Shown one piece after another: positions 1 to 64,000 of a stretch of 64,000 bases of DNA. The stretch's first letter is position 1; every line of letters begins with the position of its first letter. The notes under the pieces are model-generated. The model was given only the letters and a program-made list of their open reading frames with translations. It was not told where the DNA came from and did no database searches. Origin of the DNA: Sphingobacteriales bacterium (GTDB lineage: Bacteria > Bacteroidota > Bacteroidia > Chitinophagales > Chitinophagaceae); NCBI GenBank assembly GCA_004144185.1, contig SEFP01000003.1, forward strand, positions 124,001 through 188,000, written 5' to 3'. The translations under genes were made by a program, and so were the position numbers.

Positions 1-602
1 CGTCTGGTTGTTCGCATCCGGAAGGGCGTTTGCATGGCAGGGGATCTCTGAGCGGTGGCTTCCGGAAACAAGGGTAGCTGCGGATCTGGTCTTTTGGAAT
101 GCCTGCTTCCCGGGGGTCCTCACCGAAATAAAGTGGGTGCGCACTCAAATAAAATGTTTTCTCTCTCAAAATCCGGGAAGGTGCTTGCGGGTGCTCCAAG
201 GCAGGAGTTGCTTTGCAGGATTCCCTTCCGGAAGACAGTTACCGAAGACAGTTACCGAAGACAGTTATTTAAGTTCCGGGAAACAGCACCAGATAAGTTA
301 TTCTCGGACAGACTTCTAGATTTTCACTTTTACTCTTCAAAACACCCGTTCCCATCATGGCCATAACCCTTTGGATTCAGCCCTACGCACGCACAGACTC
401 TTTTGGCGGCACCTCATCAATTTCTAATGTCGATTCAGAATTATACGCCTTTCAATGCAGTGTATAGCGCCCTAAATGGAGATATCCATTTGTAATGCGT
501 TCCAGTCCTGTAACAAAAGCTAGATAATTCAGGTCGCGTCGCATCCGCTTCGGATACTTGCTGTTTACGTTCTCATCTTTTATTTCCCTTTAACCTTTTT
601 AC
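1..602. other. Gene-free region with short tandem repeats
   Basis: I see no convincing gene here. The two overlapping plus-strand open frames have no recognisable domain and atypical composition. The stretch holds a 13-bp unit (core GAAGACAGTT) repeated almost three times at 231-266. It also holds three A-rich motifs spaced 21 bp apart near 124, 145 and 166. Two TTCCGGAA palindromes lie at about 60 and 226. The last part, roughly 400-602, should contain the promoter of the protease gene that follows, but no perfect TAnnTTTG box was found. Confidence 0.5.
231..266. repeat. 13-bp tandem repeat, 2.8 copies
   Basis: GAAGACAGTT followed by ACC is repeated at 231, 244 and 257; the third copy lacks its ACC. 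The copies are identical over the ten core bases. The repeat lies in a gene-free region upstream of the crystallin-repeat protease. Confidence 0.8.
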
Positions 603-986
603 ATGAACAAACATCGTTCACTCATTTTTACCCTGGCACTGCTGCTCGGCAGCATAGGTGCTATGGGTCAACCCGGCACTCAATTGGGTGGTAGCTATCC
701 CCAAGCGCTTAGCGAAAAGGGCGCCTGCATACTGTTAACCTCTGGTGGCTATTACCTACCGGCGGGAACTAAGTGGAATAACGGACAGGCATACCAGGCA
801 CCAGCTTCGAATTTAAATCCGTCCTTACTTACCTCCGTTTGGAAATCTGTCGCGGAAGATTTTGCACCATTCAACGTTACAGTAACCACAAATGACAGCA
901 TATTTAATACATTTGATAAAACACGTAGAATACGCTGTATCATTTCGCCGGAGAGTGCTGAGACGATTGGTTATGAACCAATGTGA
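603..986 (+). pseudogene. N-terminal fragment of secreted metzincin protease (broken by in-frame TGA)
   Basis: This 127-codon piece starts with a clear signal peptide (MNKHRSLIFTLALLLGSIGA, then MGQ). It continues with the region that normally precedes the zinc site in secreted Bacteroidota metalloproteases (VWKSVAEDFAPFNVTVTTN, then RRIRCIISP). It ends at TGA 984-986. The same frame stays open without any shift through 987-1097 into the large downstream frame. The two pieces are therefore one gene of about 1,590 codons interrupted by a single nonsense codon. This could be a real pseudogene, a recent mutation, readthrough or a sequencing error. If the codon is genuine, the protease has no signal peptide attached and is probably inactive. 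Confidence 0.7.
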
Positions 987-1097
987 TCTGAGCAAGACGA
1001 AAAGATAGCCTGTAATGCCCTTCCACCAGGACGCACGGTAAACACAAAAGGCGGCTATTACGGTGATACCAGTGCATTATGCTGGGTATTTAAGGAT

Positions 1098-4000
1098 GTG
1101 GCTATTACTAATATTAGTAATGTCATCACTTCACAGCATTGCGCAGACCTTTGCAGTCATGAGTTAGGTCATGTATTTGGCTTGGGCCATTGGACCCGCA
1201 CCTATGGTAAAAGAATGTATGGATTAAATAAGGCTATGTGGGCTCCTATAATGGGCGCAATGGGCTCGAGGATAAGGCATTGGTCCACAAATATAGATAA
1301 TAATTCTATGATTAATTCTAAATATACCTCTAACGACCTTTACGTCATTGAAACTGCCATTCAGAACCAGCAAATCGGCATTTCCGGTTACAGGAAAGGC
1401 AGTTATGGCAACCATTACACCAGGTCATCATATATAGCATTAAATACCGTTACTGTTGAAAAAGGCAACAATCACGTGGCAACATTTAATGGCAAGGGTA
1501 TAATCAAGCAAAAAAAACAAGCTCAAAACTTCACTTTTTCTGTGTCTAACAAAGGCCTCCTCTCTATGGCCCTAAAAACGATAAAAAGAGACCGCCTTCC
1601 CCACGAGGTAAAACGGCATGGAAACATCCGATTAAGTTGCAACTTATATAAAGTGGTTGGGACAGTGAATGACATTAACAAGGGACTTTCACTTATTGGC
1701 GTTTATGACTCTGATACTGCTAACTATAATGCCCCATTGGATATTAAATTCCAACAAACATTGGAAGCAGGAGAATATGTAATTTCTGTTACGGGTAAAG
1801 AGTACCTTCCGTACTTTTCAAATTACGGATCATTAGGTTCATTCAATATAGAGGGCGACCATGATACATCTATGATGAACCCGTTGCTTAGGGTTCCAAT
1901 ATACATGTCGTTCGCACACATGAATCGTATTGGACAACCATTTTCTTATGTTGAGGGAAACCACAATGCAGCAAATACAAGAATTAATATCAATGGTTTT
2001 TATGCACACTCGACATCTTCTTTTGGATCCATTCAAAGAAACGTTCCCGGTTACGAAGCTGAGCTTTACGAAGGCAAGGATTGTTCCGGGCGCTCCCTAG
2101 TCCTTTACGATACTGATGAAGACCTGTCTGATAACCCATTCGACACCTTCAGCGGGTGGGACCAGCACGTGCAGTCGATTGCTGTTCGTAAGGCCCGCAG
2201 TGCCACTGCTTATCAGGGCACTAATTACGGGCAGGGATCTGTCCCATTGATTGAAGGCGAGTATGACCAGTATACGCTTGAATCCATGGGCTTGGACTCT
2301 GCTTCCCTGTCCTCTCTTAACGTCCGCCACGGCTATGAGGCGCAGCTTTACAGCGGTGACGATTTTACCGGCCCGTCCCTATTGCTCACCGCCGATGTTC
2401 CCAACCTGGCAACCAAAGCCTTTCCAACCGTTGGCACCTGGGACAACCGCGCCCGTTCCCTCATCGTCCGCAAAATCGGTACCCCTGTCGTCACCGCATT
2501 CAACGACTGCAACAGCTTCACCGCCAATCCAATACCACTTACCGAAGGCGCCTACACTGCCAGCGACCTACAAGCCCGCGGACTCAGTCTTAAATCCCTG
2601 TCTTCTCTGAAAGTAACCGCTGGTTACGAAGCCATGCTCTACGCCAGAGATACCTTCCAGGGCGACTTCAAATCCATCACCGCCAACAGAAACTGCCTCG
2701 ACTTACCGCCGGCCGGAGAAGTCAACTGGAACGATAAAGCCGCCTCGCTGATCGTACGCAAGTATCAGCCTACGGCCGTCACCCTCTTCAACGACTGCAA
2801 CAACTTCACCACCGCTCCTGTCCCGCTGACCGAAGGGTTCTACACCGTAGCAGCCCTCAAGGCCCGCGGACTGGACTCGGCCACCCTGTCTTCCCTGAAG
2901 GTCAACGCCGGATACGAAGCTGTCCTCTACGCCCAGGATGACCTGGAAGGCGATTCCTTGGTGGTCAACGCAAACACCGACTGCCTGGAGACTCAGGGCT
3001 GGAACGACCGGGCCTCCTCCCTGTGGGTGCGCGCCCTGCCCAAAGCCGTAGGATGGGTGTATGAGAATGCCAACTACAATAACGGCATCGCAGGACTGGC
3101 CCTGCCTACCGGCAGCTACAATATGGCTGCACTGAGCGCCAAAGGCATTGCCAACGATGTCATCACCTCTCTCAAAGTCGATTCCGGATACGAGATGGTT
3201 CTGTACCAAAACGACAACTTCTCCGGTGACTCTCTCATCCTGGCCGCCAACAATACCGACCTATCCACCTACGCGCTGGGCAGCGGCAACTGGGACAACC
3301 AGGTCACTTCCCTGCGCATCCGCCAGGCCGCAGGCAGCGCAACAGCACAACTCTACCACAGGATCTTCTTTGCAGGAAACCAGACCGCACTGGCTTCGGG
3401 TAGCTATACCAAAACGGCTCTGGCCGCTCGTGGCCTGGCCAACGACTCTCTTAACTCTTTAAAGATAGCCCCAGGCTATGAGGCCGTTCTCTACGAGCAT
3501 GACAACTTCACCGGAGACTCCCTGATCCTGACCGGCAACGCCCAGCGCCTGGATGCCTATGCCAGTATGAACACCACCGGCTGGGACAAAAAAACAACCT
3601 CTTTACGCATCAGCGCCGCGCCGATGCCCGTCGTGAGCACCACCGGTGGGGCCAACGCTTGGGGCCCTGCCCCGCTGCTTCCCCAAGGCAATTATAACTA
3701 TGCGGCCCTGCGGGGAAGAGGTATCAACAACTTTGGCATCACCTCCCTTACCTTCCTGGAGAAGGGCTACGAGGCCGTCCTTTACAGCGGTCTGAACTTT
3801 GACTCGGACTCGGTCGTGGTGCCCGGCGGCACCCTGCCGTTCCTGAACGGACTGCTGACCAGCAGCGGAAGTCAGATCACCGTGCACTCTCTGCGCATCC
3901 GGACCGCAAGTCCGGATATGGCCATCGCCTACACCGATTGCAGCTATAGCGGCAGCAGTGCTCGACTGCCACAAGGCACCTATCCGCTCCTGCTGCTGCG

Positions 4001-5372
4001 GGCCATGGGCATCGGCAACGATACGCTCTCCTCTCTGCGCGTGGCCTCCGGATACGAAGCCGTCCTCTTCGACAACAGCACTCTGAACGGAGATTCCCTG
4101 ATCATCGGCGGCGATAACGCCTGCCTCACCGATCAGGCCCAGGTAGCCGGCTTCGGCAACTGGAACGACCGCACCTCCTCGCTGGTCATCCGCCCCAGCG
4201 CAACAGCGGTTGCCACCGTGTACCGCAATACTAATTACGGCGGCTCCGCAGCAGCACTGCCCGCAGGCAACTACACGATGGCCGCCCTTAAAACCAGAGG
4301 GATGTCCAACGACCAGATCCGGTCTATGAACATCACAAGTGCTGCACACGAAGTCGTCCTCTACGAGCACGACAACTTTACCGGCGACTCCTTGGTACGC
4401 AGGGGCAGCTTTGCAGATCCCAACCTGGCTAACACACCGGCTGCCGGTGGGGCCAACTGGGCCGCACGTGCTACCTCGCTGCGTATTCGTGCCGCTTCCG
4501 TAGCGCAGATATTTACCGGTATCGACTACCGTGGTACCGCAACCAAGTTGCCCATCGGTAACTATACGATGGCCACATTGGCTGCCAAAGGGATCAGCGA
4601 TAAAACTATTCGCTCCCTGGCCCTGGAAGGCGGCTACCGGATGGTGCTCTACCGGAACGACAACTTTACCGGTGATTCCCTGACCTTCATCGGCCATGAA
4701 GACAATCCCAATCTGGCCAACAATCTGATGGCTGGCGGAGCCAACTGGAGTGCTCAGGCCTCTTCCCTGCGACTGGATGTGGCAGGTGCCGATGTAATCC
4801 GTCTCTACGAAGACTGTTATGGGATCGGCAGCTGCATTTCGCTGCCCGAAGGTGTGTTCCTGAAGTCTGATATGCAGAAGCGTGGCTACCGGGACAACTC
4901 CAACTCCTCGATAGATGTTGTTCCGGGTTACCGGGTGATCAGCTATCAGGATGAGGTGAACCAGGGAGCCAGCTTCCCTGCCGATTTATGGAGCCCGTGC
5001 CTGACGGCGATGCAATACTCCAATGGCGCAGTCGCCAACGACGCCAGTTCGGCGTACAAGGTGTTCCGCAAGCCCACTTCTGGTCTGAACCGTATCAGTG
5101 GCACTGGTACCGATGAAACGGCTCCGGCATTCCCATCGGTCACTGATCGGACGCAGCGGATGCTATTGAGCCCGAACCCAGCTACAGAGCGCTTTACCCT
5201 TTCGGTGCAACAGCCCGCCAACATCACCGTGACCAATCTGCAGGGACAGGTGATTCTGATGCGCCGGGTCGAAACCGGACAAACGATCATCGATTGCAGT
5301 GGCTGGAGCACAGGCCTGTACTTGGTGAGAAACAACAATACCGGTGAGGTCCTCCGCTTCTCCAAGCAATAA
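1098..5372 (+). CDS. Crystallin-repeat metalloprotease with T9SS sorting domain (C-terminal part of broken gene)
   Basis: The zinc site HELGHVFGLGH is encoded at 1158-1190 and is a metzincin-type HExxHxxGxxH motif. After a region of about 300 residues follow eleven repeats of about 80 residues, each centred on GYEAVLYEHDNFTGDSL-like sequence and ending in a SLxxR segment. This is the beta/gamma-crystallin pattern. The last 80 residues (LSPNPATERFTLSVQQ ... GLYLVRNNN ... LRFSKQ) are a type A T9SS sorting domain. The intact product would thus be a large exported surface or secreted protease. The GTG at 1098 is only the first start codon after the TGA at 984; the natural start is 603. The repeats may bind calcium, as crystallin modules often do, but I did not verify ligand residues. 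No TTCCGGAA occurs in the gene, unlike most of the window. Confidence 0.75.
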   Translation: MAITNISNVITSQHCADLCSHELGHVFGLGHWTRTYGKRMYGLNKAMWAPIMGAMGSRIRHWSTNIDNNSMINSKYTSNDLYVIETAIQNQQIGISGYRKGSYGNHYTRSSYIALNTVTVEKGNNHVATFNGKGIIKQKKQAQNFTFSVSNKGLLSMALKTIKRDRLPHEVKRHGNIRLSCNLYKVVGTVNDINKGLSLIGVYDSDTANYNAPLDIKFQQTLEAGEYVISVTGKEYLPYFSNYGSLGSFNIEGDHDTSMMNPLLRVPIYMSFAHMNRIGQPFSYVEGNHNAANTRININGFYAHSTSSFGSIQRNVPGYEAELYEGKDCSGRSLVLYDTDEDLSDNPFDTFSGWDQHVQSIAVRKARSATAYQGTNYGQGSVPLIEGEYDQYTLESMGLDSASLSSLNVRHGYEAQLYSGDDFTGPSLLLTADVPNLATKAFPTVGTWDNRARSLIVRKIGTPVVTAFNDCNSFTANPIPLTEGAYTASDLQARGLSLKSLSSLKVTAGYEAMLYARDTFQGDFKSITANRNCLDLPPAGEVNWNDKAASLIVRKYQPTAVTLFNDCNNFTTAPVPLTEGFYTVAALKARGLDSATLSSLKVNAGYEAVLYAQDDLEGDSLVVNANTDCLETQGWNDRASSLWVRALPKAVGWVYENANYNNGIAGLALPTGSYNMAALSAKGIANDVITSLKVDSGYEMVLYQNDNFSGDSLILAANNTDLSTYALGSGNWDNQVTSLRIRQAAGSATAQLYHRIFFAGNQTALASGSYTKTALAARGLANDSLNSLKIAPGYEAVLYEHDNFTGDSLILTGNAQRLDAYASMNTTGWDKKTTSLRISAAPMPVVSTTGGANAWGPAPLLPQGNYNYAALRGRGINNFGITSLTFLEKGYEAVLYSGLNFDSDSVVVPGGTLPFLNGLLTSSGSQITVHSLRIRTASPDMAIAYTDCSYSGSSARLPQGTYPLLLLRAMGIGNDTLSSLRVASGYEAVLFDNSTLNGDSLIIGGDNACLTDQAQVAGFGNWNDRTSSLVIRPSATAVATVYRNTNYGGSAAALPAGNYTMAALKTRGMSNDQIRSMNITSAAHEVVLYEHDNFTGDSLVRRGSFADPNLANTPAAGGANWAARATSLRIRAASVAQIFTGIDYRGTATKLPIGNYTMATLAAKGISDKTIRSLALEGGYRMVLYRNDNFTGDSLTFIGHEDNPNLANNLMAGGANWSAQASSLRLDVAGADVIRLYEDCYGIGSCISLPEGVFLKSDMQKRGYRDNSNSSIDVVPGYRVISYQDEVNQGASFPADLWSPCLTAMQYSNGAVANDASSAYKVFRKPTSGLNRISGTGTDETAPAFPSVTDRTQRMLLSPNPATERFTLSVQQPANITVTNLQGQVILMRRVETGQTIIDCSGWSTGLYLVRNNNTGEVLRFSKQ

Positions 5373-5403
5373 GTAGATAAGCAATAGGACTGGTTCTATT
5401 AAT

Positions 5404-5446
5404 AAAAAGCCCCCGGCGCCCTCTTAAGCGTTGGGGGCTTTTTTAT
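5404..5446 (+). terminator. Rho-independent terminator
   Basis: A GC-rich stem (AAAGCCCCC ... GGGGGCTTT) is followed by a T run. It lies 30 bp after the stop of the crystallin-repeat protease. Confidence 0.85.
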
Positions 5447-5629
5447 AAGTACCATACGTATGGATCGATTACCGGATACCACAGACTCATCTCAGTTCCG
5501 AGTGGTCGAAAGCGGTCGCAGGACTATCAGAAATGATTCCGGTTCGCATCCAATATACACCGGCGCCCTTCCGGAAAGATTCCCGGCCTGCGGTGGCTGT
5601 AATATCTTAGCGCCCATTCCGGAAGCATC

Positions 5630-7771
5630 ATGCGGCAGGTTTTCAACAAATTCAAACAATTCCAACAATCGGAGGCTCTAGAGCCGATGCTGTCCTGGGG
5701 GATCCGGATGGGACTGGCGTTGGTGGTACCGCAACTGATCGGCGTAGCCACCGGTTATTTTAGGGAATCGGTCTGGGTGGGCCTGATTGCAGAGGGATTG
5801 TGCTGGGTAGAACTCAAAGGCTCGATTGCCCAGCGCATCCAGGTCGTTCTGGGCGGTATTCTGATTTCCCTGCTGGCCGCCCTGACCGGCACGCTCACCA
5901 GTGCATCGGTGCTTCTTTCTACCGGATTGATGTTTGGCGTTGGACTGGTTTCCGGATTGTTCAAGAATCTGGGCGACCGGGGATCAGGTCTGGCGATCTG
6001 CGTGTACGTGAGTTATATCATCAGCAATGCCATTCCGGTAACTGATGCCAATGCGCTGGGCATGCGACTGGTGCTCACGGCCATCGGCGGCGGTTGGTAT
6101 CTGCTACTGGCGCTCACCTTCTCGGCCACATTGCGACAACACGAGCCGTACCGGCGGTCGATCGGGCTGATTTGGCGTAGTGTAGCCCGACTGCTGGAAG
6201 CCGTATCACAGGGCTGGAACGATAAAGGTCCCCGGAGTGGTCTTCAGGTGATTTACCGCAACGAGATCGCCGTCCGGAAAGCAATCGACGAGTCGCTGGC
6301 TTTTTACCAGCCGCTGGCGGCCGATGTGGGTGCCGATGCTACGCCGGAATTTCAGTTGGCCGCCATCCGCAAATCCACTGCACTGGTAGCGGCACAGATT
6401 GTAGCGATGAGCGAAGCTACAGAGGGCCTGCGACTCCGGCAGGTCGATCCTGAGGTACGACAGGTGGTATATGCTATCCACCGGACGCTGACGCAGGCGT
6501 CGCTCCGGCTGAGCTCGTATGTGGTGTCGTTGCTTCCGGAAGAAAGTTTGCTGTTGCAGAACCGGTTGCTGCGGGTGCGGGAACTGGCAGCAGTGCTGGA
6601 GCAACAACTTCAGGTAAAAACGCTTCCGGAAGTTGAACAGGCAGCATTCCGGCGGGTGAGTATTCTGGCGGGCCGGGTCACGCGGCTGATGGAACATATC
6701 CTGGAGCGCCTGGGCGGTGCCGATCCCGAAAAGCGGGTGTACCGGTCGTACTCGCTGCTCAAGACCATTTACGTGTTGCATCCGGGGCAGCTGTTCCGCT
6801 CGCTGCGGTTGCTGCTCAATACCCGGACGGAACATTTCCGGTATGCCTTGCGACTGGGCATTGCCTCGGCGGTGGCGATGGCCTTTTCCAAGCTGCTGCC
6901 CGGCAGTCATAATTACTGGATTCCATTTACGGTGATCCTTATTAGCCAGCCCTATATCGGTGCAACACTGGCCAAGGCGCGCGACCGGCTGGTGGGAACG
7001 GTCACCGGCGGCGTGGTCGGCGGGTTGTTTTTGCTGCTGCCGAATGTCTTTCTGTTACAGGAGGTGCTGCTGTTTGTCGCTTCGGTATTGATGGTGGTAT
7101 ACGTCCGGAAAAACTATGCAATTGCGGCATTCTTTATCACCATCTCACTGGTATTACTGCTGGATGTAGAACAGGTGGCCGATGTGGAGGTGATTCTGGT
7201 ACGGGCGATCAGCACGATGGTGGGAGCGGCCATTGCAGTGTTATCGGGCTTTATGCTATTACCGGTCTGGGACAAAAAGAAGCTTCCGGAACATCTGGCC
7301 GACGCGTTGCTCCGAAACCGCGACTACCTGGCCTTTACCTACAGCGGTGCCGGCCGGACGGAGAACTGGACGCGTTACAAGCGACTGGCGGAGACGGCCA
7401 ACAGCAAGGCATTTGAATCCTTGCAGCGGTACTTGGAAGAGCCGGACGGCAAACAAAAACTGTTTGTACAGCCCTACCAGTTGCTGACGCACAATGTGCG
7501 CATCACCCGCGACCTGACGCAGATTCACCTGGAGCGGGAAACGGTGATTCCGGAAGCAATGCTGGTTCCGGCGGCTTCCTCGGGAACACTTCTGAACGAC
7601 ATTTGGCCACGGCTGGAGCGTGTGATTGCCAAATATGCCCAACAGGTTGGGCGACAGCCCGATCTTCCTGTTACACCAGTTACGGCAACAGCCGGCAGCG
7701 TCATTGAAATTGAACTGCTGCAAAAAATCAGTACCGAGCTACAGGCCATGGAAAGCACTTTGATCCGGTAA
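5630..7771 (+). CDS. FUSC-family inner-membrane protein (YccS-like)
   Basis: A 713-residue integral membrane protein. It has two clusters of hydrophobic segments, at about residues 20-160 and 400-530. Each is followed by a long soluble alpha-helical region, the two-fold layout of the FUSC/YccS/aromatic-acid-exporter family. The second cluster (YALRLGIASAVAMAFSK, then NYWIPFTVILISQPYIG) is typical of the FUSC_2 domain. Family members are thought to export aromatic or other organic compounds; the substrate here cannot be read from sequence. Start ATG 5630 is chosen because upstream sequence is a terminator and gene-free; ATG 5687 is an alternative. The gene stands alone and shares a bidirectional terminator with the convergent dksA-like gene. 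Confidence 0.75.
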   Translation: MRQVFNKFKQFQQSEALEPMLSWGIRMGLALVVPQLIGVATGYFRESVWVGLIAEGLCWVELKGSIAQRIQVVLGGILISLLAALTGTLTSASVLLSTGLMFGVGLVSGLFKNLGDRGSGLAICVYVSYIISNAIPVTDANALGMRLVLTAIGGGWYLLLALTFSATLRQHEPYRRSIGLIWRSVARLLEAVSQGWNDKGPRSGLQVIYRNEIAVRKAIDESLAFYQPLAADVGADATPEFQLAAIRKSTALVAAQIVAMSEATEGLRLRQVDPEVRQVVYAIHRTLTQASLRLSSYVVSLLPEESLLLQNRLLRVRELAAVLEQQLQVKTLPEVEQAAFRRVSILAGRVTRLMEHILERLGGADPEKRVYRSYSLLKTIYVLHPGQLFRSLRLLLNTRTEHFRYALRLGIASAVAMAFSKLLPGSHNYWIPFTVILISQPYIGATLAKARDRLVGTVTGGVVGGLFLLLPNVFLLQEVLLFVASVLMVVYVRKNYAIAAFFITISLVLLLDVEQVADVEVILVRAISTMVGAAIAVLSGFMLLPVWDKKKLPEHLADALLRNRDYLAFTYSGAGRTENWTRYKRLAETANSKAFESLQRYLEEPDGKQKLFVQPYQLLTHNVRITRDLTQIHLERETVIPEAMLVPAASSGTLLNDIWPRLERVIAKYAQQVGRQPDLPVTPVTATAGSVIEIELLQKISTELQAMESTLIR

Positions 7772-7793
7772 CGACGTATTCCGGAACAGTACA

Positions 7794-7826
7794 CAAAAAA
7801 GCGGCGTATTTCTACGCCGCTTTTTT
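7794..7826. terminator. Bidirectional terminator
   Basis: A perfect hairpin (AAAAAAGCGGCGTA ... TACGCCGCTTTTTT) lies between the convergent FUSC and dksA-like genes, with A and T runs on both sides. Confidence 0.9.
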
Positions 7827-7853
7827 GATGCTTCTTATAAGGTGAATGCCCAA

Positions 7854-8918
7854 TTACCGCTTCATGCCGGTTTTGGATTCCATGCTCAATGTGGCATGCG
7901 GCACCGCGCGGAGGCGAGCTTTATCGATGAGTTTACCGCTCACCCGGCAAATACCATAGGTTTTGTTTTCGATGCGTACCAGCGCTTTTTCCAGGTTGTT
8001 GATAAACTGGATCTGGCGGCTGGCCAGGTTGGCTACCTGCTCTCGGTCTTGCGCACCTGAGCCGTCTTCCATATTCTGGTAGCGGTTGTCGGTATCATCG
8101 GTACCGGCATCGCCCCGATGGGTCATCAGGCTCTGGAAATACGCCAGATCTTTCCGGGCAGTTTCCAGCTTACGGTTGACCAGCTCCCGGAACTCGCCCA
8201 GTTCTTCATCGCTGTATCGATAGACCGGTCCAGCTACGTCTTCCTGACGATCGAGCAGGGAACGGGTAAATTCCGGACTGTAATTGATCATCGTACGGCT
8301 GTCGTCTTCCTTTTTTTGCTCGGTCGGACGGTGTGCGATGATAATAGGCGTCTTTTTAGGCTCCAACGAAAACGTAGGCCGTGGTGCCGGACTGGGCTGT
8401 GGTGCTGGTTGCGTACGGGCCGCAAACTCGGCAGCCGTAATCACCTTTTTTACCGGCTCTTTGGTTTTTTTGGGCTTTTTAGGTGTTACTGGTTTTGCAG
8501 GTGCTTCTACAGGCTTGACAGCAACTGGTTTTTCAGCCGCAGCTACTACCTTAACGTCCTTAGCAGCGGTCTTGGCAGGCGCCTTTGCTACCGGTGTTTC
8601 TTTTTTGGCAGGAGTGACAGGTGCCTTAGTGGCTTTTGCAGGAGCAGTTTCTTTTACAGGAGCAGCTTTTGCAGGAGCGGTTTCTTTCTTGGCGGGAGCT
8701 TTAACCACCGGAACAGCTACCTTTTTGGCAGGTGTTGCAGGGGCTTTAGCCGCTTTTACAGGAACGGTCTCTTTGGCAGGAGTCGCTTTTTTAGCAGGAG
8801 TTGCTTCTTTTTTTGGAGGAGTAGATTTCAAAGGAGCCTTTGCAGCAGGTGCTGCTTTTGCGGGTGCTGCTTTCGCAGCCGTTGCGCTTTTAGAGGCCGG
8901 CTTGGTTGCTTTAGCCAT
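7854..8918 (-). CDS. DksA/TraR-like protein with histone-H1-like Ala/Lys/Pro tail
   Basis: The C-terminal 140 residues match the Bacteroidota TraR/DksA-like family: a coiled-coil region (EELGEFRELVNRKLETARKD), then TYGICRVSGKLIDKARLRAVPHATL. Only one of the four zinc-finger cysteines of classical DksA remains, which is a common trait of this family. Residues 1 to about 190 are a low-complexity tail of Ala, Lys, Pro, Thr and Val with repeated PAKK/APAK motifs, as in histone H1. Such a basic tail would suit DNA or RNA binding; this is inference. The gene starts three bases after the ileS stop, so the two are almost certainly one operon, the usual arrangement in this phylum. The length (354) is greater than the usual 120-200 residues because of the tail. 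Confidence 0.8.
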   Translation of the reverse strand: MAKATKPASKSATAAKAAPAKAAPAAKAPLKSTPPKKEATPAKKATPAKETVPVKAAKAPATPAKKVAVPVVKAPAKKETAPAKAAPVKETAPAKATKAPVTPAKKETPVAKAPAKTAAKDVKVVAAAEKPVAVKPVEAPAKPVTPKKPKKTKEPVKKVITAAEFAARTQPAPQPSPAPRPTFSLEPKKTPIIIAHRPTEQKKEDDSRTMINYSPEFTRSLLDRQEDVAGPVYRYSDEELGEFRELVNRKLETARKDLAYFQSLMTHRGDAGTDDTDNRYQNMEDGSGAQDREQVANLASRQIQFINNLEKALVRIENKTYGICRVSGKLIDKARLRAVPHATLSMESKTGMKR

Positions 8919-8921
8919 GGC

Positions 8922-11900
8922 TTACGCGGAGGATTTAGAGATAAAAACTTTTACCGTTGCATCAGCAACGTCAATATCGGTGCTCTGGGCAGTCACGGAA
9001 CCTACCCGCAGCACGTCGGCAAGCACTTCGGCTTTAATATAATCAGCATACTGCGCCAGGGCATCGGTAAGCACTTCGCTTTCCCCGATTTCCAGCGCAA
9101 TCCGATCGGTCAGGGACAAGCCCATGTCTTTACGCATTTTCTGCACCCGGTTCACCAGTTCCCGGGCTGTTCCTTCAGCCAGGAGTTCAGGCGTCAGGGT
9201 AATGTCGAGGGCAGCCGTAAGCGTGCCTTTGGAAGCAATACTCCAGCCGGGCACATCTTCCGCCAGGATGGAAACATCTTCCGGAAAGATGGTGGCAGTC
9301 GAACCATCAGGCAGTTGCAGCTCATACCGGCCTTCTGCTTCCAACCGATTGATTTCGGCGGTCGGTAAGGTCGTTAGCAGAGCAGCGGCCGTTTTCATAT
9401 TGGCCCCCAGCCTGCCACCGAGCGTTTTGAAATTCGGCTTGACTTTCTTCTGAATGAGACTGTTGTCGCCTTCCAGATACGCAAATTCCTTTACATTCAC
9501 TTCCGAGCGGACCAGTTCAGCCACGGCTTCGATCTGGGCACGCATATTGGCATCCAGCACCGGAATCAGCGCTTTTTGCAGCGGCTGCCGCACTTTGATG
9601 CCCACCTTTTTCCGGATGGACAGCAACAGCGAGGACAAATCCTGTGCGATATGAGTACGGGCTTCCAGTTCAGTATCGATCAATGCCGGATCGGCTTCCG
9701 GAAAATCAGACAGGTGAACGGACTCGGTCATGCCTTCGTTTTCACCCCGCAGGTTGCGCCAGAGCCAGTCGGCAAAGAACGGCGCTATCGGTGCAATCAG
9801 TTGGGAGATCGTTTTCAGGCACTCAAACAACGTCTGGAACGCGCTGATCTTGTCTTCATTATACTCGCCTTTCCAGAACCGACGGCGGTTGAGACGTACA
9901 TACCAGTTGCTTAGATTCTCGTCCAGAAACTCTTCGGTCAAACGGCCGGCAGTCGTCGGCTCATATTCATCGTAGGCAGCGGTTACCTGTTGAACGAGGG
10001 TATGCAGCGCAGAGAGAATCCAGCGGTCAGCTTCCGGACGATCAGCGTATGGAATCTGTGCCTCCGTGCCGGAAAATCCGTCTACATTGGCATACAGGGC
10101 CAGAAACTGGTAGGTATTGAACAGCGTACCGAAAAACTTACGCTGCACCTCGCCGATCCCGTCCAGATCAAATTTGAGGTTGTCCCAGGGCGACGACGCC
10201 GTTACCAGATACCAGCGGGTGGCATCGGCTCCAAACTGATCGATGGTTTTGAACGGATCCACCACATTGCCCAGCCGCTTACTCATTTTCTGACCGTTCT
10301 TATCCAGAACCAGTCCGTTGGATACGACGGTTTTGTACGCTACCGAGTCAAACAGCAATACGCCGAGCGCATGAAGGGTATAGAACCAGCCACGGGTCTG
10401 ATCAACGCCTTCGGCGATAAAATCAGCCGGGAAGGCCTCGCCTGCGTCAATTTTTTCGTTGTTTTCGAACGGGTAATGCCATTGGGCATACGGCATCGCA
10501 CCGCTGTCGAACCATACGTCAATCAGATCCGGTTCGCGGCGCATCCGCCGGCCTTGGCTATCGACGAGTTCAATCTTATCTACAAAAGGCTTGTGTAGAT
10601 CGAACCGGGTTTGAGTCGTATCGTTGAGCAATGCTTTTAGGTCATCAGCCGTTGGCGTTGCAGTACCGGTCAGCGTAGGGGTCTGAGACAAGCCCAGTGC
10701 CCCGTCGGCAGCCTGCATTTCAGCAATCAGTTCAGCTACGGAACCAATACATTTAGTTTCCGGGGTATCGGTATCTACGGTAACCCATACCGGCAGCGGG
10801 GTGCCCCAGTAGCGGCTGCGGCTGAGGTTCCAGTCCACCATGTTTTCCAGCCAGTTACCGAAACGGCCTTCGCCGGTAGCGGCTGGTTTCCACTGAATGG
10901 TTTTGTTGAGCGCCACCATCCGCTCCTTGGCGGCCGTGGTCCGGATAAACCAGGCATCCAGCGGATAATAGATCACCGGCTTATCGGTACGCCAGCAATG
11001 GGGATAGGTGTGTTCGTATTTCTCGATCTTAAACGCGTGGCCACTGGTTTTCAGGGCCACGGCGATATCCACGTCTACTTCCTTATAATCGGCAGCGTTG
11101 GTGTAATCTTTAATGAACCGTCCGGAAAGTTCACCCAGTCCGTCTACAAACCGGCCCTGCCGGTCTACGAGATTGAGCAGGCCCAGATTGTTTTGCTTGC
11201 CAACTTTATAGTCATCCGCGCCAAAAGCCGGAGCCGTGTGTACGATTCCGGTTCCATCTTCGGTGGTTACAAAATCGCCGGTGATAACGCGAAACGGATC
11301 GCCCCCACTCTTTTCGGTCGTGTTGGCTTCGTGCGGGATCAGCTGCTCGTAACGCAGGCCTTCCAGATCGCGGCCTTTGAAACGCGACAGGATGCGCCAG
11401 GGCAACAGTTTGCTTTCTTTAGTATGGCCGTCGAAATCGCCGTTTTCGCCTTCAGGCTTAAAATATTTACCCAAAAGTGCTTCAGCCAGTACGACCGCTA
11501 CCCGATCCGCCGTGTAGGGATTGAAGGTTTCGATCAGTACGTAATCGATATTGGGACCGACGGTAAGGCCGAGGTTGGCAGGTAACGTCCACGGGGTAGT
11601 CGTCCAGGCCATGAAATACACCGGCAGATCGCCCGCAGCAGTGAATAGTTCCGGAGTTCCGGAAGCCCGGAACATCGCTACGACCGTTGTATCCTTGACG
11701 TTTTTATACGTACCGGGCTGGTTCAACTCATGGCTCGACAAACCGGTACCGGCTGCCGGGCTGTAGGGCTGGATAGAAACACTTTTATACAGCAAGTTCT
11801 TATCGAACAGTTGCTTCAGGCACCACCACAGCGTTTCGATGTATTTATTTTCGAACGTGATGTACGGATGATCGAGATCCACCCAATATCCGATACGCGT

Positions 11901-12311
11901 CGTCAGATCGTCCCACTGCGCTTTGTAGCGCATGACGGCTTCGCGGCATTTGAGGTTGTACTCTTCTACCGAGATTTTGACACCAATATCTTCTTTGGTA
12001 ATGCCAAGTTCTTTTTCAACGCCCAGCTCTACCGGAAGGCCATGTGTATCCCATCCGGCTTTACGGGCCACCTGGAAACCGCGCATGGTTTTATACCGGC
12101 AGACCAGATCTTTAAGGGTCCGGCTGATGACGTGGTGGATACCTGGCAATCCGTTGGCCGACGGGGGTCCTTCGTAGAACACGAACGGGCGCGCGCCTTC
12201 CCGACCCGAAACCGATTTTTTAAAAACCGATTCAGACTGCCAAAAATGAAGAATCTCTTGCTGAAAAGCAGCCGGATTCAGAAATTTGTATTCAGGAAAT
12301 AATTTCGCCAT
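8922..12311 (-). CDS. ileS: Isoleucyl-tRNA synthetase
   Basis: An 1,129-residue class Ia synthetase that charges tRNA-Ile. The HIGH-type motif appears as GIHH at about residue 57 (PSANGLPGIHHVISR). The KMSKS loop is KMSKR at about residue 674. The connective editing domain lies between, with TTTPWTLPANLG near residue 240. An anticodon-binding domain and a long C-terminal extension follow. Length and extension resemble the eukaryotic-like IleRS type common in Bacteroidota. Start ATG 12,311 is followed directly by the conserved N-terminal KLFPEYKFLNP. The DksA-like gene follows three bases after the stop. The region to the divergent FAD oxidoreductase is about 100 bp and should hold its promoter. 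Confidence 0.95.
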   Translation of the reverse strand: MAKLFPEYKFLNPAAFQQEILHFWQSESVFKKSVSGREGARPFVFYEGPPSANGLPGIHHVISRTLKDLVCRYKTMRGFQVARKAGWDTHGLPVELGVEKELGITKEDIGVKISVEEYNLKCREAVMRYKAQWDDLTTRIGYWVDLDHPYITFENKYIETLWWCLKQLFDKNLLYKSVSIQPYSPAAGTGLSSHELNQPGTYKNVKDTTVVAMFRASGTPELFTAAGDLPVYFMAWTTTPWTLPANLGLTVGPNIDYVLIETFNPYTADRVAVVLAEALLGKYFKPEGENGDFDGHTKESKLLPWRILSRFKGRDLEGLRYEQLIPHEANTTEKSGGDPFRVITGDFVTTEDGTGIVHTAPAFGADDYKVGKQNNLGLLNLVDRQGRFVDGLGELSGRFIKDYTNAADYKEVDVDIAVALKTSGHAFKIEKYEHTYPHCWRTDKPVIYYPLDAWFIRTTAAKERMVALNKTIQWKPAATGEGRFGNWLENMVDWNLSRSRYWGTPLPVWVTVDTDTPETKCIGSVAELIAEMQAADGALGLSQTPTLTGTATPTADDLKALLNDTTQTRFDLHKPFVDKIELVDSQGRRMRREPDLIDVWFDSGAMPYAQWHYPFENNEKIDAGEAFPADFIAEGVDQTRGWFYTLHALGVLLFDSVAYKTVVSNGLVLDKNGQKMSKRLGNVVDPFKTIDQFGADATRWYLVTASSPWDNLKFDLDGIGEVQRKFFGTLFNTYQFLALYANVDGFSGTEAQIPYADRPEADRWILSALHTLVQQVTAAYDEYEPTTAGRLTEEFLDENLSNWYVRLNRRRFWKGEYNEDKISAFQTLFECLKTISQLIAPIAPFFADWLWRNLRGENEGMTESVHLSDFPEADPALIDTELEARTHIAQDLSSLLLSIRKKVGIKVRQPLQKALIPVLDANMRAQIEAVAELVRSEVNVKEFAYLEGDNSLIQKKVKPNFKTLGGRLGANMKTAAALLTTLPTAEINRLEAEGRYELQLPDGSTATIFPEDVSILAEDVPGWSIASKGTLTAALDITLTPELLAEGTARELVNRVQKMRKDMGLSLTDRIALEIGESEVLTDALAQYADYIKAEVLADVLRVGSVTAQSTDIDVADATVKVFISKSSA

Positions 12312-12407
12312 GTGGCAGATGCCCCTTCTATTTTTTGCGCGCGAAGGTACGGCTTATTTTTGGGAATCGGTTTTTCCAATTGTAAAGCGTTTTAAAGTAT
12401 TCATTGT

Positions 12408-13463
12408 TTGAACATATTAATTGTTGGAGGTGGTTTAAGTGGCATTCTGGTCAGTGCTGAACTCCGAAAGCATGGAATTCCACATCAGGTTGCTCATCCA
12501 CTAACTGATTTTAGCGGTACCGGTGCCTCGAGTGGGATTCTGAATCCGGTTATGGGCCGCAAGTATACACAGGTGCCGCATTGGGAACTGCTGTGGCCTG
12601 CCTGCGAAGCGGCTTACCGGCACTTGGAACAGCTGTTGCAGGTACCCCTGCTGAATCCGGCCGTTATTCTTAAACGACATAGCAGCGAAGACGATGCTGT
12701 TTTCTGGCAGCAACGAGTACAGGCCGTTTCGGACTACTTATCGGACGCAACTGTTCCGGAACTTGCGATGGCCTGGCAGTTGGACACGCCCTATTCATAT
12801 GGCGTAACCCAGCATGCCTTTCAGCTTCATAGCCACCGATTGCAGAAAGCGTATCTGGCATTGCTGGCCGCCGAAGGCAACCTGATTGAGAATTCAGTTC
12901 CGGAACGCAACCAAAATGAGGATCCTTCCGGTCCTATTAGTTTTAACGACACAGCGTTCACCCACATTATCTTTTGCGAAGGCCGAAATACCCTAAACCG
13001 CCCCGAATGGGCATTCCTACCGCTTTCGGTCAATAAAGGCCAGGCTCTGGTAGTGGATTTTGAAGCGGCATTACCCAGAAACGGGATCATTAAATGTGGA
13101 AAAGAGCTTACCCTCTGTCCATACGGAGACCGGTACTGGTGGGCCGGCGCATCGTTTGAATGGAAGTTTGATACCGACGGTCCTACCGACGTATTTCGGG
13201 AGCAGACCCTGCAACGGATTCAACAGTATACGTCTATACCCTTCCGGATTCTTGAATCGTTGAGCGGGTTTCGGGTGTCGGCCCAGGACCGGACGGCTGT
13301 TGCCGGCTGGCATCCGAAAAAAAAACAATTCGGCATTTTAAACGCTTTAGGCACCAAGGGCGTCTTACAGGCTCCCCATGCAGCCAAAGCACTTGTAAAT
13401 ACACTCCTTGCCGGAAAATTCATCCACAACCCATTTGCGTTGGAACGGTTCAGAAGTTCATAA
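12408..13463 (+). CDS. NAD(P)/FAD-dependent oxidoreductase
   Basis: A 351-residue protein opening with an FAD Rossmann motif (ILIVGGGLSGILVSAELRK, GxGxxG at residues 7-12). Near the C-terminus it has the DAO-family closure (SGFRVSAQDRTAVAGWHP, then LNALGTKGVLQAPHAAKAL). Family members oxidise amine or hydroxy substrates with FAD; the substrate here is not identifiable. The start is a TTG at 12,408, the only codon that keeps the nucleotide-binding strand near the N-terminus. It is divergent from ileS. Glycine oxidase-like or MnmC-type oxidase domains are alternatives. Confidence 0.75.
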   Translation: MNILIVGGGLSGILVSAELRKHGIPHQVAHPLTDFSGTGASSGILNPVMGRKYTQVPHWELLWPACEAAYRHLEQLLQVPLLNPAVILKRHSSEDDAVFWQQRVQAVSDYLSDATVPELAMAWQLDTPYSYGVTQHAFQLHSHRLQKAYLALLAAEGNLIENSVPERNQNEDPSGPISFNDTAFTHIIFCEGRNTLNRPEWAFLPLSVNKGQALVVDFEAALPRNGIIKCGKELTLCPYGDRYWWAGASFEWKFDTDGPTDVFREQTLQRIQQYTSIPFRILESLSGFRVSAQDRTAVAGWHPKKKQFGILNALGTKGVLQAPHAAKALVNTLLAGKFIHNPFALERFRSS

Positions 13464-13529
13464 CAATTATCAACTGTCACCGTTTTTACATTTAAGGGAT
13501 TTTTGGACGAAATCCGGTGTTTTTAGGGG

Positions 13530-13537
13530 TAGATTTG
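13530..13537 (+). promoter_or_regulatory. Promoter -7 box (TAGATTTG)
   Basis: A perfect TAnnTTTG box with a TTG about 24 bp upstream (13,503). It lies 29 bp before the ATG of the small unknown gene and probably also drives the yggS-like gene. Confidence 0.5.
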
Positions 13538-13565
13538 CCTGTGTAAGGCCTGTTCGTTGTTTTTT

Positions 13566-13814
13566 ATGCCAAATACCTTTTTGGAAAACCAATTTGTTGT
13601 TGCAGTGCTTTGTCCGGATGCAAATTTTACACATCTGTTGGAGGAAGCCCAGAAAAACAATTTTACGGTTCTGGAAATGATCCCGTTCAGTAAAAATGTT
13701 ATTGACCTCTCGACTCAAAGCCGGGGCAAGCCTATCTTTTTTGTCTACGGTGAAGGCAAATCCATCTTGGCTACCTCCGAAACCGAAATTGCGTCCGGCC
13801 TTCAAAGCTGCTAG
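13566..13814 (+). CDS. Small protein of unknown function upstream of yggS-like gene
   Basis: An 82-residue soluble protein (MPNTFLENQFVVAVLCPD ... YGEGKSILATSETEIASG). I do not recognise the family. It is supported by a good promoter box just upstream, by ordinary codon use, and by its position 18 bp before the yggS-like gene, which suggests co-transcription. The overlapping minus-strand frame (13,470-14,222) runs across the yggS-like gene and is a shadow. ATG 13,566 is preferred to the in-frame TTG at 13,557. Confidence 0.5.
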   Translation: MPNTFLENQFVVAVLCPDANFTHLLEEAQKNNFTVLEMIPFSKNVIDLSTQSRGKPIFFVYGEGKSILATSETEIASGLQSC

Positions 13815-13832
13815 TCCTGCCTTTCGCCCCGT

Positions 13833-14519
13833 ATGCCCGATTCTATTCGCTACCAGCAACTGAACGACACGTTGCGTTCGCACAACGTTCAACTCATTGC
13901 CGTTTCCAAAACCAAATCGGTTGCCGAAATCAAAGCGCTCTACGAGCTGGGCCAGCGGGATTTTGGTGAAAATTACGCGCAGGAACTGGTTGAGAAAGCA
14001 CCTCAGCTTCCGGATGATATCCGTTGGCATTTCATCGGCCACCTTCAGAAAAACAAAGTCAAGTACATCATCCCGTTTGTTCACCTGATTCATTCGGTGG
14101 ATAGTTATGAACTGCTGGCCGAGATTGAAAAACGAGCCGCCAAAGAATCCCGCATCATCCAGGTGTTGCTGGAACTCAAAGTAGCCGAAGAAGAAAACAA
14201 GCACGGCCTCACCGAGCATCAACTCATCCGCTTACTGGATCAGTGGACGGCGCAGGAAGCTGATTTCGCCCACATCCAAATTGCTGGCTTAATGGCGATG
14301 GCTTCGTTGACCGAAGATCAGGCCCAACTGGCGACTGAGTTTACCCGTGCCCGGACCGCATTCGAGCATTTCCGGAATACCTCCTTTTTTGCCAAACCTG
14401 CCTTTACGATTTTATCAATGGGCATGAGCAGCGACTATGAACTGGCGATTGCGAACGGCAGTACAATGGTGCGTATCGGAAGTCTGCTGTTTGGCGCCCG
14501 GACGTTACGGAACGCTTAG
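13833..14519 (+). CDS. YggS-family pyridoxal-phosphate homeostasis protein
   Basis: A 228-residue PLP-binding protein of the YggS/PROSC family, a fold-type III TIM barrel that buffers pyridoxal phosphate and keeps B6 balance. The PLP lysine is K26 in LIAVSKTKSV. Further family motifs are FGENYAQEL, WHFIGHLQKNK, HSVDSYELL and LSMGMSSDYELAIANGSTMVRIGS near the C-terminus. The length is that of the family. It overlaps the 3' end of the convergent ABC ATPase gene by 15 bp, with no terminator between them. The small unknown gene upstream is probably in the same transcript. Confidence 0.9.
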   Translation: MPDSIRYQQLNDTLRSHNVQLIAVSKTKSVAEIKALYELGQRDFGENYAQELVEKAPQLPDDIRWHFIGHLQKNKVKYIIPFVHLIHSVDSYELLAEIEKRAAKESRIIQVLLELKVAEEENKHGLTEHQLIRLLDQWTAQEADFAHIQIAGLMAMASLTEDQAQLATEFTRARTAFEHFRNTSFFAKPAFTILSMGMSSDYELAIANGSTMVRIGSLLFGARTLRNA

Positions 14520-15125
14520 TTCTATGGTCCGCTCACAGAAGCTGTACTCCCGTGGGTCGTTGCTGCCCACGATCAGTAATCGGCCGGTACCGTAGGCCTG
14601 GATCCAGTTCAGGTATTGCGCGATACCGGCATCGTCCAGATTGGTACATGGCTCGTCCAGCAGAACAACGGGCGTATCGGCAAATAACGCCAGCGCCAGC
14701 TTGACGCGTTGTTTCATTCCGGACGAAAAATCGGCCAGCATTTTGTGCCGGGCCGCGTTCAGTCCCAGCAGTTCCGGAATCTGCGAAAGCGAGATCTGCG
14801 GAAGCAGCTTTTTAAACTTAAAATGAAACTGAAGGACTTCCTCCAGCGTCAGTTCTTCGACCAGCTCAATGCCAGGCGCACACACAGACGTATACTGATA
14901 CACCAGTTCCGGAGCCAGCGGTGCGCCGGTTTCCGAGAGTTGCCAGGTGAGGTTGCCTTCGCTGAGGCTTTGCAATCCGGCTAATGAACGCAGAAGCGTA
15001 CTTTTTCCGGAACCGTTGTGACCCAGGATCGCGACCCATTCAGGGGTTTCCAGCCGAAGATTCAGCTTCCGGAATACCCATTGCTTTTTATAACGTTTGC
15101 CTCCGTCCTCAAGAGAGATCTTCAC
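14505..15125 (-). CDS. ABC transporter ATP-binding protein
   Basis: A single nucleotide-binding domain of about 206 residues. It has Walker A GHNGSGKST, signature SSGMKQRVKLALALF and Walker B VVLLDEPCTNLD. No permease gene is adjacent, so the partner and substrate are unknown. The frame extends upstream into lpxA, but the family homology begins at VKISLEDGGKRY. I therefore choose GTG 15,125, giving a 17-bp overlap with lpxA and likely translational coupling. Its place at the end of the lipid A operon suggests an envelope role; this is inference only. Confidence 0.8.
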   Translation of the reverse strand: MKISLEDGGKRYKKQWVFRKLNLRLETPEWVAILGHNGSGKSTLLRSLAGLQSLSEGNLTWQLSETGAPLAPELVYQYTSVCAPGIELVEELTLEEVLQFHFKFKKLLPQISLSQIPELLGLNAARHKMLADFSSGMKQRVKLALALFADTPVVLLDEPCTNLDDAGIAQYLNWIQAYGTGRLLIVGSNDPREYSFCERTIELSVP

Positions 15126-15909
15126 TGATACGACGCGTATAGCCGCGCATAATTCCACGGCCGGTTTCCCGGATAAAAGAAATGATCTCATCGCGTTCGT
15201 CTGACACGGGGATGTCGGCTTCGATCAGGCTGAGCGCCTTGCTGACATTGTAGCCGCGTACAAATAAAATGCGGTAGATGTTTTGAATCTGGTTGATGGT
15301 TTCCGTGCTATACCCGCGACGCTTCAGCCCTACCGAGTTGACGCCTACATACGAAAGCGGCTCACGGGCTGCTTTCACATATGGAGGGACATCTTTCCGG
15401 ACCAGCGAACCGCCGGTTACAAAGGAATGAGACCCAATCCGTACAAACTGCTGCACGGCTGTAAGGCCTGCCAGCACCACATAATCGCCTACCGTGATAT
15501 GGCCCGCAAGGGTGGTATTATTCGAGAAAATGCAGTTTCGGCCAATCACACAATCATGTGCGATATGACTGTACGCCATAATCAGGCAGTGAGGACCAAC
15601 CCGGGTAAAGCCGCGGTCAGAGGTCCCTCTGTTGATCGTCACACATTCCCGTAGCGTCGTATGATCCCCGATATAGGTTAGGGTATCCTCACCTTTGAAC
15701 TTCAGATCCTGCGGAATGGCAGAGACGACGGCCCCCGGAAAAATACTGACGCCTTTTCCGATCCGGGCTCCATCCATAATCGTCACATTACTACCAATCC
15801 AGGAACCTTCCCCAATTTCTACATTGGCATGAATGGTCGAAAAAGGATCAACGCGCACACCAGAGCCGATTTTTGCTTCAGGGTGGATATAGGTCAGCGG
15901 ATGAATCAT
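15109..15909 (-). CDS. lpxA: UDP-N-acetylglucosamine acyltransferase
   Basis: This enzyme catalyses the first lipid A step, transferring a 3-hydroxyacyl chain from ACP to UDP-GlcNAc in the cytoplasm. The 266-residue protein shows the left-handed beta-helix hexapeptide repeats (for example IHPEAKIGSGVRVDP, then GSWIGSNVTIMDGARIGKG). It also has the LpxA-specific ECVTINRGT and MAYSHIAHDCVIG, which contains the catalytic His. ATG 15,909 (MIHPLTYIHP) is preferred to the TTG at 15,945 because LpxA proteins start right before the first repeat. The order lpxD - lpxC/fabZ - lpxA on one strand is the standard Bacteroidota cluster. Confidence 0.93.
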   Translation of the reverse strand: MIHPLTYIHPEAKIGSGVRVDPFSTIHANVEIGEGSWIGSNVTIMDGARIGKGVSIFPGAVVSAIPQDLKFKGEDTLTYIGDHTTLRECVTINRGTSDRGFTRVGPHCLIMAYSHIAHDCVIGRNCIFSNNTTLAGHITVGDYVVLAGLTAVQQFVRIGSHSFVTGGSLVRKDVPPYVKAAREPLSYVGVNSVGLKRRGYSTETINQIQNIYRILFVRGYNVSKALSLIEADIPVSDERDEIISFIRETGRGIMRGYTRRISEDLS

Positions 15910-16020
15910 GAAAGAGAACAGATCATTGGGAAAGGTAGAAACCAAAACCGGAGTGACAATGGAAGTATTTCAGAGAAAACGCAGTTGAAACCGTTTTCCC
16001 CTAACAGCGCAGCATAAACT

Positions 16021-17442
16021 TTAGCGTTTATCCCGACGAACGATCTGAGCCACCAGATCCGCTTCCGTTACCAGGCGGTTGCCCACATAGGCGGTCGCAT
16101 GCATCTCACAGATGCCCCGGCGGATCGGATTGGTCATTTCCAGCTTCAGCAGCAAGGTATCGCCCGGCAATACCTTGTGCTTAAACTTGGCTTTGTCGAT
16201 TTTGATAAAGTAGGTATCGTAGTTTTCCGGATCCGGAATATTGTTGAGCGCCAGAATACCCCCGGCCTGTGCCAGCGCTTCAATCTGCAACACGCCCGGC
16301 ATGACCGGATTGCCCGGGAAATGGCCCGGGAAAAATGGCTCGTTGTAGGTTACGTTTTTCAGTCCGACTACATGTGAATCAGACAACTCGATGATCTTAT
16401 CGACCAGCAAAAACGGAAACTTATGCGGCAGCGACTTTGCAATATGGTTGATGTCGTAGACAGCCGGCTGGTTGGGATCGTACTGCGGCACATCGCCCTG
16501 TCCTTTGTTCTTTTTGATAAAGGCTTTAATCTGACGGGCAAACTCTACATTGGCCGCATGACCGGGCCGGGAGGCAATGATATGGGCATTGATGGGCGCA
16601 CCAACCAGCGCCAGATCCCCTACGATATCCAGCAGCTTGTGACGGGCCGGCTCGTTCGGGAAATGCAACTGGAGGTTATTCAGGATGCCTTCCGACTTAA
16701 CCTCCATGGAAGGCTTGCCAAAAACGGTTGCCAGGCGGTTCAGTTCTTCCTGGTTTACCGGCCGGTCGACGACTACGATGGCATTGCTCAGGTCACCGCC
16801 TTTGATCAGGTTGTTGGCCAGCAGGTATTCCAGTTCATGCAGAAAAGAGAACGTACGGCAGGCCGCAATCTCAGTTTCAAATTCGCCCAGATGGCGCATG
16901 GCCGCATGTTGGGTACCCAGCACCGGCGAGTTAAAGTCAATCAGCGTGGTGACCGAATAATGATTGGCCGGTACGGCCAGCATATCCACATTCTTCACCG
17001 GATCGTAGTAATGAATGTGGGTATCCAGGGTATAGACAATACGCTTGGCATCCTGCTGCTGGCGGCCGGCTTCCTGAAGCACGTTCAGGAACGGCATGGC
17101 CGAGCCATCCATAATCGGCACTTCCGGACCATCAATTTCAATCAGGGCATTGTCGATTTCCAGGCTGTAGAGCGCCGCCATCAAATGCTCAACGGTTGAA
17201 ACCCGTGCCTCCCCATTTTCCAGCGTCGTGCCCCTGGACGTGTCGGTTACATAATCCACGTCTGCTTTCACCACCGGACGGCTGTCCAGATCAGTCCGCT
17301 GAAACCGGATGCCATGTCCCGGATTGGCCGGCAGGATATTCAGGGTCACCTGTGCGCCCGTGTGCAGTCCGGTTCCGGAAAGCGTTACTTTTTGAGCCAG
17401 CGTATGCTGCTGGGGAACAGAAGAAGTGCAAATTTTCGTCAA
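16021..17442 (-). CDS. lpxC-fabZ: Bifunctional LpxC deacetylase / FabZ dehydratase
   Basis: A 473-residue fusion. Residues 1 to about 310 are LpxC, the zinc-dependent UDP-3-O-acyl-GlcNAc deacetylase that commits the pathway to lipid A; motifs are [20 protein letters not shown] with a zinc His, and [12 protein letters not shown]. Residues from about 320 are FabZ, the 3-hydroxyacyl-ACP dehydratase with hot-dog fold; motifs are [13 protein letters not shown] and [20 protein letters not shown] with the catalytic His. The fusion is characteristic of Bacteroidota. The only possible start is TTG 17,442, since a stop codon lies a few codons upstream in frame. The gene sits 43 bp after lpxD. Confidence 0.95.
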
Positions 17443-17485
17443 AACACAATCGATTTATAAAACCACTGCATACCAATCAGGACCG

Positions 17486-18556
17486 TTAAGCCTGTTCAGC
17501 GCCGGAGTCAAGTTTTTGTAAAAGCAAGGCAACCGTTTTCTCCAACTGGTGAATCTGTTGCTGCATCTGCGGCAAATTTCTGTAAACCGCAGCACTTTTC
17601 ATGGACGCTTTATATTCAAAGGCCGGTGCGCCGTTCAACGCGGTTCCGGAAGTCGTTACCGTCTTCGCCACCCCACTCTGCGCATTGATGCGGGTGCCAT
17701 CCGCGATTTGCAGGTGACCGGCAATGCCGACCTGCCCGCCCAGCATACAGCCGCTGCCGATTTTGGTACTTCCGGAAATCCCGGTCTGTGCCGCAATCAC
17801 CGTCGCCTGACCAATTTCCACATTATGCGCAATCTGCACCAAGTTGTCCAGCTTCACACCGTCTTTGATGTGCGTGGCCCCCAGCGTAGCCCGGTCGATG
17901 GTCGTATTGGCGCCGATTTCTACGTCGTTGCCGATGATTACATAGCCAGTTTGAGGTACTTTTTTGAATGAACCGTCCGGTTGCGGGGCAAAGCCAAAGC
18001 CATCGGCCCCAATCACGGCTCCGGCGTGGATCATGCAGTTTTCACCGATTTTACACCCTTGATAGATACGCACGCCGGGATGCAGCACCGTACCCTTTCC
18101 GATCGTTACGTTTTCGCCCACGTAGCAGCCCGGATAGATCCGCACGTCTTCGGCAATGCGCACACCTTCAGCTATATAGCTAAAGGCACCTACGTAGGCC
18201 GTTTCAGGAACGGTAGCCGTCTGCGCTACCACAGCGGGCTGCTCAATGCCGCGTTTGGTTCCGGAAGCGCTCATCTGCTGATACACTTCCAACAATTTGG
18301 CGAAGGCGCTGTACGGATCGGGTACGCCAATAAGCGTGGCCGTTTCCGGAGCCTCCGCTTCCAGCAGTCCCTCTGATACAATCACGATCGAAGCGCCGGT
18401 TGTTTTCAGGTAGGACTCGTACTTGGGATTGGCAATAAAAGACAAGTCGCCGGCTGCCGCATCTTCGATTTTGCCCACATTGGTTACCGCCGCATCGGGC
18501 GATCCTTTCAGGGTTCCACCGATCAGGGCAGCAATATCACGAGCTGTAAATTTCAT
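17486..18556 (-). CDS. lpxD: UDP-3-O-acylglucosamine N-acyltransferase
   Basis: This enzyme adds the second hydroxyacyl chain in lipid A synthesis, after LpxC. The 356-residue protein has the N-terminal LpxD uridine-binding domain ([12 protein letters not shown], then [13 protein letters not shown]). A beta-helix of hexapeptide repeats follows, with [20 protein letters not shown] and [11 protein letters not shown], which contains the catalytic His. The C-terminal helix carries a coiled coil ([18 protein letters not shown]). It is the first gene of the lipid A operon. A textbook promoter (TTG-N20-TACATTTG) lies about 45 bp upstream, overlapping the end of the HD-domain gene. Confidence 0.95.
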
Positions 18557-18584
18557 GCGGAGTCTTATTTATAAAGGCGACCGG

Positions 18585-19802
18585 TTAAAGCCGGACGTAG
18601 CAAATGTAATTTTTGACAATCGGCCCGGCAAGTGCCGCATTCAGCAGGGAATCATCCACCTCGCTCAGATCCCGGGAATGACCGCCTTTGAGCGCAATCC
18701 GGATGTGCTCTTTATCCATATTATAAGTGCTGGAAGAGGTAATGCCGGTAAAAACGAAGTACGAAAGCTCTTCGGGCGTCAGCTCATAACGCTGTTGCAC
18801 TTTTTCGGTCTTCTCGGCTATAAACGCTTCCGGAACCGGTTCTTTGGTAAGCATTACTTTGTACAACCGGCGAGCGATCAGCATCTGGCACAACCGGCTC
18901 AGGATCTTGTCATCGCACTGCTGCCAGACTTTAATGGCCGACAAAATATCAGAATCATCCAGGCGGCAGAAAATATCCAGGTGCCGTGGATCGCTGTAAA
19001 AATCGTTCAGGTGAATGTCTTCGTACAGGAAATGGCGCAAGGCCGGCGTTCCAAACAAATCTGTTCCGGAATGCGCCAGTTCTTTGGCCCGGCGCAGAAT
19101 ATTGATGACCAGCTGCTCGGCACCCAATACGGTTTTGTGCAGATAGACCTGCCAGTACATCAAGCGGCGGGCAATGATAAATTTCTCCACCGACTGCACG
19201 CCTTTCTGCTCTACGAACAGCTCCTGATCGCGCACCGTCAGCATTTGCAGGATGCGGTCGTAACTAATCACGCCTTCACTCACGCCGGTGAAATAGCTGT
19301 CTCGGTTGAGGTAGTCCATCCGGTCGACATCCAGTTGCGAAGACACCAGCTGATGCAGAAACGGTACCGGGTGCGTTCCGGAAAAAATCTCAATCGCACG
19401 GGTCAGCGTGCCGCCCAGTTCCTCATTAAGCCGCTGCATCATCAGCTGCGAAAGCCGCTCATGGTTCACCCCATCGGCCAATACATGCTCGAGGGCATGG
19501 GAAAACGGTCCGTGACCAACATCATGCAGTAAAATCGCCAGTCGCGCGCCGGTACAATCCTCATCCGAAATGCTGACGCCTTTCCGACGCAGTTCTTCCA
19601 TGGCCCGGCCCATCAGATGACAGGCGCCCATCGAGTGCTGAAACCGGGTATGAACGGCCCCCGGATACACCAGGTACGCCATTCCCATCTGCCGGATCGC
19701 CCGCAGCCGCTGAAACCACGGATGCTCGATCACCTGCATTACCTCAGGCTCCGAAAACCGGATAAACCCGTATACCGGATCGTTAATGATTTTTCCCTTC
19801 AC
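18585..19802 (-). CDS. HD-domain phosphohydrolase (dGTPase-like)
   Basis: A 405-residue cytoplasmic metal-dependent phosphohydrolase. The HD metal site is spread over RFQHSMGACHLM (His), ILLHDVGHGPFSHALEH (HD pair) and VDRMDYLNRDSYFTG (Asp), the arrangement of the SAMHD1/dGTPase-related group. The substrate (dNTP, nucleotide or other phosphate) cannot be told from sequence. The start is GTG 19,802, directly before the conserved GKIINDPVYGFI. It begins 12 bp after the PBP1A stop, so the two are probably co-transcribed. Its end contains the lpxD promoter. Confidence 0.85.
   Translation of the reverse strand: MKGKIINDPVYGFIRFSEPEVMQVIEHPWFQRLRAIRQMGMAYLVYPGAVHTRFQHSMGACHLMGRAMEELRRKGVSISDEDCTGARLAILLHDVGHGPFSHALEHVLADGVNHERLSQLMMQRLNEELGGTLTRAIEIFSGTHPVPFLHQLVSSQLDVDRMDYLNRDSYFTGVSEGVISYDRILQMLTVRDQELFVEQKGVQSVEKFIIARRLMYWQVYLHKTVLGAEQLVINILRRAKELAHSGTDLFGTPALRHFLYEDIHLNDFYSDPRHLDIFCRLDDSDILSAIKVWQQCDDKILSRLCQMLIARRLYKVMLTKEPVPEAFIAEKTEKVQQRYELTPEELSYFVFTGITSSSTYNMDKEHIRIALKGGHSRDLSEVDDSLLNAALAGPIVKNYICYVRL
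18601..18631 (-). promoter_or_regulatory. Promoter of the lpxD operon
   Basis: On the minus strand, TTG (18,629-18,631) is followed after 20 bp by a perfect TACATTTG box (18,601-18,608). This fits the Bacteroidota TTG-N17-23-TAnnTTTG consensus and lies 45 bp before the lpxD ATG. It sits inside the last codons of the HD-domain gene. Confidence 0.65.
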
Positions 19803-19814
19803 AAAAAAGAACGC

Positions 19815-22142
19815 TTATTCTACAGGCGGAAGCGCATCCGGTTGAGGCGTGATCATATCGGCATCACTGTTGACCTTGGACTCGTCGATACCTTCATCGC
19901 CGGTAGCGGGTTCCGGATCGTTGTTTTGCGATCTGGGGACCGGCCCATAATAGGTTGCTTCTTGCCCCCACGTCACGCTGTTCGGGTCGGTCACGCTGCA
20001 CTCATCGAAGTTTTCCGGCTCTACAAATTCCTTTTTCGGATCGAGGCCGAGCGATTTATCGGCATAGGCTTTCTTCATAAACAGCGCCCAGATCGGCAAG
20101 GCCGCGGCCGCACCCTGACCCAAGGCTTCGGAGCGGAACGACAAGAAACGATCATCGCAGCCTACCCAGACGCCGCCAAGTAATTGTGGTGTGTATCCCA
20201 TAAACCAGGCATCCGCCTGACTGTTGGTCGTCCCTGTTTTACCACCGGCATCCACCGTAAAGTTGTATCGGCGACGCAGACGGGCACCGGTACCGAAATC
20301 CACTACTCCACGCATCATCTTCACCATCTTAAAGGCAGTAGAAGCACTGATGATTTCTTTCTGCTCCGGGGTAAACGACTTTAGCAGGTTGCCGTTTTTA
20401 TCTTCAATCTTGGTGATAAAAATCGGTTGCGACTGCATGCCGGAGGTCGGGAACATAGTGTAGGCCCGCATCATTTCGTACAGCGAAATATCGCTTACAC
20501 CCAGTGCCATCGACGGTACCGGATCAATCTTGGCCGTGACGCCACATTTGCGGAGGAAATCCACAAAGCCTTCAATTCCAACTTGTTTGATCAGGTACAA
20601 GGCGGCGTTGTTGACCGAAGAAGCCAGTGCTTTCTTCATTGGCATCGAACCGTACTTGGAACCACCTGCGTTGTAAAGTCCCCGTACTCCAGGGAAGGAT
20701 TGCGCCGCCGTAGAAATATTGCTGCACGGCGAAATACCGTTATCGACTGCCAGGCAATACAGCAAGGGCTTGATGGTAGAACCTACCTGCCGCGTCGCCC
20801 GGATATTGACGTGATCGTACTGGTAATAATCGTGGTCGATGCCACCCACCCAGGCTTTCACCTCTCCGGTTTCCGGCTCCATTACCATAAAGCCAGCCTG
20901 TAGAAACATCCGGGTATATTTGATCGAATCCAGCGGACTGATTACGGTATCTTTCTGGTGGTTGGGCGATTTCCAGGAAAACACCTTCGTTTTCACAGGC
21001 TTCCGGAAGGCGGCTTCGATTTCGGCATCGGTTGCGCCGCTTTCCTTCATGTCCTTGTAGCGATCAGAAGATTTCATCGCCCGATCCAGAATGCTTTTCT
21101 GCTTGTTCCAGACAGTACCGCTTCCGTAGCCCGACTGTGCAAAGAACAAGGGCTGGATAGATTTGAGATGCTCTTCAACAGCCTCTTCCGCATACCGCTG
21201 CATGGTCGGGTTGATCGTGGTATAGATCTTCAGGCCGTCTTTGTAGATGTCATACGACTCACCGTTCGACTTGTATAAATCCTTGGTCAGCTTTTTAACT
21301 TCTGATTCCACCACTTTCCGGAAATACGGTGCCAGTCCATCATGATAGCTGATCTTTTTGTAGTTCAGGATGACGGGTTTAGCTTTCAGATCGGATGCGG
21401 TAGTCGCATCCAGCCGCTCGGCTTTCACCATCTGATCCAGCACCGTATTGCGCCGCGACAAGGCGCGGTCGGCATGGGTGCGGGGATTGTACATGGAGTT
21501 GCCTTTGAGCGTACCGATCAAAACCGCAGCTTCATCGAGCCGCAGTTTATCCGGTGTCTTGCTGAAAAACGTCAGCGAGGCATTTTTAATCCCATATACG
21601 TTATCCGGAAACGGTACGGTATTGAGATACAACGTAATAATCTCACGCTTGGTCAGGTTGCGCTCCAGTCGCACGGCCATCACCCATTCCCGGATTTTAA
21701 TGATCGGAATCGTCAGCAGACTTTGCTTGGTCCGGCCAAACAGGTTTTTGGCTAGCTGCTGGGTAATGGTTGAGCCGCCACCCGCTTTGCCCAGCGAAAA
21801 CACGGCCCGCAAAATCGCACGGCCGTCTACGCCGGAGTGTTCTTCAAAACGCTCATCTTCCGTGGCAATCAGCGCATTAATAACATTGGGGGAGATTTCT
21901 TCGTATGTGCTGTTCGACCGGTCCTGTACATAATAGCGACCGAGCAGGCTGCCGTCGTCGGCGCGGACTTCGGAGGCCAGCGCAGCACTGGGATTTTCAT
22001 ACTGGTCGATAGAAGGCATGTTGCCAAACCAGTTGTAATACAGCGCAATAACCAGAAAGAGAAAAGCTGCAAAGCCCAGCAGGAACAGCCGCCACAACAC
22101 GCGGGCCGCCCGGCCGGCGCGGGAAGGTCTTTGAGATTGCAT
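19815..22142 (-). CDS. Penicillin-binding protein 1A (bifunctional transglycosylase/transpeptidase)
   Basis: A 775-residue class A PBP that polymerises and crosslinks peptidoglycan in the periplasm. After a short cytoplasmic stretch there is one membrane segment (LWRLFLLGFAAFLFLVIALYY). The GT51 domain follows, with ATEDERFEEHSGVD (catalytic Glu) and GGSTITQQLAKNLF. The transpeptidase motifs are STIK (about residue 456), SVN (about 510) and KTGTTN (about 637). The Asp/Glu/Pro-rich tail is of unknown role. ATG 22,142 is preferred to the TTG at 22,160 because a perfect promoter box overlaps the latter. The HD-domain gene follows 12 bp downstream. Confidence 0.93.
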   Translation of the reverse strand: MQSQRPSRAGRAARVLWRLFLLGFAAFLFLVIALYYNWFGNMPSIDQYENPSAALASEVRADDGSLLGRYYVQDRSNSTYEEISPNVINALIATEDERFEEHSGVDGRAILRAVFSLGKAGGGSTITQQLAKNLFGRTKQSLLTIPIIKIREWVMAVRLERNLTKREIITLYLNTVPFPDNVYGIKNASLTFFSKTPDKLRLDEAAVLIGTLKGNSMYNPRTHADRALSRRNTVLDQMVKAERLDATTASDLKAKPVILNYKKISYHDGLAPYFRKVVESEVKKLTKDLYKSNGESYDIYKDGLKIYTTINPTMQRYAEEAVEEHLKSIQPLFFAQSGYGSGTVWNKQKSILDRAMKSSDRYKDMKESGATDAEIEAAFRKPVKTKVFSWKSPNHQKDTVISPLDSIKYTRMFLQAGFMVMEPETGEVKAWVGGIDHDYYQYDHVNIRATRQVGSTIKPLLYCLAVDNGISPCSNISTAAQSFPGVRGLYNAGGSKYGSMPMKKALASSVNNAALYLIKQVGIEGFVDFLRKCGVTAKIDPVPSMALGVSDISLYEMMRAYTMFPTSGMQSQPIFITKIEDKNGNLLKSFTPEQKEIISASTAFKMVKMMRGVVDFGTGARLRRRYNFTVDAGGKTGTTNSQADAWFMGYTPQLLGGVWVGCDDRFLSFRSEALGQGAAAALPIWALFMKKAYADKSLGLDPKKEFVEPENFDECSVTDPNSVTWGQEATYYGPVPRSQNNDPEPATGDEGIDESKVNSDADMITPQPDALPPVE

Positions 22143-22157
22143 ATATAAGGAGAGCGC

Positions 22158-22165
22158 CAAAGGTA
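22158..22165 (-). promoter_or_regulatory. Promoter -7 box (TACCTTTG) for PBP1A
   Basis: A perfect TAnnTTTG on the minus strand, 15 bp before ATG 22,142. It supports that start over TTG 22,160. Confidence 0.5.
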
Positions 22166-22558
22166 ACAGTTAGTGAGTAGTGGTCCGCGATTCGGAGGAA
22201 ATGCTTTTCCGAAAAGTATGCGTTCCGGAACAGGCGGCCTCAGCTTGGCGGTTCTGATAGTAAGTTGTGCGTTCCGAAAGAAAAGCAATCCATTCCGGAA
22301 TCGCAGTAGCCCAGTCCAAGCGTGTAGCAGCTCAATCCAGGTCTTTAGTTATATAATTCTACTAATAAGTAGGCTATTCCAAGCGCTTCGTTGCGTAGTT
22401 CTACCGTTGCGCAGTCCAAAACCAGCGCTCAGTTAAGTAGCCCTAACCATATGTTTGCTTTCTTAACCTGCAAAGAGGGATTCAAAGACTCTTTTCTTTT
22501 CATCTTGACGACCCGGAACGTGATTGAGGTCGTTTTCAGATCATCAACTGCGTTCCTG
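22166..22558. other. Gene-free region with a degenerate 21-bp array
   Basis: No credible gene. It contains the upstream region of PBP1A, three or so TTCCGGAA-like sites, and a nine-unit 21-bp periodic array at 22,261-22,449 (see that entry). An open plus-strand frame of 87 codons follows the periodicity as seven-residue repeats but has no family features. Confidence 0.6.
22261..22449. repeat. Degenerate tandem array, nine 21-bp units
   Basis: Cut every 21 bp from 22,261, nine units align without gaps. Position 4 is G in all nine units and position 15 is C in all nine. Position 3 is A or C, positions 5 and 10 are always pyrimidine, and position 11 is A in eight. Typical segments are AAGTAGGCTATTCCAAGCG (22,367) and CAGTAGCCCAGTCCAAGCG (22,304). 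The array lies in the gap between two same-strand genes. No function is known to me. Confidence 0.7.
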
Positions 22559-25207
22559 CTACCCTACTTCCTGCTGACTCCAATAGTACCGAAGCGCCCG
22601 AAGCGGTTTCAGCAGGCTGTTGCGGCGTACGTTGGCCGGGAACGTTTGTTGAATCCGGTTTTCCAGTTCCGGATAGAACACGCTGAGTTGCCGGGCTTCC
22701 GGAGCGGTCAGCGGCCGGGGTGAAAACCGCACCTGCTGATACAGCCGGTTGAACGCCGTGACCAGCGAGGTATTAAGTGCAGCATCGGCGTCCTGAGAAA
22801 AAGCGCTAAAGGATCCCCGCGTTTCCACCCCAAGCAGATACAACCGGTAGCGTGCCGCACGGGCCGCCCAGTAGGTTTCGCTTTTGGCATCCGGAGCAGT
22901 CCGGAGGTTGCGGCGCAGGTACTGAAGCAACAGCACCGGGAGCAGCAGCCATACCAACAGCAATCCGGCACCTACCAGGAGGATCGTCGCCCATACCGGC
23001 CAGGTACGGACGGCGGCTTGTTCCGGAACGGTCTGCGGATCTGTCTTGGGTGGTGTCACTTTAGGCCGCACATAGATTTCATCGACCGGCAACGGCTGTG
23101 GACCTTTTTGGAGCAGCATTGAAGCATCGTCGGCAGGCAGCGGATTTTTAAATACATCCACGTACGTCACGGCCGTAATAGTATCGTCCGGGTGCAGGTC
23201 GGCCAGTGTTTTCCGGAGCGTATCCTGCTGAATGGTTGCTTTTGAAACGTCCAGAGCGGTTGTCAACGATCCGGAAAGTGGTTTCGGCTGGTCTTTATAG
23301 TTCAGATGGCCCACCCGTACCGAGAGCGTCCGGGCAGCGGTATCTACCCGCTGAACCAATCCTTCCAGCGTATAGATGGCTTTGGGCGGCTGCATGGGCG
23401 GGGTTCCGTCGGGCTGCGGACTTTCTGCCGCCTCACTGTTGCCAACCGTGGTGTCAAAGTCCAGCCAGCCGTAGCCCGGAAAGTACACCTGTACCCAGGC
23501 GTGCGCCTGATCGGCATAGTACCAGTACCAGCCTTTGTTTTTGCCCCCGCTCCGGTCGACTGTCAGGTAGCCCACGGCAATACGGCTTGGGATGCCCATC
23601 ATCCGCAGCAGAAATAAGGTTGCACCGGCGTAATAGGCGCAGTACCCTTTCCGGTTCTCGAACAGAAAATACAGCAGCCGGGAGGCCGAGGGAATATCCG
23701 GAATGCCGGGATTGTCGGAATAACTGAAGAGTGGATTTCCGGATGCGTCTTTCTGGGTAAAGTAATCGCGCACGGCCAGCACCTTATCAATCGTCGTGCG
23801 CTTGCCTTGTGCAATCTGACCGGCGAGGGTTTTCACCGGGTTCCACTTCGGATCGGCCGGCACGGCGGTATAATACTTCCGGAACGGTTCTGAAACCGGT
23901 CCGGTCGCGGCCCGGCGCAGGATCTCGAACCGGTCTTGCTGGAACTTGGCGATCTCGGCGTTAGCCTGTGGATTGTACACGAAATAGGCCGAGTTGAGCT
24001 CGCTGCTGAGGCTGCGGGCGCGGTAGGCAAACTGAAACTGTTCTTTAAAATCCTTCTCAATAGTGATGGGCTGCACCTGGTAACCGATGTGCGGTCCAAC
24101 AAAGTTGGTTTTGCTCAGCTTCTTGCTGTAGACCTCCACCATCACCTCTTTCATCAGGCTATGGCGGGCCTGCAACCGGTAGATGTTGCTGTCGGTGTAG
24201 GTATTGAATAGCGGGATCGCTCCGATATTGGGCTGGAACAAATCAGTTTCCGGAAGAACCGAGTCGCGCTCGAAGGTTTCGGTGGCCGGATCGAATTTGC
24301 TGTAATAAAAAGAGTTGAGGTACAGCGGGTTCGGAAACTCGCTCTCGGGGAAAAAATTGTCGATATAGGCGATAAACACCAGGTCGTTGCTGCGGCGGTT
24401 GCTGCCCTGCAGGCTGCTGGCGTTTTTAAGTTGCATGTTGCCTTTACTGTCTTCGCGCACCATTCCCCGGTCTTTGCCGCCGGCACTGTCGGTACCGCCA
24501 ATCCGGGCCAGGGTTTCATCGAGTTTGGGTCTGAAGAGTGTAACCGCTACCAGCGAGATGGCGCCCACAACCAACAGGAATACCGCCAGTCGTTGCAGGG
24601 CCAGGCGCCAGAAAATGGTTCCGGATGCTTCGCGGCGGTAGATCTGCTCGCCCATAAACGCGAGGTACACGGCAGTAACCATCAGGGGCAGTCCCTGCCG
24701 GATAAAATCAGTGGCCGTCTTGGGCGCAAACCGGGCAATGGTGAATACGCCGGCCACCAGTAGCAGGGCAGCGATCAGCAGATGCCAGTAGCGCCACCGT
24801 ACGAACCCCCAGCCGACGATCCAGCCCAGCGAAAACAGCACTCCGTATGTAAGAAACCCCACCGACAGAAAAAAGCCATCGAATTCGCCCACGGCTGTCT
24901 GTTGCAACACTGTGTAGCCGCCATACAGTCCCAGCGCCAGCAGCAGCACCGGGATCAGAAACCGGAACCGGAAGCTGTAGAAGACTGCTGCCACGGCCAT
25001 TCCGGAAGCAAAGGCGAGGGCCTGAAGCAAGGCGCTGAGGCTTACCTGCACGTCGCTGAGAATACCGGCATTGGTTTGCAGCACACCAAAATAGGTATCC
25101 AGTTGCAGCAGCAGGTAGTACATCACAACTGCCACCGGCAGCAACAGCAGTAACCCGATGGCGGGCAAGAGATTCCGGAGCGGGGCGTCGGGGCGGACCA
25201 AAGACAT
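22559..25207 (-). CDS. Transglutaminase-like membrane protein (TgpA-type)
   Basis: An 882-residue protein. The N-terminal 220 residues hold about six to seven membrane segments. A large extracytoplasmic part follows with a transglutaminase/protease fold whose triad is visible: Cys in RKGYCAYYAGATLF (about residue 522), His in ADQAHAWVQVYFPG (about 568) and Asp in GWLDFDTT (about 583). A further membrane segment lies near residue 745 (WATILLVGAGLLLVWLLLP). It is followed by a cytoplasmic tail of the DUF4129 type. The architecture matches TgpA-like proteins, whose substrates are mostly unknown. ATG 25,207 is preferred to the GTG at 25,219. A TAGCTTTG box lies upstream at 25,238-25,245. Confidence 0.8.
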   Translation of the reverse strand: MSLVRPDAPLRNLLPAIGLLLLLPVAVVMYYLLLQLDTYFGVLQTNAGILSDVQVSLSALLQALAFASGMAVAAVFYSFRFRFLIPVLLLALGLYGGYTVLQQTAVGEFDGFFLSVGFLTYGVLFSLGWIVGWGFVRWRYWHLLIAALLLVAGVFTIARFAPKTATDFIRQGLPLMVTAVYLAFMGEQIYRREASGTIFWRLALQRLAVFLLVVGAISLVAVTLFRPKLDETLARIGGTDSAGGKDRGMVREDSKGNMQLKNASSLQGSNRRSNDLVFIAYIDNFFPESEFPNPLYLNSFYYSKFDPATETFERDSVLPETDLFQPNIGAIPLFNTYTDSNIYRLQARHSLMKEVMVEVYSKKLSKTNFVGPHIGYQVQPITIEKDFKEQFQFAYRARSLSSELNSAYFVYNPQANAEIAKFQQDRFEILRRAATGPVSEPFRKYYTAVPADPKWNPVKTLAGQIAQGKRTTIDKVLAVRDYFTQKDASGNPLFSYSDNPGIPDIPSASRLLYFLFENRKGYCAYYAGATLFLLRMMGIPSRIAVGYLTVDRSGGKNKGWYWYYADQAHAWVQVYFPGYGWLDFDTTVGNSEAAESPQPDGTPPMQPPKAIYTLEGLVQRVDTAARTLSVRVGHLNYKDQPKPLSGSLTTALDVSKATIQQDTLRKTLADLHPDDTITAVTYVDVFKNPLPADDASMLLQKGPQPLPVDEIYVRPKVTPPKTDPQTVPEQAAVRTWPVWATILLVGAGLLLVWLLLPVLLLQYLRRNLRTAPDAKSETYWAARAARYRLYLLGVETRGSFSAFSQDADAALNTSLVTAFNRLYQQVRFSPRPLTAPEARQLSVFYPELENRIQQTFPANVRRNSLLKPLRALRYYWSQQEVG

Positions 25208-25237
25208 AAAAAGCGTCACAGCAAAACCTGCGCCCTA

Positions 25238-25245
25238 CAAAGCTA
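25238..25245 (-). promoter_or_regulatory. Promoter -7 box (TAGCTTTG) for transglutaminase-like gene
   Basis: A perfect TAnnTTTG on the minus strand, about 30 bp before ATG 25,207. No clear TTG partner was seen. Confidence 0.4.
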
Positions 25246-25377
25246 CTGGCCGCGTTGCGGAACGACGCGCTTTCCGGAAGACCGGTTCAATAGCTGGGTT
25301 CCTTTTAGTTCAGCAGGCCTTTTAAAGAGCTGTTTCAGCGTGAGGGCATTCTTCCGGTTCGCTTTCGTTCAGCGCTT

Positions 25378-25385
25378 ACCTTTGG
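25378..25385 (+). promoter_or_regulatory. Promoter -7 box (TACCTTTG) for hydroxyacyl-CoA dehydrogenase gene
   Basis: A perfect TAnnTTTG box 33 bp upstream of ATG 25,419. The -33 element is weak. Confidence 0.45.
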
Positions 25386-25418
25386 CCTCACTTAAAATTT
25401 TTGACACCTTCCATTCCT

Positions 25419-26387
25419 ATGGCTCAGACGACTGCAGAGATGCCGGCAACCCATTCTCAGGACCGCCCCGCAGCGCCTTTCGAGGCGATCCGCATTGTAA
25501 CCGTAATCGGCTCCGGCACGATGGGCAATGGCATCTGCCACGTATTTGCCCAAAACGGCTTTCAGGTTCACCTGATGGACATCAACCAACTGGCGCTGGA
25601 CAAAGCGCTGGCCACGATTGGTAAGAACATGGATCGCCAGATCGCCAAAAACGCGCTTAGCGAAGACGCCAAGAACGCGGCCATGGGCCGTATTGCGACC
25701 TTTACCGATACCGCAGAAGCCGTAAAAGACGCTGATCTGGTGGTAGAAGCCGCCACTGAGAACATTGATCTGAAGATCAAAATCTTCCAGCAGCTGGATA
25801 AGCTGTGTCCGGAAAAAACCATTCTGGCAACCAACACCTCGTCCATTTCCATTACCCGTATTGGTTCGTATACCAACCGTCCGGGCAAAGTGATCGGCAT
25901 GCACTTCTTCAATCCGGTACCGGTGATGAAGCTGGTTGAGATCATCAACGGATACGCAACCGAAGAAGAGGTGACCAACACCGTACGCGATCTCAGTTTG
26001 TTTCTGGGTAAAGAGCCGGCCGTTGTTTCCGACTATCCGGGCTTTATCTCCAACCGCATTCTGATGCCAATGATCAACGAAGCGATCACCGCTCTCCAGG
26101 AAGGCGTAGCGGGTGTGGAAGAAATCGACACGGTTATGAAGCTGGGTATGGCCCACCCGATGGGACCGTTGCAACTGGCTGATTTTATTGGTCTGGATAC
26201 CTGCTACAACATCATGCATGTACTGCACATGGGCTTTGGCGCAACCAAATATGCTCCTGCCACCCTGTTGGCCAACATGGTGCAGGCGGGCTACCTGGGC
26301 GTAAAAAGCGGCGAAGGCTTTTATAAATACACCTCCGGCAGCAAAGAGCTGACCGTTAGTTCCCGGTTTAAAAACAACCGCCGGTAA
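25419..26387 (+). CDS. 3-hydroxyacyl-CoA (3-hydroxybutyryl-CoA) dehydrogenase
   Basis: A 322-residue NAD-dependent dehydrogenase that interconverts L-3-hydroxyacyl-CoA and 3-oxoacyl-CoA in beta-oxidation or butanoate metabolism. The nucleotide-binding motif is GSGTMGNG at residues 31-38. The catalytic His is in IGMHFFNPVPVMKLVEII, and the C-terminal domain has GFISNRILMPMINEA and MGPLQLADFIGLD. It is single-domain, with no enoyl-CoA hydratase fused. ATG 25,419 is chosen over TTG 25,401. The first 22 residues are a short extension before the fold. A terminator follows, so it is monocistronic. Confidence 0.9.
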   Translation: MAQTTAEMPATHSQDRPAAPFEAIRIVTVIGSGTMGNGICHVFAQNGFQVHLMDINQLALDKALATIGKNMDRQIAKNALSEDAKNAAMGRIATFTDTAEAVKDADLVVEAATENIDLKIKIFQQLDKLCPEKTILATNTSSISITRIGSYTNRPGKVIGMHFFNPVPVMKLVEIINGYATEEEVTNTVRDLSLFLGKEPAVVSDYPGFISNRILMPMINEAITALQEGVAGVEEIDTVMKLGMAHPMGPLQLADFIGLDTCYNIMHVLHMGFGATKYAPATLLANMVQAGYLGVKSGEGFYKYTSGSKELTVSSRFKNNRR

Positions 26388-26416
26388 GAAGCAACGCATT
26401 CATTCCGGAATCTTTT

Positions 26417-26452
26417 TAAAAAGCATTGCCTGTTTGGGCAGTGCTTTTTTGT
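26417..26452 (+). terminator. Rho-independent terminator
   Basis: A hairpin AAAGCATTGCC / GGCAGTGCTTT is followed by a T run, 30 bp after the dehydrogenase stop. Confidence 0.85.
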
Positions 26453-26564
26453 TTGACCTTTTTTCAGTCAGCACCCTTCTTAGCTGAACAGTTGGCACAA
26501 TCATTTTAGAGGGTTTAGCATCATTCTTTAACCCTTATTTCTCAACCCTCCCAAAATTCCCATC

Positions 26565-27125
26565 ATGGAAACCACACACACCACAACTACAACTAATTAC
26601 AATCCGGACAGCCACATGACTGGCATGTTCTCTGACCGTACTTCTGCTGAGCGCGCGTACAACTCCCTGACATCCCGTGGTTATACCGCTGATGACATCA
26701 ACGTTGTAATGAGCGACGAAGCCCGTGACCGTCACTTTGTAAATGACAACACCGTTGTAGAAGAAACAGAGCTGGGCAACAAAGCCATGGAAAACGCTGG
26801 TACCGGTTCCGCTATCGGTGGTACCCTGGGTGCTATCGTAGGTGCTGTAGCCGCCCTCGGAACAAACCTGTTGCTGCCTGGTCTGGGTCTGGTTGTAGCA
26901 GGTCCTCTGGCTGGTGCCCTGGCGGGTGCTGGAGCAGGTGGTCTGACCGGCGGTTTGATCGGTGGTCTGGTAGGTGCCGGCATTCCGGAAGAGCGCGCTA
27001 AAGTGTACGAGAACGGCCTGAAAGAAGGCAACATCGTAGTAGGTGTAAAACCACGCAACGCTGAAGACGCTGACTACTTCGAAAACGAATGGCGCGCTGC
27101 CAACGGTCGTGAAATCTACCGCTAG
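26565..27125 (+). CDS. General stress protein with glycine-zipper segment
   Basis: A 186-residue protein. The N-terminal half holds the general-stress-protein 17M-like module (MFSDRTSAERAYNSLTSRGY, then ADDINVVMSDEARDRHF). The middle is a Gly/Ala-rich hydrophobic stretch (about residues 78-140) with GxxxG spacing, which may insert into or associate with membrane. The end resembles a repeat of the first module (YENGLKEGNIVVGVKPRN). The exact role is unknown; relatives are induced by stress. Codon use is very regular, suggesting high expression. It is followed 105 bp later by an OmpA lipoprotein gene in the same direction. Confidence 0.75.
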   Translation: METTHTTTTTNYNPDSHMTGMFSDRTSAERAYNSLTSRGYTADDINVVMSDEARDRHFVNDNTVVEETELGNKAMENAGTGSAIGGTLGAIVGAVAALGTNLLLPGLGLVVAGPLAGALAGAGAGGLTGGLIGGLVGAGIPEERAKVYENGLKEGNIVVGVKPRNAEDADYFENEWRAANGREIYR

Positions 27126-27230
27126 TTTTCCCACTTTGACACGTTAAGCAACCCCCTTTTGCGGACGGATACACTCGTACCCGTCCGCATTTTTCATTCT
27201 TTATTCCATTTTCTCTCAATCCATTCTCTC

Positions 27231-27851
27231 ATGAAAAAGACCCTCCTGATCCCGGCTGCCCTGCTGGCGCTCACATTCACCGCCTGCCGCGATACGACTC
27301 CATCCGAAGAAGCCGCTCACAGCGACAACACAGCTGTTCTGGTTCCTAATGGCGACCCGACCGCTGGTGATCTGGTAGACAGCGCCGGTAACAAAATTGA
27401 CCGCGCTTCTACTGCTGTAAAAGACGAGTGGAACGATGTCGACTGGAACACACCAGTATCTAAAGACTACACCGAAGTAACCGATAAAGACATCGAAGTG
27501 CGCGGTACCGAGCGGTATGGTATCTACAACGTAGGTGAAAACGTGCTGTTCGCAACCGGTTCTGCTTCGCTGACCTCTGGCGCCAAAGCTAAAATCAAGT
27601 CGATTGCCGGGTCCATCAATCAGCGCTATAAAGATGCTGATGTACGGATTGCTGGTTTTACGGATGCTGTTGGTGGTGCCGGTGCCAACCAGGAGCTGTC
27701 CAAGCAACGTGCTGACGCTGTTCGGGCCGAACTGATGGCTAACGGTCTCAACGCCGATAAAGTAACCGTAAACGCTATGGGCGAATCCCAGGCGGCCGGT
27801 GGTGCCAACCAGGCCGACCGTAAAGTGCAGATCGTAGCCCGCAAAGCTTAA
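27231..27851 (+). CDS. OmpA-family outer-membrane lipoprotein
   Basis: A 206-residue lipoprotein. The signal MKKTLLIPAALLALTFTAC has its lipidated Cys at residue 19. The C-terminal half is an OmpA/MotB peptidoglycan-binding domain: VLFATGSASLTSGAKAKIKS, then IAGFTDAVGGAGANQELSKQ and RADAVRAELMANG, containing the Asp and Arg that hold diaminopimelate. It would tether the outer membrane to the wall. ATG 27,231 is chosen because the upstream TTG 27,159 would spoil the signal peptide. A strong terminator follows. Confidence 0.9.
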   Translation: MKKTLLIPAALLALTFTACRDTTPSEEAAHSDNTAVLVPNGDPTAGDLVDSAGNKIDRASTAVKDEWNDVDWNTPVSKDYTEVTDKDIEVRGTERYGIYNVGENVLFATGSASLTSGAKAKIKSIAGSINQRYKDADVRIAGFTDAVGGAGANQELSKQRADAVRAELMANGLNADKVTVNAMGESQAAGGANQADRKVQIVARKA

Positions 27852-27868
27852 TCCGCTTTCTCTGAATC

Positions 27869-27906
27869 CAAAAAGGGCTGGTGTGCATTCACATCAGCCC
27901 TTTTTC
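27869..27906. terminator. Bidirectional terminator
   Basis: AAAAGGGCTGGTGTG / CACATCAGCCCTTTTT hairpin between the OmpA lipoprotein and convergent panB genes. Confidence 0.9.
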
Positions 27907-27931
27907 TTTGGTTCCGGAATTCCGGAACGCG

Positions 27932-28747
27932 TTAATACTGTTCGTCCTCGTTGGGAAATTCCTTCTTTTTGACGTCGGCTACATATTGCTGGACCGCCGT
28001 TTTCATTTCGTCGTAGAGGTTGAGATAGCGCCGCAGGAACCGGGGCGAGAAGTCTTTGGTAATCCCCAACAGATCGTGGACCACCAGTACCTGCCCGTCG
28101 ACGCCCCCACCCGCACCGATGCCGATTACCGGAATCGAAACCGTTTGGGATACCTGCGTACCCAAGGCAGCCGGAATTTTTTCCAGTACAACGGAGAAAC
28201 AACCGGTTGCTTCCAGCAACGCAGCGTTCTGGAGTAGCAATGCGGCTTCAGCATCTTCCTTAGCTCGTACCGAGTAGGTTCCGAACTGGTAAATGCTTTG
28301 CGGGGTGAGGCCTAAATGCCCCATTACCGGAATTCCGGCAGAGATAATGCGCCGGATACTTTCTTCCACTTCTGCGCCACCTTCCAGCTTGATGGCGTGG
28401 GCACCCGATTCTTTCATGATCCGGACCGCTGAATGAAGCGCCTGTTTGGAATCGCCCTGATAGGACCCAAAAGGCAAATCCACCACGACCAACGCGCGTT
28501 TTACGGCCCGCACCACACTTTGGGCGTGGTAAATCATCTGATCGAGCGTAATCGGCAGTGTGGTTTCATGACCGGCCATCACATTCGAAGCGGAATCGCC
28601 CACCAGCAGCACATCGATTCCGGCGTCATCAAGTACCCGCGCCATCGAAAAATCGTAGGCCGTCAGCATGGAAATAGGCTCTCCTCGCTTTTTCATCGCC
28701 TGAAGCGTATGGGTAGTTACTTTTTTGATTTCGCTGTGAACAGACAT
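27932..28747 (-). CDS. panB: 3-methyl-2-oxobutanoate hydroxymethyltransferase
   Basis: A 271-residue TIM-barrel enzyme that makes ketopantoate from 2-oxoisovalerate and methylene-THF, the first step of pantothenate/CoA synthesis. Motifs are [67 protein letters not shown] and [18 protein letters not shown]. The length is typical. The next gene on the same strand (HMG-CoA lyase) ends 120 bp upstream of its start, so co-transcription is possible but not required. Confidence 0.95.
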
Positions 28748-28867
28748 GATTTAGAACTAAAGGAGAGGAAAAATAAAACCAGCGTATTGAATGTCGGACA
28801 CCAGAAACCAGTGAATGAAGCGTTGGAGCCCGGAAAGATAGAACCCGTGTTGGGTAAATCTTGATTT

Positions 28868-29728
28868 TTAGCCAACAAAAACCCGTTGAGCCATCTGCAC
28901 AGCTTTTTCAAAGGCCGCTTCCTCAATGCCAGTTGGAATCGCCTGTTGACGGGTCCAGCGAAGCAGGTGTTCGGTATTCAGATTGCCAACCAGCTCATCT
29001 TTAGCCATTGGACATCCACCGATGCCGCCGATTGCGCCATCAAACCGGGTACAGCCTGCGGCCCAGGCCGCTTCGATTTTAGATTTCCAGTCGGTAGGCG
29101 TTGCATGAAAATGCGCCGAAATGCGGGCTTCCGGAAACGCCGGTACCAGTTGTTCAAAGAGTGTGGTGATCGTGGCTCCATCGGCCACGCCGACCGTATC
29201 GGCCAGGGCAATATTCCGGACGCCCATTGCTACGAGCCGGCCGGTTTGCGCTACAATCGCATCCGGGGAATACGGATCACCATAGGGATTGCCGAAGCCC
29301 ATCGACAGGTACACCATGGCTTCTTTGCTATGCTTCTCACAACGTTCCTGAAGCAGTTGTACCTCCTCCAGCGCCTGGGCGATGGATTTATTGGTATTGC
29401 GTTGCTGAAAGGTTTCGGATACGGACAGCGGAAAGCCCAGATAATGCACTTTTTGGTGCTGTACGGCGTCTTCAATACCACGGGTATTGGCTACAATGAC
29501 CAGCAACTTAGTGTCGCTGCCGTCGAGCGAGAGCGCCTCCAGTACTTCGGCAGTATCGCGCATTTGCGGGATGGCTTTGGGCGATACAAATGACCCACAA
29601 TCGAGAATGGGAAATCCGCAGGTCAGCAGTTGTTGCAGGTAGGCCACTTTCTGATCTGTGGGAATAAAATGCGCCCAGCCCTGCATGGCATCACGCGGAC
29701 ATTCAACGATTTGAAGCACCGGATTCAT
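28868..29728 (-). CDS. Hydroxymethylglutaryl-CoA lyase
   Basis: A 286-residue TIM-barrel lyase that splits HMG-CoA into acetoacetate and acetyl-CoA at the end of leucine breakdown. Visible motifs are VECPRDAMQGW (catalytic Arg-Asp), CGSFVSPKAIPQMRD, YLSMGFGNPYGDPY, LADTVGVADG, SAHFHATP (metal His pair) and FDGAIGGIGGCPMAKDELVGN (signature with active-site Cys). It differs from aldolases of the same superfamily by the GGCP motif. A near-consensus box (TACCTTTA) lies just upstream of ATG 29,728. Confidence 0.9.
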   Translation of the reverse strand: MNPVLQIVECPRDAMQGWAHFIPTDQKVAYLQQLLTCGFPILDCGSFVSPKAIPQMRDTAEVLEALSLDGSDTKLLVIVANTRGIEDAVQHQKVHYLGFPLSVSETFQQRNTNKSIAQALEEVQLLQERCEKHSKEAMVYLSMGFGNPYGDPYSPDAIVAQTGRLVAMGVRNIALADTVGVADGATITTLFEQLVPAFPEARISAHFHATPTDWKSKIEAAWAAGCTRFDGAIGGIGGCPMAKDELVGNLNTEHLLRWTRQQAIPTGIEEAAFEKAVQMAQRVFVG

Positions 29729-29831
29729 ACCCTAAAGGTAGCCTTGAGAACACTGATGTATATGCTGGAATGGCAGAATTAGAATAGAGAATACCTATCT
29801 TGCCTGCGAACATTTAGTATTGCTATCTGCT

Positions 29832-30149
29832 ATGATCTTAACTACCACCACTGCGATCGAAGGCCAGCCTGTACTTGAATACAAAGGCGTGGTCTTTGGC
29901 GAAACCATTATTGGCGCCAACATTGTGAAAGACTTTTTTGCTGCAGTCCGCGATGTGGTAGGTGGCCGTTCCGGAACCTACGAACGCGTCCTGGCGGAGG
30001 CCCGTGAAACGGCTATGAACGAGTTGCAACAACGCGCCAGTCAACTGGGTGCCAATGCCGTTATCGGTATTGATGTCGATTACGAAGTGATCGGAGCGAG
30101 AGGTTCAATGCTGATGGTCAGCGTTTCCGGAACGGCCGTACGCATTTAA
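29832..30149 (+). CDS. YbjQ/UPF0145 heavy-metal-binding-domain protein
   Basis: A 105-residue protein of the YbjQ family: [33 protein letters not shown], then [20 protein letters not shown]. Members form oligomeric rings, and their function is not established despite the heavy-metal-binding label. ATG 29,832 (MILTTTT) fits family N-termini better than the upstream start at 29,820. It stands alone, convergent with the mqnA-like gene. Confidence 0.85.
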
Positions 30150-30190
30150 GGAGCGTTCAGTTCGCATTCGAAGAGTCCGTCCCGATACAT

Positions 30191-30925
30191 CTATAGCAAC
30201 GCCAGAAAGCGTTCCATCCCGATCCGCTCGTCCGGACCAATCCGGTACACGATATTTTCGGTATAGTAGGTGTGCAGGCTATAGGGAGGAAACGGGTTTT
30301 CGGCAATGACCTGTTCCAAATCGCGCAGTCCCTGTTCCTGCGCTTCGTCGAAGGCCTGTACAAACGCTTCCGGAAGCGGCCTAGTAGCAATCCAGGCGGC
30401 GAATACAAACGGAACGCCCTGCCAGGCTTGCCAGGCGCGGGACAGATCGTATATATGTGTAAACCGGCTGAGTTGCGCCAGCGCGCGGTCGCCGATGATG
30501 ACACCTGCCGTGGTTCCGGAAATGCGGCTGATATAATCTTCCGGTGCCGGCAGCAATTCTACGTCCTGCTTCCAGTAGTTCCGGAGCAGCAACTCGGCGA
30601 GCCGCACCGACGTACGGCTTTGATAATCCAAGTACACCGTCTGGATCTGATCCATCGGCACGTTACTGAACAGGGCTACCGAGACTACGTTTCCGTGGGC
30701 TGCAATGCCATACTGCCCAACTACATAGCTGTCCGGAATGGTTTTCATCGCGGCCACCGGCATCAGGGCGATATCGGCCCGGCCTTCCCGTAAGTCATCG
30801 GCTACCCGCGCGGGATAGTTGTTGTGCCACTCGATCTGTGCCGCGACCGGTTGACGTTCGAGTCCCCACAGCAGCGGTTTGGCATTGAGATAATTAACGG
30901 CGGCAACACGAAATTTAGGCGACAC
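30191..30925 (-). CDS. mqnA: Menaquinone biosynthesis protein MqnA-like (chorismate dehydratase)
   Basis: A 244-residue periplasmic-binding-protein-fold enzyme of the MqnA/MqnD family. It begins the futalosine route to menaquinone by dehydrating chorismate. Typical features are FRVAAVNYLNAKPLLWGLE, REGRADIALMPVAAM, VYLDYQSRTSVRLAELLLR, and GVIIGDRAL with FVFAAWIATRPLP. The open frame extends to 31,366, but that extension overlaps rnhA and a divergent promoter. I choose GTG 30,925 (SPKFRVAAVNY), with a TACCTTTG box just before it. No other futalosine-pathway gene is in the window. MqnD is the alternative within the family. Confidence 0.8.
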   Translation of the reverse strand: MSPKFRVAAVNYLNAKPLLWGLERQPVAAQIEWHNNYPARVADDLREGRADIALMPVAAMKTIPDSYVVGQYGIAAHGNVVSVALFSNVPMDQIQTVYLDYQSRTSVRLAELLLRNYWKQDVELLPAPEDYISRISGTTAGVIIGDRALAQLSRFTHIYDLSRAWQAWQGVPFVFAAWIATRPLPEAFVQAFDEAQEQGLRDLEQVIAENPFPPYSLHTYYTENIVYRIGPDERIGMERFLALL

Positions 30926-30951
30926 GGGCAGAGAAGGGTTCCGGAAAAACG

Positions 30952-30986
30952 CAAAGGTAGATTTGGGTTCGTTGCGGTTAGCTTTG
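30952..30986. promoter_or_regulatory. Divergent promoter pair (mqnA-like / rnhA)
   Basis: The minus strand has TACCTTTG at 30,952-30,959 for the mqnA-like gene. The plus strand has TAGCTTTG at 30,979-30,986 for rnhA. Both are perfect TAnnTTTG boxes; leaders would be short (about 20 and 8 bases). Confidence 0.5.
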
Positions 30987-31000
30987 CGACTTCTTAAAAA

Positions 31001-31465
31001 ATGATGGCAGAACAACTGGTGATGTATACAGACGGCTCTGCGCGGGGCAACCCGGGCAGAGGCGGTTTCGGGACGATTCTGATCTGGGGCGCCAAGCGGA
31101 AGGAACTGAGTGCCGCCTACCGCCATACGACCAACAACCGGATGGAACTGCTGGCGGTGATTGCCGGACTGGAAGCGCTGAACCGGGAGGGACTGGAAGT
31201 GGTGGTGTACAGCGACTCCAAGTATGTAGTGGATGCCGTTCAAAAGGGCTGGCTTTACGGCTGGGTCAAAAAAGACTTTAAAGACAAGAAAAATCCGGAT
31301 CTCTGGAAGCGCTATTATGCCCTCCAACAACGCCACAAAGTGCGGTTTGTCTGGGTGAAAGGCCATGCCGAAAATCCGTTCAACAATCGTTGCGATGTAC
31401 TGGCCACAACCGCTGCTGATAGTGGCCCATGGCTGGAAGATGTGGGCTATGGCGCAGAAAACTAG
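31001..31465 (+). CDS. rnhA: Ribonuclease HI
   Basis: A 154-residue type 1 RNase H that cuts the RNA of RNA-DNA hybrids (Okazaki primers, R-loops). The four metal-binding acids are visible: D11 in YTDGSARGNPG, E49 in NNRMELLAV, D72 in VVYSDSKYVVDA and D132 in NNRCDVLAT. The flexible-loop His is in VKGHAENPFNN. ATG 31,001 or 31,004 could start the protein. The next gene begins 21 bp later. Confidence 0.95.
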   Translation: MMAEQLVMYTDGSARGNPGRGGFGTILIWGAKRKELSAAYRHTTNNRMELLAVIAGLEALNREGLEVVVYSDSKYVVDAVQKGWLYGWVKKDFKDKKNPDLWKRYYALQQRHKVRFVWVKGHAENPFNNRCDVLATTAADSGPWLEDVGYGAEN

Positions 31466-31486
31466 CGCTCCCGTACGTAGAGCCTT

Positions 31487-32581
31487 ATGTACAGCCTTCT
31501 TGGAAAAACCAGCTTCCGGAAGTATTCTAGCGTTGTGAAAAGACTTTCTTTCAGTATGGTCATCGTCTTACTGCTGTTGACCGTCCCTTTTTCCGGCTCC
31601 AGCCAGAAACCGTTCAAGTTCCAACTGCCCAGTCTGGATCCGGTACCCTTTGCAACTCCCTACCGAAAGATTCATTTTCGATATGACCAACTGGCATCCG
31701 ACACGCTGTGTGCAATGGGTACCAGTGCTTACAATTTGAACACTTTTGTCGTTGCCCAGCCTTCCTTAAAAGAGGCCTTTGAAAATTTGCCAGGCATTCA
31801 GTTCGAGGCAGACGCCCAAGCTCCGGTGTTGTTCATTCATCTAAGACACCTTCACTTTTACAATAATGGAGATACACGGGGTACCTATCGCAAAACCGGC
31901 TACAGCCGGTTTAAAGCAGATATTTATGCCCAATATAACGATAGCTTTATTCCCGTACGCCGGGTCGATACGTTTATTCTCATTGACCCAAACCAATATA
32001 CCATTGTAGAACCCCTGAATCTGGCGACCGGCCAAGCTATGATTCATATTCTCAAAAGCGCGTTGAAGGCCTTTCCACCCGAAAGCAAACCGGTTTATAC
32101 CTTCAACCAGATTATGCATTCGGACAGCCTCGACAGAGCCGTCTATCCGCTGTACACAGCAAAGATTCTGAAGGATGGGATCTATCACACATTTAACTCA
32201 TTGCTGAATCAAACTCCGGATTTAGAGTTGGATAGTACCCAAACCTGGGGACCTATGCGGGCCTGGAATCCAAAACGAAAGAAGTATCAAAATTACACCT
32301 TCAACGAACGGAGTTTTGCCTATGTACGAGGCCACAAGGCCTTTATTGGTACTCCGGCCGGCAGCAGTGCATTGGAAAAATGTGGCTCTGATTTCTGTTT
32401 CACAGCTACCACTATTTATCCTGCTCCCACCCAAGTAGGGCTTGCAACCGGTATTGCTTTTGGTGCAGTCGGAGGCCTCATAGGTGGTTTAATAGACGCA
32501 TCAGGCGAAACCAGTGCCATCTATAAATATAAAATCAATCCTGTCTTGGGTGCAGCGGTACGGATGCCATCAACCCGTTAG
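31487..32581 (+). CDS. Exported protein of unknown function
   Basis: A 364-residue protein. A signal peptide is clear (RLSFSMVIVLLLLTVPFSGSSQ). It is better placed if translation starts at GTG 31,535 than at ATG 31,487. The mature part is rich in aromatic residues and beta-prone. Near the C-terminus, a Gly-rich hydrophobic stretch (GLATGIAFGAVGGLIGGLID) could span or enter a membrane. I recognise no family. It lies 21 bp after rnhA and is followed by a strong terminator, so it may share the rnhA transcript. Confidence 0.65.
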   Translation: MYSLLGKTSFRKYSSVVKRLSFSMVIVLLLLTVPFSGSSQKPFKFQLPSLDPVPFATPYRKIHFRYDQLASDTLCAMGTSAYNLNTFVVAQPSLKEAFENLPGIQFEADAQAPVLFIHLRHLHFYNNGDTRGTYRKTGYSRFKADIYAQYNDSFIPVRRVDTFILIDPNQYTIVEPLNLATGQAMIHILKSALKAFPPESKPVYTFNQIMHSDSLDRAVYPLYTAKILKDGIYHTFNSLLNQTPDLELDSTQTWGPMRAWNPKRKKYQNYTFNERSFAYVRGHKAFIGTPAGSSALEKCGSDFCFTATTIYPAPTQVGLATGIAFGAVGGLIGGLIDASGETSAIYKYKINPVLGAAVRMPSTR

Positions 32582-32669
32582 AGTTGCAATCTTAGTTATC
32601 ACTTTGTTGATTCAATACTTCTACAGCCGTAATACCGTAAGCGATTCCAATAGGGGCACACAGTCCTAG

Positions 32670-32712
32670 TAAATAAAAAAACGCGCTATCGGGCGCGTTT
32701 TTTTATTTACTC
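32670..32712. terminator. Bidirectional terminator
   Basis: A long symmetric hairpin (GTAAATAAAAAAACGCGC / GCGCGTTTTTTTATTTAC) between the convergent unknown exported-protein and ABC-F genes. Confidence 0.9.
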
Positions 32713-32738
32713 TTCCGGAAAGCAGCCGAAAAAAAAGT

Positions 32739-34367
32739 TTAAGCCGGCTGACCGTAATACTCCTGACGTAGGTTTTTCACACGCTCGTCGTTCATATACT
32801 CATCAAAAGTGCTTTCGCGGTCGATTGCGCCGGAAGGCGTCAGTTCAATTACGCGGTCGGCTACCGTTTGCGCCAGTTCATGGTCACGGGTGGTAAACAG
32901 GATGGTGCCTTTGAAATCGCTCATGCCGTTGTTGAGTGCCGTGATGCTTTCCAGATCCAGGTGGTTGGTCGGTTCATCCAGCAGCAGCACATTGCCTTTG
33001 AGCATCATCATCCGGCTCATCATGCAGCGCATTTTCTCGCCACCGCTCAGTACGTTGCAGTTTTTGAGGGTTTCCTCGCCGCCAAACAGCATCCGGCCCA
33101 AAAAGCCCCGGATAAAGGTTTCGTCTTTTTCCTCGGAGTACTGCCGCAGCCAGTCGATCAGGTTTTCCGACTTACCTTCAAAATAAGCGGTGTTGTCATT
33201 GGGCAGATACGTAGGCGTAATGGTGACACCCCATTTGTACGAACCTTCAAAATCGGTGTCTTCGCCCATCAGAATCTTGTAGAACGCCGAGGTTGCCAGA
33301 CCGTTATCACTCAGGATAGCGATTTTCTGACCGCGTTTCAGATCAAACGAGATATTCCGGAAATAGACTTCTCCGTTGACCGACTTAGTCAGGTTTTTGA
33401 CTTCCAGAATCTGGTCGCCGGCTTCACGTACCTGGTTGTTGAACAGGATCGCCGGATACTTACGGCTTGATGCCGTCATATCTTCCAGCTTAATCTTATC
33501 CAATGCTTTCTTCCGGCTCGTAGCCTGCTTGGATTTGGACGCGTTGGCCGAGAAGCGGGCAATAAAGTCTTTCAGCTCGGCAATCTTGTCTTCAGATTTC
33601 TTGTTGGATTCCGTCCGCTGCTTCAGTAACAGCTGGCTCGACTGGTACCAGAACGAATAGTTACCGGCAAACAGGCTAACCTTCTTAAAATCGATATCAG
33701 CTACATGGGTACAAACCGTATCCAGGAAGTGACGGTCGTGACTGACCACCAGAACGATCTTCTCGTAGTCGGCCAGGAAGTTTTCCAGCCAGGCAATGGT
33801 TTCCAGATCGAGGTCGTTGGTCGGTTCATCCAACAGCAGGATATCCGGATTTCCGAAGAGCGCCTGTGCCAGGAGGACCCGTACTTTCTGGTTACCGTCG
33901 ACTTCTTTTACGAGGCGTTGATGCAGTTCTTCTTTCACGCCCAGGGAAGAAAGCAACGAAGCAGCATCACTTTCGGCAGTATAACCACCCATTTCGCCGT
34001 ATTCAGCTTCGAGCTCACCGGCCCGCATGTAATCGTCTTCGGTCGCATCCGGATCAGCGTAGATCGCATCTTTTACCGCCGCCAGGTCCGCCAGTTTGGT
34101 GTTGCCCTGCATCACAGTTTCCAGCACGGTCAGTTCATCGTAGGCGTAGTGGTTTTGCTTCAGTACGCTCATCCGCTGCCCTTTGGAAATCTCGACCCGA
34201 CCGGTGGTAGGCTCAATTTCGCCGGAGATAATTTTTAGAAGCGTAGACTTCCCGGCACCGTTGGCACCGATGATGCCATAGCAGTTGCCTTCGGTAAACT
34301 TGATGTTTACATCTTCAAACAGAACCCGCTTGCCGTAGCGCAGCGAGAGGTTGATCACATTAATCAT
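32739..34367 (-). CDS. ABC-F family ATPase (YbiT-like)
   Basis: A 542-residue soluble protein with two nucleotide-binding domains and no membrane segments, as in ribosome-acting ABC-F translation factors. Domain 1 has Walker A GANGAGKST and Walker B ILLLDEPTNDLD, but its signature is EVDGNQK rather than LSGGQ. Domain 2 has a normal signature LSGGEKMRCMMSR and Walker B LLLDEPTNHLD, but a degenerate Walker A (SDNGLATSAF) lacking GKS/T. Uneven conservation of this kind is seen in the YbiT branch. The inter-domain linker (KKSEDKIAELKDFIARFSAN) is charged. It could be a translation factor; resistance function is not indicated. A hairpin lies in its leader. Confidence 0.85.
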   Translation of the reverse strand: MINVINLSLRYGKRVLFEDVNIKFTEGNCYGIIGANGAGKSTLLKIISGEIEPTTGRVEISKGQRMSVLKQNHYAYDELTVLETVMQGNTKLADLAAVKDAIYADPDATEDDYMRAGELEAEYGEMGGYTAESDAASLLSSLGVKEELHQRLVKEVDGNQKVRVLLAQALFGNPDILLLDEPTNDLDLETIAWLENFLADYEKIVLVVSHDRHFLDTVCTHVADIDFKKVSLFAGNYSFWYQSSQLLLKQRTESNKKSEDKIAELKDFIARFSANASKSKQATSRKKALDKIKLEDMTASSRKYPAILFNNQVREAGDQILEVKNLTKSVNGEVYFRNISFDLKRGQKIAILSDNGLATSAFYKILMGEDTDFEGSYKWGVTITPTYLPNDNTAYFEGKSENLIDWLRQYSEEKDETFIRGFLGRMLFGGEETLKNCNVLSGGEKMRCMMSRMMMLKGNVLLLDEPTNHLDLESITALNNGMSDFKGTILFTTRDHELAQTVADRVIELTPSGAIDRESTFDEYMNDERVKNLRQEYYGQPA

Positions 34368-34383
34368 AGGAGGGAAAACAGTT

Positions 34384-34404
34384 TCAGGAACTAAAAGTTC
34401 CTGA
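34384..34404 (-). promoter_or_regulatory. Hairpin in ABC-F leader
   Basis: Nine-base arms (TCAGGAACT / AGTTCCTGA) with a 3-base loop lie 17 bp before the ABC-F ATG. Near-consensus boxes TACCTTCG and TACCTTTC lie further upstream at 34,415-34,431. The hairpin would be in the mRNA leader. Possible roles are attenuation, stability or an operator. Confidence 0.4.
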
Positions 34405-34596
34405 AAAGGCGGCGCGAAGGTACGAAAGGTATCAGGTTTCCAAAAAAGCGAAGCTTTATGTTTTTTGGAGGGGAATCTGAAGAGCCAAGATTCGATCTAT
34501 TGCGCTTGAAAACGCTCTATAAGCAGGTCTGGCACACTGGCACTGTCAGTATTTTTTGAAGCATTATTACAGTAAACAGCGTTGGCTGTGCTGCCC

Positions 34597-35109
34597 TCAG
34601 GACTGTAATGCCTCCAGTAGCACTTTCACCAGTACCGCCAGCGCTTCCGGATATGCGGCTTCAAACCGGCTGTCGAACTGGGCCATTTCCGGAAACTGCT
34701 CATACAGTTTTGCAAATTCTTCCACGGTGGTTTCCTTACCCAGATACTCCCGGTTCAGTACGTACACCTTCAGTACATCATCGAATACCTGCGCCATTTC
34801 CTCCTGTCCGTGCCGCTTCATCCATTCCGGAAGCGGCAGCAACAGCGATACATAGTGATTGGCCACCAGTTGCAGAAAACCGCCCTGCAACACCTGCATC
34901 CGTACATAGTCGAAGTACAGTCCTACCCGCAGCAGTTCCGGAAGGGTATCCGTCCAGCTAAAATCCTGGCGGGTATACAACTCGCCATGAAGCGGAGCGG
35001 TCAATACTTCAAAGGCATCTTCCGGTTTCCCTTTGTCCAGGCGTTCCTGCACGAGTTTCAAGTGGGCAGGCAGGTTTTGAACCGGATACTGATCGTTCGC
35101 AAAGGACAT
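34597..35109 (-). CDS. Conserved-looking protein of unknown function
   Basis: A 170-residue, mostly alpha-helical acidic soluble protein (MSFANDQYPVQNLPAHLKLV ... FEAAYPEALAVLVKVLLEALQ). I recognise no domain. ATG 35,109 is preferred over the longer frame to 35,169. A perfect TACTTTTG box sits at 35,114-35,121, only five bases before it; this would imply a leaderless or nearly leaderless message, or a start further inside. It is divergent from tryptophan 2,3-dioxygenase, about 100 bp apart. Confidence 0.6.
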   Translation of the reverse strand: MSFANDQYPVQNLPAHLKLVQERLDKGKPEDAFEVLTAPLHGELYTRQDFSWTDTLPELLRVGLYFDYVRMQVLQGGFLQLVANHYVSLLLPLPEWMKRHGQEEMAQVFDDVLKVYVLNREYLGKETTVEEFAKLYEQFPEMAQFDSRFEAAYPEALAVLVKVLLEALQS

Positions 35110-35206
35110 CCTGCAAAAGTAAAACCTCCTGTGTCGCGGGCAAAACCAGATAGAAGCGGATGCTGTCAAAAATCAGGCTTAATTTTTCCCTCTCAAACCG
35201 CTCCGT

Positions 35207-36259
35207 ATGAAAACGATTGACAACCGCCCGCCGGTGTATTACAGCAACTACCTTCAGCTCGATAAAATCCTGGGCGCACAGGCTCCCGAAAGCGCCAAAG
35301 AAGGTGCGGAAGCTCCGGATGAGATGCTGTTTATTATCATCCACCAGGCCTATGAACTATGGTTCAAGCAGATGTTGCATGAACTCGATTACGTCCGGGC
35401 CATCTTCCAAAAAGATCAGATCGAAAATTCCTCCCCGGATATCTACAATGCCCTGCACCGCCTTAAACGGGTACAGACTATTGTAGCACTGACAGTGCAG
35501 CAAATGGATATCATGGAAACGATGACGCCGCTGGACTTCCTGGATTTCCGGGATTTCCTGCGGCCCGCGTCCGGGTTTCAGAGTATCCAGTTTAAGATGA
35601 TCGAAGCGGCCCTGGGCCTGCAATACGATCAGCGCCACGGGAAAGGCTACTACCTGTCGCAGCTGTCAGAGGCCGATATCCAGCGGGTTAAAGACCAGGA
35701 ATCCAAGCAGTCGCTACTCAGTTTGATTGAGCAGTGGCTGGAACGAATGCCATTTGCAGATGCGCCTTACAGCTGGAATCCGTCCGGAACCCAGGAGGCG
35801 TTTTGGCCGCATTACCGCGACGCCTATCTCCGATCGCTCTCCGATGCCGATGAAGGCAACCTGGCGCATTTCGATGCGCTGTTCATCCAACCCGAAAACT
35901 ACCCCGCAGGCCGTAGTCTCAGTGCCAAAGCCACCCGCAGTGCGCTGTTTATCATGCTGTACCGCGATTATCCGCTGCTGCATTTACCATATGAGATTCT
36001 AACGGCGTTGCTTAGCATCGATCACGGACTGGGCATGTGGCGGCAGCGGCATATCAATATGGTACGCATGACGATCGGCAACCGTGCCGGTACCGGGGGC
36101 AGCACCGGCGCTGATTACCTGCGCAAAGCGGCAGAAACGCATTTTATCTTTAAAGAACTCTCGGAACTGACCTCGTACCTGCTGCCGCGTCAGATGCTGC
36201 CGAAGCTTCCGGAAGCCCTTCAGAAAGAACTTAGCTTCTGCACACCGGAAGCCCGTTGA
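35207..36259 (+). CDS. Tryptophan 2,3-dioxygenase
   Basis: A 350-residue haem dioxygenase that opens the indole ring of tryptophan to N-formylkynurenine, the first step of the kynurenine route. Motifs are YYSNYLQLDKIL, MLFIIIHQAYELWFKQMLHE (distal His about residue 46), DFLDFRDFLRPASGFQS and HGLGMWRQRHINMVRMTIG (proximal His). GNRAGTGGSTGADYL then forms the substrate loop. The length is that of the longer Bacteroidota form. No kynureninase or formamidase gene is next to it. Confidence 0.93.
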   Translation: MKTIDNRPPVYYSNYLQLDKILGAQAPESAKEGAEAPDEMLFIIIHQAYELWFKQMLHELDYVRAIFQKDQIENSSPDIYNALHRLKRVQTIVALTVQQMDIMETMTPLDFLDFRDFLRPASGFQSIQFKMIEAALGLQYDQRHGKGYYLSQLSEADIQRVKDQESKQSLLSLIEQWLERMPFADAPYSWNPSGTQEAFWPHYRDAYLRSLSDADEGNLAHFDALFIQPENYPAGRSLSAKATRSALFIMLYRDYPLLHLPYEILTALLSIDHGLGMWRQRHINMVRMTIGNRAGTGGSTGADYLRKAAETHFIFKELSELTSYLLPRQMLPKLPEALQKELSFCTPEAR

Positions 36260-36274
36260 TGCTGATCCTAAAGC

Positions 36275-36306
36275 AAAAAAGACCGATCCAAGGATCGGTC
36301 TTTTTT
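36275..36306. terminator. Bidirectional terminator
   Basis: A perfect AAAAAAGACCGATCC / GGATCGGTCTTTTTT hairpin lies after the tryptophan dioxygenase and convergent with the next gene. Confidence 0.92.
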
Positions 36307-36323
36307 ATGCTGTAAGGCGCCGG

Positions 36324-36719
36324 TTATTTCATCCGGGGCTCCTTCATTTTATTCATGCGCTCTTCTCTTTTATCCATGCGCTCTTCCTTCATCTTCCGGA
36401 AGCGGTCCATCTGATCTGGCGTCAGAATCTGGCTATACTCGGCCTCCCGCTTTTGCATCGCTTCCATACGCTGCGCACGCATGGCTTGTTTGTCGCCGGT
36501 CCTGTTTTTATCCGGTGGAGTCGGCATCATCTGCATATTCACTTCCATGATGCGCTTGGTCTGGTCTTCAGAGAGGCCCAGTTCTTTCTGCATGTGTTGG
36601 GCCTGCATTTCGGCACGCTCGTGGGGCTGCATGTGCTGACGCATCTCGCGTTTGTCGGTCTGTGCCTGAGCGGTTGCTGTCATGGCTGCGAATGCAGCAA
36701 ACAAAAGAATCTTTTTCAT
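36324..36719 (-). CDS. Small exported protein with LTxxQ/Spy-like helical repeats (DUF4890-like)
   Basis: A 131-residue protein. The signal peptide is MKKILLFAAFAAMTATAQA. The mature part is extremely rich in Met, Arg, Glu, Lys and Gln and fully helical: MQKELGLSEDQTKRIMEVN, then YSQILTPDQMDRFRKMKEER. The paired L(T/S)xDQ motifs resemble Spy/CpxP-like periplasmic chaperones and the Bacteroidota DUF4890 proteins. A periplasmic stress or chaperone role is inferred only. It is transcribed alone and convergent with the tryptophan dioxygenase gene. Confidence 0.7.
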   Translation of the reverse strand: MKKILLFAAFAAMTATAQAQTDKREMRQHMQPHERAEMQAQHMQKELGLSEDQTKRIMEVNMQMMPTPPDKNRTGDKQAMRAQRMEAMQKREAEYSQILTPDQMDRFRKMKEERMDKREERMNKMKEPRMK

Positions 36720-36783
36720 CAGAATGAATGGTGTTTTTATGCCTGATAGATAGGCGGCCGGGACATTGGTTTAATCTGAAGTG

Positions 36784-37965
36784 TTATTCAAAATCCGGAT
36801 ACAGCAAATACTTTTTCCGGATTTTCTTGAAGGCATTCACACCAGGCTTCCAGCTGTCGTGAATCTGGGCTTCGGTCTGTCCCTGCGCGACCTGCTCCCG
36901 CAACCCGCCGGTACCGGACAACTTTTCGAAAAAGGCATTGAAAAACGTGGGCTTCGCGCCACACCAGGTATAGGCGGTCAGCAGGGGTTGCAACCGGATA
37001 TGTGACCCTATAAATGCCTTGGCTTCCAACACCGTTTGCGCCGGTTGCTGCCCGTAACATACCAGCCCGCTGTACAGCGGTGCACTGGCGCCGGTAACCG
37101 GTTGCGGCGTAAAGGAAATACGTTTGGAATCCAAAGCCGTTTTAAACGACGGATGCCCCCAGACCTGAAACGGTTTATCCGTTCCCCGCCCTACGCTCAC
37201 CACCGTCCCTTCAAACAAACACAGGGATGGATACAGCAGTACGGCCACCGGACTTTTAAGATTGGGACTGGGCGGCACCGGAAGCACATAGGTCATTTTG
37301 TGATCGTATCCGGTACAGGAAATCACGGTCAACTGCACCGTTCCGGATGACTTGACCCATTTTTCGCCGATCAGCATTTTGGCATATTCGCCTACGGTCA
37401 TGCCATACACAATCGGAATGGGCTGCATCCCCACAAACGATTTATACTTCGGCTCCAGCACCGGTCCATCTACATAAAATCCGTTGGGATTGGGCCGATC
37501 CAATACCAGCAGCTGTTTATTGTTTTCGGCACAGGCTTCCATTAGGTACTCAAGGCTGGAGATATAGGTGTAAAACCGGACGCCCACATCCTGCAAATCG
37601 TACACAACCAGATCCACATCTTTCAGATCGTCCGCCTTTGGCTTTTTATGTGCGCCGTACAGCGAGATCACTGGCAGTCCGGTGTGGGCATCGGTGCCGC
37701 TGGCTACATGGGCGCCTGCATCGGCCGTACCCCGAAACCCATGTTCCGGAACAAAGATGCGGACCACGTTTACGTTTTGAGCCCGCAGCACATCAAGCAG
37801 GTTTTCATCGCCTATACGCGAGGTCTGGTTGATCAGCAGGGCGACCCGCTTGCCTTTGAGCAGCGGCAGGTAGTCCGGAAGCCGGTGAGCACCCGGTGTA
37901 ATGGTTGCGAAGGCACTGCTGCTGATGAACCAGGCCAGCAGTACCGAAAGAAGGATTTTTTGCAC
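36784..37965 (-). CDS. DUF1343 / NamZ-like exo-beta-N-acetylmuramidase
   Basis: A 393-residue exported protein. Its signal peptide is QKILLSVLLAWFISSSAFA. The DUF1343 family motifs are clear: LLKGKRVALLINQTSRIG, FVPEHGFRGTADAGAHV, VYDLQDVGVRFYTYISSL and VLDRPNPNGFYVDGPVLE. A member of this family, NamZ, removes N-acetylmuramic acid from the ends of cell-wall fragments, so a role in peptidoglycan recycling is likely. The start is GTG 37,965; no better start places the signal peptide. No Mur recycling genes are adjacent. Confidence 0.85.
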   Translation of the reverse strand: MQKILLSVLLAWFISSSAFATITPGAHRLPDYLPLLKGKRVALLINQTSRIGDENLLDVLRAQNVNVVRIFVPEHGFRGTADAGAHVASGTDAHTGLPVISLYGAHKKPKADDLKDVDLVVYDLQDVGVRFYTYISSLEYLMEACAENNKQLLVLDRPNPNGFYVDGPVLEPKYKSFVGMQPIPIVYGMTVGEYAKMLIGEKWVKSSGTVQLTVISCTGYDHKMTYVLPVPPSPNLKSPVAVLLYPSLCLFEGTVVSVGRGTDKPFQVWGHPSFKTALDSKRISFTPQPVTGASAPLYSGLVCYGQQPAQTVLEAKAFIGSHIRLQPLLTAYTWCGAKPTFFNAFFEKLSGTGGLREQVAQGQTEAQIHDSWKPGVNAFKKIRKKYLLYPDFE

Positions 37966-38058
37966 AGAATAACGAAGTGTTTACAACAACAAATATGCGG
38001 CAGCGCGTACATTGCAGCGCGGTTTAGTCCACTTTTCCTCTGCCGCAGACTCTCAAAC

Positions 38059-38487
38059 ATGCAACAAGTTAAATCCGGCGACCTCGTTCGCATTCATTAC
38101 CACGGTACGCTTTCTGACGGCACCGTTTTCGACAGCAGCAGCGAGCGCGAGCCGCTGGAGTTTACTGCCGGCAGCGGTCAGGTGATTCCGGGCTTTGATA
38201 CTGCCGTAGTGGGCATGACCGTCGGTGAGAAAAAATCCGTTCACATTCCGGTTGATGAAGCCTATGGTCAGCCAAACGATCAAATGATGATCGAGTTCCC
38301 AAAATCACAGTTTCCGGAAGATGTACAGCCGGAAGTAGGTGCGTCCCTGCACCTGAGCGACGACCAGGGTCACGTATTCCCGGTAACCGTTGTAGAAGTG
38401 AAGGAAGATTCAGTAGTTCTGGATGGCAACCATCCACTGGCCGGCAAAGACCTGAACTTTGATCTGGAACTGGTTTCGATCGGTTAA
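38059..38487 (+). CDS. FKBP-type peptidyl-prolyl isomerase, SlyD-like
   Basis: A 142-residue cytoplasmic isomerase/chaperone. The FKBP part is split by an insert-in-flap domain, as in SlyD: HYHGTLSDGTVFDSS, EFTAGSGQVIPGFDTAVVGM and VDEAYGQPNDQMMIEFP, then the insert. It returns with VVLDGNHPLAGKDLNFDLEL. It lacks the His-rich metal tail of E. coli SlyD. ATG 38,059 gives the family N-terminus; the long open frame upstream is antisense to the NamZ-like gene and is not coding. Its stop codon lies inside a 23-bp tandem duplication. Confidence 0.9.
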   Translation: MQQVKSGDLVRIHYHGTLSDGTVFDSSSEREPLEFTAGSGQVIPGFDTAVVGMTVGEKKSVHIPVDEAYGQPNDQMMIEFPKSQFPEDVQPEVGASLHLSDDQGHVFPVTVVEVKEDSVVLDGNHPLAGKDLNFDLELVSIG

Positions 38488-38530
38488 GTCTGTTTAAATC
38501 CTTTGAATAAGTCTGTTTAAATCCTTTGAA
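38485..38530. repeat. 23-bp perfect tandem duplication over a stop codon
   Basis: The 23 bases from 38,485 (TAAGTCTGTTTAAATCC, then TTTGAA) are repeated exactly at 38,508-38,530. The first three bases are the stop of the SlyD-like gene, so the copy adds a second stop further on. A terminator follows at once. Confidence 0.9.
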
Positions 38531-38533
38531 TAT

Positions 38534-38570
38534 AAAAAGCCCGCTGCAAGTAATTGCAGCGGGCTTTTTA
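38534..38570. terminator. Bidirectional terminator
   Basis: AAAAAGCCCGCTGCAA / TTGCAGCGGGCTTTTT hairpin between the SlyD-like and convergent L,D-transpeptidase genes. Confidence 0.92.
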
Positions 38571-38586
38571 GTTCCGGAAACGACAG

Positions 38587-39582
38587 TTAGGGCGCTACAT
38601 TGCCCTGAACCACAGCCGGTGCCGATTGGGTTTCGCCCCGTGCTGCCACTACGCTGTCGCGCTGGGTTTGTTTGGCAAGGATCCGTGGCACATAGGCATC
38701 CAGCAACGTCCGAAGCGTGTCTGCAGGAATGGCGTTGGCGGCTCCGTCTGTCAGCAGCCCCTTCCAGGGACGGGCCTGCCCCCAGGGGTACGAACCGAAA
38801 ATAATGGTTGGGGTTCCCTGTGCCAGCAGCTGATCGCTCGCGCGATCTACAATCCACATACTGGCCCAGTCATACAGCCATTGCGCATCTTCCTTGAGCA
38901 GCCGCATACAACTGTGGCTGGCCGGGTAGCCGGGCAGATCATACAGGTGCCAGCCGACGCCACCTTTGTTACTTACGTTGAAATTCCATTTCAGCACCCA
39001 CGAAGGGTCTACAGTGCTGTGGGTTTCCAGTGCCTTCCAGTTTGCAAAAAACAGGCCGGTTGGTGTAGGCGTACTTTTCTTACCCATACTGGTAGGTCCC
39101 CATCTCACCAGCCGACCATTTTCATAGGCGGCAAAGGCCTGTACCGGGTAAGAAAACAAAACCATTTTACGGATGTCTTTTGCCTGTGGTAACGATTGCG
39201 GATACGGCGCGTACAACAGGAAATCTGTCATGAACGTATCGGGCACCACCAAAGAATCTTTCCGCCCCAGATGACTGGCATCGATCCGGTTCAACGCCAG
39301 GATAATACGCTGTTGCTCTTTGGTAAAAACCGTTTTGAACGCTTTATACCCGGTATCACGCAGAGAATACGGATGGTAGGATATCTGCGGTGCAGGTGCA
39401 ACCACCTCAGGCGCCACAGCAGCATGCTGCGTTTCCGGAGTCGTCCGTGCAACAGCATCCGGCGTATCCGTAGCGGTCTGAACCGTCTGAGTGGTTTTCG
39501 GGGGCGTATCAGTCCCGCAGGAACCAAAAGCCAGCAGGACGCTACAGGAAACGGATAGGAAAAAAGCGTTCCGGAAAATCAT
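38587..39582 (-). CDS. L,D-transpeptidase (YkuD) lipoprotein
   Basis: A 331-residue predicted lipoprotein. The signal ends in LLAFGSCG with the lipidated Cys at about residue 23. A Thr/Pro-rich linker follows. The YkuD catalytic region reads GVGWHLYDLPGYPASHSCMRLLKEDAQWLYDW; its Cys would be the nucleophile that makes 3-3 crosslinks or attaches proteins to peptidoglycan. The usual SHGC is SHSC here, and an upstream His (WHLY) is kept. The C-terminal 80 residues are of unknown role. The enzyme would act at the periplasmic face of the wall. Confidence 0.85.
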   Translation of the reverse strand: MIFRNAFFLSVSCSVLLAFGSCGTDTPPKTTQTVQTATDTPDAVARTTPETQHAAVAPEVVAPAPQISYHPYSLRDTGYKAFKTVFTKEQQRIILALNRIDASHLGRKDSLVVPDTFMTDFLLYAPYPQSLPQAKDIRKMVLFSYPVQAFAAYENGRLVRWGPTSMGKKSTPTPTGLFFANWKALETHSTVDPSWVLKWNFNVSNKGGVGWHLYDLPGYPASHSCMRLLKEDAQWLYDWASMWIVDRASDQLLAQGTPTIIFGSYPWGQARPWKGLLTDGAANAIPADTLRTLLDAYVPRILAKQTQRDSVVAARGETQSAPAVVQGNVAP

Positions 39583-39742
39583 TTTTACAGGTTTAAAAGG
39601 ATGCTGTACGAGCAGATTGAAATCACAAATGCAATATCGTGCCTCTGTCCGGAAGTCCTCTGATCAACCTGAAAATCAGTCTCAATCAGTCACTTACTGA
39701 CACTTCTTGAAAGCGCTTATTTTTGAAATCCAACGTATCCGG

Positions 39743-41158
39743 CTAGTCCGTTTCGGGGGCTTCAGGTGGGGTTTCCGAATGCATGTTTTCACCATCCCGG
39801 ATGTGCAGGCGCCGGAATACAAACCCAGAAACCACCGTAAGGGCACCTACTACCCAAAAAGTATGGCGAAAAGCCGGATGCAGGTCCCCATTGTCCTGCT
39901 CGAACAGGTGCAGTACCAGTAATCCAAACGCCGTTCCGAAGCCTACCGCCAGTTGCTGATTCACCGATACCAGTGAATTGCCACTGCTGGTCATGCTCAC
40001 ACGCAGATCTGCAATGGAAATGGTATTCATGGCCGTAAACTGAATGGAGTTGAAAAATCCCAGCAGCGCCAGTAACGGCACAAAGACGTAAATGGAATTC
40101 TGAGTCGTCGGAACGCCCAGCAGGATGATGATGACGCCAATGATCATGGTATTAGCCATCAGCGTACGCCGGTACCCCAACCGATTGAGTATCCGGATCA
40201 CGAACGACTTGCCGAACATCGCCGTCAACGCCATCGGAGCGACAATCCAGCCGGAGGTCACAGCGGTCTGCTTAAAAGCTAGCTGAATCATTAGCGGTAC
40301 CAGCAGCGGCACAGAACTAATGCCCAGCCGGGTGGCCAGGTTACCTAGAATGCCCACCCGGAAGGTGCGGATCTGAAACAGGTTGAGCGGAAACAGCGGG
40401 TTGTTGTCAATCCGGGCGTGGCGGTAATAGAAATACAGCAGCAGAAAGCCCAGAATAAAAATCAGCAGCACGGGCGTCAGATTTGCGGCATGCCCGAGCG
40501 TTTCCAGCGCAATACAAAGCGCCAGCGACGCCGCCGCAAAAATCAGAAAGCCTTTTAAGTCAAAATCAATAACCGGACTGGTATAGTTGGGCATGTAACG
40601 CAGTCCCAGCAGCACCCCGGCAATGCCAATCGGAATGTTGATCAGGAAGATCCAGTGCCAGGAAAAATAATCTACCAGATAGCCACCCACCAGAGGACCC
40701 AGCACCGGCCCGATCAGACCCGGCACAATGGCAAAATTCATGGCCCGAAGCACTTCGTTTTTGTCAAATGTTTTAATCAGGGCCAACCGACCGACCGGTG
40801 TCATCAGGGCACCACCCAAACCCTGCACCACCCGCGCAATGAGTAAGTAAGACAGCGACGGCGAAAGGGCACATAAAACAGAACCGATGGTAAATAACAC
40901 CAGTGCCGATACGAAAATGGTCCGCGTGCCGAACTTATCAGCCAGAAACCCGGATACCGGCATGAACACCGCTAGTGTTAGCACATAGCTGATAATGGCA
41001 TTCTGCATATTGAGCGGCGACTCTTTCAGATCGCGGGCAATCGATGGCAGCGACGTATTCAGGATGGTCGAGTCCAGCATCTGCATAAAGATGGCCGTCG
41101 CCAGAATCAGCGGCAGGATCTTCTTGGTTGCGGGTGTTGATTGTGCCGGTGCATCCAT
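39743..41158 (-). CDS. MFS drug:proton antiporter, DHA2 (EmrB/QacA) family
   Basis: A 471-residue transporter with about 14 hydrophobic segments. Motif A is GFLADKFGTRTIFVSAL between segments 2 and 3. The antiporter motif C is PGLIGPVLGPLVGGYLVD in segment 5. The N-terminal segment has MLDSTILNTSLPSIARDL, the hallmark of the EmrB/QacA group (motif D1). It likely exports hydrophobic drugs, but the substrate is not known. No membrane-fusion partner is adjacent. A lipid-kinase gene ends 12 bp upstream on the same strand, so the two are likely co-transcribed. Confidence 0.9.
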   Translation of the reverse strand: MDAPAQSTPATKKILPLILATAIFMQMLDSTILNTSLPSIARDLKESPLNMQNAIISYVLTLAVFMPVSGFLADKFGTRTIFVSALVLFTIGSVLCALSPSLSYLLIARVVQGLGGALMTPVGRLALIKTFDKNEVLRAMNFAIVPGLIGPVLGPLVGGYLVDYFSWHWIFLINIPIGIAGVLLGLRYMPNYTSPVIDFDLKGFLIFAAASLALCIALETLGHAANLTPVLLIFILGFLLLYFYYRHARIDNNPLFPLNLFQIRTFRVGILGNLATRLGISSVPLLVPLMIQLAFKQTAVTSGWIVAPMALTAMFGKSFVIRILNRLGYRRTLMANTMIIGVIIILLGVPTTQNSIYVFVPLLALLGFFNSIQFTAMNTISIADLRVSMTSSGNSLVSVNQQLAVGFGTAFGLLVLHLFEQDNGDLHPAFRHTFWVVGALTVVSGFVFRRLHIRDGENMHSETPPEAPETD

Positions 41159-41170
41159 ATTGTGGAACGG

Positions 41171-42112
41171 CTATTTAGAGGCCGGATTGGCTTTGGGGAG
41201 TGTTAGTACCCGTACATAATTGGGAAGGGCTGTAGCGTTTACCGTCCGGGTATGGCCAATAAACTCCCCATCTACCTGAAACGGCATCCGAACCGGTAGC
41301 TTCAGTTCCAGCTGCTTCCCGCAATACACTTTCTGATCGGTTCCGGATGTCGATTTTCGGCTGAGCAGCGAGCAGAAAATCCGCCACAGCGTAACCTGTT
41401 TCAGTATAATCACTTCAAACTGTCCGTCTGTCAACCGGCCGTTTTCATTTACGACGACACCGGTGCCATAGGTCCGTCCGTTGGCCAGGATAATCATGGC
41501 AGCCCGTTTCCGGATCAGTTTTTTGTCGAGCCAGATTTTGGCGGTTACGATCCGGCTTTGACGCAGCGTTTTGACAACTTCACGGGCATAGCCCCACCAG
41601 CCGCGACCGGGAGATTGTTCAAAGTATTCGATTAGCTGGGCATTGAGACCTACATCGCTCATGTGTAATGACAGATGGCCGTTGACCCGCACCGCGTCTA
41701 TTGTAGTTTCTGACTGGCCCAGAATCACCTCCAGCGCGTCCTGCATATCCATTGGCAGCCCCAGTTCCCGTGCCATGCCGTTGGCCGAACCGGCCGGCAG
41801 AATGCCTACCGGCAACTGATTTTTGGCACCCTGTTCTGCCACCAGCCGGAAGGTTCCGTCACCTCCAACGGCCACCAGCCGGTCGGGCCGGTGGGCCCTA
41901 ATGCACCGGGCCAGCCGTTCTGCATCCTGCTCTCCAGTTGTTTCGTAAAAGAAGGCCGTATGCGGCTGGTCCTTCAGGTAGGTTTCGATGATTTCGGTCC
42001 AGGAGCCTTTGTCTTTGCCGCCTGCAATGGGATTCACCACAAACAAAAACGAGTAGCCGTTCGTTGCTGGCCTGTTTATTTCTGTCACTGCTTGAATACC
42101 ATTTTTAGTCAA
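41171..42112 (-). CDS. Diacylglycerol kinase-family lipid kinase
   Basis: A 313-residue kinase of the DagK/YegS/sphingosine-kinase superfamily. The catalytic-domain motifs are FVVNPIAGGKDKGSW, VAVGGDGTFRLVAEQG (GGDGT nucleotide site) and GILPAGSANGMARELGLP. The C-terminal beta-sandwich includes GQFEVIILK and PFQVDGEFIG. It phosphorylates a membrane lipid; which one cannot be told. The start is TTG 42,112, 26 bp from the divergent App1 gene. The MFS gene follows closely. Confidence 0.9.
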   Translation of the reverse strand: MTKNGIQAVTEINRPATNGYSFLFVVNPIAGGKDKGSWTEIIETYLKDQPHTAFFYETTGEQDAERLARCIRAHRPDRLVAVGGDGTFRLVAEQGAKNQLPVGILPAGSANGMARELGLPMDMQDALEVILGQSETTIDAVRVNGHLSLHMSDVGLNAQLIEYFEQSPGRGWWGYAREVVKTLRQSRIVTAKIWLDKKLIRKRAAMIILANGRTYGTGVVVNENGRLTDGQFEVIILKQVTLWRIFCSLLSRKSTSGTDQKVYCGKQLELKLPVRMPFQVDGEFIGHTRTVNATALPNYVRVLTLPKANPASK

Positions 42113-42138
42113 GTTTTCGTAGCCAATACCGCGCCAAC

Positions 42139-43140
42139 ATGAGTTTTTTCAGTTTTCTTTCCCCAACTCTGCTGCCTCAGGTCCGGGTGTATCATTCTTA
42201 CGGCGATGAAGACCGCTGTATGGTGTTGGGCCATGTACTGGAAGAGGCACCCAATTGGGAAGTCAACCGTTTCAAAGGCGGCAGCTTCTGGCGCAATGCC
42301 GGAGCCATGCTTCGCTTGTTTCAGGTTCGTTCGCAGGAACGCACGTCGCTCACGATTCAGTTTATGGACCAGCAGTTTTCCGGAACGACAGACGAGCAGG
42401 GATTTTTCAGCATTGATCTGCCCGGATTCGGCCAACAGGTTAATGCCGGCTGGTACCCGATTCAGGTAACGGCCCTTTCCGGAAAAGCCCGGGCCGCAGT
42501 GGGTGAAGGCAAGGTTTATCACCCGCCACAGGCCCGTCAAGGCTTTATCTCCGACATAGATGACACCTTCCTGGTCTCCCATTCGGCGAATATTCTCCGG
42601 AAAATGCGCACCTTGCTCACCAAGACCCCGGAAACCCGCCGGCCGTTTGAAGGGGTGGTGGCGCATTATCAGGCCCTGGCGCTGCACAATGCGACGGCCG
42701 AAACGCCAAATCCGTTTTTCTATGTGTCTTCGTCGGAATGGAACCTGTATTATTATATCAAGGACTTTTGCCGGTACCATGGACTTCCGGAAGGCGTTTT
42801 CCTGCTGAGTGATCTCAAAGCACTCAAAGATTTTGTTCATACCGGGGCCAAAAACCACCAGACCAAATACGACCGGATTGCGCGCATTCTGGAAGAATAT
42901 CCCGATACCCGTTTTGCTTTGCTGGGCGACGATACGCAGGAAGATCCAAATATTTATCACCGGATCGTGGTTACCCATCCTGGTCAGATCAACGCCGTCT
43001 ATGTCCGGAAGCTGAATAAAGACAATCGGGAAAAGGCGCGGGCGCATTTACAGGCTATTGGTCAGCTGGGGGTGCCGGTCAGCTATTTTCAACACAGTGA
43101 AGAAGCCTTGCGTCATTCCCGCGAGATTGGTCTGGCCTAG
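42139..43140 (+). CDS. App1-family phosphatidate phosphatase (DUF2183)
   Basis: A 333-residue HAD-like protein. The catalytic motif is GFISDIDDTFLVSHS (DxDxT). Further family segments are FFYVSSSEWNLYYYIKDFC, FLLSDLKALKDFVHTGAKNH and FALLGDDTQEDPNIYHRIV. Yeast App1 removes phosphate from phosphatidic acid. Here it is divergent from a diacylglycerol-kinase-family gene, which would catalyse the opposite reaction. The N-terminal 130 residues are a beta-rich domain seen in bacterial relatives. A terminator follows. Confidence 0.9.
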   Translation: MSFFSFLSPTLLPQVRVYHSYGDEDRCMVLGHVLEEAPNWEVNRFKGGSFWRNAGAMLRLFQVRSQERTSLTIQFMDQQFSGTTDEQGFFSIDLPGFGQQVNAGWYPIQVTALSGKARAAVGEGKVYHPPQARQGFISDIDDTFLVSHSANILRKMRTLLTKTPETRRPFEGVVAHYQALALHNATAETPNPFFYVSSSEWNLYYYIKDFCRYHGLPEGVFLLSDLKALKDFVHTGAKNHQTKYDRIARILEEYPDTRFALLGDDTQEDPNIYHRIVVTHPGQINAVYVRKLNKDNREKARAHLQAIGQLGVPVSYFQHSEEALRHSREIGLA

Positions 43141-43162
43141 CGGCTCTACCCTTCCCGAATGA

Positions 43163-43199
43163 CAAAAGCCGCTTCCGGAGCTTCCGGAAGCGGCTTTTG
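43163..43199. terminator. Bidirectional terminator containing TTCCGGAA
   Basis: AAAAGCCGCTTCCGGA / TTCCGGAAGCGGCTTTT hairpin between convergent genes. Its stem embeds the iterated palindrome (43,182-43,189). Confidence 0.9.
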
Positions 43200-43219
43200 A
43201 ATGCTTTTTAAGCGACTGA

Positions 43220-44242
43220 CTAGTTCTTGGTAAATTTCAACACCTGGGTGTCCTGTGTCTTCTGATTGGTCAACCGAACGAAGTACATGCCTGCAGGAAG
43301 TCCGGGTACATTGATCTCAGTAGTTGCAGTAGCTTGGGTAGCTACCGTTTGCGAAAGCGTATTGACAACCGCTACGGACCATTCAGCAGGATTTTGAAGA
43401 CCGGAAATCCGGAAGGTTTCGTTTTGAACCGGGTTTGGAGCGATCCGGGCATCTTCAGCCTGTGAACGGTTTCCTTTAACACCCAGCACTGCCGAGTAGG
43501 TAACCGCTCCTTTGGCATCGGTATTCCGAAGACGATAGTAGCTGATTCCTTCTTCAGGCTGCTGGTCGGTATACTGGTACCGGGTGCTGCCATCCGATTT
43601 CAGTTGCTGGATAGCCGTCCAGTCGAATGCATTGGCGCTGCGCTCCAGAACATATACGTCTCCGGCTGCCGTCTGGGCCGTCGTCCATTCCAGAAACACA
43701 CCATTAAAGCTTTTGCGGGCGTTAAAGCTCAGCAGATTCACCGGGAGCGGAGCAGCACTGGTAGGGCGTGTGATCGTTTGTTGCGGGATATCATATCCAC
43801 TGACCACCAAGGTTGTATTTCCGCTTAAACAGCCTCTGGTGCCTAACGTAGCAGAGCCGCAATCCGGGCTGTTGCCGACATATTTACTACTTCCGGTTAG
43901 GCCGGTACCCGTAGAAGGTGTAATAGGCTTAGGAAGATTGAAGTATCCCAAGAAATCGCCTCCGCATGAAAAGCCTCCCTGAAAGTTATACATATCGGTT
44001 ACGCCTTGCGGAACCGTTCCGGAATAGGTGATCTTGTATTTATAGTTTACATCATAATTATAACCATAAGGACAATTCGGGTTTGTTATGGCCAACGATA
44101 CCGGTTCAAGGTCGACGGTAACAGTATAGGAAGGAGTACCGGTACTGGTTACGGTGAAAACAGTTGCCTGAGCCTGATTTCCTAAGCCGATGCATAACAA
44201 TGCAACACAGAAAAATCTAACGAGCGTAAAACGTGAATACAT
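43220..44242 (-). CDS. Secreted protein with T9SS type A sorting domain
   Basis: A 340-residue exported protein. The signal peptide is MYSRFTLVRFFCVALLCIGL followed by GNQAQA. The first 170 residues are an unknown Gly/Thr/Ser-rich domain with several Cys. Then comes LPVNLLSFNARKSFNGVFLE, the start of a linker domain (VLERSANAFDWTAIQQL, then SYYRLRNTDAKGAVTYS) also found in the beta-helix protein at 56 kb. The end (RIAPNPVQNETFRISGLQ ... GMYFVRLTN ... VLKFTKN) is the sorting domain. ATG 44,242 fits the signal peptide and the TACTTTTG box at 44,261-44,268; the upstream start at 44,272 does not. Confidence 0.85.
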   Translation of the reverse strand: MYSRFTLVRFFCVALLCIGLGNQAQATVFTVTSTGTPSYTVTVDLEPVSLAITNPNCPYGYNYDVNYKYKITYSGTVPQGVTDMYNFQGGFSCGGDFLGYFNLPKPITPSTGTGLTGSSKYVGNSPDCGSATLGTRGCLSGNTTLVVSGYDIPQQTITRPTSAAPLPVNLLSFNARKSFNGVFLEWTTAQTAAGDVYVLERSANAFDWTAIQQLKSDGSTRYQYTDQQPEEGISYYRLRNTDAKGAVTYSAVLGVKGNRSQAEDARIAPNPVQNETFRISGLQNPAEWSVAVVNTLSQTVATQATATTEINVPGLPAGMYFVRLTNQKTQDTQVLKFTKN

Positions 44243-44260
44243 GAGGAGAATTTGGTGGCG

Positions 44261-44268
44261 CAAAAGTA
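44261..44268 (-). promoter_or_regulatory. Promoter -7 box (TACTTTTG)
   Basis: A perfect TAnnTTTG on the minus strand, 18 bp before the ATG of the T9SS-sorted protein. Confidence 0.5.
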
Positions 44269-44361
44269 TCATGCTGTATGTTTACATCATAATCATCTGA
44301 CAATCATTTAACAAAAAGTATGTATAGTTATGCTAATGGCCGTATCAACAACATAAATACG

Positions 44362-45918
44362 TTACGCTTGTATCGCTGGCTTCAGACCACTATTCTGTAG
44401 CCAGTCCTGCCAGTCGCTGAGCTGCTTGCCTTTAAGAACACGCGGGAATTTGTTCATCGCTCCTTCTTTTCCTTTGGCGCGCATATAATCATAAAAGACC
44501 TCGCTCGGATACAGATCCACCACCACTTCTTTTAACGCAGACGCCCGTTCTACGGCATAGTCGTCGTTTACTTCTTTCAGGGTTTCATCGAGAATGCGTT
44601 TGACCTCCGCAGCATCTATGGCGGAGTCATCCGTACCGATAGACCAGTGATGCGCAAAGCCGCCTTCATAGGGAGTGCCGTATACGGTAAACTCCCGCAC
44701 GGTGATATTCAACGTCCGGTTGACACGGGCAATGGCTTCGGTGAGGTTGTCGATACTGATATGCTCGCCGCAAATTGACAGAAACTGCTTGGTACGACCC
44801 ACAATAATGATTTCGCCTTCAGCAGCATTGGTAAACCGCACCACATCCCCGATCAGATAGCGCCAGGCACCAGCGGAAGTGGTAAGCAATACTGCATAAT
44901 CCACCCCTTCTTCGACCTGATGAATGAGCTTGGTTTCCGGAAAGGCAATACAACGGCCGTCTTCATCAAAATTTGTTTTGTTGAACGGCACAAACTCGTA
45001 GAAAATGCTGTTGTTGAGCACCAGTTTGATTCCGGGTTCTCCGGGACGCGCCTGAAACCCGAATGACCCTTCCGAGGCCATGTAGGTTTCGATATAGGTC
45101 AGCGGCTTGCCCAGCAGCCGGGCAAAGGATTCGCGGTACGGTTCGAAGGATACGCCGCCATGAATATAAATGCTCAGGTTGGGCCAGATATCGTGGATGG
45201 TGCCCACCTTATGATGCGCGATGATGCGCTCAAATACAATCTGCACCCAGGCCGGCACCCCACAAACGGTTCCGACATCCCACTTAGGGGCCTTCTCAAC
45301 GATCTGCTGAATCCGGTCTTCCCAGTGCGGGACTTTGGAGATTTTCTGTCCGGGCTTGTACAGTAAGCGGCTGGCCCAGCGCGGCATATTCTTCGCCGAG
45401 ATGCCGCTCATATCCCCTTCATAGTAGCCGTCTTTCTCAAATAGCGAGGTGGTGCCGCCGAGCATCAACAATCCTTTGGTAAACGCCGTTTCCGGAACGT
45501 TGAAATCCACCAGGCTGTACAGCTGCCGGAAACCCATGCGCCGGATCGAACGAATCATATCGCTCGTTACCGGGATGTGCTTGGAGGCCGAGCCCGACGT
45601 ACCGCTCGACAAGGCGAAGTATTTTACTTTACCGGGCCAGCTGACATTTTCGGTGCCTTTCAGCGCCAGATGCCACCAGGCGTCGTGCATTTTGTCGTAA
45701 TCGTGTACCGGCACCGTTTGCTGAAAGACGTTCAGGAAATCGACTTCCTCTTCCAGGATGCGGCCAAACTCGTAGTGCTTTCCGAAAAGCGTGTACTGGC
45801 CGCGCTCCAGCAGCTTGCGTAGTTCGCGGCGCTGATACACTTCCGGAAGCGCTGTATTGCGCGACATCCGTTTCCGGAGCTTGATAGAACGGGAGATCAG
45901 TGAACCAAGAAGAGCCAT
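44362..45918 (-). CDS. GH3 auxin-responsive promoter family protein (acyl-amido synthetase-like)
   Basis: A 518-residue member of the ANL-type adenylating GH3 family, known from plants, where it joins amino acids to hormones. Bacterial members are widespread and uncharacterised. ATP-binding motifs are visible: FALSSGTSGSASKHIPVTSD, YIETYMASEGSFGFQ, then GAWRYLIGDVVRFTN. The C-terminal domain has SICGEHISIDNLTEAI. It probably activates a carboxylic acid with ATP; its substrate and acceptor are unknown. It is followed downstream by the T9SS protein gene and preceded by the AlaDH-like gene, with no obvious operon. Confidence 0.85.
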   Translation of the reverse strand: MALLGSLISRSIKLRKRMSRNTALPEVYQRRELRKLLERGQYTLFGKHYEFGRILEEEVDFLNVFQQTVPVHDYDKMHDAWWHLALKGTENVSWPGKVKYFALSSGTSGSASKHIPVTSDMIRSIRRMGFRQLYSLVDFNVPETAFTKGLLMLGGTTSLFEKDGYYEGDMSGISAKNMPRWASRLLYKPGQKISKVPHWEDRIQQIVEKAPKWDVGTVCGVPAWVQIVFERIIAHHKVGTIHDIWPNLSIYIHGGVSFEPYRESFARLLGKPLTYIETYMASEGSFGFQARPGEPGIKLVLNNSIFYEFVPFNKTNFDEDGRCIAFPETKLIHQVEEGVDYAVLLTTSAGAWRYLIGDVVRFTNAAEGEIIIVGRTKQFLSICGEHISIDNLTEAIARVNRTLNITVREFTVYGTPYEGGFAHHWSIGTDDSAIDAAEVKRILDETLKEVNDDYAVERASALKEVVVDLYPSEVFYDYMRAKGKEGAMNKFPRVLKGKQLSDWQDWLQNSGLKPAIQA

Positions 45919-45980
45919 GTTTGAAAATCAGACTAGAAGCTATGAACTATAAAAAGGTTGGTAGTACTGGTACGAGTGGA

Positions 45981-47198
45981 TTAAAACTTCTGATGAATGC
46001 CTGCGTACTTGCTCAGGTACTCAAACTGTGGCATCAGATTTCCGGAATCGCAGATGGTAGCGCGGCGCAGCAGTTCACTGTCGGCTTCCAGCAGTTCCGG
46101 CAGAATAAACCGGATCAGTTGTTCCCCGAAATACGCCGAGGCATCGCGGGGCAGTTCATTGGGCAGGTTGTCTACCGCCATAACATCAACGGTATCGTCC
46201 GTGTTCTGAAACGGGGTCGTTTGCTGCAACGTTTTCCGGGAAATACCATAGACCGGATCGGCGATGGTAGAAGACCCGACATTGATCGGCACCGAGCCGT
46301 CGGCGTCGCAGGTTACGTCGGCAATTACACGAATGCGGAAACCGGCTTTCTGCACATCTTCTTTTTCGAACAAACGGTCGATTTCCTGCTGCCAGTAAAT
46401 CCCGTTGATCAGGATATCGGTTTTATCCAGGTACGGCTCAAAGATCGATTGGTAGCGCTCCGGATGGTGGTGAAACTCGTTCCGGTCGTAGCCACCGCCT
46501 TCTGTTTTGCGCTGGTAAAGATCCGCTCCTCTAAGATGGGTAAAGACCGGCTCGTCGAAGGAGTCGTTCCGGAACGCTTCCGGATTCACTTCCCGGATTT
46601 TGAGCAGGTGTAATACGTCTAATCCACCCTGGGCCACCCGTCCCGAACCCGTGAGAACGATCCGGAGATTGGGCAGCCGGACCGTATCGTACAGGTGTTT
46701 CAGGGTTTCGTAATCATGCACTTCATACGCGGCGGGTAGCTCCAGCTGACCGGTACGCTGCCCCCAGGTTTTAAATGCATTGTGTGCGCCTACGACGCCG
46801 GCCCAGGTACCGAAGCCCAGCACGCGGCTTTCATCGGCATGGGTCAGGGTTTCGTAGTCGATCATGCGGATGTTTTTCTGAAGCAGCGCCCGCATCAGCG
46901 GCTGGTTGTACGGCTGCGCTTTTTTGGTGTGCGAGAAAAAGAAATAGGTTTTTCCGGCAATTAAATCTTTGACCGGCACTTCTTTTACGCCCATCAGTAC
47001 ATCGCAGTCGCTTAGATTTTCCTGCAACGTCAACCCTTCCGCCCGGTACTCCTCGTCGGTAAAACAACGGGTGGGACTCGGTTGAACAACGACGTCAACA
47101 CCCGGAAACAGTTCCGGAAGCTGAGCCGCCTGTTTAGGAGAAAATGGAACGCGGGAGTCGGGCGGATTTTTGCCTTCGCGGAGAATACCGATGCGCAC
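45981..47198 (-). CDS. AlaDH/PNT-type NAD(P)-dependent oxidoreductase (saccharopine dehydrogenase-like)
   Basis: A 405-residue dehydrogenase. The N-terminal domain resembles alanine dehydrogenase and NAD transhydrogenase: GILREGKNPPDSRVPFSPKQ, then DVLMGVKEVPVKDL and FFFSHTKKAQPYNQPLM. The central nucleotide-binding site is IVLTGSGRVAQGGLDVL. The whole-protein layout is close to yeast-type (lysine-forming) saccharopine dehydrogenase. The true substrate is uncertain. It starts with GTG 47,198, with a perfect TATCTTTG box at 47,227-47,234, divergent from hscB. Confidence 0.75.
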   Translation of the reverse strand: MRIGILREGKNPPDSRVPFSPKQAAQLPELFPGVDVVVQPSPTRCFTDEEYRAEGLTLQENLSDCDVLMGVKEVPVKDLIAGKTYFFFSHTKKAQPYNQPLMRALLQKNIRMIDYETLTHADESRVLGFGTWAGVVGAHNAFKTWGQRTGQLELPAAYEVHDYETLKHLYDTVRLPNLRIVLTGSGRVAQGGLDVLHLLKIREVNPEAFRNDSFDEPVFTHLRGADLYQRKTEGGGYDRNEFHHHPERYQSIFEPYLDKTDILINGIYWQQEIDRLFEKEDVQKAGFRIRVIADVTCDADGSVPINVGSSTIADPVYGISRKTLQQTTPFQNTDDTVDVMAVDNLPNELPRDASAYFGEQLIRFILPELLEADSELLRRATICDSGNLMPQFEYLSKYAGIHQKF

Positions 47199-47214
47199 AG
47201 AAAGAGAGGGTGGT

Positions 47215-47234
47215 TAATTTTGGCCGCAAAGATA
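47215..47234. promoter_or_regulatory. Divergent overlapping promoter boxes
   Basis: Plus-strand TAATTTTG at 47,215-47,222 for hscB and minus-strand TATCTTTG at 47,227-47,234 for the AlaDH-like gene. The two boxes are four bases apart, so the promoters may exclude each other. Confidence 0.45.
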
Positions 47235-47240
47235 CCGGGC

Positions 47241-47738
47241 ATGACCACAGCAACCGATTACTTCTCTCTTCTGCAACAGGACCGAACCTTAACCCCCGAC
47301 CTGGCCCCACTCCGCCGGCGTTTTTATGCACTGAGTCAGCAGTGGCACCCCGACCGGTTTCCGACGGGGGATGCGGATGCCCAGCAAACGGCTTTGGAGC
47401 AGACGTCTCAGCTCAACGAAGCCTTGCGGGTGCTTTCCCAGCCTATGACGCGGTTGGCGCATCTATTGGCACTGGAAGGGCATCCACTTCCGGAACACGC
47501 AGCGCTGTCGCCGCAGTTTATGATGGAGATGATGGAGCTGAACGAGCTGGCCGAAGAACAGCCGGAGGCGGCCCGGCAGGAGCTAAATACTCTGCTGGAA
47601 GACTGGCAGGCGACGTTGAGCAGCCTGGCACAGCAATACGAGCGCGGGGAACGGACCGACGCACTGTATGCAGCGCTTCAGGAAACGTATTTCCGGAAAA
47701 AGTACCTCGATCGCGTGTTGGCGGCGCAGGAGCTTTAG
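47241..47738 (+). CDS. hscB: Fe-S cluster assembly co-chaperone HscB
   Basis: A 165-residue J-protein. The J-domain carries HPD (QQWHPDRFPTGDADAQQ) near residue 33. The C-terminal three-helix domain that holds IscU is recognisable by SPQFMMEMMELNELAEE. It works with HscA to deliver Fe-S clusters from the scaffold. ATG 47,241 gives the typical N-terminus (TDYFSLLQQD) with the promoter box 18 bp upstream; the longer frame runs into the divergent gene. It overlaps the convergent AlkD gene by four bases. No isc genes are adjacent. Confidence 0.9.
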   Translation: MTTATDYFSLLQQDRTLTPDLAPLRRRFYALSQQWHPDRFPTGDADAQQTALEQTSQLNEALRVLSQPMTRLAHLLALEGHPLPEHAALSPQFMMEMMELNELAEEQPEAARQELNTLLEDWQATLSSLAQQYERGERTDALYAALQETYFRKKYLDRVLAAQEL

Positions 47739-48421
47739 AGCGGGATCCGGCGCAGGGCTTCTTTTCGGGACAGGTTACTGAGCTGGGGATGATCGGCTAC
47801 AAAATGGATGACCCATTGCGGGTTGGTGCGGGCGTATTGCCGGAGGGCCCAGCCGATGGCTTTGCGGATAAAAAATTCCGGATTGGACAGTTGCGGCTCG
47901 ATGGCTGCCGTGAGCAATGAAGTGTTGGTTTGTTCTTTGGCATCCAGTTGATGGATGATCGTTGCACGGGCCAGCCAGAAATTTGTGTTGTGGGTATACC
48001 GGTTTAGGACCGGACGGGCCGCTTCCGGAAACCGGGCTGCCCAGTAGCCGAGGCATTTCGGAGCCAGCACGTCCACGGTATCCCACCAGCTTTTGGTGGT
48101 CAGCAGCGCTTCAATCAGTTGGATCGTCTGAAGGGTAAAATCCTTTCGGCGGACATACAGCCAGTCGATCGCCAGGTAGTGAAATTCCCGTTCGGGCTGT
48201 GCCATCAGCGCCAGGAGTACCGGTGGCAGGCTTTCAAATGGAAGGGACTGGTACTGTTTAAAAAGCTCTCTTTCGATGGCTTTACGATCCGGTGCCCGAA
48301 TTCCCAGAAACGGGGCAATGCCTTTCATATACGCTTCCATCGGAGCGGCCTGTTCCGGAATGGCGGCGGATTCAAAAAGGGTGCGGATTTCGGTCAGGAT
48401 GGACTCTAAAGAATACGGCAT
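47735..48421 (-). CDS. DNA alkylation repair protein, AlkD-like
   Basis: A 228-residue HEAT-repeat protein of the AlkD/AlkC group of DNA glycosylases, which remove bulky or cationic alkylated bases. Family signatures are MKGIAPFLGIRAPDRKAIER, PEREFHYLAIDWLYVRRK, KSWWDTVDVLAPKCLGYW and NFWLARATIIHQLDAKEQTN. FFIRKAIGWALRQYARTNP follows near the end. The WWDxVD motif of the active site is intact. It converges with hscB, overlapping four bases, with no terminator. Confidence 0.9.
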   Translation of the reverse strand: MPYSLESILTEIRTLFESAAIPEQAAPMEAYMKGIAPFLGIRAPDRKAIERELFKQYQSLPFESLPPVLLALMAQPEREFHYLAIDWLYVRRKDFTLQTIQLIEALLTTKSWWDTVDVLAPKCLGYWAARFPEAARPVLNRYTHNTNFWLARATIIHQLDAKEQTNTSLLTAAIEPQLSNPEFFIRKAIGWALRQYARTNPQWVIHFVADHPQLSNLSRKEALRRIPL

Positions 48422-48463
48422 AGCATTTTGAAGAAGGCTGGTGCAATTTGGAACTTATTTCCG

Positions 48464-48471
48464 TACTTTTG
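48464..48471 (+). promoter_or_regulatory. tRNA-Leu promoter -7 box (TACTTTTG)
   Basis: A perfect TAnnTTTG ends 12 bp before the tRNA 5' end; a TTTG at 48,447 is closer than the usual -33 spacing. Confidence 0.45.
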
Positions 48472-48483
48472 CCTCCCTTTGAG

Positions 48484-48567
48484 GCCCAGATGGCGGAATT
48501 GGTAGACGCGCTAGACTCAAAATCTTGTTTCGGTAACGGAGTGCAGGTTCGATTCCTGTTCTGGGCA
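48484..48567 (+). tRNA. tRNA-Leu (anticodon CAA)
   Basis: An 84-base class II tRNA with acceptor stem GCCCAGA/TCTGGGC, D-loop GGTAGAC, anticodon loop CTCAAAA (CAA, reads UUG) and a long variable arm. The T-loop is TTCGATT. CCA is not encoded. The anticodon stem CTAGA/TCTTG has one U-U mismatch at its second pair. The 3' end from 48,546 is the attachment site of the island and is repeated at 55,550. Confidence 0.93.
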
Positions 48568-48568
48568 C
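48546..48568. repeat. attL core (23-bp direct repeat)
   Basis: GGTTCGATTCCTGTTCTGGG followed by CAC; it forms the T-arm and acceptor end of tRNA-Leu. Identical to 55,550-55,572. Confidence 0.92.
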
Positions 48569-48580
48569 TATAAGTTCTAC

Positions 48581-48621
48581 AAGAAACCCCAATACTTACA
48601 AGGTATTGGGGTTCTTCTTTT
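48581..48621 (+). terminator. Terminator brought by the island, after tRNA-Leu
   Basis: AACCCCAATAC / GTATTGGGGTT hairpin with a T-rich tail starts 14 bp inside the island. It replaces the original tRNA terminator, which now lies beyond attR at 55,573. Confidence 0.8.
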
Positions 48622-48627
48622 ATATTC

Positions 48628-48651
48628 GAGAAACGAAATCGAAACGGTTTT
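48628..48651. promoter_or_regulatory. Putative integrase arm-type site, left end
   Basis: GAGAAACG, four bases, CGAAACG, then GTTTT. Nearly the same sequence in the same orientation occurs at 55,434-55,458 inside the right end. It lies 60 bp from the attL core. Confidence 0.5.
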
Positions 48652-48904
48652 GTATGCATCAGCAGCGAAGTACCTAAAAAACCTACGAGCTACGAAGGTT
48701 TTTAGCGCTTGTTATTCAATACACTAATAGGGAAAGCGATCCGAAAAGAGAATTGAAAAATCCTTCAATTTCGGCATAGGATTTGCTTGTATATTTGAAG
48801 TTTCAGCAGGTTGTGATGACTTCAACCTTAATCCAAAGTCTTAGCAGGCCCGATTCCGCCTTTAAGTGATGATTTGTTAAACTCATTTACAAGTCTCATC
48901 AGGC

Positions 48905-49147
48905 ATGGCCCGCAAAAGACTCTACAGGTTCAAAGTAGTCAAACCAATACAGGCTGCTACTACTCCAACAAAACGCGACAAATATTCTAAAGAGCTACAA
49001 CTCGCAATGCTCAACAACAGCACTGCGAGATTAAACTACGCCACAGTTCTGCTCAAGAAGCGATATTTCTGGTGGCTCTTAATTGGTTCGCTCCTTCCTA
49101 AGTTATGGCCTCTGGTCGAAAGGTTGATTCACTACCTCCTTCAGTAA
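48905..49147 (+). CDS. Small basic membrane-associated protein of unknown function (island)
   Basis: An 80-residue protein (MARKRLYRFKVVKPIQAATT ...). The first 50 residues are strongly basic. The end has a hydrophobic stretch (YFWWLLIGSLLPKLWPLVERL) that could be one membrane segment. I recognise no family. It lies 337 bp from attL and upstream of another small membrane protein on the same strand, so both may be one cargo unit. Confidence 0.5.
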   Translation: MARKRLYRFKVVKPIQAATTPTKRDKYSKELQLAMLNNSTARLNYATVLLKKRYFWWLLIGSLLPKLWPLVERLIHYLLQ

Positions 49148-49253
49148 GGAAGTACTAAATTGGCTTTTGAATATTTTCTCCAAGCTTCGAAGGTTGTCTA
49201 AGGGCAAATCTTTAAGGCTCCATTTTCCTTCTACCTACTCCATTTTTGAATTC

Positions 49254-49688
49254 ATGCTTGAGGTCTCGCTAACTCTTATCAGCATTGGCATTGCCGTTTT
49301 AGCGTACCAAAGCCAAAAGCAAAAAGACCGCAAAGAGGAAAGAGAAAAGATTAGGGAAGCTGAAGAGCGCCGTGATTTTGTAATTGGGAAATGGAAGTTT
49401 CTAAAGACCTTGAACGAAAATTTAATTAGCAGAATAACAGATTACATTCAAGCAAATAATGCTTCTGATATGCTTATAGGAGACGGCTTTAGTCTAGGTA
49501 TAGCATTAGAGAAAATAGAGGCAGTGAAGAGAGAATTATTGAACGATGAAAATTTTGATGCTATGCAAGTACTAGAAAAGCATCCTAAAATCACCGTTGA
49601 AAACCTACTTACACAGCTTGAAGTACAAATTGCTGCACATGCTCAATGCCTGACCTATATTGAACTACTTGGAGAGTCAAATTTATAA
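49254..49688 (+). CDS. Membrane-anchored coiled-coil protein of unknown function (island)
   Basis: A 144-residue protein starting at ATG 49,254. An N-terminal membrane segment (VSLTLISIGIAVLAYQSQ) is followed by a highly charged coiled coil (KQKDRKEEREKIREAEERRD) and a helical tail. The frame also extends to TTG 49,167 with a basic lead. I do not recognise it. It follows the 80-residue gene by about 100 bp. The single-membrane-plus-coiled-coil plan occurs in many phage and defence accessory proteins, but nothing specific can be claimed. Confidence 0.5.
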   Translation: MLEVSLTLISIGIAVLAYQSQKQKDRKEEREKIREAEERRDFVIGKWKFLKTLNENLISRITDYIQANNASDMLIGDGFSLGIALEKIEAVKRELLNDENFDAMQVLEKHPKITVENLLTQLEVQIAAHAQCLTYIELLGESNL

Positions 49689-50161
49689 ATTTTAAGCCTA
49701 GAACTTCAGATCAGTTGACTGCATAATAGCAAAGTTGAAGTGCATCATTATAGTTACGCCTAAAGCTTGACGGCATTATAACATAAGGGGACTTATAGAT
49801 AAACGGCAATATTGTCATATTCATGACATCTCTTCTACTTCAGAGTGAGATAATAGCCCACTTACAGTCAATTTGACGCATATTATTAACAGGCATAAGC
49901 TTTGCCTATGCTCCTATAGATCAAAATTCACGCAAACGTTTAAACATCCAGCCGGATGCAGAAGAGGACAAAAGGATATAGACTAACCTACCTCGGGGGC
50001 TAACTTAAACCCCTAACTTAAAAACAGAACCACTGAGAATGGAGCGCGAAAGTAGAAACTCTTTTTGAAACTACAAAGCTATTCTGATTTTAGTCTCGGA
50101 AATACACTGCTTATTATACGATAGGGCATACTCAAAGCTGAATCATTGACTATTTTTTCTG
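49689..50161. other. AT-rich gene-free stretch in island
   Basis: About 470 bp with no credible gene on either strand. It separates the two small membrane genes from the 314-residue gene and should contain the promoter of the latter. I see no clear TAnnTTTG box. Confidence 0.5.
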
Positions 50162-51106
50162 ATGGTAAACATTTCTACCCACTTCGGATTAACAGCTAGG
50201 CAATCCGACCTAGATTTTATTGACGTAAAGCTTGAGGACGACAATGAGTTGTTCATTGCTCCAAGATTGCTGGAAATTTCTGGGAGTGATTTAATTAGGC
50301 CTATGGCAGATACGCTATATGGCTTCTTTGCCCGTCTTTTACTCCTGATAAAAGGTGAAAACATTCAAGGGGCAAAAGATCTTTTGTCGGGCATACAAGA
50401 GCCTAAGGAGACCGGCTTAGGATATGGGAAGTTCAATCCAACAGGAGGAAGGTCATCGGGTAAAAAGATGAGAGGAGAATTGATCGACTCTATATTACAC
50501 AACCCTCTTCTTGGAAATAGAGAATCAAACTTAAATAACCTCGGTGATCTCATCTTCTTCATACCAAACTTTAGTCGTGATCGCCTCTCAGATATGATTA
50601 CAAAAATCATTGAGGTACACCTCATCGAGTTTACCCATAACCAATGCGAGAAGCATGGTATAGATTATAGAGCTTCCAAACAGAAGAAGAAGATTTTTAA
50701 TCCTGAGACTTTAGATTGGGAAACCAGAGAGGTAGAGCTACCAGTTTTTAATGATGGAATAGAAACTCGTCCTATCATCTTTGTACCAAAGACGATAGTC
50801 TGGAACAAAAAACAGTCTCAGAGAACAATTAGATGCTTTTACAAGTTCGCAAGAGACTTTATAATCGGACAAGGACAATCTATTTTTTTAGAAGGAATTC
50901 CTAGAAACGGTAGGAATAATTCTATTTTAATCAAAGATTTCAATAAGCTACACCCTCATAGAAAGAAGGCGTTAACAGATTGGGTATCTGAATACCAAAA
51001 CATACCAAATGACTTCTGGCTACAGCCTGACAGATTAGTCACGTCAATGACTGATGCAGAGATAGGAGAGGTCGTCTATTGGGATAGGCAACGCCAAATA
51101 GATTGA
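50162..51106 (+). CDS. Island cargo protein of unknown function, 314 residues
   Basis: A soluble protein without signal peptide or membrane segment. Notable segments are GLGYGKFNPTGGRSSGKKMR with ELIDSILHNPLLGN after it, IFFIPNFSRDRLSDMITKII, EFTHNQCEKHGIDYR and IIFVPKTIVWNKKQSQRT. The pattern of a short conserved IPxxxRDRxSDMIT block, a Cys/His-containing helix and a later PIIFVPK strand looks like an enzyme core rather than a structural protein. I cannot name a family. It is the largest cargo gene of the island, has its own terminator and is oriented away from the regulator. A defence or nuclease function is a guess based only on location. Confidence 0.65.
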   Translation: MVNISTHFGLTARQSDLDFIDVKLEDDNELFIAPRLLEISGSDLIRPMADTLYGFFARLLLLIKGENIQGAKDLLSGIQEPKETGLGYGKFNPTGGRSSGKKMRGELIDSILHNPLLGNRESNLNNLGDLIFFIPNFSRDRLSDMITKIIEVHLIEFTHNQCEKHGIDYRASKQKKKIFNPETLDWETREVELPVFNDGIETRPIIFVPKTIVWNKKQSQRTIRCFYKFARDFIIGQGQSIFLEGIPRNGRNNSILIKDFNKLHPHRKKALTDWVSEYQNIPNDFWLQPDRLVTSMTDAEIGEVVYWDRQRQID

Positions 51107-51126
51107 CAATGCTTTTATGAACTCAA

Positions 51127-51160
51127 TGCTCTCGGCTTCAATGCCGGGAGCGTTTTTTTG
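51127..51160 (+). terminator. Rho-independent terminator
   Basis: GCTCTCGGC / GCCGGGAGC hairpin with T run, 20 bp after the 314-residue island gene. Confidence 0.85.
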
Positions 51161-51268
51161 CGATTAGCCTTAGCCTATACTCCAGTTTAAGATGCGTTTG
51201 GGTTGGACAACTCTGATTTTCTTAAGATCAAAAATTATAATTTTATCTATAATATAGTTCAAGAGCGT

Positions 51269-51919
51269 CTAATCTACTTCCCATTCTAAATGATCCATTC
51301 TTATCCAGCCCTTTGAAATTTTACCTTCTGCATTAGCGAACTCCACAAAAACAAACCCGTTCTTCTCCTTTTGAGAAAAGAATGCCTCTCCTTCTACCAA
51401 ATAAGCTTTTCTTACACTCCTAACGTCTGGTTTGTCGTGAAAATAGCTTTTTTGCGTTACTATATACTCTCTTTCAATAGGTCTGGTAGGTGCTCCTGCT
51501 GAATTATGAATCTTGCCTTGAGTAGCCTCGACCCTATTCATATTTTTAGGTAAAACATCAGGCGTCTCCACAATGCGCTCAATCGGCTGAACAGCTCGGA
51601 TTTCATTATCGCCAATCTCCCCCTCAGTGTGCATCGTTGTTGATAAAAGGAAGGTAATGCCAACAATGCCGATCGCTATACCAACATAGGCTATTCTCTT
51701 GTTGACTCTTGTTCGGCTTGCTTTCCGGAAATCGCTTTCAATAGACTCCAACTCCTCAGGAGGAATGCCGTACTTTCTACAGATTCGCTCCAAGAGATCT
51801 TCAATATTGCCATTACTCTTTTGTAATAAGGCAGGGACAGTCTCTAACTTTTGAGGGTTGTAGCGCCTATACAGTTCATAGACTATCGACTCGTTTACGC
51901 TTTTAGAGTTCTTCATCAC
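51269..51919 (-). CDS. Membrane protein with C-terminal SH3-like domain (island)
   Basis: A 216-residue protein. The cytoplasmic N-terminal part (about 75 residues) is followed by one membrane segment (IAYVGIAIGIVGITFLL) and a linker. The C-terminal SH3-like domain reads YIVTQKSYFHDKPDVRSVRK, AYLVEGEAFFSQKEKNGFVF and WIRMDHLEWEV. Such domains often bind cell-wall peptides or proteins on the outer face. The start overlaps the end of the small membrane gene before it by 17 bp, so the two are translationally coupled. Confidence 0.65.
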   Translation of the reverse strand: MMKNSKSVNESIVYELYRRYNPQKLETVPALLQKSNGNIEDLLERICRKYGIPPEELESIESDFRKASRTRVNKRIAYVGIAIGIVGITFLLSTTMHTEGEIGDNEIRAVQPIERIVETPDVLPKNMNRVEATQGKIHNSAGAPTRPIEREYIVTQKSYFHDKPDVRSVRKAYLVEGEAFFSQKEKNGFVFVEFANAEGKISKGWIRMDHLEWEVD

Positions 51920-52217
51920 TTACTTCATTTCCTTGTGAACCTGCTTTTCGAGCAATGACGTAGCTATTATCTGCCGTAATCGAAACGTCATTTGCTACGT
52001 TGATTCCCAACATAATAAACTCAGAAAATGCCAGCAAAAACAGGAAAGCCAACAGTACGATGAGAAGTTGCCCAATACCGTAAAGCAAACCGTAGAGATT
52101 GCCTCCAACTTGAGAGAGAGTAAAAACTCCTGTTATCAGGAGTCCGATTACCAACGAGGTATATGCTAGCACTTTGAAGAGTCGAGCAACCGTTCGCAAG
52201 GACTTGTATTGAGTCAT
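51903..52217 (-). CDS. Small multi-pass membrane protein (island)
   Basis: A 104-residue protein with two hydrophobic stretches (VLAYTSLVIGLLITGVFTL and LLYGIGQLLIVLLAFLFLLA), together two or three membrane segments, and an acidic tail. I recognise no family. ATG 52,217 is used; the extended frame crosses the divergent operator. It is the first gene of a two-gene unit with the SH3-like protein and is divergent from the XRE regulator. Confidence 0.6.
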   Translation of the reverse strand: MTQYKSLRTVARLFKVLAYTSLVIGLLITGVFTLSQVGGNLYGLLYGIGQLLIVLLAFLFLLAFSEFIMLGINVANDVSITADNSYVIARKAGSQGNEVSDEEL

Positions 52218-52246
52218 AGAAAGAGAATTTTCAGCGAATATCGAAA

Positions 52247-52268
52247 TTACCAAGCAATTACTTGGTAA
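52247..52268. promoter_or_regulatory. Inverted repeat, candidate operator of XRE regulator
   Basis: Arms TTACCAAG / CTTGGTAA (8 bp perfect) with a 6-bp spacer lie in the 86-bp gap between the divergent membrane-protein and XRE genes. This is typical of autoregulatory operators. Confidence 0.6.
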
Positions 52269-52303
52269 ATAAAATCGCTTCTTCTCCTTGCTTGCACTTA
52301 GCA

Positions 52304-52567
52304 ATGGCTAAGTCCGGAAAATCAAGCTTTGAATGGGAGATTATTGAGAAGGTCAAAGCAGTACGCCTGCAAAAGGGCCTTTCTCAATTTGATATTGCTT
52401 CTATTCTAGGGACGTCCTCCAGTTTCATCGGACAGGTAGAGGTCATGAATCATTCCAGTAAGTACAATCTCGACCATCTCAATAAGCTGGCGTACGAGTG
52501 GAAATGCTCTCCTAAAGATTTCATTCCTCAAGACGCAATGCCCGAAGAGGGCTGGGAGGCATTTTAA
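52304..52567 (+). CDS. XRE-family HTH transcriptional regulator (island)
   Basis: An 87-residue Cro/CI-type DNA-binding protein: KVKAVRLQKGLSQFDIASIL, then SSSFIGQVEVMNHSSKYNLD and HLNKLAYEWKCSPKDFIP. The helix-turn-helix covers about residues 22-45. It likely represses its own divergent promoter region through the inverted repeat at 52,247. ATG 52,304 is used in place of the TTG-led extension to 52,262, which would run through the operator. Confidence 0.85.
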   Translation: MAKSGKSSFEWEIIEKVKAVRLQKGLSQFDIASILGTSSSFIGQVEVMNHSSKYNLDHLNKLAYEWKCSPKDFIPQDAMPEEGWEAF

Positions 52568-52680
52568 GACTTCAAATTTCCATCTTTTCCCTCCTCCCAT
52601 CCTCTTAGGCACCTAGAGCCTCTTTCGGCAAAATTTATTGATTAGGATTGATTTCCCGAACGGTTGCATCGCACCTCTAG

Positions 52681-52707
52681 AAACCGCTATGAAAGCGGTC
52701 GTTTTTC
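52681..52707 (+). terminator. Weak terminator hairpin between XRE and rep genes
   Basis: ACCGCT / AGCGGT stem with 5-base loop and a short T run. It overlaps the stop codon of the convergent replication gene. Confidence 0.55.
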
Positions 52708-53718
52708 GAGATGCTTTAGGGCGATTCTCACTGCTTTCCTTCTTATCTCCAAAAACAACTCTTTTCCAAAGCCATCTAACAGATCGTTGCTACTGATCTT
52801 CTTGACACGCTGTGCAAATCTTGACTTTCGGGATTTTAAAGCAGGAGTATTGGCTTGAATACCTCTAATACCTTTTAAAACAGCATCTTTTCCTCCAAGA
52901 TGAACAACCCCTGCTTTCATCAAAACGTCCTCCATTGCAGATATATTATTAATATTATCTAAATCAGGTAGTACCTCTTCTCTATAGTGAATTTTGGAGA
53001 TCACTTTGAACCATTCACGTACCAGATGAAAATAGATTTCTCTTTGAGACAGATCAAGCGGACTGACGCGATCCCTCTTTAATTGGGCGCTCACATTCTT
53101 TACGTACCTATACTCAATCCGTAAGAATTTTCTGCTACTCTGCTCTAACAGTTCATCCTCTCTTTCCTTATTCCGAAAATCATTTGGATTAATCTTGCTC
53201 CTATCTAGGATGGGCCAATTTCGTTTCTTTCTTTTGTGATGAATCTCTCTGGCCTTGTCATAGATCAAAAGGTGCTTGATGCTTTGCTTAAAGTATTTTC
53301 CAGTTGAATCTTCACCAACTGCATGCTTCTCCGTTTTCCATTTGTCTATGCCCTCAAACGACTGGATATAAGTTCCTACATTTTTATCAGTCGGTATATT
53401 CTCCGAGAAATCAAGTCTTGAAAGGGTGAACCCCTCTAGTGGAAGCCCTAGAAGCTTTTCTAATTTTTCAACGGCTTTTTTAGTATCCCTTCTATTCAGA
53501 GTTTCAAGGTTGTTTCCAAAGTAAAGTTTACAAAGGCTCCCTTGAATCATGACTTTGCCGTAGGTCAGCCAAACCCTAAACTTGGCATATTCATGCATCC
53601 TTTTTTTGGGATGCCCCCAAACAATTTCTGCGCCTAAATCTGAAACGTGCTGCATAAGCTCGTTTTCCGTTATTCCTAGTAAGTGGATATCCTGATAGGC
53701 GGTTATAGTATCAATCAT
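52687..53718 (-). CDS. Phage/plasmid replication initiator, gpII/X-like
   Basis: A 343-residue protein resembling the phage gene II/X family of rolling-circle replication initiators. Features are the opening MIDTITAY, IQGSLCKLYFGNNLETLNRR, FTLSRLDFSENI (the RxD strand typical of the family), LLIYDKAREIHHKRKK and LRIEYRYVKNVSAQLKRD. These proteins nick one DNA strand through a Tyr and start rolling-circle replication of filamentous phages and small plasmids. The match is from motif memory; I did not locate the catalytic Tyr with certainty. The gene is intact and lies upstream of the regulator end, 20 bp after the excisionase-like gene. Confidence 0.65.
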   Translation of the reverse strand: MIDTITAYQDIHLLGITENELMQHVSDLGAEIVWGHPKKRMHEYAKFRVWLTYGKVMIQGSLCKLYFGNNLETLNRRDTKKAVEKLEKLLGLPLEGFTLSRLDFSENIPTDKNVGTYIQSFEGIDKWKTEKHAVGEDSTGKYFKQSIKHLLIYDKAREIHHKRKKRNWPILDRSKINPNDFRNKEREDELLEQSSRKFLRIEYRYVKNVSAQLKRDRVSPLDLSQREIYFHLVREWFKVISKIHYREEVLPDLDNINNISAMEDVLMKAGVVHLGGKDAVLKGIRGIQANTPALKSRKSRFAQRVKKISSNDLLDGFGKELFLEIRRKAVRIALKHLEKRPLS

Positions 53719-53738
53719 GACTTTTATGGGTTATTTGG

Positions 53739-54101
53739 TTAGAGATGGGATTGCTGATTTAGAGACTTTTTTCGATTAAAAAAAGGGGTAGCCCTAGGGT
53801 TGCTGGCTTGGGTTGGTAGTAATTCTTGTTGGGTTGATACTCTGCCCTTCTCCACCCAATCCAGAAGCTCAGCGCGCTTAAAGAGTACAATCTTCCCGGT
53901 TGGCTTGAAATGGGGGATCATTCTCTGACTGGTAAGCTTATAAAGGTGGCTTTTACTGATGCCTAACAAGAGCGCAGTATCGTCCATAGTGAGCAGTTCT
54001 TTTCCACCATTTAATCTGATCTGGTGGAGGATTAACTCTAGCGTATTCAGAAATCTATTGGCCATAATATGGTTTTGAGATGATTTTGATGAAACGGCCA
54101 T
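53739..54101 (-). CDS. Excisionase-family helix-turn-helix protein
   Basis: A 120-residue protein with a MerR-type winged helix (LLTMDDTALLLGISKSHLYK, then MIPHFKPTGKIVLFKRAELL, DWVEKGR) as in the Bacteroidota excisionase family. It probably controls the direction of recombination or the replication gene. ATG 54,101 or 54,065 may be used. It lies between integrase and replication genes, all on the minus strand, and is likely in one transcript with them. Confidence 0.85.
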   Translation of the reverse strand: MAVSSKSSQNHIMANRFLNTLELILHQIRLNGGKELLTMDDTALLLGISKSHLYKLTSQRMIPHFKPTGKIVLFKRAELLDWVEKGRVSTQQELLPTQASNPRATPFFNRKKSLNQQSHL

Positions 54102-54127
54102 TCCTATTCTAGGAAACAGTCGGTGTA

Positions 54128-55186
54128 CTACTTTGATGAAATAGAAGGAAGTTTGGCAATCGCATTAGCTTTCATCTCGTCATTGACCTTGACGTAGCGC
54201 TGAGTATTTGCGAGAGAGGTGTGACCAAGCAACTTTGAGGCGATAGATACGTCCACCCCATTCGCAATCAGATTGGTTCCAAAGGAATGGCGGCCAGAGT
54301 GCCACGAAATCTTCTTATCGATCCCAGCTTCACTAACGAGGCGTTTGACCCATTTTTGACAGGCTGCATGGGAGGGCAGTTTGAATATGAGTTCATGACT
54401 CTTCCCCCGCTCCGGCAGCTGGTCTTTTGCGTCCTCATTGAGTGGGACTGAAGTGAAGGTTTTCGTCTTTTTCTGCAGGACGCCTAGCTTTCCATTAGAT
54501 ATATTTTCCCAACGTACCTGACTGACGTCGCAATAACGAAGGCCGGTAAACACGCAGAAGAGAAACGCCCTTTTTACAACATCATTTCCCAGAGGGGTAT
54601 TGGCGATCATTTTGATCTCTTCGTAGTTCAGAACATCCTTTTGAAGAAACTGCCTTTTTCTGACCACGATATGACCTACCGGATTGCCTACCAGCACACC
54701 ATCGCTCAACGCAGCTTTGATGACCTGCTTTAGTTTAGCGAAGTAGTTAGAAGGACTTTCCCCTTGGAGCCTTGACTCCAAGAAATGGACGAATTTGCGC
54801 AGATAGCCTTCATTGATTTCAAAGCAAGCAATTCGTTCTTTCCCTGCATAAGCCACCAGTTTACTGCGCATAGCGTGAAACTTCTTAATTTCCTGAACCT
54901 GATGGTTCGCTATAAACTCGTCTAAATAAGCAGTGAAGTCCCGATTTGGCTCATACCCTCGTTCTAGGTGGTTCACTCCTTCGAGTAGGGCCTTCTCTCT
55001 TTTGAGACTTAATGCTCTTATAATATTTATCTTCTCTTTCTTCTCTTGACGTTCAGCCAGATTAGACGGATTAGACTTATACTTCACACCAGTAGATTCG
55101 AACTTTCTTACTCCATTGATATGGATATCGAATTTTGCGGTTTCGTAGCCATTAGCTAGCTTGTGGTATCTGATTTTTAGTCTCAT
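54128..55186 (-). CDS. Tyrosine-type site-specific integrase
   Basis: A 352-residue phage-type recombinase. The N-terminal arm-binding and SAM-like core-binding domains cover about residues 1-180 (FTAYLDEFIANHQVQEIKKF). The catalytic residues are visible: Arg in CVFTGLRYCDVSQVRW (about 216), HSGRH (H296, R299), LLGH (H322) and the nucleophile Y331 in ANTQRYVKV. It would insert the element into the tRNA-Leu 3' end and excise it with the HTH protein. The gene reads inward from attR, with a long leader of about 360 bp that holds candidate binding sites. Confidence 0.93.
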   Translation of the reverse strand: MRLKIRYHKLANGYETAKFDIHINGVRKFESTGVKYKSNPSNLAERQEKKEKINIIRALSLKREKALLEGVNHLERGYEPNRDFTAYLDEFIANHQVQEIKKFHAMRSKLVAYAGKERIACFEINEGYLRKFVHFLESRLQGESPSNYFAKLKQVIKAALSDGVLVGNPVGHIVVRKRQFLQKDVLNYEEIKMIANTPLGNDVVKRAFLFCVFTGLRYCDVSQVRWENISNGKLGVLQKKTKTFTSVPLNEDAKDQLPERGKSHELIFKLPSHAACQKWVKRLVSEAGIDKKISWHSGRHSFGTNLIANGVDVSIASKLLGHTSLANTQRYVKVNDEMKANAIAKLPSISSK

Positions 55187-55310
55187 TTGGAGGCGATTTC
55201 CACTAATAACACTCGTGCAATCAACGAATTGTTAAAGAAGCAGTGGTTTTTAAGAAAAAAGAAGCGCTTTTTCTAGTTTAGATCGCTAAATTCCAAAATA
55301 ATACATACAT

Positions 55311-55333
55311 AAACTAATATTGAACATTAGTTT
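55311..55333. promoter_or_regulatory. Inverted repeat in integrase leader
   Basis: 8-bp arms AAACTAAT / ATTAGTTT with a 7-bp spacer, about 125 bp before the integrase start. Possible site for the excisionase-like or XRE protein. Confidence 0.45.
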
Positions 55334-55433
55334 TTAAATTAAAAAAACAATTATAATTCGCCTCAAGTTCAGCGATTTTAAATTAACAAATCAGCCTCCT
55401 TTTTGAGATATCTACCTTCCCTTGCAAAAGCAT

Positions 55434-55458
55434 GAGAAACGTTTTCGAAACGTTTTTT
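55434..55458. promoter_or_regulatory. Putative integrase arm-type site, right end
   Basis: GAGAAACGTTTTCGAAACG then TTTTTT. It contains two AAACGTTT palindromes 11 bp apart, one helical turn, and matches 48,628-48,651 inside the left end in the same orientation. Confidence 0.55.
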
Positions 55459-55549
55459 GAGCAATTAAAAGAAAAAAGCCTTAGTTTAAAAAGCAAGAAA
55501 ACGTTAGCTTACTACAGCTCTTCTTCATTTTTGAATTCAATAAAACGAG

Positions 55550-55572
55550 GGTTCGATTCCTGTTCTGGGCAC
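55550..55572. repeat. attR core (23-bp direct repeat)
   Basis: Exact copy of the tRNA-Leu 3' end (48,546-48,568), followed at once by the original terminator of the tRNA gene. Confidence 0.92.
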
Positions 55573-55602
55573 AAGCCCCCCTTTTTAGGGGGCTTTTTTA
55601 TG
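55573..55602 (+). terminator. Original tRNA-Leu terminator, displaced by island
   Basis: AAGCCCCCC / GGGGGGCTT-type hairpin with T run directly after attR. In the uninterrupted chromosome it would follow the tRNA. Confidence 0.8.
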
Positions 55603-56033
55603 CCCCTACCTTAGTAAAATAAAGGACTTGCTTTCGTTTTCGATTGCTTCCGATTTTTCCCTGTCAATTGTTCCTCTACCGTCCTTCGGACTGGATAGAT
55701 GCACATTTGAGTATCCTCTCAGTCGAATTTTTATAAACGAAGACCCACCGAATTTGGAACAGTAAAGATTCCGGTACAGGTGCAGCTTTCGTTCACATAT
55801 CTAATCGGCCAGCGTTGTATTGCCGGCCTTGGATGCAAAAATGGCTTCTTCTTAAACGGGTTCTTCAACTTTTAGACCCTGTTCATCAACTTCTGGACCC
55901 TGTTTATCAACTCTTCTGATTTGCCGCACCCAAAAGACGGAATTTCGTAGACTGTTCTTCTTTGCAGGCATACATCCAACCTATCGAAGAACGGGTTTTC
56001 AGAATGCCCTCCCGTTTACTTCTCCCAGTTATT
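55603..56033. other. Gene-free leader with 21-bp triple repeat
   Basis: No credible gene. It holds three 21-bp units at 55,861-55,920 and should contain the promoter of the large beta-helix protein; a sequence GTTCTTCTTTG near 55,950 is the closest to a sigma box. Confidence 0.5.
55861..55923. repeat. Three 21-bp tandem units
   Basis: Units start at 55,861, 55,882 and 55,903. TCAAC occurs at 55,865, 55,886 and 55,907, exactly 21 bp apart; the first two units also share GACCCTG. The same TCAAC phase is found in the array at 61.5 kb. Confidence 0.7.
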
Positions 56034-59000
56034 ATGAAGCGACCCTTCGTTACACTCCTCTGTTTTTTGCTGTCCTGTACCGCCGCTCATGCCACCGTTT
56101 ACTATGTAGACGGCTCGAAGGCTAATAACACCGGCGCCGGTACCTCCTGGGCCACTGCCAAGAAAGACGTTCAGGCCGCTATTAACATCGCAACGGTCGC
56201 CGGTGACGAGGTATGGGTCAAGGCCGGCACCTATCTGCCTACCCTAGACCCCAACAGCGCTTCGCCCACCGACCCAAGAGACAAGACTTTTTACATCAGA
56301 AGCACTGATATCAAGCTCTATGGCGGTTTCAACGGCACAGAATCCTCCAGCAGTGCACGCAACGCCACGGCCAACGCAACGATCCTGAGCGGCGATCTGG
56401 ACGGCAGCACCGGAACAGCAGACGCCTACCACGTACTCCTGACGCAGAATCGCACAAGTGCCTGTGTGGTAGACGGCTTTGCCATCAGGAGCGGAAGGGC
56501 CAATGGAACGAGTTATTTCGTAGCTAACACACCTTCTGTAAGCATTTTTAGAGAATATGGTGCGGGAATGTATAACCGTAGCAGCAGTCCTACGGTGAGT
56601 GCCTGCGTTTTCTCGGGGAACAGCGCCACTACCTATGGCGGGGGGATGCACAACAACAACAGCAATCCCTCGGTAACTGCCTGTACCTTTTCGGCAAATA
56701 CGGCCGGCAATGGCGGTGGAATGGAAAACACCAGCAGCAATCCTTCAGTAAGTGCCTGCACCTTTTCGGGGAATACGGCAGTCTTTGGGGGGGGAATGGA
56801 GAACATCAGCTGCAGTCCTACTGTGAGTGTCTGCACCTTCTCGGCCAACACGGCGGTTAACGATGGCGGCGGGATCTACAACAACAGTTACGCCAGTCCT
56901 GCGGTGAGTAACTGCATCTTTTCGACTAACAGTGCTACCTATGGTGGGGGAATGTATAACACCTCCTACAGCACGCCTTCGGTAAGCGCCTGCACCTTCT
57001 CGGCCAATGCGGCAAGTTCTAGTAGTGGTGGTGGAGTCTATTACAATTTTGACGCGGGTGGTACTATCACCAACAGCATCCTCTACGGCAATACCAGCAA
57101 TTCCTCGAACCAGCAGAATATCTATAAAATCGGACCGAGCGGAACGCTCACCGTCAGCTACTCCCTTATGGGTGGCTATACCGGTGGGGCCGCAGCTTAT
57201 TATACCATTGGTTCCGGAGTCATTGGCGGAAACCCCCTGTTTATAACCCCAATGAACCCGGCCGGGACAGACGGCAGGTTCCGCACCGCCGACGACGGGC
57301 TGCGCATCAGTTGCACCTCTCCGGCCAGAGACGCAGGCACGGGCACCACGCCCCTAACCGATATCCTGGGCAATCCCCGCGTAGGCATAATCGATATGGG
57401 AGCATATGAGGCTGATGCGGGCTGCCCGGATGTGCTCTACGTGGACGGCTCCAGGCCGGATAATTCCGGAAGTGGCTACGGCTGGGCAAGCGCCAAAAAA
57501 GACGTTCAGGCGGCGATCAACGCAGTAGCGGCAGGCGGCGAGATATGGGTGAAAGGAGGAACGTACCTGCCCACCGAGGACCCCAGCGGCAATGCCGCAC
57601 CCAGCGACCTACGGGACAAAACATTTTACCTTACGACGAAAGATGTGAAGCTTTATGGCGGCTTTTCCGGAACGGAAACCACCCGTTCTCAACGCAACCC
57701 GGCGATCCATGTAACGACGCTGAGCGGCGATCTGGACACCGCGGGCGTCACCAACGACGCGTACCACGTAGTGGTGATGCTCACCCGTTCGCAAGCCTGC
57801 GTCCTGGACGGCTTTACGATCCGGGGCGGGCGGGCCACCGGCAGCGGTACGTCTGCAAGCACCTACGACCAAAGTAAAGGAGGCGGCATTTACAATACCA
57901 ATGGCAGCCTGGCCACCGTAAGCAACTGCATTCTCACCGCTAATACCGCGAGCAGTGACGGTGGTGGTTTCTATAACGCCAACAGTAGCAGCCCGACGGT
58001 AACAGGTTGCATTTTTTCAGCCAACACTGCGGCTAACGGTGGAGGTATGATGAGCACCAACAGCAGCAACGCAACGCTAACAGGTTGCGTGTTCTCGGCT
58101 AACAGCGCGACCAACGGTGGAGGAATGTACAGTACCAATGCCAGCGGAGGTACTATGAGCACGTGTCTGTTTGGTTCCAACACAGCGCAAAAAGGCGGCG
58201 GCGTCTATCACGACAACGGACCCATTGCCATCAGTAGCAGCACCTTCACAGCCAACACAGCCAGTACACAGGGTGGCGGCGCGTACCTGACTGCGATCAG
58301 CGGCGGCAGTATCATCAACAGCATTTTCTCCGGAAATACCGGCGGCCCCGCCAACCGGCAGAATATCTACAAAGACGGCACCAATGCTCCATTGACGGTG
58401 AGCTATTCGCTCATTGGCGACTACAGCGCGGGGGCGACCAATAACTATACGTCAGGTTCCGGGATCATTACCGGCAATCCGCTCTTTGTAAACAGCGCTT
58501 TGCCTGCAGGTACAGACGGCGCCTTCCGGACTTCGGACGACGGCCTGCGGATTAGCTGCGCCTCTCCGGCACGGAATGCAGGCACCGGCACCACGCCCGC
58601 AGCCGATATCCTGGGCAACCCACGGATATTCAGCATAGACCTCGGGGCATACGAGGCCGATGCAAGTTGCCTGAGCCTGTTTTATGTGGATGGCAGTAAG
58701 GCCACCAACAGCGGTGACGGACTGAGCTGGGCGGCGGCTAAAAAAGATCTTCAGGCGGCGATCAACCTGGCTATCAACAACGGCGACGAGATTTGGGTGA
58801 AGGCAGGAACCTACCTGCCCACGCTGGACCCCAACGGCGGTACGGGCCAGCGAGACAATACGTTTTACCTCACGACTAAGGACGTGAAGCTTTATGGCGG
58901 CTTTTCCGGAACAGAAACCACCCGTTCCCAGCGCAACCCGGCGACCCACGTAACGACATTGAGTGGTGACCTGGACGGGCCGGGCGGTACGGCAGATGCC

Positions 59001-61079
59001 TACCATGTATTGCTGACGCTGAACCGCACGAGCGCCTGTGTGGTAGATGGCTTTACCATCAGCGGCGGGCGGGCCAATGGGACCGGTGCGTTCCCAGTCA
59101 CCACACCTTCTGCAGGCATTGATAGAGGCACTGGCGGAGGAATGAACAACGATGCCTCCAGCAGTCCTTCGGTAAGTGCCTGTGTCTTCTCAGCCAACAC
59201 GGCAGACCTTGGTGGCGGGATGTACAACTCTTTCAGCAGTCCTACAGTGAGTGGCTCCACGTTCTCGGCCAATACGGTCTCGCTCTCTGGCGGTGGAATG
59301 TATAACACCAACAGCAGCAGTCCTGCGGTGAGTGGCTGCATTTTCTCGGCCAATACGGCAACCAATAGTGGCGGTGGGATGGAAAACGACTACTGCAGTC
59401 CCTCAGTGAGTGCCTGCATCTTTTCGGCCAACACGGCAAGCTATGGCGGTGGGATGCTTAACCTCAGCAGCAGTCCTGCCGTAAACGCCTGCGTCTTCTC
59501 GGCCAATATGGCAAGCTACGGCAGTGGGATGTGCAACTCCTTTTCCAGCATGCCTTCGGTAAGCACCTGTACCTTCTCGGCCAACACGGCAAGCAGTAGT
59601 GGTGGTGGCGGGATGTATTACGATGTCAGCTCCGGCGGGAGCATTACCAACGGCATTTTCTACGGCAACACCGGCGGCCCCACGAACCAGCAGAATATCT
59701 ATAAGGACGGAACGAGTCCAACGCTCACCGTCAGCCACTCGCTCATCGGCGATTACAGCGCAGGGGCAACCAATAATTACACATCCGGGGCAGGCATAAT
59801 CACTGCCGACCCCTTGTTTGTAAGCAGCTCTTCGCCTGCGGGCGCAGATGGCACATTCCGGACCGCCGATGATGGTCTCGCATTGCAATCGTGCAGTCCG
59901 GCAGTCAACAGCGGCACCGGCACCACGCCCGCTACCGATCTTTCCGGAAACAGCCGTGTTGGGACCCTTGACCTGGGCGCCTACGAATATCAGGGCGCAC
60001 CCTCCTCCACCCTCGCCGGAAGTGCCACTACGGACAGCCGCAGTCCGCAGGGCGGCAGCGCCCTTGCATTTGGAACCTGCGGCGCAGCCATTGCTTCGCT
60101 GAGTCCATCCGGCGCGGCCCCGGTCACGGGCAGCATCGCGGCCAAGGTATACGTTCAGTCCACTGCGCCGAGCTACAACCAAATGTTTTACGTGCGCCGC
60201 TACTACGATATCACCCCGGCCACCAATCCGAATACAGCAACCGCACAAATCACCCTGTACTTCTCCCAGGCCGACTTTACCAATTACAACACCGTACGGG
60301 GTTCGTTGCCGCCACTGCCCGTCGATGCCGCCGATGCCGCCAATAATAAAGGCAACCTGCGCATCACCCAGGAACATGGCACCTCTGCCACCGGGCTGCC
60401 GGGCTCCTACAGCGGCTGGAGCGGCACCGGACCGGCCAAAGTGTTAATTACGCCTATGAGCGTAAGCTGGAATGCGACCTTTTCGCGCTGGGAAGTGCTC
60501 TTTCCGGTCACAGGCTTTTCCGGTTTCTTTGCTACCAGTGCTATCAACCGACCTTTGCCGGTAGAGCTCCTGAGCTTTAGCGCCCGCCTTGCCGGTGAAC
60601 ACACCAACCAGCTGGACTGGACTACGGGCGAAGAAGAAGGTGGACTGCGCTTCACCGTCGAGCGCAGCAGCGATGCGAAAAGCTTTCGTTCCATTGGAGC
60701 GGTGGCCGGAACGGGCCATGGCAGTACCTACCGGTTTATGGACGTTGCGCCATTGGCAGGCGACAACTACTATCGCTTGCAGGTGCCAGCCGTATCGGGC
60801 GAGGTACGCTACAGCCAGACGGTGTTGGTGAAAGGGTCCGGAGCCACCGGTTCCGGTACGGTTGCGCTCTCGCCCAATCCGGCCACCGGCCGGGTCACGA
60901 TCGTTTGCACTGACAAAGCGTTGGAAGGCAGCCAGGTCCGTATATGGAGTGCGGAAGGCCGGCTGATGCACACGTTTGTTTTGGAACGCGAGACGACGCT
61001 GGACGTCCACGACTGGGCAGTAGGCGTGTACCTGCTTCGCCTCCAAGACGGCAGCACCCTGCGCCTCATCAAGAACTAA
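56034..61079 (+). CDS. Large secreted beta-helix protein with triplicated module and T9SS sorting domain
   Basis: A 1,681-residue exported protein. The signal is MKRPFVTLLCFLLSCTAAHA; ATG 56,034 is used rather than the TTG-led frame from 55,962. Three modules of about 430 residues each start with TVYYVDGSKANNTGAGTSW, continue with AAINIATVAGDEVWVKAGTY and KLYGGFNGTE, and end with GNPLFxxxxPAGTDGxFRT then LGAYEAD. Inside each module are many short strand repeats of the type GGGMYNxSSSPSVSACTFSA. This is a right-handed parallel beta-helix with the choice-of-anchor-Q ending. A shared 200-residue domain, a linker and the sorting domain (LSPNPATGRVTIVC ... LRLIKN) follow. A surface adhesin or carbohydrate-related role is plausible; no catalytic site was seen. 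Confidence 0.85.
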   Translation: MKRPFVTLLCFLLSCTAAHATVYYVDGSKANNTGAGTSWATAKKDVQAAINIATVAGDEVWVKAGTYLPTLDPNSASPTDPRDKTFYIRSTDIKLYGGFNGTESSSSARNATANATILSGDLDGSTGTADAYHVLLTQNRTSACVVDGFAIRSGRANGTSYFVANTPSVSIFREYGAGMYNRSSSPTVSACVFSGNSATTYGGGMHNNNSNPSVTACTFSANTAGNGGGMENTSSNPSVSACTFSGNTAVFGGGMENISCSPTVSVCTFSANTAVNDGGGIYNNSYASPAVSNCIFSTNSATYGGGMYNTSYSTPSVSACTFSANAASSSSGGGVYYNFDAGGTITNSILYGNTSNSSNQQNIYKIGPSGTLTVSYSLMGGYTGGAAAYYTIGSGVIGGNPLFITPMNPAGTDGRFRTADDGLRISCTSPARDAGTGTTPLTDILGNPRVGIIDMGAYEADAGCPDVLYVDGSRPDNSGSGYGWASAKKDVQAAINAVAAGGEIWVKGGTYLPTEDPSGNAAPSDLRDKTFYLTTKDVKLYGGFSGTETTRSQRNPAIHVTTLSGDLDTAGVTNDAYHVVVMLTRSQACVLDGFTIRGGRATGSGTSASTYDQSKGGGIYNTNGSLATVSNCILTANTASSDGGGFYNANSSSPTVTGCIFSANTAANGGGMMSTNSSNATLTGCVFSANSATNGGGMYSTNASGGTMSTCLFGSNTAQKGGGVYHDNGPIAISSSTFTANTASTQGGGAYLTAISGGSIINSIFSGNTGGPANRQNIYKDGTNAPLTVSYSLIGDYSAGATNNYTSGSGIITGNPLFVNSALPAGTDGAFRTSDDGLRISCASPARNAGTGTTPAADILGNPRIFSIDLGAYEADASCLSLFYVDGSKATNSGDGLSWAAAKKDLQAAINLAINNGDEIWVKAGTYLPTLDPNGGTGQRDNTFYLTTKDVKLYGGFSGTETTRSQRNPATHVTTLSGDLDGPGGTADAYHVLLTLNRTSACVVDGFTISGGRANGTGAFPVTTPSAGIDRGTGGGMNNDASSSPSVSACVFSANTADLGGGMYNSFSSPTVSGSTFSANTVSLSGGGMYNTNSSSPAVSGCIFSANTATNSGGGMENDYCSPSVSACIFSANTASYGGGMLNLSSSPAVNACVFSANMASYGSGMCNSFSSMPSVSTCTFSANTASSSGGGGMYYDVSSGGSITNGIFYGNTGGPTNQQNIYKDGTSPTLTVSHSLIGDYSAGATNNYTSGAGIITADPLFVSSSSPAGADGTFRTADDGLALQSCSPAVNSGTGTTPATDLSGNSRVGTLDLGAYEYQGAPSSTLAGSATTDSRSPQGGSALAFGTCGAAIASLSPSGAAPVTGSIAAKVYVQSTAPSYNQMFYVRRYYDITPATNPNTATAQITLYFSQADFTNYNTVRGSLPPLPVDAADAANNKGNLRITQEHGTSATGLPGSYSGWSGTGPAKVLITPMSVSWNATFSRWEVLFPVTGFSGFFATSAINRPLPVELLSFSARLAGEHTNQLDWTTGEEEGGLRFTVERSSDAKSFRSIGAVAGTGHGSTYRFMDVAPLAGDNYYRLQVPAVSGEVRYSQTVLVKGSGATGSGTVALSPNPATGRVTIVCTDKALEGSQVRIWSAEGRLMHTFVLERETTLDVHDWAVGVYLLRLQDGSTLRLIKN

Positions 61080-61482
61080 GTACGATCCGCCTTCAGGTCT
61101 GATGCGTCTTTCGCTTCGGGCCTGAAGGTGTTTGATGAAAGACCGGACGGCGGCCTCAATGCAGCGTAGGGACTCATTGACGACGCAACCGGCAGGTTTC
61201 CGGAAGGGCAGCTTTTTTCAAATCAGGTTCCTTGAGAACCAGCTTGAAAAAGCTGCCACCGCGAGACCGGCGGCGATGCTGTTTGCGGCAGACTGTATAG
61301 TGGCTGCTGCACCGGATATGCCTATCGCGCCGGCGATTCCGGCAAGGCAGTAGGCCAACAGATGAGATGCGGGAAGCATTCGTGTGCGGCACCGCAAAAA
61401 CGGTCTCCGGTAGCTGCATGCCCTGCAATTGGTTGCCTTTAGGTATGGCATGATGTGCCTGACTGACCTCGTCGATTCCTCT

Positions 61483-61798
61483 TACATAGGGTCATTTAAT
61501 CCTGTAGGAGGGTCCGTCAACGTTGTAAGGGGGTCCGTCAACATTAAAAACGACGATTTCAACAGTGTAAGGGGGGGCTGTCAATATTGTAAGGGGGTCC
61601 GTCAACATTAAAAACGACGATTTCAACAGTGTAAGGGGGTCCGTCAAGGTTGTAAAGGGGTTTGTCAACATTAAAAACGACAATTTCAACAGTGTAGGAG
61701 GGGCGTTTACTATTAAATGGGGGCCTAAAACGGTTTCCAGAAGGGGTAAAATGATTTTAAGGGGACCTATAACGGTTATATAAACCATAATATCATTT
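61483..61798. repeat. 21-bp tandem array, about 15 units, with 63-bp higher order
   Basis: Units follow each other at 21 bp (one is 22 bp, at 61,567). TCAAC or a near match recurs every 21 bp from 61,517 to 61,686. Three unit types alternate in the middle: one with GGGGGTCCGTCAACATT, one with AAAAACGACGATTTCAACAG, and one like the first. Together they make a 63-bp higher-order repeat at 61,525, 61,589 and 61,652. Read on the plus strand, and removing the one extra base, the array is an open frame of seven-residue repeats (VRGSVNI, KNDDFNS) to a stop at 61,781. It may be a decayed repeat gene or non-coding. Confidence 0.8.
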
Positions 61799-61929
61799 GA
61801 GATCCTTCAACAGGATCTGGATCCGGCCCATGAATTCCATGAGAACAGGTAGCGTATCCCATTAAGGTCTGCTCGCTTGCGTTGTCAGCCCGAGCCGGTC
61901 GAACACTCCCATAGCCTTGCAGAAACGGA

Positions 61930-62090
61930 GTCCTTGCGAGGCACGAAGCAATCCATCATTTATCCGGACCTACATCCTACGAGATTGCTTCGTTGTCCCT
62001 CCTTGCAATGACACAGAAAGGACCCGAACTCCGGACTTGTAACCTAATTCAATCCAGTAACCAAGTCATTGTAAGGGACGAAGCAATCTC
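61930..62090. repeat. Dispersed inverted repeat, three arms
   Basis: Arms contain ACGAAGCAATC (61,942), GAGATTGCTTCGT (61,981) and GGACGAAGCAATCTC (62,076). The second and third are inverted copies that also share CAATGAC / GTCATTG at their outer ends. The sequence resembles REP-like intergenic repeats found in many bacterial genomes. Confidence 0.65.
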
Positions 62091-62261
62091 ACTCTATCCA
62101 GATTGAAGATTGGATATGAACTGGCTGTTGAGATCAAAACACACCGATACCGGAGCTAACCAAGAGGAATTCTATGTGGCTGCCTAGTGCTCTGCCAGCG
62201 TTTATCAATCGGGTTGCATAGCAATAAGTTCTTAGCAGTAAAATAAATACGTCCGCAAATT

Positions 62262-62290
62262 TTGAATAGATTATTCGGCTGATACCTTTG
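62262..62290 (+). promoter_or_regulatory. Promoter of LamG-type protein
   Basis: TTG (62,262-62,264), 18 bp, then a perfect TACCTTTG box (62,283-62,290), 41 bp before the ATG; full match to the Bacteroidota promoter consensus. Confidence 0.65.
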
Positions 62291-62331
62291 CGCCGCATTA
62301 AAAGACGAAACACTCCTCACTCCCCACATAA

Positions 62332-64000
62332 ATGACAAAATTCTACGCGATTGTTCTATTCCTGGCCGTCTTATTTCTACGGCCTTTAGTAGCCCAGTCT
62401 CAAATCAACGCCTCACCGATTCAGACCAATTCGTTAACGATCAGTACAGGTTCCGCTTCCTTTGTACAGGGATATCCGTATACCATCTCCTACTCCAGCA
62501 GCGGTTATGTCTTTAATTCCGGCAATACCCTAACGGTTCAGCTCAGCGATGCGAGCGGATCGTTTGCGAACACAACCAGTATCGGCTTAGCCAATACCAC
62601 TTCTACATCCGGTACGATTCCTGTGGTTGTTCCTTCCAATGCAAGTGGAACAAGCTACAGAATGCGGATTGTCAGTTCTACTACAGCAGTTACCGGCTCC
62701 GACAATGGTAGCAATCTGACCGTTACCGCAGCTCCAACCAATGCGCTACATTTTGATGGTATCGACGATTATGTAGCCATTGGAAGCCCTCTTGCTGCCG
62801 GCAGTTCCTATACAAAGGAAGCCTGGGTTTATCCGACCAATGCAGCTTCCGCACGAAACATTGTTTCATCAGATAGCAACCCGTTTTGGTTTACGCAAGG
62901 AAAGCTTTGTGCGGGTAATGGAACGAACTATTCCGTTGTTTCTGAACCCAGTACAACCGCACTAAATACCTGGACGCATGTGGCTGTAACCTATGATGCA
63001 GCTACTGCTACCATGAGATTGTATAAAGATGGGGTTCTCGTCGGTACCGGCACCAATGCTCCAGTTCCACCGGCAGAAGCGGTTTTTATCGGTAGTCACA
63101 ATGGGACCCTTTCGTATTTTGAAGGTGCGATCGATGAAGTCCGGGTGTGGAACCGCGCCCTGTGCCCAACCGAGATTCAGAACAACATGAACGGATTGTT
63201 GCCCACTTCGAACCTGCAAAATGGCCTGATTCGCTCCTACGACTTTAATCAGGGTGCTGCCAGCGGCACGAACACATCCATTACCGCCTTGCCTGACAGA
63301 AGTGTTTCCGGAAGTACTGGTACGCTAACCAATTTCTCCCGTACCGGCGCCACTTCAAATTTTGTAACCAGCACAGTTGCAACAACTACTGCCACCGCAT
63401 ATCAGTCCGCTACTGCAGGTGCAAGCAACAGCAGTACACAAATGATGTATGGTGCCACCAGTTTCTATTCAAACTGTGATGGAATTGCCGTTGTTTCGCC
63501 CACCGGTTCACAGCCGGTTTCCGGATCCGTCAGTGCGCGGGTCTGGATTGAAAGCAACGGACCTACTTATAATGGTGCGCCTTACCTCGCCCGGCATTAT
63601 GAGATCACACCGGCAACCAATGCTACAACAGCTACCGGAACCATCACGCTGTTCTATACCCAGGCAGAATTTACCGGCTATAATGCGGCGGCCAATCATG
63701 GTCTGAATCTACCAGTAGATGCAACCGATGCGCAGAACTACAAAGCCAATCTGCGCATTACCAAAAAGAGTGGTACCTCCTCTAATGGAACCGGTCTTCC
63801 GGGTACTTATAACAACGGTAAAATTGTCATCATTCCAACCAGTGTAACCTGGAATGCGAGTACCTCCCGTTGGGAAGTGGTACTCCCCGTAACCGGTTTC
63901 TCCGGGTTTTTTGCCTCGACCTCCACAACAGCGCTCCCGGTGAAGGTGCTTTCTTTCACTGCTCGCAGGGCTGAACAAGGCACTGAGCTTACCTGGCAGG
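62332..64000 (+). CDS. Secreted LamG-domain protein, cut by window end
   Basis: At least 556 residues, open to the right edge. The signal peptide is MTKFYAIVLFLAVLFLRPLV with AQSQ after it. Residues 30-135 form a beta-sandwich domain with Ser/Thr-rich strands (IPVVVPSNASGTSYRMRIVS). Then comes a concanavalin/LamG-like domain: NALHFDGIDDYVAIGSPL, TYDAATATMRLYKDGVLVGT and GAIDEVRVWNRALCPTEIQN. The last 190 residues repeat the domain found near the end of the 1,681-residue protein (ITPATNATTATGTITLFYTQ, WEVVLPVTGFSGFFAST, then LPVKVLSFTA). A T9SS sorting domain is expected beyond the window. It is a likely cell-surface protein. Confidence 0.85.
   Translation, partial: MTKFYAIVLFLAVLFLRPLVAQSQINASPIQTNSLTISTGSASFVQGYPYTISYSSSGYVFNSGNTLTVQLSDASGSFANTTSIGLANTTSTSGTIPVVVPSNASGTSYRMRIVSSTTAVTGSDNGSNLTVTAAPTNALHFDGIDDYVAIGSPLAAGSSYTKEAWVYPTNAASARNIVSSDSNPFWFTQGKLCAGNGTNYSVVSEPSTTALNTWTHVAVTYDAATATMRLYKDGVLVGTGTNAPVPPAEAVFIGSHNGTLSYFEGAIDEVRVWNRALCPTEIQNNMNGLLPTSNLQNGLIRSYDFNQGAASGTNTSITALPDRSVSGSTGTLTNFSRTGATSNFVTSTVATTTATAYQSATAGASNSSTQMMYGATSFYSNCDGIAVVSPTGSQPVSGSVSARVWIESNGPTYNGAPYLARHYEITPATNATTATGTITLFYTQAEFTGYNAAANHGLNLPVDATDAQNYKANLRITKKSGTSSNGTGLPGTYNNGKIVIIPTSVTWNASTSRWEVVLPVTGFSGFFASTSTTALPVKVLSFTARRAEQGTELTWQ

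Follow-up and report, generated by a model that had tools for sequence, protein, structure and literature searches.

An intergenic 21-bp minisatellite of a Chitinophagaceae genome and a possible class of non-coding arrays with a preferred two-turn length

A tandem array of 21-bp units situated between two genes of a member of the Chitinophagaceae can be read as a series of seven-codon repeats, which raises the question whether it is the remnant of a gene encoding a repeat protein or a non-coding array whose period only happens to be seven codons. The window analyzed here is the whole stretch of 64,000 nucleotides that contains this locus, and it belongs to contig C11 of a draft genome of 3.3 Mb in 47 contigs. 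Genes are taken here as open reading frames, with no gene finder behind them. The features that are relevant for the following are:

22240 to 22479, no strand assigned: second array of the same class, period 21/42 bp, more degenerate, between the transglutaminase and penicillin-binding protein genes
55860 to 55912, no strand assigned: short 21-bp array of 2.5 units just upstream of the beta-helix gene (TRF, sequence)
55962 to 61079, plus strand: flanking gene for a right-handed beta-helix protein with a type IX secretion C-terminal signal (Pfam Beta_helix, Por_Secre_tail)
61080 to 61470, no strand assigned: spacer common to the paralogue on contig C1 (94% identity over 61080-61500; differences 9/8/9 modulo 3, not coding-like)
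61471 to 61783, no strand assigned: 21-bp tandem array of about 15 units (TRF, wrap-around fit, homologous arrays on contigs C1 and C15)
61567 to 61588, no strand assigned: 22-bp unit carrying an additional G within a G run (sole within-array gap versus C1; insertion called at 61571)
62332 to 63999, plus strand: downstream flanking gene with a laminin-G-like domain, extending beyond the window (Pfam Laminin_G_3)

A preliminary description had reported about fifteen units of 21 bp, grouped by threes into a 63-bp repeat, in gene-free DNA, and all of this was borne out. A wrap-around fit, for which periods from 18 to 25 were tried, was best at 21 and gave a span of 14.9 units; TRF places the array within 61503-61704 and reports periods of 21, 63, and 64. 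As a tandem repeat, the array is far beyond chance. In its first two thirds, a 63-bp AAB order occurs three times, consisting of two A units of the GTAAGGGGGTCCGTCAAC type and one B unit of the AAAAACGACGATTTCAAC type per 63 bp, with one change of AAAAACGACGATTTCAAC in the third copy of the B unit; the units that follow, at the end of the array, are more diverged. Open frames end at 61079 and resume at 62332. Head-to-tail imperfect repeats outside genes define a bacterial intergenic minisatellite, and the window array is of this kind. The units of the short array at 55860-55912 are of the GGGTC type on the minus strand.

Two further copies of the window array are present in the genome. The copy on contig C1 has 84% identity, and the copy on contig C15 is weaker, with 66% over positions 101-308 of 316. 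According to blastn, the C1 array adjoins a paralogue of the beta-helix flanking gene, and the segment common to C11 and C1 consists of the gene end, the 400-bp spacer, and the array, the likeness ending where the array ends. As flanking gene and spacer are both in common, this pair is a segment duplication. The two arrays can be aligned unit for unit with base substitutions and one 1-bp gap, and the number of units is unchanged. This gap lies in the G run of the 22-bp unit, so that the extra base is real relative to the paralogous copy. The plus-strand frame is open as described earlier, and in C1, which is without the extra base, it extends over 110 codons.

A repeat-protein gene with seven-residue repeats, intact in C1 and recently frameshifted in C11, would explain the C1 frame; a freshly frameshifted repeat gene had been offered as one of two readings. 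The substitutions contradict it. Differences between C11 and C1 are distributed over codon positions 1/2/3 as 12/17/18 in the array and 9/8/9 in the spacer, whereas the 3'-terminal 1,080 bp of the adjacent gene have 32/27/110. When the unit positions of the C1 array were shuffled 5,000 times, 27% of the shuffles had a stop-free run as long as the C1 frame, and the open frame is thus not beyond chance; it also survives 41% of divergences simulated at the observed size. In favor of such a gene, the C1 frame has weak Pfam matches to MINT_RAM7 (E 6e-6) and to LbR_Ice_bind, the grass ice-binding beta roll (E 4e-4), although both are below the curated cut-offs; it has no match in NCBIfam, and the best match among solved structures (PDB) has an E value of 0.79. 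Without codon-position bias, with an open frame at chance level, and with no database match above cut-off, the heptad-repeat gene was rejected, and we regard it as most improbable.

This is further supported by the behavior of the class to which the array is assigned below. In 20 intergenic arrays with periods of 21, 42, or 63, the 3-bp conservation power is 0.64 with a null of 1.04, which is no signal, versus 2.65 with a null of 1.05 (p<0.0005) in 34 repeats inside long frames (36 minus two with periods not divisible by 3). The window array fitted at 63 reaches a 3-bp power of 2.7, above that of the other 19 intergenic arrays, which is a point in favor of the repeat gene. Indels were called in 6 of the 20 intergenic arrays (1 to 5 each) and in none of the 34 coding repeats, a zero that is favored by the selection of the latter via long frames. 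Units with lengths other than multiples of three had been named beforehand as the finding that would speak against a coding origin, and such units exist: the C15 array has a further one-base insertion, four consecutive units of an array at locus L105 are one base short, and an array at locus L122 has five one-base departures. The window array is non-coding and is no broken gene. The other reading, a non-coding array whose period merely happens to be seven codons, holds for its first part; its second part does not fit the dominance of 21 bp among the sampled intergenic arrays of three genera. As the class shows, a 21-bp period can imitate a seven-residue repeat gene, which is a trap for gene prediction.

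That the repeats give rise to a structured or regulatory RNA is about as improbable as the repeat gene. For the window array, plus-strand folding has a z of -1.85, with 5 of 100 shuffles as good, which would fit such an RNA; z is -0.18 for the minus strand, and the only Rfam match in 55000-64000 is far below the gathering score and outside the array.

Since their duplication, the arrays on C11 and C1 have diverged at 47 of 304 sites versus 26 of 404 sites in the adjacent spacer, the array being the faster of the two. Along 60900-61480, the spacer is 92-97% identical to C1 per 100 bp, the preceding gene mostly 78-89%, and the array 76-87%. The high identity of the 3' spacer of the two paralogous secreted-protein genes may reflect gene conversion or constraint. 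A sequence profile built from the C11, C1, and C15 arrays (R1) detected arrays at three additional sites of this genome. No match to a degenerate DNA pattern of the B unit was obtained in GTDB contigs, and the DNA of the window array had one further match only in 59 relatives, a chance 20-bp match inside a reading frame.

Copies at several places might suggest that the arrays move as cassettes, like the MITE-borne BrickBuilt repeats of Porphyromonas gingivalis. Homology among the arrays on C11, C1, and C15 extends over their length, and nothing beside the C15 array corresponds to the spacer left of the C11 array; more arrays with GGGTC units occur in the genome, and an array is present or absent at one orthologous gap (see below). 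These observations are consistent with movement. However, the C1/C11 pair is accounted for by the segment duplication, and the units of most sampled arrays are unrelated. Around the C11 array there is one long inverted pair of 16 nt (61499-61514 and 61801-61816, 81%), which is not kept in the C1 flank. A mobile minisatellite is considered an improbable explanation.

Whether the window array is an isolated case was addressed with R1 and by sampling. R1 matches were obtained in 13 of 294 genomes of the family and in 5 of 296 genomes of the phylum, counts that are biased and both include this genome. In G468, which belongs to another family of the phylum, four of five R1 matches were viewed and all are 21-periodic; a match in G451 showed no array by eye. 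R1 is itself 21-periodic, and stretches were therefore also sampled by place, twenty of 20 kb each from this genome and twenty of 20 kb each from G279, with smaller sets from other genomes. These samples are not wholly blind, because a profile match was already known on the contigs sampled from G279, G181, G269, and G174 and on three of the four sampled from this genome. Tandem arrays were counted if they did not lie within a much longer reading frame; the samples are small and of unequal size, and a single kind of detector served throughout.

In 464 kb of this genome, with the window and the finding itself included, eight of ten non-coding arrays have a period of 21, 42, or 63. The same periods account for 6 of 9 non-coding arrays in 400 kb of G279, one of the six (in L122) known beforehand by R1, and for 5 of 9 in 100 kb of G269, both genomes belonging to other genera. 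In 100 kb of G024 there was one of three, which is weak, and there were none of five in 200 kb of G174 and none of one in 100 kb of G181. The period-14 arrays of G174 and G269, by eye mainly 7-bp repeats, were kept in the denominators. Non-coding arrays of any period were absent from 100 kb each of G007 and G020. In the congener G003, none of one array in 242 unmasked kb has a period of 21, 42, or 63; six G003 contigs that gave period 10 at 1.0 were left out (in one, the first 120 bases are all N, and the other five are assumed to be alike). Five genomes of other families in the order (326 kb) gave one of five, and this single array reads as a glycine-rich protein; the counts do not include L206 of G055, the units of which by eye read as a glycine-rich protein. 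The best 80 of 348 named relatives carry the labels Chitinophagaceae, Flavipsychrobacter, Taibaiella, Segetibacter, and other Bacteroidota; in 676 kb around their penicillin-binding-protein genes, three of five non-coding arrays have a period of 21 or 63. By eye, one of the three is a 7-bp repeat and another a short repeat rich in AT, and the third, L281, is clear. Arrays of 7-bp repeats (for example GGTTTAT and AAGCCTA) in L173, L174, and L177 of G174 and in L254 represent a second class of intergenic arrays.

The preference for 21 bp is also seen when neighboring periods are compared. In the 800 kb of this genome and G279, scanned for periods of 15-30 with a lower threshold and with coding repeats left in, there were 27 hits for period 21, ten each for 18 and 24, nine for 15, eight for 27, seven for 30, two for 22, and none for 19, 20, and 23. 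Fifteen arrays of the two genomes, with scan periods of 21, 42, 63, or 43, were all fitted best by 21 among 18-25, a result that is partly circular for all of them but the 43. It is suggested with moderate confidence that the arrays form a patchy class of non-coding minisatellites that is lineage-specific, lies between genes, and prefers a period of 21 bp, in some cases 42 or 63.

The units of these arrays have little in common. Twenty-two consensus units, taken from place-sample arrays and in one case from the window, were compared pairwise in all rotations and on both strands, and the mean best match was 9.98 of 21 versus 9.85 in shuffles. A match this close to shuffle level indicates that length is the main property shared by the arrays. 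Pairs matching at 12 or more of 21 positions numbered 28 versus 17 in shuffles, and this excess indicates that some loci are related; related units are those of the GGGTC type in this genome and the GAGTTACAAC type in G279. A motif common to the loci was not found, and the likeness of arrays detected with R1 is partly due to selection by R1. A 7-bp substructure was rejected as well, lags 7 and 14 being at null level (z 0.1 and 0.3, 20 arrays). Lag 20 is raised in 20 arrays (z 4.9).

As the period equals two helical turns, each unit could be a site for a DNA-binding protein, and a spacing of 21 bp would put the sites on one face of the helix, leading to a filament or cluster with a role in nucleoid organization or regulation. 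In 34 arrays, conservation varies along the unit with a 10.5-bp component (p <=0.0025, permutation null), and 15 place-sample arrays gave p values of 0.012 to 0.059 under this null. The signal is weaker under a red-noise null, with p 0.015 for 33 arrays, 0.04 for 24 less related arrays, and 0.14, not significant, for the 15 place-sample arrays that were chosen without the profile. Duplicate or homologous arrays were left out: three in the permutation test, four in the red-noise test, and nine more for the 24-array set. The palindromy of units is slightly above that of shuffles (p 0.02, 37 partly related units), some arrays have conserved cores and a variable remainder, and the 42-bp arrays of G269 by eye contain large palindromes inside the unit. 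All of this would fit a phased binding platform.

In contrast, intrinsic curvature has no clear excess over 20 arrays (mean z 0.34, from wedge parameters), and no motif is common to the loci. Scarcity of indels was considered as proof of a selected phase; in 15 arrays, a mean of 1.3 indels was called versus simulated neutral means of 0.7 to 2.9, and the argument was dropped because neutral decay simulated and passed through a comparable detector leads to similar counts. The neighbors of the arrays are ordinary, unrelated genes in mixed orientations: the flanks of 13 arrays comprise 20 frames, 15 of them with a Pfam match, and no family occurs twice, the families including mutS, yidC, purD-like, miaE, and penicillin-binding genes. 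The first three loci had hinted at a link to secreted-protein genes, which was rejected, as one weak secretion-tail match occurs among these 20 frames. In addition, the arrays were not seen in the congener samples. A binding platform is therefore placed second and considered unlikely.

Comparison of orthologous gaps gives an impression of the age of the arrays. The gap between the transglutaminase and penicillin-binding protein genes has 398 bp in this genome and contains the array 22240-22479; it has 56 bp in G003 (from sequence) and about 45 bp in G001 (from tblastn ends), and there is no array between the two genes in these congeners. In G002, the flank examined beside the transglutaminase gene did not contain the penicillin-binding gene. 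The two genes are adjacent in 11 among the best 80 of the 348 named relatives, the gaps being estimated at 48 to 586 bp. An array is located upstream of mutS in this genome, and none was present in G002 (991 bp examined) or in G003 (200 bp examined). The absence in congeners of the arrays at the penicillin-binding protein gap and at mutS indicates that both are recent relative to the genus. For the gap between the M16 and YidC genes, M16 was not found beside YidC in three congeners.

Bacterial minisatellites are usually regarded as isolated slippage accidents. One length dominates loci of largely unrelated sequence in the three genera sampled, and the length itself thus needs explaining; it suggests either that two helical turns are measured in the course of amplification or that phase is read by a protein. 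The reading placed first, which we consider to have about an even chance of being correct, is a two-turn amplification followed by decay through point mutation. Each array would be born by local amplification of whatever sequence is present, the amplification step presumably being two helical turns, as suggested by the 21-bp period. After birth, arrays would age by point mutation, and the window array would be an old member of the class. Any function of the arrays would be at the level of DNA and not of protein. Two-turn amplification is ranked before the binding platform because there is no clear curvature excess, no convincing RNA structure in the window array, no recurrent flank family, and no scarcity of indels, and the called indels fit neutral decay together with detection bias. 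The 10.5-bp component and the slight palindromy count against amplification and decay, as neutral decay would not give them, and so do the raised lag 20, the relatedness of some loci, the faster divergence of the array compared to the spacer, and the 3-bp power of the window array. More tentatively, a patchy system of Bacteroidota may make or read locus-specific intergenic arrays that share mainly a two-turn register, either through an amplification enzyme that measures 21 bp or through a DNA-coating protein that recognizes phase and not sequence.

Literature searches, which covered few papers of subscription journals, revealed no description of such a class of 21-bp arrays. The nearest known elements are the BrickBuilt repeats of P. 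gingivalis and the tandem repeats of archaeal Borgs, BrickBuilt being the closest in the same phylum. BrickBuilt elements are intergenic 23-nt minisatellites at 19 loci of one genome with 1 to 22.8 repeats each, and they resemble the arrays described here as intergenic, imperfect tandem repeats of about 20 bp in Bacteroidota (PMC4596501, in part). In contrast to the arrays of this study, they have one 23-nt unit family and form a mobile element with leader and tail and, in many copies, small inverted ends (PMC4596501, in part). The present arrays have a period of 21 bp and units that differ by locus and are largely unrelated, no leader or tail was identified, and a 23-nt unit of one family across loci was not encountered. 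Borg arrays similarly arise independently over the genome, and an intergenic one is present in one element and absent in a close relative; their units are perfect, and 14-38% of the intergenic unit lengths are divisible by three (PMC9879509, in part), whereas the arrays here are imperfect, mostly of 21 bp, and on a bacterial chromosome. TAACTGA heptamers are also intergenic short tandem repeats with a patchy distribution across phyla, including five Bacteroidetes, but have a 7-bp unit of fixed sequence (PMC4679880, in part), whereas the arrays here are without 7-bp substructure. In the portions of these three papers that were accessible, none of the elements combines a preferred two-turn length with locus-specific sequence.

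Other repeats were observed as well. In L105, GCCCCATCGGGGC palindromes at 16080-16200 and 16680-16780 flank a stretch that adjoins the array and resembles a REP-associated transposase, although the plus-strand frame that was tested had no Pfam match. Intergenic dispersed repeats around CATTGCGAGG...GAAGCAATC and GTCATTCCGACGCAGGAGGAATC, which are similar to the REP type, are located at 1040-1380 of L002, 1-760 of L003, and 13509-13800 of L125.
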